Shown here piece after piece: positions 1 through 37,694 of a DNA stretch of 37,694 bases (position 1 is its first letter; every line of letters starts with the position of its first letter). Position numbers and translations under genes: made by a program. The stretch is from a virus, in IMG/VR virus record IMGVR_UViG_3300006734_000020, positions 1 through 37,694 of that record; one strand, 5' to 3'. The notes under the pieces were generated by a model. That model was not told the origin of the DNA, searched no databases, and saw nothing but the letters and a program-made list of their open reading frames with translations.

Positions 1-20
1 ATCACATTTCCGGTGGTTTT
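1..20. repeat. left copy of 20-bp terminal direct repeat
   Basis: The first 20 bases are identical to 37668-37687. After base 20 the copies diverge (CCTTCCC here, TCTCTTG at the right end). The same minus-strand reading frame runs through both copies, which fits overlap of a circular or terminally redundant genome whose last few bases carry variation or error. It is less like an attachment site, because the integrase gene lies in the middle of the window. Confidence 0.8.
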
Positions 21-170
21 CCTTCCCTTATCCACCGGATTGGCGCGCGGGGCTTCTGTGTCCCCCCCCTTGGTCTCGCGCGCCCTCAATTCATTCAGCA
101 TTGCTTCTGTGACCTCTGCCAAGGTCTGGAAGTGTGTTTCAAAGTCGTCTGTGTGGTCTGTTGTTTCCAA
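1..170 (-). CDS. N-terminal part of small acidic protein spanning the window join (rest at 37628-37694)
   Basis: Read on the minus strand from a TTG at 168-170, preceded by GGAGG 10 nt upstream, this frame is open to base 1. It continues in phase at 37667 and ends with TAG at 37628-37630, about 70 residues in total. The protein is rich in Asp, Glu, Thr, Lys and Arg. It has a probable helix (FETHFQTLAEVTEAMLNEL) and a basic C-terminus ending in DLWAWKRARGIL. I do not recognise the family. It was preferred over the plus-strand frame across the same DNA, which is Ser/Val-rich and looks like an antisense shadow. It would be transcribed opposite to the surrounding rightward early genes, which is odd. 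The TTG start is an inference. Confidence 0.5.
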   Translation of the reverse strand, partial: METTDHTDDFETHFQTLAEVTEAMLNELRARETKGGDTEAPRANPVDKGRKTTGNV

Positions 171-190
171 GGCTTTTGTTCCTCCATCGC

Positions 191-211
191 CTGCAAATCA
201 ATGTGATGCAG
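191..211. promoter_or_regulatory. imperfect inverted repeat overlapping the ribosome site of the next gene
   Basis: CTGC-aa-ATCA-atg-TGAT-GCAG forms 8-bp arms with a 2-nt bulge. The right arm runs directly into GGAG (210-213), the ribosome site of the gene starting at 224. It could be a DNA operator or an RNA hairpin affecting translation. Confidence 0.35.
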
Positions 212-223
212 GAGATTTCGTAG

Positions 224-625
224 ATGTCAGAAAATCCTTCGGAGAACTCAGAAAATGGGGCCAAGCCAATGGCTGATGTTTCCAACCAGATGCAGGCATA
301 CGTTCGGCAGGCCGCGGCCCCTGTCATGCCAGGGGAACTTATTGCGCACCAGATTGCCCGCGCGGCGCGGCGTCTTGGTGTGACCCAATCAAGGGCAAAG
401 GCTCTTTGGTATGGGGAAGCGCGCCGGATTGATGCTCAAGAATACATGATCGCGCGCGATCTTTATGAGGCCAAGATTTTGAAAGGGGCGCGAGATGCCT
501 ATGAGGTCAACGAAAAAGCACGAAAGGCAGCGGCCAATTTTTTGGCGCGTGAGAACCCATTTGGCCAAGTGGCTGATGACGACCTCAAATTCACTGGCAA
601 GAAAAATCGCACCTTGGATTTTTGA
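224..625 (+). CDS. early-region protein with probable helix-turn-helix
   Basis: 133 residues. The ATG follows AGGAG by about 9 nt. The first 30 residues are polar and probably disordered. Residues 38-75 (AHQIARAARRLGVTQSRAKALWYGEARR) read as two or three helices with a turn, like a DNA-binding helix-turn-helix. The rest is helical and charged, and the C-terminus is basic. It is the first gene of the rightward early cluster after the repressor/Cro region, a place where phages often encode a CII-like or replication-related DNA-binding protein. That role is inference; I recognise no named family. Confidence 0.75.
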   Translation: MSENPSENSENGAKPMADVSNQMQAYVRQAAAPVMPGELIAHQIARAARRLGVTQSRAKALWYGEARRIDAQEYMIARDLYEAKILKGARDAYEVNEKARKAAANFLARENPFGQVADDDLKFTGKKNRTLDF

Positions 626-640
626 TCAGAGGGGAACCAG

Positions 641-898
641 ATGAACAACTCTCAACTGAAAGCCTATATCGACCGGATTGAACGCCTTGAGGAAGATAAG
701 AAGGCGATCTTGGAGGACATTAAGGACGTTTACGCCGAAGCGAAAGCCTTTGGCTATGACCCGAAGATCATGCGCAAGGTGATTTCCATGCGCAAGCAGG
801 ACGCCAATGAGCGGGCAGAGCAAGAGGCCATTCTTGATCTTTACCTAGCAGAGCTTGGCATGACCCCTCTGGAAAGAGCGATAGAAGGGGCTGAGTGA
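641..898 (+). CDS. GapR/UPF0335 (DUF2312)-like DNA-binding protein
   Basis: 85 residues beginning [43 protein letters not shown], here split as a long N-terminal coiled-coil helix followed by the family's [11 protein letters not shown] motif and a conserved lysine/arginine patch. This is the signature of the UPF0335/DUF2312 family. Its alphaproteobacterial member GapR binds over-twisted DNA and helps chromosome replication. The family occurs in many phages of this class. Start ATG with AGGGGA upstream. The next gene overlaps its stop (TGATG). It may organise phage DNA or assist topoisomerases during replication; that is inference from the family. Confidence 0.88.
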
Positions 899-1158
899 TG
901 CAAATTATGGTTGGACGATCTTATATAGACGGTTTTGGCAATATTGTTGAGATTGTTTCAGATAACAGTGGCTTAGCTGACAAGCCATATTTAGGCAGCA
1001 ATGGAGACGCATATTCTAAAAATGGCCGCTTTTCGTATGAAAAACATAGCCAATATGATCTTGTTGAGCAAGTCGCTAACAAGGGCTCGTTTGATTACAA
1101 CCAAGGCTGGCGCGACGGCATAATTGCCGGAATTAAAGCGTCTTTGGGGGTTGAGTGA
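898..1158 (+). CDS. hypothetical early protein
   Basis: 86 residues from the ATG overlapping the previous stop (TGATG); a GTG at 895 is an alternative start. The sequence is rich in Gly, Tyr and Asn (GRSYIDGFGNIVEIVSDNSG) and looks like a small beta-rich fold ending in a helical tail (GWRDGIIAGIKASLGVE). It is flanked by the GapR-like and RusA-like genes with overlaps on both sides, so it is translated from the same message. Family not recognised. Confidence 0.75.
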   Translation: MQIMVGRSYIDGFGNIVEIVSDNSGLADKPYLGSNGDAYSKNGRFSYEKHSQYDLVEQVANKGSFDYNQGWRDGIIAGIKASLGVE

Positions 1159-1541
1159 TGACCCTGACCTTTACCCTCACTTGCCCTGTCCCCTCTGTGA
1201 ACGAGCTTTACGCCAACAATCGCAAGGGCGGTGGCCGCGTTAAAACGGAACGCTACAGAGCTTTCAAAAACGCCGCTGGGTGGGAAGTGAAAGCCCAAAA
1301 GGTGAAGTCACTAAAGGGTTGTTTCACCCTGCACATCATGGCCGCACACCCCAAAAAAGCGCGCGACATTGACAACATGATTAAGCCCATTCTCGACCTG
1401 TGTGTGGATATGGGGCTTGTGGAAGATGACCGCTGGCCTCTGTGTCAGGGCGTTTCTGCCCAATGGTCTGAGGCATTGAAAGAAGGCGTCATGGTCTCTA
1501 TCCGGCCGGCTGCCCACCAGATCAAAGCAGAGGTGGCGTAA
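1158..1541 (+). CDS. rusA: RusA-type Holliday junction resolvase
   Basis: 127 residues. The N-terminus (TFTLTCPVPSVNELYANN) is the family's beta strand followed by the P-S-x-N-x-x-Y motif. The catalytic aspartates lie in RDIDNMIKPILDLCVDMGLVEDD: Asp of DIDN, Asp of LD/CVD and the Asp of EDD, spaced as in RusA enzymes. These cut four-way junctions during recombination, which suits a phage that also encodes a RecT-like annealase. ATG at 1158 overlaps the previous stop; GTG 1155 is possible. The length is normal for the family. Confidence 0.92.
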   Translation: MTLTFTLTCPVPSVNELYANNRKGGGRVKTERYRAFKNAAGWEVKAQKVKSLKGCFTLHIMAAHPKKARDIDNMIKPILDLCVDMGLVEDDRWPLCQGVSAQWSEALKEGVMVSIRPAAHQIKAEVA

Positions 1542-1690
1542 TGACCCCTCAAGAGCGCCATATCGACAGGCTTTACAGAAGCTACGTTCTCACTCGGGAA
1601 GCGTGGCACATGTCAGGAAAGCCGAAGAACGGCCTTTATTACGAATACCTGAAAGCAAGAAGAATGTGGAGGCAGGCATGGGGTGTTTAG
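1541..1690 (+). CDS. small basic protein, 49 residues
   Basis: Starts at an ATG overlapping the RusA stop (TAATG) and ends TAG at 1688-1690, overlapping the start of the next gene. The protein (MTPQERHIDRLYRSYVLTRE...) is basic and helical, with many Arg, Tyr and Trp. The overlaps on both sides fit this tightly packed operon, and without it there would be a 136-nt gap. Family not recognised. Confidence 0.6.
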   Translation: MTPQERHIDRLYRSYVLTREAWHMSGKPKNGLYYEYLKARRMWRQAWGV

Positions 1691-2115
1691 GCATTCAAGG
1701 CTACGCAATCAAGAAAGTTGACCCTGAGACCAGAGGCTTGATTGATGCAGCCATTAAGGCAGGCAAGGCGCAGAAATGCCCGCCTCGGACTTATTCGGTT
1801 CAAATTGGCGAGGCTGACATTGGCACCAATAAATTCAACCGGCAAAAGGTCAATCGTGAGCTGACGCCAGAGCAAAGGGCTTTGGCTGAGAAGATATGCA
1901 AAAAGCACGGGATGCTCTTTAGCGATCTGATGCCGACAAAAAGCCCGCGTAAAGGCTCTGTGAAGCTGATCAGGGAGACTTTGGCGTCATTGCATGACCT
2001 TGGCATGACATATGCCCAGATAGGCCATTGCTTTGACCGCACACGCGGCTCTGTCGCCTCTATCATCTCAAAGCATCGGGAAGATGAAAAGAAGAAAAGG
2101 GGGGCAGGGAAATGA
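1678..2115 (+). CDS. DnaA C-terminal-like helix-turn-helix protein
   Basis: 145 residues from ATG 1678, chosen because GGAGG lies 6 nt upstream; an upstream GTG (1603) would overlap the small gene more deeply. Residues 90-140 (ETLASLHDLGMTYAQIGHCFDRTRGSVASIISKHRED) match the pattern of the DnaA domain IV helix-turn-helix: Y-x-x-I-G-x-x-F-x-R-x-x-x-S-V. The N-terminal half is basic. It sits directly before the DUF1376 replication gene, so binding of phage or host origin DNA is a reasonable inference. It could equally be a transcription regulator. Confidence 0.8.
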   Translation: MGCLGIQGYAIKKVDPETRGLIDAAIKAGKAQKCPPRTYSVQIGEADIGTNKFNRQKVNRELTPEQRALAEKICKKHGMLFSDLMPTKSPRKGSVKLIRETLASLHDLGMTYAQIGHCFDRTRGSVASIISKHREDEKKKRGAGK

Positions 2116-2894
2116 ACGGGCTTCCCTACTACAAAGCATACCCCAGAGACTTCATTGAAGGCACTATCGGAATGCCATTTGAGCTTAAGGCAGCTTATCG
2201 GCTTGTGCTGGACATGATCTACATGCAGGGAGGCAAATTGCCGGACGATGACAGATACATTTCCGGCCTGCTTGGGTGCAGTGTTCGGGCTTGGAAAAAG
2301 CACCGTGAAGCCCTGATTTCGATGGGGAAAATTTACACTGAAAACGGAATTATCTCCAACTTTCGCGCTGATAAAGAGCTTGAAAGTTCGAGAAAACTTC
2401 AAGAAAAAAACGCCGAAAACGGAGCCAAAACTAATAAAAACAATAACTTAGCAAAGTCGAACGCTAAACTAACGCGCGGGATAGATACAGAACCAGATAC
2501 AGAAACAAAAGATAAAGCTAAAGCTTCATCTAGCGGAGAAGGGTTTGAGTGGAAGGATTTTGACAGGTCAAATACTGACCATTTGAACCGCTTGGAAAAG
2601 GCATTGCTGGAAGCTGGCGGGGAAAGCCTCAACCAAGCCACTGGCGGTTTTCTGATGATGACCGAGCCTCTCCGTTGGCTGGAAGCGGGGGCGAATGTTG
2701 AAATCCACATTCTGCCCACGATCAGGGCCATTTGCGCCAGAAACAAATCCGTCAAGAGCTGGAATTATTTCACCAACGCCATTTTGGAGGCCGCGGCAAA
2801 GCCTGCGCTCAAGGTCACTGGAAGCCTTGCTGAGCAAGCTGCCGTAGATCCCGAGATCAGAGATTTTGTTGAAAAGTTTGGGGGGCTGCAATGA
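2112..2894 (+). CDS. DUF1376 (YdaU-like) replication-associated protein
   Basis: 260 residues. Residues 1-75 (YYKAYPRDFIEGTIGMPFELK... then DDDRYISGLLGCSVRAWKKHRE) are the DUF1376 signature, a winged-helix-like domain common in phage replication modules. Residues 95-140 form a polar Asn/Lys/Thr/Glu linker. The C-terminal 110 residues include a helical segment near LEAGANVEIHILPTIRAICARN. That two-part plan resembles phage replication initiators with DNA-binding N-terminal and helicase-loader-contacting C-terminal parts; the role is inferred. The gene overlaps both neighbours by 4 bases. The linker-coding DNA is AT-rich and repetitive, a possible origin. Confidence 0.85.
   Translation: MNGLPYYKAYPRDFIEGTIGMPFELKAAYRLVLDMIYMQGGKLPDDDRYISGLLGCSVRAWKKHREALISMGKIYTENGIISNFRADKELESSRKLQEKNAENGAKTNKNNNLAKSNAKLTRGIDTEPDTETKDKAKASSSGEGFEWKDFDRSNTDHLNRLEKALLEAGGESLNQATGGFLMMTEPLRWLEAGANVEIHILPTIRAICARNKSVKSWNYFTNAILEAAAKPALKVTGSLAEQAAVDPEIRDFVEKFGGLQ
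2440..2530. other. AT-rich repeat stretch inside the replication gene (possible origin)
   Basis: Inside the linker-coding part of the DUF1376 gene the DNA turns A-rich. It holds two tandem copies of AGATACAGAA (2483-2492 and 2495-2504) and repeated TAAAGCT. Lambda places its origin inside gene O in the same way. No clear long iterons are visible, so this is only a candidate. Confidence 0.25.
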
Positions 2895-3319
2895 GCGACA
2901 AGATTTTCACCTCTGTCACAAAACCGCTACTTGAAACGCTTGGAAAGCCGAAGAACGGAACAATCGAAGCCATTCACGCCAGCTATGCCAGAAAGCTCCT
3001 TGGGTTTGAGCAAAAGGATTTGGAAGCGGCTGTTTTTGAATATCTAGACAACCGGCGCTTTGAAACATGGCCAAAGCCTTTGGAGCTTGAGCAACTGGCT
3101 TTGAGCAAGTCCTACGAGCGGCAAGACTTGGTTTTTGTGCCACGGGGCGAACATCCAGATTACACGCCGGAGTGGGTGGCTATGGCAGCGGCAAAGGGAA
3201 AAAATCCTCAAACCATGACCTGCACACAAAGCGAAAACAACGGCAACCAGTTTGGCTGGTATTTTCCCAAGCAAGAGCTGAAAACGGCCATGAGCGCAAG
3301 AAGAGGGGTGGCGGCATGA
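2891..3319 (+). CDS. hypothetical replication-module protein
   Basis: 142 residues starting in an ATGA overlap with the DUF1376 gene. The first 75 residues are helical (KPLLETLGKPKNGTIEAIHASYARKL, then DLEAAVFEYLDNRRFETWPKPLELEQL). The C-terminal half is rich in Asn, Gln and aromatic residues. The position after a replication initiator-like gene and the helical N-terminus are compatible with a helicase-loader accessory (lambda P position), but no nucleotide-binding motif is present. Family not recognised. Confidence 0.75.
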   Translation: MSDKIFTSVTKPLLETLGKPKNGTIEAIHASYARKLLGFEQKDLEAAVFEYLDNRRFETWPKPLELEQLALSKSYERQDLVFVPRGEHPDYTPEWVAMAAAKGKNPQTMTCTQSENNGNQFGWYFPKQELKTAMSARRGVAA

Positions 3320-3552
3320 TTAACAACCCCACCACTATCGACAACAAGATTTACATTGCAGCTCAGCTTTATGATGGTTGGGCCGTGCAGGTCAAAATGC
3401 CAGGTCAGCGCCCGATCTATGCCAAATACACCCCAGACGGCCACAGGACGCTTGAGGCGCGATACATGACCCACAAGCAGGCCCAACACTTCATGAACAT
3501 CTTGGCAGGCGTGGCAAAGCCAAAGAGCCAGAAATTTCAGGTGATGACATGA
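3316..3552 (+). CDS. hypothetical early protein, 78 residues
   Basis: ATG at 3316 overlaps the preceding stop (ATGA) with a GGGG-rich ribosome site just upstream. The frame is open further upstream, but that part is antisense-like and duplicates the previous gene. The protein (INNPTTIDNKIYIAAQLYDG, then VQVKMPGQRPIYAKYTPDG) looks like a small beta-sheet followed by a helix. Family not recognised. It is translationally coupled to the methyltransferase. Confidence 0.7.
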   Translation: MINNPTTIDNKIYIAAQLYDGWAVQVKMPGQRPIYAKYTPDGHRTLEARYMTHKQAQHFMNILAGVAKPKSQKFQVMT

Positions 3553-4736
3553 TGAACTATCTGTCCGTTTGCTCTGGGATTGAGGCGGCAACACAGGCTT
3601 GGCACCCGCTTGGATGGAAGCCCGTGGCCTTTTCAGAAATCGAGAAATTCCCGAGCGCGGTTTTGGCGCACCATTACCCAAATGTGCCTAATTGGGGCGA
3701 TATGACAAAGTTTAAGGATTGGCCAGATGCAAATGTCGATGTTCTCGTTGGAGGAACACCATGCCAAGATTACTCAATCGCAGGAAAGCGGCTTGGGATG
3801 GCTGGAGATAGGGGCCAGCTCACCCTTGCCTATATTGAAATCGCTGCACGATATCGCCCCAACTGGATCGTTTTCGAGAATGTGCCCGGACTTCTGTCAA
3901 GTAACAGAGGACGAGACTTTGCGCGATTTCTGGGAGACCTCAGCGGCAAGCGCATTGCCCCCCCAAAAGGCGGATGGGGGAACTCCGGAATTATCAGCGG
4001 CATTGGCGCGGCCTATGGCCTTGCCTACCGTGTTCTTGACGCTCAATACGTGCGAACACGCCGATACCCTTGGGCCGTGCCACAACGGCGACGCCGTGTG
4101 TTCGTTATCGGATGTCTTGGAGACTGGAGACGTTCCGCAGCGGTATTATTTGACCACGAAAGCCTGTCTGGGAATACTCCGCCGCGCCGACAAGCGGGGC
4201 AAGGATTTGCCGCGTTTTCTGAAGGCAGCATTGGAAGCTACCGTCAAGACGTTGTAGCGGCAACTGCAAGGGCAAGTGGGGGCTCGCTTGGTGGGAGTGG
4301 TGGAAGTGAGACGCTTGTCTCTGCATCGCGCATGGTTGCTTTTGGTGAATATGTTGATGACGGAACCGGATCGGCTTTGAAGGCCCGCGACTATAAGGAC
4401 GCTACCGATCTGGTGGCCGCATTCAAAGGGGGGCAAGGATCAAAAGCAAGAGGTATTGCTTATCACGAAAAAGTTGCGCCAACGCTTGGTGCCACTCAAT
4501 CTGGAAGCAATCTCGCCCCCTCATTGCTGCAAGGCAGCACAGTCCGCCGGCTAACCCCGCGCGAGTGTGAGCGATTGCAAGGGTTTCCCGATGACTTCAC
4601 GGCAATTCCGTGGCGCGGCAAGCCAGCCGAAAACTGCCCCGATGGGCCGCGTTACAAGGCGCTTGGCAATTCTATGGCCGTGAACGTCATGGACTGGATC
4701 GGGCAGCGCATTCAAAAGGTGGAGGTGAGGGTATGA
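3549..4736 (+). CDS. DNA cytosine-5 methyltransferase, orphan
   Basis: 395 residues with the full motif set of C5 methyltransferases: motif I SVCSGIEAA (6-14, SAM binding), motif IV GGTPCQDYS with catalytic Cys72, motif VI ENV (110-112), motif VIII QRRRRVF (179-185), a Gly/Ser-rich target-recognition region (about 215-330), motif IX RRLTPRECERLQGFP and motif X RYKALGNSM (368-376). It methylates cytosine in duplex DNA. No restriction enzyme is adjacent, so it probably protects phage DNA from host restriction or adjusts gene control. Start ATG 3549 overlaps the previous stop. A second reading frame is nested inside (3727-4257), so bases between motifs III and the recognition region are under double constraint. 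Confidence 0.95.
   Translation: MMNYLSVCSGIEAATQAWHPLGWKPVAFSEIEKFPSAVLAHHYPNVPNWGDMTKFKDWPDANVDVLVGGTPCQDYSIAGKRLGMAGDRGQLTLAYIEIAARYRPNWIVFENVPGLLSSNRGRDFARFLGDLSGKRIAPPKGGWGNSGIISGIGAAYGLAYRVLDAQYVRTRRYPWAVPQRRRRVFVIGCLGDWRRSAAVLFDHESLSGNTPPRRQAGQGFAAFSEGSIGSYRQDVVAATARASGGSLGGSGGSETLVSASRMVAFGEYVDDGTGSALKARDYKDATDLVAAFKGGQGSKARGIAYHEKVAPTLGATQSGSNLAPSLLQGSTVRRLTPRECERLQGFPDDFTAIPWRGKPAENCPDGPRYKALGNSMAVNVMDWIGQRIQKVEVRV
3727..4257 (+). CDS. nested overlapping gene inside the methyltransferase (+1 frame), 176 residues
   Basis: ATG at 3727, with AAGGA about 8 nt upstream, opens 176 residues ending TAG at 4255-4257, wholly within the methyltransferase gene. The protein reads MQMSMFSLEEHHAK, then a Ser/Thr/Gly-rich middle. 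Its C-terminus is well ordered, CSLSDVLETGDVPQRYYLTT then KACLGILRRADKRGKDLPRFLKAALEA, which looks like a real folded domain rather than random out-of-frame sequence. From memory, proteins with the same LSD-LETGDVPQRYYL-ACAGILRRAxKRGKxLP pattern are annotated in other phages next to or within C5 methyltransferases, which suggests conserved dual coding. Function unknown; it may act on or with the methyltransferase. A longer-than-chance frame caused by codon bias is the alternative. Confidence 0.72.
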   Translation: MQMSMFSLEEHHAKITQSQESGLGWLEIGASSPLPILKSLHDIAPTGSFSRMCPDFCQVTEDETLRDFWETSAASALPPQKADGGTPELSAALARPMALPTVFLTLNTCEHADTLGPCHNGDAVCSLSDVLETGDVPQRYYLTTKACLGILRRADKRGKDLPRFLKAALEATVKTL

Positions 4737-4957
4737 CCGACAACACTGACAACATAGTTGAACTCTTTCCAGGCACAGACAAGCCGGAGCCAGTGGGGCG
4801 CGTGTTTGAGCACGTTATCCGGCGCTCTGACAAGGAGGCTCTGGACGCAATGGAACTGACCATCAAAAACCAATTTAAGCACTTCGCCAGATACGCCGGA
4901 GAAGCCCGCGCTAAGGCGCTGTTGAAGGAAATGGAGCAAATCAATGACGCAACCTAA
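4733..4957 (+). CDS. hypothetical early protein, 74 residues
   Basis: ATG overlaps the methyltransferase stop (ATGA), with GGAGG about 9 nt upstream. The first 20 residues are acidic and polar (TDNTDNIVELFPGTDKPEP) and the remainder is an amphipathic helical pair rich in Lys, Ala and Glu. The NIVELFP motif is common at the N-terminus of small alphaproteobacterial phage proteins. Function unknown. Confidence 0.75.
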   Translation: MTDNTDNIVELFPGTDKPEPVGRVFEHVIRRSDKEALDAMELTIKNQFKHFARYAGEARAKALLKEMEQINDAT

Positions 4958-5387
4958 ATTCCAAGCAGGTGACTTCGTTCACAAGCACAACCACCATTGT
5001 TTTCAGGGCTATGTGATTTCCTCTGGCATTATTGATGGTCAAGAAATCGTCTCTGTGCAGCATTGGCCGGAAAACTGGCGGTTTCAATTTCGCGCAGAGC
5101 AACTCGTCAAAGCCATGCCTGAGACTTTTGACCCTCGCGGGGCTTGTGCGGAGATGCAAATTGAGCTTTGCAAAACCAAAAAATCGCTTGCTCACTACAA
5201 AGGGAACTGCGCCAACCAAATTGCTTGCACCCACATGCCAACAGGTGAGCGCATAACAATTTTTGCAAGAGAACGGCGCAGCATTGATCTGCTTTTTGGC
5301 GAAGAAAATGTGGCTAAAGCTCTGCATGAAATACGGATGGCACCAAAGACGCCACTTTTCTCAATAGATGGCGAGGGTGGTAAATGA
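4944..5387 (+). CDS. hypothetical protein with N-terminal small beta domain
   Basis: 147 residues, overlapping the previous gene by 14 bases. The N-terminus (FQAGDFVHKHNHHCFQGYVISSG, interrupted here by notation only) has the pattern of a small SH3-like or KOW-like barrel: GDFV, a turn, then GYVIS, VSVQHW. The second half has four cysteines without a clear metal-binding spacing and a helical tail. The family is unrecognised. It lies mid-operon and is co-expressed with the methyltransferase. Confidence 0.72.
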   Translation: MTQPKFQAGDFVHKHNHHCFQGYVISSGIIDGQEIVSVQHWPENWRFQFRAEQLVKAMPETFDPRGACAEMQIELCKTKKSLAHYKGNCANQIACTHMPTGERITIFARERRSIDLLFGEENVAKALHEIRMAPKTPLFSIDGEGGK

Positions 5388-5626
5388 TGTTTGGGTTATT
5401 CGGCAAAAAGCAAGTGATTGAAAAGCATTGTGTAGGCTGCAAATGGCACGAGCAAAGAGGGCCATTCATGCGCTGTAACAATCCGAACCTTGTGAATATA
5501 TCCCCAGTTTGTGGCCCCGTGCCTCAGAATTGCTGGGACATGAGGCGATCAAAGAAAAAATGCGGTCTGGAAGCTCGATATTTTGAGCCAGCCACAAGAC
5601 AAGGCAGCGAGGAGGGCGGGGAATGA
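5384..5626 (+). CDS. cysteine-rich small protein
   Basis: 80 residues with seven cysteines: CVGC (16-19), then single Cys near 31, 43, 50 and 60. The CVGCKWHEQ...RCNNP...CGP...NCWDMR arrangement resembles small metal-binding or FeS-like phage proteins. ATG 5384 overlaps the previous stop and an adjacent ATG at 5387 is equally possible. The first nine residues (MMFGLFGKK) are hydrophobic then basic. Function unknown. Confidence 0.72.
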   Translation: MMFGLFGKKQVIEKHCVGCKWHEQRGPFMRCNNPNLVNISPVCGPVPQNCWDMRRSKKKCGLEARYFEPATRQGSEEGGE

Positions 5627-5940
5627 TTGACCTAAACACAATTCAAGTGGGTGAAACTTATACAGATGTCTTCTGCCGAACCTTGACAGTGATCTACATC
5701 GAAGGCGGCTCTATTGTCTGCAAATATTACGAAACCACCATAAACACCACCATAAACCCTTGGTCATTTTGGGTAAAAAAGCTCACCGTCTCAATTTGGG
5801 ATCAAGAGCGAATTACTCGTGATAAATGGAAGCCTCTACGGGTAAAAAGAAAAGCAGGCTCAAGGCGCCTGCCAAAGCCAACACCCATTCCAACTGGATA
5901 CGAACTACAGTGGCCAGTTCTGGCAAAGGCGGGTGTGTGA
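5623..5940 (+). CDS. hypothetical early protein, 105 residues
   Basis: Starts in an ATGA overlap after GGAGGGCGGGG, a strong ribosome site. The N-terminal half is beta-rich (VGETYTDVFCRTLTVIYIEGGSIV) and the C-terminal half is strongly basic and Pro-rich (KRKAGSRRLPKPTPIP), possibly nucleic-acid contacting. No family recognised. The next gene overlaps its stop (TGATG). Confidence 0.7.
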   Translation: MIDLNTIQVGETYTDVFCRTLTVIYIEGGSIVCKYYETTINTTINPWSFWVKKLTVSIWDQERITRDKWKPLRVKRKAGSRRLPKPTPIPTGYELQWPVLAKAGV

Positions 5941-6509
5941 TGGCGGCTAGGCAGCAATCCCGCAAGATCGGTAAAAAGGACATTGGCTTGCCCCAGATCG
6001 ATGGCCTAGAGCCAACCAAGCACTATGCCGAAAAGATCAAAGGATCTCTCGACACCATAACCGAGACCACCACAAGCGGGCGGGGCAGGGCTGTGGCACG
6101 CATTCGGCTTTCGCTGGTTGAGCGGCTCTACCGGCGCGGCAAGCTGGACAAGGCGCAAGTATCCGCTGCGGAGGCGTATCACCGCGATTGGGTTTTGGCT
6201 GGCTTCACGGGGGCTGAAACATGCCAGCAATGGAAGGAATATATTCAGCGATTCGGCGCGGGGCAAAATGTGCAGGACGTGCGCCAGATGGCAAAGGAGA
6301 GGTATTTCCACGCGGCAAAGATGTTTCCGCGAGGGCAGAGAGACCGGCTTTTCAAAACGGCGGAATATGGCATTTGCCTTGAGCTTGTGGATGCAGAAGC
6401 CATGATCGGCGGGCTTTATGGGTATAGCGGGAGAAATGAGGTTGCGGGCGTTGTTGCCACCGCAATGGCCACCACCTGCGACGTGCTTGTAAAGGCGTAT
6501 GGGCTGTGA
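5940..6509 (+). CDS. last early gene, candidate late-gene regulator
   Basis: 189 residues from the ATG overlapping the previous stop. The N-terminus is basic (ARQQSRKIGKKD). The middle is helical with many Arg (RAVARIRLSLVERLYRRGKLDKAQVSAAEAYHRD) and the C-terminal part reads as helices resembling phage regulators that track host genes (CLELVDAEAMIGGLYG). I do not recognise a named family with certainty. It is the final gene before a promoter, structured leader and terminator that precede the terminase operon. Lambda Q occupies that place, so a late activator or antiterminator role is a positional inference only. Confidence 0.72.
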   Translation: MAARQQSRKIGKKDIGLPQIDGLEPTKHYAEKIKGSLDTITETTTSGRGRAVARIRLSLVERLYRRGKLDKAQVSAAEAYHRDWVLAGFTGAETCQQWKEYIQRFGAGQNVQDVRQMAKERYFHAAKMFPRGQRDRLFKTAEYGICLELVDAEAMIGGLYGYSGRNEVAGVVATAMATTCDVLVKAYGL

Positions 6510-6552
6510 TGTTACCGAGCCTGTGGAAAACCCACCCAAGCCAGCCTAGGTG

Positions 6553-6580
6553 TTGACTTGCATGCAGTTTAAGCCATAAT
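6553..6580 (+). promoter_or_regulatory. sigma70-type promoter of the structured leader/ncRNA
   Basis: TTGACT (6553-6558), a 16-nt spacer and CATAAT (6575-6580) give five of six matches in each hexamer. Transcription would start near 6587, at the beginning of the structured region. It lies 44 bp past the last early gene. This is one of the best promoters visible in the window. Confidence 0.7.
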
Positions 6581-6586
6581 AACACC

Positions 6587-24170: not shown

Positions 24171-25403
24171 ATGCCAAGAAACGGCTCTGGAAACTATAGC
24201 CCGCCTGTTGGGTATGAGGCTGTTGCAAACGAAACGATTGAGAGCGCCAAATACAATGCTCTCGTTGAGGATGTGACAAACGCTCTAAATGACACTGTAT
24301 TGCAGTCCGGCCTGAAACCCATGACTGGTAACCTTGCCATGGGTGATAACAAGATTACCGGTCTAGCAGATGGCACAGCCGACACGGACGCGGCGACAAA
24401 AGGGCAGGTGGACACAGAGTTAGCCACAAAACAGCCTCTTGACGCTGGTCTTACGTCTATTTCTGGCTTGACTACAAGCGCCAATCAAATGATTTACACC
24501 ACAGGGAGCGATGCTTACGCCACAACGGCGCTCAGTGCCTTTGGGCGAAATTTGCTTGATGACGCGGACGCCAGCGCCGCTTTAACCACTCTTGGGGTTA
24601 GTGCCTTTGCTGCAACCATTCTGGACGATGCAGACGCGGCAACGGCAAGAGCCACGCTCGGGCTAGGCAGCATCGCGACAGAAGACAGCGAAGATTTTAT
24701 TTCTTCCGCCAACAACCTTTCTGACTTGGCAAGCGCAGCAACTGCACGATCAAACCTTGGTCTTGGCACTGCTGCGGTGTTGGACGACGGAGAGGGTGAC
24801 GCGGCGACATTAGGCGGCATTGCTGCCTCTAATTATGCAAGAACAGATGAGGCAGAGACTTTTGTCGGGACTGTGACCATTGAAAGTGAAGCGCCTATTC
24901 TTCAGTTCAAAGAAACGACCGACACTAACGGTGCTTGGGTTTTTGTTGCGGACGGTAATACCTTCAGCTTAAGATACCCCGGCGTCGGGGGCTCTTACCC
25001 CTTTAATGCTTTGACCGATGGTAGTGGCAATATAACTGACGTTCAAACAATGGGCCACACCACATGGCACGCAGGCAACTTCGCAAAACCAGTGTTTAGT
25101 GGGCAAATTTCTGTTCCTGCTAGCGGTTCTTCTGCTTCTTGGGCGCATGGTCTTGGTGCGGTTCCTGACCTTTTTGGCGCTCATATTGTGTGCGTTACAA
25201 CAGAGCATGGTTTTGCTGTCGGTGACAAAATATCTCTAGCTAAAGATGATGGGGATGGTGGGCGACATTCTACCGTTTATGCGACCTCAACAACAGTAGA
25301 AATTTCAAAACTATCCTCATTCGGCGTTATGTCACCTGCGGGCAGCTTTGTAACGCTGACCGATGCTAATTGGCGTGTTGTTTTCTGGGCACAGGATATT
25401 TAA
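24171..25403 (+). CDS. tail fibre or receptor-binding protein
   Basis: 410 residues, GGAGAAAAG ribosome site. The N-terminal 60 residues (RNGSGNYSPPVGYEAVANETI, then KYNALVEDVTNALNDT) are the conserved virion-attachment type found in phage fibres, followed by LKPMTGNLAMGDNKITGLADGTADTDA, here broken, a widespread fibre repeat. A shaft follows, with repeats of LDDADA...ATARATLGLGS. The C-terminal 150 residues are beta-rich (HGLGAVPDLFGAHIVC) and probably the receptor-binding tip. Confidence 0.9.
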   Translation: MPRNGSGNYSPPVGYEAVANETIESAKYNALVEDVTNALNDTVLQSGLKPMTGNLAMGDNKITGLADGTADTDAATKGQVDTELATKQPLDAGLTSISGLTTSANQMIYTTGSDAYATTALSAFGRNLLDDADASAALTTLGVSAFAATILDDADAATARATLGLGSIATEDSEDFISSANNLSDLASAATARSNLGLGTAAVLDDGEGDAATLGGIAASNYARTDEAETFVGTVTIESEAPILQFKETTDTNGAWVFVADGNTFSLRYPGVGGSYPFNALTDGSGNITDVQTMGHTTWHAGNFAKPVFSGQISVPASGSSASWAHGLGAVPDLFGAHIVCVTTEHGFAVGDKISLAKDDGDGGRHSTVYATSTTVEISKLSSFGVMSPAGSFVTLTDANWRVVFWAQDI

Positions 25404-25412
25404 GAGGATAAA

Positions 25413-26003
25413 ATGGCAGTAATTTATGAACATTCAAACGGATTATCCACCATCGCGCTTCCGCCCCTAAAAGAGGTTGCTGATACGCCAGCAGTCGCAC
25501 CTGTTGAGCCTGTTCTTGATGATGAAGGTAATGTCATTCAAGAGGGCGTTGCGGGAACGCCGGCAACCTATCGGCTGGAAACAGCGGAAGAGCAAATCCA
25601 GCGCATGATCGCGGGTAACATGATGCCAAATCTGCCTTGGTCAAACTGGTTGCTCGTGCCTGACGATCACCCTGCGATGGCTGGTGGCATTATAACTGTT
25701 GCTGATTGGGATGATGCAGACACCGTTACTGTGACGCCACACCCGAAGCCAAAGCGGCGGGCGGGCGAGTTTCGGGAATTTATGGAGCTTTTTACAGAGC
25801 AAGAGCAGGTTGCTATCGCCACAGCCGCCATGCAGGTGCCCCAGATCAAATTGTGGTATGACAAGGCTATGGGTGGCCCGTCATTTTCGCTCGACAACCC
25901 ACAAACGCCATATGGCTTGGGCGCATTGGTGCAGGCTGGATTGTTAACCCAAGAGCGCATGGACGAAATCTTGGACGCTGATTTTGATGAGCTATACACC
26001 TGA
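25413..26003 (+). CDS. fibre-associated protein, possible assembly factor
   Basis: 196 residues, 9 bases after the fibre gene with AAGAGGATAAA upstream. It opens MAVIYEHSNGLSTIALPP, then a Pro/Val-rich stretch. The middle has NLPWSNWLLVPDDHPAMAGG and the end is helical (FMELFTEQEQVAIATAAMQ). Genes after fibres often encode assembly chaperones or a tip subunit; I do not recognise the family. Its 3' end overlaps the next start. Confidence 0.8.
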   Translation: MAVIYEHSNGLSTIALPPLKEVADTPAVAPVEPVLDDEGNVIQEGVAGTPATYRLETAEEQIQRMIAGNMMPNLPWSNWLLVPDDHPAMAGGIITVADWDDADTVTVTPHPKPKRRAGEFREFMELFTEQEQVAIATAAMQVPQIKLWYDKAMGGPSFSLDNPQTPYGLGALVQAGLLTQERMDEILDADFDELYT

Positions 26004-26241
26004 TTACCAATGCACATGGTGGCCGGACGTTTGGTTTGGCATATCAATTACAGACTGTTGCATTGCCCACGATTTAGGCGGCTCCGATACGGGGCTTTTT
26101 TTATGCGTAGCAGGCAAGGGGGGATGGGAATTTACCGTCCTTGCCTTTGTGATGATTGCAGGGCTTGCCCTGTTTCGACCTTTTTACCGCTTTTGCAAGT
26201 CACACGCCCCTAACGGGGCTTTTTTTACGCCGAAAGGAAAG
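25987..26241 (+). CDS. CCxxHD-motif membrane protein, in frame with the endolysin and lacking its own stop
   Basis: From ATG 25987 (TTG 25984 adjacent) the frame reads CTWWPDVWFGISITDCCIAHD, shown only in part here, then DTGLFLCVAGKGG and one membrane helix (FTVLAFVMIAGLALF). The DCCIAHD segment matches the phospholipase A2 active-site pattern CCxxHD. Small proteins of this kind occur near lysis genes in other phages, as I recall. About 75 residues in, where a stop would be expected, the frame stays open through a terminator hairpin into the endolysin, giving a possible 393-residue fusion. A +1 shift would meet TAA at 26211. Either a real long form exists or a base or stop has been lost. Confidence 0.65.
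26206..26226 (+). terminator. intrinsic terminator upstream of the endolysin start
   Basis: GCCCC (26206-26210), loop TAAC and GGGGC (26215-26219) followed by a run of T. It lies inside the open frame joining the CCxxHD protein to the endolysin. A weaker similar element, GCTCC/GGGGC plus T, is at about 26081-26102. Confidence 0.7.
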
Positions 26242-27168
26242 ATGATGGAAGTTTCTTTTGCTGGCCGCAAGTTCATTGCTGCCCATGAGGGCAATCCCTT
26301 GACTGCTTATCTTGATCCAGTGGGAGTGCCGACAATCGGAATTGGCTTCACCATGCGTTCAGCCGCCGTTCGCAGGGAGCTTGCAAAAATTGGCATTACA
26401 AAGCTCGTGCCTGGAAAAACAAAGATCACGCCAGAACAATCAGACCGGATTTTTGAAGCGGCTTTGAACGAAGAGTTTGGGCCAAGCGTTGCGGCAAAGC
26501 TCCCCAAGCGCAAGGTTCAGCAGCACCAATTCGACGCCTGCGTTTCTGCTTCTTATAACCTTGGTTTGAAGTTTATGGGCTGGCGCTGGATGAAAGCATG
26601 GAAGGCTGGCGATATTGTTATGGCCGCGTCTATTTGGGCGAACAACTACAACACCGCAGGCGGGCGCAAATTGCGCGGGCTTGTGCGTCGCCGGAAAGAA
26701 GAGGCCAAGCTTTTTGAGCATGGCTTCTATGAATTTGAGGGCGAGGGCACGCAGCGCAAGGAAAGCGCACAAAAGCCATTCACCCCCGACCCTGTGGTGG
26801 AAGAGGCGCAAGAACATTTAACGCGCCTTGGTATTGACCCGGGCAAGATTGATGGCTGGATGGGGCGAAAGACAAAAGAAGCTGTTATCGCCTATCAGAA
26901 AAACCACCCGCACCTTGTCAATGATGGGATTATCGGCCCCGCCACAATGGCGCAGCTCCGGCGCGATGTTATTGCCCTGAGAGATGGCGCGGAGAAGACT
27001 GGCGCTTTGTCTGTTTTGGGCGGGCTTGCCTCATTCTTTTATGGCTTGCCTTGGGGGCTTATTGTGGCCGGACTGATTGCCGCAGGCGTGATTTATTTTG
27101 CCTATCGGTATCGTGACGTTATTCAGCGCCGTTGGAACAAGCTGGCCGGAAAGGTGGTTTCCGTATGA
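26242..27168 (+). CDS. endolysin: T4-type lysozyme, peptidoglycan-binding domain, C-terminal membrane helix
   Basis: 308 residues from ATG 26242 (or 26245) with AAAGGAAAG upstream. Counting from 26245, Glu15, Asp24 and Thr30 have exactly the spacing of the T4 lysozyme triad (11, 20, 26), in HEGNPLTAYLDPVGVPTIGIG (partly quoted). Residues 10-165 are the glycoside hydrolase. About 185-245 form a peptidoglycan_binding_1 domain (LTRLGIDPGKIDGWMGRKT). Residues 255-295 contain hydrophobic helices (GLIVAGLIAAGVIYFAYRY). It cleaves cell-wall glycan at lysis. The C-terminal anchor is unusual for a simple soluble lysozyme. The upstream in-frame membrane protein could add a second anchor. Confidence 0.93.
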   Translation: MMEVSFAGRKFIAAHEGNPLTAYLDPVGVPTIGIGFTMRSAAVRRELAKIGITKLVPGKTKITPEQSDRIFEAALNEEFGPSVAAKLPKRKVQQHQFDACVSASYNLGLKFMGWRWMKAWKAGDIVMAASIWANNYNTAGGRKLRGLVRRRKEEAKLFEHGFYEFEGEGTQRKESAQKPFTPDPVVEEAQEHLTRLGIDPGKIDGWMGRKTKEAVIAYQKNHPHLVNDGIIGPATMAQLRRDVIALRDGAEKTGALSVLGGLASFFYGLPWGLIVAGLIAAGVIYFAYRYRDVIQRRWNKLAGKVVSV

Positions 27169-27557
27169 TCTGGAAAACACTTCTCCAATGGCTCACGGGC
27201 GATGTTGTTGGCCGCATCCTCACCACGGTTGATAAATCAATCGACAATGAGACCAAGAGGCAGGAATTGCGCGCAAAGGCCATAGAGGCGGCTTTGGAAG
27301 CGCACACACAAGAAAAGCTTGCCGCCATGCAATCCAAAATGTTTTGGCGCGTGTGGGCCTTATTTGCGGTTCCGCTCGGGCTTTGGTGGGCGCTTGTGAT
27401 GGCAGACACCATGCTGCCCTTTGTTAGCCTGTCTGTGCCTGATCTGCCTTTGTCTGTGAAGCCGTGGGCCGATTTGATTTTCGGCTCTCTTTTTGGATCT
27501 GGCGCGGCGGTTGGCGGGGCGCAAGCAATCGCCTCCGCAATCCGTGGCCGCAAATAA
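27165..27557 (+). CDS. holin-like membrane protein (3TM type)
   Basis: 130 residues from the ATG overlapping the endolysin stop (ATGA). An amphipathic N-terminal half (DKSIDNETKRQELRAKAIEAALEAHTQEK, shortened) is followed by membrane helices (FWRVWALFAVPLGLWWALVM and WADLIFGSLFGSGAAVGGA). The layout fits the three-TM holin family in which charged helix comes first. It would permeabilise the inner membrane and release the endolysin. Confidence 0.85.
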   Translation: MIWKTLLQWLTGDVVGRILTTVDKSIDNETKRQELRAKAIEAALEAHTQEKLAAMQSKMFWRVWALFAVPLGLWWALVMADTMLPFVSLSVPDLPLSVKPWADLIFGSLFGSGAAVGGAQAIASAIRGRK

Positions 27558-27592
27558 TGACCTGTGAGGGCGTCAAAGTGAGGAACAAGAGA

Positions 27593-27892
27593 ATGAAAGA
27601 CCAGTTAGGCGGGCCAGAGGTGCAATATTGGCTTGTTGTGGCCCTTGCCGCAATTATCAAAGTGCTGACCAGCGCAACTTTGACATGGTGGAAGGCGATT
27701 ACCACAGTCTTGTTTGCAGTGTTTTCGGCGTGGGTTTTCACAGATCCAGCCCTTCATTTTCTCGCCCTTGAGCCTGAAATATATCGCAACCCAATGGCGG
27801 CAATAATGGCGCTCGCCGGTGAAGGTTTCATGCGGTGGGTGGTGCAGACGACGCCAGACAAGATCATCTCTCTTTGGCGGGGCAAAAAATGA
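27593..27892 (+). CDS. small membrane protein of the lysis cluster
   Basis: 99 residues from ATG 27593, with AGGA 8 nt upstream; ATG 27557, overlapping the holin stop, would add 12 residues. Membrane helices: YWLVVALAAIIKVLTSATL and ITTVLFAVFSAWVF, with a third weaker segment near MAAIMALAGEG. The C-terminus is basic. Possibly a second holin, antiholin or spanin-like factor; no family recognised. Confidence 0.78.
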   Translation: MKDQLGGPEVQYWLVVALAAIIKVLTSATLTWWKAITTVLFAVFSAWVFTDPALHFLALEPEIYRNPMAAIMALAGEGFMRWVVQTTPDKIISLWRGKK

Positions 27893-28335
27893 CCTTTGCA
27901 GACGTTTTGCGCGCGTTCTGGGTGGAGCTCACCACGCCGGATAATTTCCGCAATGAACCATATGTGGCTCTCACAAACCAGATTGGGCATATGGGCCTTG
28001 GTCTGGTGGCGGCGTGTCTGTGCGCCTGTCTGTGGTTTATGGCCTTTGGCGAAATGCCGGTGCGCCTTTATATGGGGATAGCCCTTTCATTGGTCTATCT
28101 TGGCTTTGAGCTTGGCGTTCAGGGATATAAGGGCAACGACACCTTTTATGACTGGGCCTTTGTCACCATTGGCATTGCGCTGCCCTACCTCTCTCTCACA
28201 GAAATCGCCTTTTCCGGCGGCTATTCAACGCTTCGGCTCAACATAGAGCAAATGACCTACGGCTTGATAGCGGCCCTCTCCCTTCTTGTTGTGTATGTAA
28301 CCCCCCGAGTTATTAGGAAATATTCCAGACAATGA
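27889..28335 (+). CDS. polytopic membrane protein of the lysis cluster
   Basis: 148 residues from the ATG overlapping the previous stop (ATGA). About four membrane helices: IGHMGLGLVAACLCACLWFM, VRLYMGIALSLVYLGFELG, WAFVTIGIALPYLSLTEIAF and TYGLIAALSLLVVYVTP. The family is not recognised. It belongs with the lysis genes by overlap. It could be an accessory holin or lysogenic-conversion factor. Confidence 0.78.
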   Translation: MTFADVLRAFWVELTTPDNFRNEPYVALTNQIGHMGLGLVAACLCACLWFMAFGEMPVRLYMGIALSLVYLGFELGVQGYKGNDTFYDWAFVTIGIALPYLSLTEIAFSGGYSTLRLNIEQMTYGLIAALSLLVVYVTPRVIRKYSRQ

Positions 28336-28346
28336 TAGGATAGCCC

Positions 28347-28640
28347 ATGAAATTGATCTATGCAGCTTTGCTTTTCGCCCTTATCGGTTGCCAACCGGCC
28401 CTTGCGAACGATGTCTGCACAGATCGAACGAGGTTGGTGGACTTCCTGTCCGACAAATACAAGGAAGGGCCTCGCGCGATGGGCCTTATATCAAGATCCG
28501 GAGTGATGGAGATTTACGTTTCCGCCAAAGGCTCATGGACGATTGTTGCCACCTCTTCAAAGGGAATGACCTGCGTGATTGCCGCTGGCGATAACTGGGA
28601 AGAGATTGAACCCCATTTCATGGCTGGCGACCCGTCATAA
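28347..28640 (+). CDS. secreted or lipid-anchored protein, possible spanin-like partner
   Basis: 97 residues. The N-terminus MKLIYAALLFALIGCQPALA gives two options: lipobox ALIGC with lipidation of Cys15, or signal peptidase I cleavage after ALA20. The mature protein has two cysteines (DVCTD and MTCVI) that could form a disulfide, and a beta-rich body. Last gene of the rightward late unit, just before the attP-like region. Its role in lysis (outer-membrane spanin) is possible but it lacks the usual Pro-rich stretch. Confidence 0.78.
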   Translation: MKLIYAALLFALIGCQPALANDVCTDRTRLVDFLSDKYKEGPRAMGLISRSGVMEIYVSAKGSWTIVATSSKGMTCVIAAGDNWEEIEPHFMAGDPS

Positions 28641-28821
28641 AGTGGGGCACTCCACATTCTAAGCCATTGATTTTATTGGCGATGAAGTGGGGCACTTTTT
28701 CCGGTAAGTGTTTGATATTACTCATTTCCATCAATTTTCTCGGCCGCACCATTTCAGAAAAAGGTCTTTTATTTTCAAGGGCTTATAATCCAAAATTGCC
28801 CCACTTTTCGCAGGTGGGGCA
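28640..28821. other. attP-like region with four copies of AAGTGGGGCA
   Basis: AAGTGGGGCACT occurs exactly at 28640-28651 and 28685-28696. The 10-bp core is inverted at 28797-28806 and appears with one mismatch at 28812-28821. Between them the DNA is AT-rich. Position next to the integrase and repeated sites of both orientations are typical of integrase arm sites around a phage attachment site. GGGCTTATAATCC (28780-28792) resembles a tRNA anticodon arm and is a possible crossover core. There is no long gene here. Confidence 0.5.
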
Positions 28822-28826
28822 TTTTT
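28797..28826. terminator. bidirectional terminator between late genes and integrase
   Basis: TGCCCCAC (28797-28804) and GTGGGGCA (28814-28821) form a perfect 8-bp stem with a 9-nt loop. T follows on the plus side and A-T sequence on the other, so it can end rightward late transcripts and the leftward integrase transcript. It is built from two of the AAGTGGGGCA copies. Confidence 0.8.
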
Positions 28827-29871
28827 ATTTGCGCTTTGTTCTCTCGACAAGGCGCTTTCCCGCCTCTCTTGCCATGCTGCTCCGCTCCGCTTTGGCGGTA
28901 TAGTGTTGAGCTTGCTGCATGGTTTTCCAGCCAAACATTGCCATGAGCTGAGAAGGCGTTGCGCCTGCTTCGGCCGCAAAGGTGGCCCCTGCTTTTCTCA
29001 AGCCGTGAAGGCTGCAATGGGGAAGGCCCGCTTCCTTTGCCCACGCTCTGAATCTGTTACCAAGGCTTTCGGCCGTGTAGGGCGTTCCCTTCCCTGAGAC
29101 GATAAAGCACAAATCCCCTGTTTTGCAGCTTTCCAATGCGTCCTGCAGCGGGGCGAGAAGGGGAATTTGCACAGTCACACCGTCCCCGCCTGAATTTGTC
29201 TTTCCAGGGGTAAAGCACAAATCCCCGCCGCGTATCATCTGCTTCCCGAGCTTGACCAGATCAGAGCGCCGCGCGCCGGTGTATAAGGCCAGCATCATCA
29301 CAAGGTAGGCTTGTGTTCCCTTTGGGTGCTTTTCGATAAACTGCAAGACCTCTTGTTCTGTCCATGTGTGAAACGGCTTCTTTTTATAGGCCAGCTTTTT
29401 GACGCCTTTGGCTGGGTTTATCTGGGCATATTCCCGATCTAGGGCAAAGTCATATAGGCGCGATACGGTTTCAAGCACATTGCGAAAAGCGCCCGGGCGA
29501 TCTGCCATAGCATCACGGGTGGCCCTCAAATCGGACGCCTTCAAACTTGTGAGAGGCTTCTGCCCGTGTTTGGCGCATATTCTTTCGAGAATGTTCTTTC
29601 GCACTCTTTGGGTGTTTTGAGTGAGGCTCTTGAACTCTGGCGATCTGATATATTGCTCACATAGCCACGCAATCGTTCCTTTGGCCGTTGTGGCGGCCCG
29701 TGGGGCGCTTTTCTGCATCTTGGCCAGTGCGGCGCGGTATTCATCTAAAAACGCCTGTGTGCCCGCCTCTGAGCGCAGCCTGACCTTCTGAAAGCCTTTC
29801 CGGCGCACATAAAAGCGCGTGTTCCCATGCCGATCTTTGTCGGTCATGATGTATTTCAGATTGATTTGCAT
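28825..29871 (-). CDS. int: tyrosine integrase
   Basis: 348 residues from ATG at 29871; a TTG at 29889 would add six. N-terminal arm-binding region, then SAM-like core-binding domain (residues 60-150). The catalytic residues are visible: Arg201 in TGARRSDL, Lys224 in GKTN, His289 and Arg292 in HGLRKAGAT, Trp315 in FGWKT (His in many relatives) and nucleophile Tyr324 in AQHYT. It recombines attP with the bacterial site. Last gene of the leftward early operon, overlapping the small HTH gene, beside the attP-like repeats. Confidence 0.94.
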   Translation of the reverse strand: MQINLKYIMTDKDRHGNTRFYVRRKGFQKVRLRSEAGTQAFLDEYRAALAKMQKSAPRAATTAKGTIAWLCEQYIRSPEFKSLTQNTQRVRKNILERICAKHGQKPLTSLKASDLRATRDAMADRPGAFRNVLETVSRLYDFALDREYAQINPAKGVKKLAYKKKPFHTWTEQEVLQFIEKHPKGTQAYLVMMLALYTGARRSDLVKLGKQMIRGGDLCFTPGKTNSGGDGVTVQIPLLAPLQDALESCKTGDLCFIVSGKGTPYTAESLGNRFRAWAKEAGLPHCSLHGLRKAGATFAAEAGATPSQLMAMFGWKTMQQAQHYTAKAERSSMAREAGKRLVERTKRK

Positions 29872-29881
29872 ATTCCCCCAG

Positions 29882-30112
29882 TCAGACAAGGCTACCTAGT
29901 CCTTCATCTGCAGGGGCATTTTTGAGGCTTTCTATTGCTTGGTCAAGGTCATGAATATCCCATGCCAGCCGCCGCTCTGAAAGCTGGATAGGCTGGGGCC
30001 ATTTGCCAGCCTTCACACCCTTGTCAAAATGGGCAGGGCTTTCTGACACGTAGAAAGCTGCATCTGCCCTGTTTAACAGGCGTTTGGGGCGGTATTCATG
30101 GGCGAGGCTCAT
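29882..30112 (-). CDS. small HTH protein, AlpA/excisionase-like
   Basis: 76 residues from ATG 30112 (GGGGA just upstream, 1 base after the previous stop). The pattern RLLNRADAAFYVSESPAHFDKGVKAGKWPQPIQLSERRLAWDI, shown in pieces elsewhere, is a MerR-like winged helix: LLNRADAAFYVSES, then KWPQPI and RRLAWDIHDLDQAI. It stands directly upstream of int and so is a likely excisionase controlling direction of recombination; that is inference. Confidence 0.82.
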   Translation of the reverse strand: MSLAHEYRPKRLLNRADAAFYVSESPAHFDKGVKAGKWPQPIQLSERRLAWDIHDLDQAIESLKNAPADEGLGSLV

Positions 30113-30113
30113 G

Positions 30114-30329
30114 CTATTTCCCCGCGTCCTTTGGTGGTTGTGGTAGTGGCATCCAGCGAGTTGGGCGAGCAACCTCTCCATCTGCCCATCGCCAAAGGTC
30201 ATCGCCTTCGTATTCTGATGGCGCAAAATATCCCTCACCAACATCATCATTCCGACCGGAATCTGGCTCGTATAACAATATGTGCTCCCAACACATTGGC
30301 GCTGTTTCTATAGGTTGCCATTCCATCAC
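30114..30329 (-). CDS. DUF551-like small protein
   Basis: 71 residues. WQPIETAPMCWEHILLYEPD and the ending RPTRWMPLPQPPKD are the DUF551 pattern (W-x-P-I-E-T-A-P ... W-M-P-L-P-x-P-P). Such proteins are frequent in phage leftward and accessory operons; biochemical role unknown. It overlaps the upstream HNH-like gene by 4 bases. Confidence 0.88.
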   Translation of the reverse strand: MMEWQPIETAPMCWEHILLYEPDSGRNDDVGEGYFAPSEYEGDDLWRWADGEVARPTRWMPLPQPPKDAGK

Positions 30330-30730
30330 AAAACCTTTCCCTGATTTGTGGCATATAGAACAATAAGCTCAGCTGCCCTGTTATCATCGTCTGCCCATGC
30401 CCCATAAAGGGCTAGAGCCGTTGCGTGGGGGTCTATGCCGTGGCCGCGCCACCAGTTCATTTCCCCGATATTGTGTTGCGCGTCCTGCCCTGTAACGTGG
30501 TGGGCTTCGCACAAAGGCACTGTCCACCGGTCAGAGGGCTTTTGCCCCATGCCTGTTTCCCCCTTGCCATAGCGCAGGTTTTTCGCCCTTATATGGGCGG
30601 CGTGAATGTTTTGCGTGGTGTGGCAGATCAAGCATGGTTGTTGCCTTATCCAAGCCAGATAGTTTGGCTTCTGGACGCGCTTTTGCTTATGGTTCCCAAA
30701 GGCTGTTTTGGGTATCGCAACTCTAGCCAT
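30326..30730 (-). CDS. HNH-like nuclease (DUF968/Ref-type)
   Basis: 134 residues from ATG 30730, chosen for GGAGG at 9 nt upstream. Basic N-terminus (KQKRVQKPNYLAWIRQ), then CLICH, IHAAHIR, GMGQKPSDRWTVPLCEAHH and QH: a Cys-Cys zinc site and histidine motif typical of the phage HNH-like proteins grouped as DUF968 or related to P1 Ref. Likely cuts DNA during recombination. An upstream extension to 30793 has no ribosome site. Confidence 0.85.
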   Translation of the reverse strand: MARVAIPKTAFGNHKQKRVQKPNYLAWIRQQPCLICHTTQNIHAAHIRAKNLRYGKGETGMGQKPSDRWTVPLCEAHHVTGQDAQHNIGEMNWWRGHGIDPHATALALYGAWADDDNRAAELIVLYATNQGKVL

Positions 30731-30799
30731 CTTGCCCTCCAAGCCAATGGCCGCGAAACCAGTGAAACGGAAGAGTTTTTGGTGTAAAATCAAAACCCA

Positions 30800-31099
30800 T
30801 CACTCACCCCCTTTGAGGGCCTGCACCCTATGCAATAATTGGTTGCGATAGTTTTCCACTTGCACCAAGTCAGTGAACCTTGCAGTTGGAGAATGTCGCA
30901 ACCCTACTGTCGAAAAAGTATATTCCTCGCGCAGGATAGTTGCCGCCTCTTCCAACGCCTCATTACGGGCGCGCTGGCGCTCTTCTGAGATCACTCGGGC
31001 AAGAGCAAATATCATTTGGTCGCTTTCCACTAATCCGATATGGGCGTTCCTTGCTATTGCTTCACGCGCGGCTTTCATAATGTCATCTGGATAGGTCAT
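30800..31099 (-). CDS. hypothetical helical protein, 99 residues
   Basis: Starts in an ATGA overlap with the upstream Lar-like gene. The protein is helical with YPDDIMKAAREAIARN and a coiled-coil-like middle (ISEERQRARNEALEEAATILREE, shortened). Similar small DDIMKAAREA...EERERA proteins are common in alphaproteobacterial phages; function unknown. Confidence 0.82.
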   Translation of the reverse strand: MTYPDDIMKAAREAIARNAHIGLVESDQMIFALARVISEERQRARNEALEEAATILREEYTFSTVGLRHSPTARFTDLVQVENYRNQLLHRVQALKGGE

Positions 31100-31482
31100 G
31101 CGAGGGCCTCCAATACATGCCTCTTGAAATCTGCATTAGCGAAATCAACTGCTTGTTGCTCGGTCTTAAAATCACCCAGCTCTACTCCATTTTGTTCGCC
31201 CCAATAGAGTGCAAACAAATCTTCGCGTTCTTTCGTAATGAAATATTCGGCTAACCAGCCCTTAGATCGTATGGTGCTACCCAAGTGAGTGATGTCTCGA
31301 CCATCCCACTCCAAAGGCTTAACCTTGGGTGGGGTTCGGGTGTTCCACTCATAGATGGCAGAACGTTCCGATGATCTATCGCAAGTTGTTGCATGGCAGG
31401 TGTTGCAACGCACCAAGAAATTTTCACCATCTTCAATAACTGCTGCACCCCCACAAAACGGGCATGGTTTAAGATCACTCAT
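31096..31482 (-). CDS. Lar-like zinc-ribbon protein
   Basis: 128 residues. Residues 5-50 (LKPCPFCGGAAVIEDGENF, then VRCNTCHATTCDRSS and YEWNTR) are the Lar restriction-alleviation zinc ribbon, with CPFC and CNTC knuckles. The second half is a separate alpha/beta region starting PLEWDG. Lar in Rac prophage modulates type I restriction. With the phage methyltransferase, it may form a second line against host restriction; that link is inference. Confidence 0.87.
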   Translation of the reverse strand: MSDLKPCPFCGGAAVIEDGENFLVRCNTCHATTCDRSSERSAIYEWNTRTPPKVKPLEWDGRDITHLGSTIRSKGWLAEYFITKEREDLFALYWGEQNGVELGDFKTEQQAVDFANADFKRHVLEALA

Positions 31483-31664
31483 GACTGCATCTCCGTTTTT
31501 ACAAGTTGTTCTCTCAGAAACGGCGCTAAATGTTTGGCAAGTTCTTCAAGTGGCAGCTCTACTATGTTATCAAACGAAAAGTCATCTTCCCACGTTTTGA
31601 TATTGAGAATTAGCCTGTCATGCTCGATAGAAATACTTGGTGAAATGCTTTCTATGTTACTCAT
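31479..31664 (-). CDS. hypothetical small protein, 61 residues
   Basis: ATGA overlap with the gene upstream. MSNIESISPSISIEHDRLILNI, given in part, is followed by DDFSFDNIVELPLEELAKHLAPFLRE, an acidic protein with a beta hairpin and a terminal amphipathic helix. No family recognised; its small size, acidic nature and place would suit an inhibitor of a host protein. Confidence 0.75.
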   Translation of the reverse strand: MSNIESISPSISIEHDRLILNIKTWEDDFSFDNIVELPLEELAKHLAPFLREQLVKTEMQS

Positions 31665-31972
31665 GACTGCACCACCCCCGCTTTGGTTAATGCAGCTCTG
31701 GCAATATCAGCGGCAGCGTCATCGCCTTTTGAGACTTTCCTTAGAGCTTCAATGCAATCAAAAAAGGCATCAGCAAGAGGTTCGTATTCCTCTCTAGCAT
31801 CGCCAAGGTGATCCCAAGTGTCGGAATATTTCCAGCCATCAGAAATCCACTCCGCCAGCTCTTCGTCGTCCATACCTTGCGTATCTTCTGGCATGTCGTC
31901 CCGAAGCTGAGCCAAGTATTCTGGATCAGCGGCAAGCTGCGGCCACCAATAAGGCCTTTCAAACTTACTCAT
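31661..31972 (-). CDS. hypothetical acidic protein, 103 residues
   Basis: Start at ATG 31972 gives an 8-base overlap with the upstream gene; the frame is open to 32005 but without a ribosome site. FERPYWWPQLAADPEYLAQL leads into a strongly acidic middle (DDMPEDTQGMDDEELAEWIS) and a helical C-terminus. Family not recognised. Confidence 0.72.
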   Translation of the reverse strand: MSKFERPYWWPQLAADPEYLAQLRDDMPEDTQGMDDEELAEWISDGWKYSDTWDHLGDAREEYEPLADAFFDCIEALRKVSKGDDAAADIARAALTKAGVVQS

Positions 31973-32522
31973 CACCCACCCCCGCTTTGGGTTTGGGAGC
32001 GCCAAAAGACTCCGCTTTAGCTAGAGTGCATGTTTTATCGACCAGCTCATTGATAGCCTCATGAATACCCTCAGTTAGAGGCATATCAATGTAAACCAAA
32101 TCTGCTTCCCCCGCTTTGGCTAGGGCGGCGCTCTGCGTCACAGAAATATTCCGCAAGAGTTGTGCATATTCGGCATCGCCCAAAACATCCAATAGATTAG
32201 CGACCACAAGCAACAAGCCCGGCTCCAAAGCCTCCACAAGCTCACCCTGCACTGAGAGGGCTTTGTCGCGCTCATTAACCAGCTTTTGAATGTCGTCCAC
32301 AATGTCACACAGTGCGGCCTGTTTTGCCGCCTTTTCGCCGTTGATAATCACATCAATCCGGCGCACAAGTTGACGCTTGTTTTCCTGAGACGCCTCATAG
32401 CTATTTTCAAGCTCAAGAGCTTTGATTGCCGCGTCTATGGCTTTTGGCATATCTTCTGGTGGGTGAGCAGACCTTAAAACCTCAATAACCTCTTCATTTG
32501 TCATTGGCGTGTGCTCTGTCAT
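31965..32522 (-). CDS. hypothetical coiled-coil protein, 185 residues
   Basis: Predominantly helical: NEEVIEVLRSAHPPEDMPKA, then AIDAAIKALELE and a coiled-coil region around residues 45-95, ending in a Pro/Lys tail. EEVIEVLR...AIDAAIKALE-type N-termini are widespread in small phage early proteins. Function unknown. Nine-base gap from the upstream gene, with GGAGG just before its ATG. Confidence 0.78.
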   Translation of the reverse strand: MTEHTPMTNEEVIEVLRSAHPPEDMPKAIDAAIKALELENSYEASQENKRQLVRRIDVIINGEKAAKQAALCDIVDDIQKLVNERDKALSVQGELVEALEPGLLLVVANLLDVLGDAEYAQLLRNISVTQSAALAKAGEADLVYIDMPLTEGIHEAINELVDKTCTLAKAESFGAPKPKAGVGDE

Positions 32523-32531
32523 ATCAGCCTC

Positions 32532-32864
32532 CTATTCCTTGCCTGCTAGGCCGCAATAGCCCATTCGAGGAACTTGGCGCTCCCACAGAGTACTATAAGG
32601 GCTGTCTTGACATTGGACCCAGCCTTCTTGCAGCATATTTTGTTTATTTACTTCAACATCTTCGGGTGACTTGTTATGCTTGATAAATCTGTCCCACTCT
32701 TTACCAGAGGATGCCCACCGCCACGCCGCACATTCAGAGCCAAGGCAGCGATTGTCTATGGGTAATTCAGAACGGTTCCCGCTGGCAGGGTTGTTACGCG
32801 GATCACTAAGGGCAGTGCGCGCCATAGGGCACCATTTTTGCTTTGCCTCTTCTTCTGTGTGCAT
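32532..32864 (-). CDS. cysteine-containing hypothetical protein
   Basis: 110 residues. KQKWCPMARTAL near the start, NRCLGSECAAWRW in the middle, then CQDS and GYCGLAGKE at the end. The five cysteines and the WCPM...C..CAAWRW...GYCGLAG pattern are shared, as I recall, with small hypothetical proteins of many phages, and suggest metal or FeS binding. Role unknown. The ribosome site GGAGG precedes ATG. Confidence 0.82.
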   Translation of the reverse strand: MHTEEEAKQKWCPMARTALSDPRNNPASGNRSELPIDNRCLGSECAAWRWASSGKEWDRFIKHNKSPEDVEVNKQNMLQEGWVQCQDSPYSTLWERQVPRMGYCGLAGKE

Positions 32865-32872
32865 GTAGCCTC

Positions 32873-33259
32873 CTAAGCTGCTATCTTTTTAGCGATGCGA
32901 TAGACTTCCCTTGCTTCATCAAGAGAGCGAATGTTCGCCGTGTGGTAATTCCAGCCGATCTGGTCTGAGATCGCCTTATAAAGAACGTTCCTATCCATGC
33001 GCCCGCTTTTCCAAATTGGATCAATGAGCTTGTGGATTTCCTGCCTTGCCCGCTTAATCTCGGGCGTGGGGATAACCCCCAGCGGCTTTGTTCTTCTGTT
33101 GGTTTTGTGGTGACAGCCAACATAGTTTTTGCAGGTGTCGCACTTCCAAAATGGCAGGCAATGCAAATCCCTGCGGTGCGGGTATATTTCTTTCCCGTCC
33201 GTCAGCCTTGCGTTGACCTTGTCGTTGCAGCCGGTGCAAAATATCTGTCTGGTGTTCAT
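32873..33259 (-). CDS. zinc-finger protein, DUF3268-like
   Basis: 128 residues. CTGCNDKVNARLTDGKEIYP, then LPFWKCDTCKNYVGCHHK give two CxxC knuckles typical of the DUF3268 zinc-finger domain. The second half (LGVIPTPEIKRARQEIHKLID, and WNYHTANIRSLDEAREVYRI) is helical. It follows the DUF1367 gene in a 4-base overlap, a frequent neighbour in phage recombination operons. Function unknown. Confidence 0.88.
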   Translation of the reverse strand: MNTRQIFCTGCNDKVNARLTDGKEIYPHRRDLHCLPFWKCDTCKNYVGCHHKTNRRTKPLGVIPTPEIKRARQEIHKLIDPIWKSGRMDRNVLYKAISDQIGWNYHTANIRSLDEAREVYRIAKKIAA

Positions 33260-33669
33260 GCTGCTTTTCTCAGTTCGGTTGGATCCAGTCCGGTGGCCTC
33301 GGCCAGATAGGCCATTGCCTTTTCAAAGAATTGCAGAAACTCGGCCTGATCCATTTCATCAAATGCCGTGCTGTCTGTCACAGTCCACACATCGCCGTTT
33401 CTCAGGGTGATTTGGCGCACCATGCCCAACTTTTGCTTTATCAGCTCGTGCAAATCCTCTGGCCGGTATTCCAGTCCGCAAGCCTCAATGACGCGGGCAA
33501 GAATAGCCCAGTAGCGCCGGTGGAAGGGCACAGAGCGGGGTTGCGTTGCAGTCACCCGCAGGCGCACCCCCTCGGGCTTTTGGCGCAGAAATTCCGCGTC
33601 AATGCCCATCTCTGGCAAAAGAACGTCGCCTTTTCGCACCATGTATATTGCAGGCTTTTCCTTTGACAT
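33256..33669 (-). CDS. DUF1367-like recombination-operon protein
   Basis: 137 residues from ATG 33669, two bases after the RecT-like stop; GTG 33675 would overlap it. The core VTATQPRSVPFHRRYWAILARV and the C-terminal DEMDQAEFLQFFEKAMAYLAEA are the DUF1367 pattern found beside annealases, nucleases and SSB genes in phages. Probably participates in DNA recombination or repair, with no known activity. Confidence 0.88.
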   Translation of the reverse strand: MSKEKPAIYMVRKGDVLLPEMGIDAEFLRQKPEGVRLRVTATQPRSVPFHRRYWAILARVIEACGLEYRPEDLHELIKQKLGMVRQITLRNGDVWTVTDSTAFDEMDQAEFLQFFEKAMAYLAEATGLDPTELRKAA

Positions 33670-33671
33670 GG

Positions 33672-34640
33672 TCACACCATCGGCATCATTTTATTTGCTG
33701 CCTTGGTGCGGCCGCGATCTCTGGCATCCTCAAGCGCGTCCTGCATTTGCTCAGGCAGGAAATCGAAATACTTCTGCGCTTCGCTATCCCAAATCTCATT
33801 GATTTCGTTGATTTCGTCTGCATCTGCGAGACGCTCGCAAATGTCGTTGATGACGTGCTCAATATCTTCTGGGATATACTCGGGAACATCCTCAACATCA
33901 TCAATGGCAGGTGGTGGCGGCGGTGACGAAACGGCGCTAGAATTGGCCGCAAGACCTTGTGCACTTGGCATGTCAGGTGGTGGCGGGGGTGTAATGTCGC
34001 GCATTTCTTGCTGCGGCTCATGTTCAACCTCTTCCCTCAAATACATGCCACCAAGAACGTCCGGAAAGCCATCGCGCAAGCAGAACCCACGCGCGCGCAT
34101 TTGAAGCATGCGCTCTGGAAAGCGGAACCATGGACTATCGTTGTCTTTTTCATAAGAACCGTCGCGGCCTCTGCGCGTCACCCTTGATCTAGTGTCCCAA
34201 AGGCCAGCTTTGATGGCGTCTTTAACCGAAAAGCGGCCAACAATCGGGGTTTTCTGCCCCTTGCGCTTGGCAATGCAGACGGCGACACGATTATCGCCCT
34301 CGCCCTCAATGCGCTCTTCAAAATCCTCTGACAAGCCGGACGCAAGCACAAGAGCCTTTGCAGCATCGCCCCAAATCGTTGGCCTGCCATTGATAACGGC
34401 AATTCGCTGCATTGCCTGCATCGGAGCAAGACCAACTTCCATGCCCTGCATAATTGCCACCATACACTTCTCAGGTGTATCCATATCTTTGGGTGCCATG
34501 CCCGCTTTTACGACTACGTTTGCAATTCGCCAAGCGCCTTCAAAATCCTCTGGCACAATGGCTTGCAGCTTCCCGCCTGACTTCATAACAGGCATTTTGG
34601 GTGGGGTTTCATTGCCTGGGTGGTTTATAACGTTGCTCAT
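33672..34640 (-). CDS. recT: RecT-like single-strand annealing protein
   Basis: 322 residues. The core EGAWRIANVVVKAGMAPKDM, then KCMVAIMQGMEVGLAPMQAMQRIAVINGRP and RMLQMRARGFCLRDGFPDVLGG is typical of phage RecT-family annealases, which pair complementary single strands during recombination and replication. The C-terminal 100 residues are acidic and Pro-rich (PPPPPDMPS; IDDVEDVPEYIPEDIE) and may recruit partners such as SSB. The gene overlaps the upstream coiled-coil gene by 4 bases. Confidence 0.9.
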   Translation of the reverse strand: MSNVINHPGNETPPKMPVMKSGGKLQAIVPEDFEGAWRIANVVVKAGMAPKDMDTPEKCMVAIMQGMEVGLAPMQAMQRIAVINGRPTIWGDAAKALVLASGLSEDFEERIEGEGDNRVAVCIAKRKGQKTPIVGRFSVKDAIKAGLWDTRSRVTRRGRDGSYEKDNDSPWFRFPERMLQMRARGFCLRDGFPDVLGGMYLREEVEHEPQQEMRDITPPPPPDMPSAQGLAANSSAVSSPPPPPAIDDVEDVPEYIPEDIEHVINDICERLADADEINEINEIWDSEAQKYFDFLPEQMQDALEDARDRGRTKAANKMMPMV

Positions 34641-35593
34641 GCGGCCCTCTTTTCTTCCTTGATTTTCATACCTAGCAGCTGAACGTTTGCCTTGGCGGCG
34701 CGGTTTGCCAGAACTTGAACAAGCTCCTTGATTTCTTCACGGTCTTTCAGCGCCATCAAAAGGGCGTCAAAGTCTGTGATTTCAGCGGAAACAAATGTTC
34801 TCATAGAGACTTTTGCGCCCGTCCGGCCTGCACTGGCGTTTTCTGCCTTGGCAGCTTTTTCGGCCTGCTCGGCTTTTGCCATCAACTCAGCGGCGGCAGC
34901 TGCATCTTTTTGGGCAAGCTCTTCTGCCTCACGGCGGGCCTTTTCTGCCTCTTCACGGGCCTTGCGCTCTTGCTCAAGACGCTCGCGCTCCAACTTCTGC
35001 AAATAACCATCCATAGCCCGCTTGATCTTGGTTGAAAGAGCTTTTGGCTCTTCTTTCAGATCGCGCCACTTGTCATCAACCGCGCGGCCAGCGTCCAAAT
35101 GCGGTTGCTTTTCGACCTTGTGCAAGTCTGTTGCTTTCTTGGAAATTTCAGCAAGGCGCTTTGCCCATGATGCAGCCATATCGGCTTGTTCTTGGGTTTC
35201 AATGGGCTTGGCCAAAAGAGCCTTTGCCTGCTCCTGATCGTCCTGCCATTGAAGGGCAAGGTCATCAAACGGATTGCCTGTTTCTTGGCTGTTATGGCCA
35301 ATAGGCGCGGGCTTATGCTCACCAGAAACCATGCGTTTATATTCGTCATGGGTGATAGGGTATTCGCAAACCCACGTCCAAATATCGGACGCTTCTTTGA
35401 ACCCGCCGGCCTTGTCGCCGATAAGGCAAAAAACCTCGCCATCTTTTTCCCATATGGCCACGGGAATTTCAGAGCCACCTTTATTGCGCTTCACAAAAAA
35501 GCCAAGTTGCGGCTCCCCGTCATGAACAGGGCCAAATTTGAAGTTTAAGGCATTTTGCCAATAGGTGTAGTCTGGTTTGTATGCGGTGTTCAT
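34637..35593 (-). CDS. coiled-coil protein of the recombination operon
   Basis: 318 residues. The first 100 are beta-rich (KFGPVHDGEPQLGFFVKRN). Residues 105-195 are helical. Residues 195-265 form a long Glu/Arg/Lys/Ala coiled coil (LERERLEQERKAREEAEKA). The last 55 residues (GAKVSMRTFVSAEITDFDAL, then VQVLANRAAKANVQLLGMKI) resemble the ends of phage proteins that accompany RecT or Sak annealases. There is no nuclease motif, so if the annealase needs an exonuclease partner I do not see it here. Confidence 0.83.
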   Translation of the reverse strand: MNTAYKPDYTYWQNALNFKFGPVHDGEPQLGFFVKRNKGGSEIPVAIWEKDGEVFCLIGDKAGGFKEASDIWTWVCEYPITHDEYKRMVSGEHKPAPIGHNSQETGNPFDDLALQWQDDQEQAKALLAKPIETQEQADMAASWAKRLAEISKKATDLHKVEKQPHLDAGRAVDDKWRDLKEEPKALSTKIKRAMDGYLQKLERERLEQERKAREEAEKARREAEELAQKDAAAAAELMAKAEQAEKAAKAENASAGRTGAKVSMRTFVSAEITDFDALLMALKDREEIKELVQVLANRAAKANVQLLGMKIKEEKRAA

Positions 35594-35594
35594 A

Positions 35595-35747
35595 TCACCC
35601 TCCGTTCTTCACAAATTCAATCAATGCAGGATCGGCCAAGCTATCAGCCTCAACTGGGGGCGTGTTAAGGCCCCACAACAGCACACCCAATGCAAGGGCG
35701 GTCACAAGCAGGCCCATGCCTGCATCAATGAGGCGCTCGGGTGTCAT
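35595..35747 (-). CDS. 50-residue single-span membrane protein
   Basis: ATG at 35747 overlaps the upstream stop (ATGA) and the stop TGA at 35595-35597 lies 1 base before the next ATG; GGAGGG for that next gene sits inside its end. The peptide begins MTPERLIDAG and has one hydrophobic helix (MGLLVTALALGVLLWGL) followed by an acidic tail. Exact fit between neighbours on both sides supports it. Function unknown; cIII- or Ral-like small factors occupy such places in other phages. Confidence 0.75.
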   Translation of the reverse strand: MTPERLIDAGMGLLVTALALGVLLWGLNTPPVEADSLADPALIEFVKNGG

Positions 35748-36235
35748 TGTGCGCACCCATTTCTCGCGGCCACGTCTGCCTTGATCTTGGCGGCGCTTTC
35801 GCGGTGCTGTTGCGCATAAGGGGAGCGGGCAAGGTTGGTGCTCATATCAGCGCCATAAGCTGCCTGTTCAAAGCGGGCGATTTGTTTGACTTCCTCAGCC
35901 GTTGCGCCTTGGTTTTCCTGCGCAGCCTTCAAAATGTGCCACAGGTCATCAACCATGAGAGATAGGCTATGATATGCCCTTGAGTGCTTCACGTAAGCCC
36001 GCTGTGCGTTTTCGATTGCTGCATCGCGCTCTTCTTGAGATTTTGCGCGGTTGGCATAGGAGAAATCAGAATTTGCATTGTAAAGCGCAATATCAGCCTC
36101 ACTTGCTGCAGCGGTCATTTTGCGCATCTTGCCAAGAAGATCAGCCAAAAACTCAGGCTCGAGCAAAACGTATTCCTTTACCTCGGAAGCCTTTTGGAGC
36201 TGGTCTAGGCTGGCCTGTAATTGCTGCTTAATCAT
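35744..36235 (-). CDS. first gene of the leftward early operon, coiled-coil protein
   Basis: 163 residues, almost all helical: QLQASLDQLQKASEVKEYVL, KMRKMTAAASEADIALYNAN and RAKSQEERDAAIENAQRAYV. GGGGA precedes the ATG by 5 nt. It would be the first product made from the operator-controlled leftward promoter about 33 nt upstream, a place used by lambda for N and by other phages for anti-host factors. No family recognised. Confidence 0.78.
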   Translation of the reverse strand: MIKQQLQASLDQLQKASEVKEYVLLEPEFLADLLGKMRKMTAAASEADIALYNANSDFSYANRAKSQEERDAAIENAQRAYVKHSRAYHSLSLMVDDLWHILKAAQENQGATAEEVKQIARFEQAAYGADMSTNLARSPYAQQHRESAAKIKADVAARNGCAQ

Positions 36236-36274
36236 AATATCCCCACACCGTTTGTGTTTGCTTGGTATGGGTAT

Positions 36275-36303
36275 AAATTACGCAAAACACGTATTATAGT
36301 CAA
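36275..36303 (-). promoter_or_regulatory. leftward early promoter (PL-like)
   Basis: On the minus strand TTGACT (36298-36303) and TAATTT (36275-36280) are 17 nt apart. The operator at 36279-36293 starts 4 bp after the -35 box, the same geometry as the rightward promoter. Start of transcription near 36268. Confidence 0.75.
36279..36293. promoter_or_regulatory. left operator 1
   Basis: TACGcaaaacaCGTA, identical over 15 bp to the right operator at 37063-37077. It lies between the -35 and -10 boxes of the leftward promoter, so bound repressor would block polymerase. Confidence 0.85.
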
Positions 36304-36311
36304 GACAAAAA

Positions 36312-36326
36312 TACGTAAAATGCGTA
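36312..36326. promoter_or_regulatory. left operator 2
   Basis: TACGtaaaatgCGTA, same half sites and 7-bp spacer. Its centre is 33 bp, about three helical turns, from left operator 1, which would favour cooperative binding. Confidence 0.8.
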
Positions 36327-36342
36327 ATTATTTTTAAGGCAC

Positions 36343-36366
36343 AAAAAAACCCGCCGTGGTGGCGGG
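36343..36366 (-). terminator. terminator after the repressor gene
   Basis: Read leftward: CCCGCC (36361-36366 complement), 5-nt loop, GGCGGG (36350-36355 complement), then seven T. It ends the repressor transcript before it reaches the leftward promoter. Confidence 0.88.
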
Positions 36367-36401
36367 TGTGGAAAGCTATTAAAGATTTGCAGAAGGGCAG
36401 G

Positions 36402-37016
36402 CTAAACTGGCCTCACAAATATGATCTTGGCCACTTGCCTAACCGGAACATCAATCATGGTTTGAATGGCAGGGTTCACACTCTGCAAATGGTATAGCCC
36501 CGTTTGGGTTCCGGCCAAGAGCCGCTTAACCAAGATGCGCCCATCTTCACACCAGACAATATAGTCAGTAGTCGGATTTGGCCGCGCCGGTGGCGGCTCG
36601 GGCTGGGCATAATAGAGAATTTCCCCGTCATTATAGCGGGGGAACATGGAATCGCCGCGCACCTTCACCGCAACGGTTTGTTTCTTGCAATCCGGTGGGG
36701 CAGGCACCTCGTCAAGCCCTGCGCCCATTGCATGGTCATCGACAGGGAACCATTCTTGAGCGGCCCCAACGTATCCCACCAGGGGAACAGTTTCCGGCGC
36801 GCGACCTTTTGGCTGCCCTCTTCCTGTAAGAAGCCACTCAAGGTTTACCCTAAAGAAATCCGCATATCTTTTTGCCGTAGCGGGCGGAATTTCAGAGCGG
36901 CTCCCTCCCTCATGCGTATAATAGGTTGTTGGCGGCAAGCCTAAAGCATCTGCCGCCTCTCTTTTGGTTTTGTAACCAGCCATAAGGCGGGCTTTTTTTA
37001 ATCGCTCGTGAATCAT
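36402..37016 (-). CDS. prophage repressor, XRE HTH plus S24/LexA-type protease
   Basis: 204 residues. Residues 2-65 are the HTH (LKKARLMAGYKTKREAADAL, then TTYYTHEGGSR). Residues 77-200 are the S24 domain: Ser123 in GDSMFP and Lys164 in ILVKRL form the catalytic pair, and GYVGAA (81-86) is the probable self-cleavage area. It keeps the prophage silent by binding the TACG-N7-CGTA operators and would be inactivated by RecA after DNA damage. The start has no ribosome site: the upstream bases TTGCGTAA and a TAAATT hexamer 7 nt before ATG suggest a leaderless message. Confidence 0.93.
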   Translation of the reverse strand: MIHERLKKARLMAGYKTKREAADALGLPPTTYYTHEGGSRSEIPPATAKRYADFFRVNLEWLLTGRGQPKGRAPETVPLVGYVGAAQEWFPVDDHAMGAGLDEVPAPPDCKKQTVAVKVRGDSMFPRYNDGEILYYAQPEPPPARPNPTTDYIVWCEDGRILVKRLLAGTQTGLYHLQSVNPAIQTMIDVPVRQVAKIIFVRPV

Positions 37017-37017
37017 T

Positions 37018-37032
37018 TACGCAATTTACGCA
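37018..37032. promoter_or_regulatory. right operator 3
   Basis: TACGcaatttaCGCA, one mismatch to the palindrome. It overlaps the region just before the repressor start codon, where its -10 box would lie. Cro or excess repressor bound here would reduce repressor synthesis. Confidence 0.65.
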
Positions 37033-37039
37033 AAAAAAT

Positions 37040-37054
37040 TACGAATGTTGCGTT
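37040..37054. promoter_or_regulatory. right operator 2
   Basis: TACGaatgttgCGTT, one mismatch. It reaches the first bases of the rightward -35 box (37053). Centre 22 bp from operator 3 and 23 bp from operator 1, two helical turns. Confidence 0.72.
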
Positions 37055-37081
37055 GACATATCTACGCAAAACACGTAGTTT
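37053..37081 (+). promoter_or_regulatory. rightward early promoter (PR-like)
   Basis: TTGACA (37053-37058), 17-nt spacer, TAGTTT (37076-37081). Right operator 1 lies in the spacer. The expected start of transcription is at about 37088, the A of the Cro start codon, so the Cro message appears leaderless. Confidence 0.8.
37063..37077. promoter_or_regulatory. right operator 1
   Basis: TACGcaaaacaCGTA, a full match to left operator 1, placed between the -35 and -10 boxes of the rightward promoter 4 bp after the -35 box. Confidence 0.87.
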
Positions 37082-37087
37082 GTTTTC

Positions 37088-37285
37088 ATGATTACATCTC
37101 AAGACCTTAGAAACGCACGAAAACGCCTCGGAATGACGCAGGCACAATTTGCTGAACTCGCAGGGGTTCACATGCAAACGGCTGCGCGCTGGGAAAATAA
37201 AGAACTCCCAAGGCACGGAGTTTCTCGCAGGTTTGTTGCTGATTTCATCAAGAAGGCTGAGAGCCAACCACAACCCGCCGAATAG
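37088..37285 (+). CDS. Cro-like HTH repressor
   Basis: 65 residues, one XRE-type HTH: LRNARKRLGMTQAQFAELAG, then VHMQTAARWENKELPRHG. Divergent from the repressor and first gene of the rightward early unit. The ATG has no Shine-Dalgarno sequence and coincides with the expected transcription start. Expected to bind the same operators and favour lytic growth. Confidence 0.9.
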   Translation: MITSQDLRNARKRLGMTQAQFAELAGVHMQTAARWENKELPRHGVSRRFVADFIKKAESQPQPAE

Positions 37286-37307
37286 GCGCCAACACTGGGG
37301 GAAGATC

Positions 37308-37505
37308 ATGCTTGTTGACATAATTGCATCGCTTTTGATTGTTTGTGGTGTCCTGTTTCTTGCCCTTGGGCTGGCGGCTGGATTGCAAGGCAGGACATGC
37401 CTCGATGACTCTGGCGACGCACTGTGTTTTATAGCCAGCCTTCTCATGCCTATTGGCGGGCTTCTTGCCATTGTTGGCGGTATCATTTTTTCGGCGGGGG
37501 CGTGA
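37308..37505 (+). CDS. small two-span membrane protein
   Basis: 65 residues from ATG 37308 with GGGGGA 5 nt upstream; the longer upstream frame overlaps cro and was rejected. Two hydrophobic helices (IIASLLIVCGVLFLALGLAA and LLMPIGGLLAIVGGIIF) enclose a loop with two Cys. It follows cro closely in the early unit. Function unknown. Confidence 0.8.
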   Translation: MLVDIIASLLIVCGVLFLALGLAAGLQGRTCLDDSGDALCFIASLLMPIGGLLAIVGGIIFSAGA

Positions 37506-37627
37506 ATGGCCCTCGCAGCACAAATTGCCCCAATAGGGGCTAAATGGGCACCTCTGGTGCAGTGTGGAGCATGGTTGGCCTTATGCCTTGTTCCGCGCTC
37601 CTTCCCAAGGCTGAACTTGGCGCGGGG

Positions 37628-37694
37628 CTATAAAATGCCTCGCGCTCTTTTCCAAGCCCATAAGTCTATCACATTTCCGGTGGTTTTTCTCTTG
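37628..37694 (-). CDS. C-terminal part of the small acidic protein spanning the join (start at 170)
   Basis: Minus-strand continuation of the frame at 1-170, ending TAG at 37628-37630 after the residues TTGNVIDLWAWKRARGIL. In the 27-base overlap the two window ends encode the same residues for RKTTGNV; AGA versus AGG for Arg is a silent difference, but the residue before it differs (Lys versus Gly). See the first part for details. The 122 bases between 37506 and 37627 hold no convincing gene on either strand. Confidence 0.5.
   Translation of the reverse strand, partial: KRKTTGNVIDLWAWKRARGIL
37668..37687. repeat. right copy of 20-bp terminal direct repeat
   Basis: Identical to 1-20. The last 7 bases of the window (TCTCTTG) do not match 21-27. 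Joining 37667 to 1 gives a circle of about 37,667 bp. Confidence 0.8.

Follow-up and report, generated by a model that had tools for sequence, protein, structure and literature searches.

Can a small membrane protein gene and an endolysin gene that lie in one open frame, with a transcription terminator between them, form a genuine fusion, and what would the product do? This question is raised by a locus in the IMG/VR virus record IMGVR_UViG_3300006734_000020, which was analyzed over its whole length of 37,694 bases (hereafter the window). A preliminary description of the locus had proposed that a phospholipase A2 (PLA2)-like membrane protein with a CCxxHD motif is fused to the endolysin. The component parts are of known kinds; what is new is the combination of a PLA2-like membrane module, in-frame terminators, and an endolysin, which was found twice.

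Organization of the Open Frame

A single open frame of 393 residues without internal stops (25987..27168, + strand) runs from the ATG at 25987 to the stop codon at 27166-27168 and, as proposed, unites a protein containing the motif DCCIAHD with a T4-type lysozyme. Residues 1-72 (25987..26202, + strand; hereafter the CCxxHD module) correspond to a small protein that is rich in Cys and Trp and contains the DCCIAHD motif and a single hydrophobic helix. The lysozyme part begins at residue 86 or 87, and thirteen codons lie between the module and the endolysin start. The gene upstream of the frame (phrog_25252, function unknown; 25413..26003, + strand) overlaps the start of the CCxxHD module by 17 nt, and a gene of this type is also found 5' of the CCxxHD gene in the relatives L012/L023.

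The joint contains the perfect terminator GCCCC-TAAC-GGGGC-T7 that had been described for it, with an exact match at 26206..26226 (+ strand) that is read in frame as APNGAFF. The preliminary description was also correct in assigning the lysozyme a ribosome site and start of its own: a Shine-Dalgarno-like AGGA (26235-26238, within 26235..26241, + strand) is followed by in-frame ATGs at 26242 and 26245, the latter being better spaced from AGGA and matching, in an alignment, the start positions of the three nearest phage homologs. The short form of the endolysin was therefore delimited as 26245..27168 (+ strand), with 26242 as alternative start. The stop codon in the terminator loop had been assigned to the wrong frame: counted from 25987, TAA 26211-26213 belongs to the -1 (= +2) frame and not to the +1 frame. 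A scan for consensus promoters of the sigma-70-like type gave none on the + strand between 25415 and 28000, which leaves the short form with no internal promoter of this type.

The second part of the frame matched the T4-type lysozyme model PF00959 (Phage_lysozyme; 26281..26703, + strand) with an E-value of 4e-23 and 82.4 bits against a gathering threshold of 22.3, as well as PG_binding_1 (PF01471; 26791..26958, + strand; E-value 9e-13). Hydropathy and comparison with homologs further delimited a C-terminal membrane helix (27046..27102, + strand) that is conserved in relatives and that had been overlooked previously. A contrast between an anchored long form and a soluble short form would thus be wrong; owing to this helix the short form would also be a membrane protein. 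Endolysins of rhizobial phages (Agrobacterium phage Rivra, Rhizobium phage RHph_X2_25; phrog_7) share 57-58% identity with the window endolysin over the lysozyme domain, the PG-binding domain, and the C-terminal helix, but differ in that none of the 83 endolysin relatives carries a CCxxHD module. Classification as a SAR endolysin, with an exporting N-terminal helix in N-in/C-out orientation, was considered and rejected: the module helix is predicted to be N-out/C-in, and the helix of the endolysin itself is C-terminal.

Conservation and Predicted Topology of the CCxxHD Family

Scans of viral and genome contigs with a single sequence (the window module or the endolysin) gave no match, and alignment-based scans were needed; the genome-contig scan with the family alignment retrieved no relatives. 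The family alignment was made of fifteen distinct members from viral contigs, phages, and a Sulfitobacter plasmid, and further members surfaced later. C9, C24, C25, H28, D29, and C40 (window numbering) are invariant in all fifteen. The His-Asp pair, on whose conservation the preliminary description had made its proposal depend, is therefore strictly kept, in the arrangement of PLA2 folds of the group XIV / DUF1353 type, where the catalytic His directly precedes an Asp on a helix of the CCxxHD kind. Judged by this alignment, the CCxxHD part is a real protein family.

D34 of the window aligns with the Asp of an ADxxLxxC motif, at the place of the second Asp of a His/Asp dyad. This Asp is kept in most relatives and replaced by N or H in a few; H28, D29, and D34 were taken as candidate active-site residues of the window module. 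The spacing from His to this Asp is 6 residues in the window compared with 14 in L017 and 15 in the experimentally characterized TtaP (see below). The window forms a subgroup with L012, L011, L005, Microcystis phage Mae-JY30, L013, and L014, in which the loop between the helices is shortened and lacks the Tyr that follows the His-Asp pair in the loop of the longer relatives. Given the lost Tyr loop and the 6-residue spacing, the active site of the window module may be degenerate.

PHROG 6098 (function unknown) was matched by 11 of the 15 relatives (best E-value 2.9e-28) and by the window's own member only at an E-value of 0.07. Its proteins resemble the window module in size, the CCxxHD motif, and the one helix, whereas the window module differs in its shorter, Tyr-free loop and in its fusion to an endolysin. 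With a PLA2-like fold, this widespread class of tiny phage membrane proteins would gain a testable enzymatic identity.

The hydrophobic segment behind DCCIAHD (residues 49-67, 26131..26187, + strand) has a mean KD value of 1.81. Charge counts of its flanks gave a net charge of -4 to -8 on the N side and +2 to +6 on the C side in 14/14 members tested. Because of this N-out/C-in bias, and because in L125 (IMGVR_UViG_3300037751_000266, frame 2740-3195) a lipoprotein-type signal MKKITAIIIIVFLFGC is located N-terminal to the CCxxHD domain, the domain is predicted to face the periplasm.

Two further loci of the family deserve mention. In L115 (phage T5S1-k141_444551, PQ867842; 2474-2599) an in-frame TAG directly follows the conserved Ala-Asp and homology resumes behind it (ELGGCV), which could reflect amber recoding, an error, or a pseudogene. 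The phage-like Sulfitobacter plasmid NZ_CP136687 carries an unannotated CCxxHD gene with a GTG start (L005:2995-3207), 47% identical to the window module and near a lysozyme gene.

Comparison with Phospholipases A2

A profile of the 15 relatives was compared with PDB sequences and gave nine matches, seven of them to PLA2s, with a best E-value of 0.0056 and an alignment of about 27 residues spanning the Cys-loop and the HD helix. In Pfam searches PF09056 was hit below threshold by 5/15 members. L121 matched DUF1353 over the catalytic half with an E-value of 3.4e-4, at 20.6 bits compared with the required 22.5.

Structures of L017 and of the window module were modeled with AlphaFold2 from alignments that left out rows from annotated-record collections, and PDB matches were realigned by VIA. 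For the L017 model (pLDDT 84) the top three PDB matches were PLA2s (Z 6.7, 6.2, and 6.0; rmsd 2.5-2.6 over 64-68 residues), and for the window model the top two were PLA2s with weak scores (Z 4.3 and 3.3). Foldseek searches of the PDB at E ≤ 10 retrieved no PLA2 for either model, the PLA2s appearing only after VIA realignment and with modest Z. When the L017 model was compared with a viral library, VP/VP1 capsid proteins of parvoviruses were among the first matches after a family member; these capsid proteins carry a PLA2 domain.

Group XIV or prokaryotic secreted PLA2s (PF09056; 1FAZ, 4AUP, 7YGK, 8K1W), which provided the best structural matches of the models, have the Cys-loop and the HD helix in common with the module. 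The latter differs from them by a domain of about 45 rather than about 120 residues, a membrane helix in place of their tail, and, in the window's clade, the absence of the loop Tyr. DUF1353 (PF07087) shares with the CCxxHD family the His-Asp pair and the later Asp, and its member TtaP is by experiment a PLA2 with a His/Asp dyad (PMC11525133). In the same study both the occurrence of DUF1353 in prophages and a DUF1353-lysozyme domain combination were noted (PMC11525133). TtaP, for its part, is without the conserved Cys. The window module is set apart by its membrane helix and gives no match of its own to the DUF1353 model.

With several concordant comparisons, each of them modest, the CCxxHD module very probably has a PLA2-like fold. 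The earlier label of PLA2-like is accordingly upheld for fold and catalytic residues, by the Cys and His-Asp residues conserved in 15/15, the profile, Pfam, and the predicted structures, within the modest reach of these comparisons.

Genuineness and Recurrence of the Fusion

An open frame upstream of the endolysin was dropped as evidence in itself, being common by chance: 7 of the 83 endolysin relatives have at least 70 open codons upstream, and an in-frame CCxxHD module was found upstream of none of the 83. The weight of the window's upstream frame lies in its being the coding frame of a conserved gene.

The fusion was found in 2 of about 20 CCxxHD family members. The second is in an unrelated phage, Microcystis phage Mae-JY30 (PP438422), where a 437-residue "peptidoglycan-binding domain protein" opens with a CCxxHD module of the same subgroup. 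Its joint consists of the perfect terminator GCCCCGCC-CCTCC-GGCGGGGC-TTTT followed by a ribosome site and an internal ATG, all in one frame, so that the order of module, terminator, internal start, and endolysin is that of the window. The Mae-JY30 endolysin is of a CHAP/PG-binding type and unrelated to that of the window, with homologs that start near the internal ATG; in addition to the CHAP-type catalytic domain, it differs from the window by having no hairpin inside the module. As to the phage itself, Mae-JY30 (L006) resembles phages of heterotrophic Proteobacteria both in its genes, among them a late control protein and the CHAP endolysin, and in the relatives that its module has, and the cyanobacterial host stated for it may be worth verifying.

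The same picture would arise in the window if two ordinary genes had only seemingly lost the stop codon between them, through a sequencing or assembly error within the T7 of the joint. Homopolymers are error-prone, and a one-base difference in this run would let the upstream frame end exactly at TGA 26243-26245, overlapping the internal start (ATGATGG); such stop-start overlaps are usual in phages. Most relatives, moreover, stop 5-10 residues past the helix. Short-read consensus has little difficulty with runs of seven bases, however. Mae-JY30 was sequenced in a different project and shows this fusion with no more than a T4 run, and its alternative frames across the joint do not end at the internal start. 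Since Mae-JY30 repeats the layout with an unrelated endolysin, an error is disfavored, and it offers no explanation for Mae-JY30. We thus regard the window fusion as probably genuine and an error in the window's copy as unlikely. The preliminary description had named, as an observation that would speak against it, CCxxHD genes of related phages that always end before the terminator, which is true of most relatives and untrue of Mae-JY30.

The fusion could also be real and inconsequential, a chance loss of the stop after which little long form is made, or what is made does no harm, the functional products being a ragged-ended CCxxHD protein and a normal endolysin. As only thirteen codons lie between the module and the endolysin start, the loss of a single stop would join the genes about one time in three. 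Their separate expression is preserved by the terminator and the internal start, and no close endolysin relative is fused (0/83). Against this, the loss occurred on two occasions, involving endolysins that are unrelated to each other, and both times the order of the parts was the same and a terminator was crossed; we consider a mere chance loss doubtful.

Hairpins Within Translated Sequence

The terminator of the joint is one of two GC-rich hairpins followed by a U tract in the frame upstream of the endolysin start. The other, GCTCCG-ATA-CGGGGC with T7 (26081..26102, + strand), lies within the CCxxHD codons and had not been noticed in the preliminary description. The hairpins start 94 and 219 nt from the start codon, respectively. 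The pattern of the joint terminator, with up to 2 mismatches, would be expected 0.3 times in the whole window. Strong U-tract hairpins number five in the window compared with a mean of 0.49 and a maximum of 2 in 100 dinucleotide shuffles, and two of the five fall within this one small gene. A further strong terminator of the window (GCCCTGC-CTAGC-GCGGGGC-T7, 24131-24155) is located directly 5' of the tail-fiber gene at 24171.

The first hairpin is also present in L012, where two residues encoded by the block are changed. All 10 residues shared by the window and L012 in the hairpin block are encoded by identical codons, compared with 11/23 elsewhere (Fisher 0.004, for a post hoc choice of block). 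As regards the second, a terminator is situated 36-60 nt 5' of the endolysin start in about one tenth of the endolysin relatives, usually past the stop of the upstream gene, and in L098 the upstream frame crosses the terminator and ends 17 nt short of the endolysin. The window and Mae-JY30 differ from these terminator-bearing relatives in that both translate straight through.

Measurements on a Rho-independent terminator in Escherichia coli gave efficient termination when it lay within 100 bp of the beginning of a coding region, whereas ribosomes repressed it at more downstream positions or when it directly followed a stop (PMC4824070). By analogy, we infer that the first hairpin may trim transcripts regardless of translation and that the second may mainly halt untranslated ones, keeping a lethal gene low outside lytic growth. 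The fusion would not be needed for read-through, because a stop just before a terminator also leads to its repression (PMC4824070). In-frame terminators could provide a compact model for the translation-dependent control of a lethal gene.

Putative Function and Genomic Context

The explanation that we favor, as a whole chain at somewhat less than an even chance, is that the module is a periplasm-facing mini-PLA2 that assists lysis and is made both by itself and fused to the endolysin, beside the ordinary endolysin, with the hairpins damping endolysin transcription. This explanation and its rivals are not mutually exclusive, and the estimates given for them need not add up to one. In the favored explanation the module at 25987-26202 would be a pared-down, disulfide-stabilized PLA2-type domain. 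It would retain a Cys-loop, a catalytic helix with its His-Asp, and a helix of the Asp-x-x-Leu-x-x-Cys type, and would be anchored by its one membrane helix with the N-terminal domain on the periplasmic side. In a lysis cassette it would be the partner encoded ahead of the endolysin. The CCxxHD gene of the window having lost its stop, ribosomes starting at 25987 would cross the terminator into the endolysin. The long form would then comprise the PLA2-like domain, its helix, the lysozyme, and the C-terminal helix, and the internal start at 26245 would yield the ordinary endolysin. The two hairpin-T7 elements would act as attenuators that trim endolysin transcription, the second being relieved when a ribosome closely trails the polymerase. 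During lysis the PLA2-like domain would weaken the phospholipid membrane beside the site of wall digestion.

The fate of membranes in phage lysis is usually explained by holins and spanins, and in the literature on phage lysis with phospholipase no described system of this kind was found. The locus suggests that in some phages the wall enzyme is perhaps joined by a phospholipase during lysis. A stronger reading, which we regard as speculative and on balance improbable, is that of a bifunctional membrane-tethered lysis enzyme, combining phospholipid cleavage and wall digestion in one polypeptide, with in-frame terminators that make endolysin transcription depend on translation of the phospholipase part, and evolved independently at least twice with different endolysins.

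Genomic neighborhoods bear on the role in lysis in both directions. An endolysin adjoins or lies near the CCxxHD gene in the window, Mae-JY30, L012 (GH19), and L005, L016, and L018 (lysozyme). Family members also have neighbors of other kinds: tail-fiber genes precede the CCxxHD gene in P2-like Mannheimia phages, in ZRG1 it adjoins baseplate genes, in AmM-1 it comes ahead of the tail sheath, and in Epa5 a terminase-like gene is close by. Lysis is for this reason not the sole possible role. CCxxHD relatives furthermore match the C-terminal part (profile positions 67-137) of PHROG 1158, annotated as tail assembly chaperone, and the module seems, from this match, to be fused to tail genes too. 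These settings, together with the part shared with phrog_1158, would suit a late "moron" that modifies the host envelope, e.g., for superinfection exclusion, and is parked after tail-fiber genes, its proximity to endolysins being positional. The endolysin neighbor in the window's clade and in L016/L018 and the fusion of two members to an endolysin argue otherwise, which leaves this role with a small probability.

A small one-helix membrane protein immediately 5' of an endolysin could also be a holin or pinholin instead of an enzyme, with structural Cys and His-Asp residues. This is highly improbable in view of the invariant His-Asp and four Cys and the PLA2-like fold. Better holin candidates than the CCxxHD module are the small membrane proteins located 3' of the window endolysin, where the next gene (phrog_12264, function unknown; 27165..27557, + strand) has a membrane segment and is a candidate partner in the lysis cassette.
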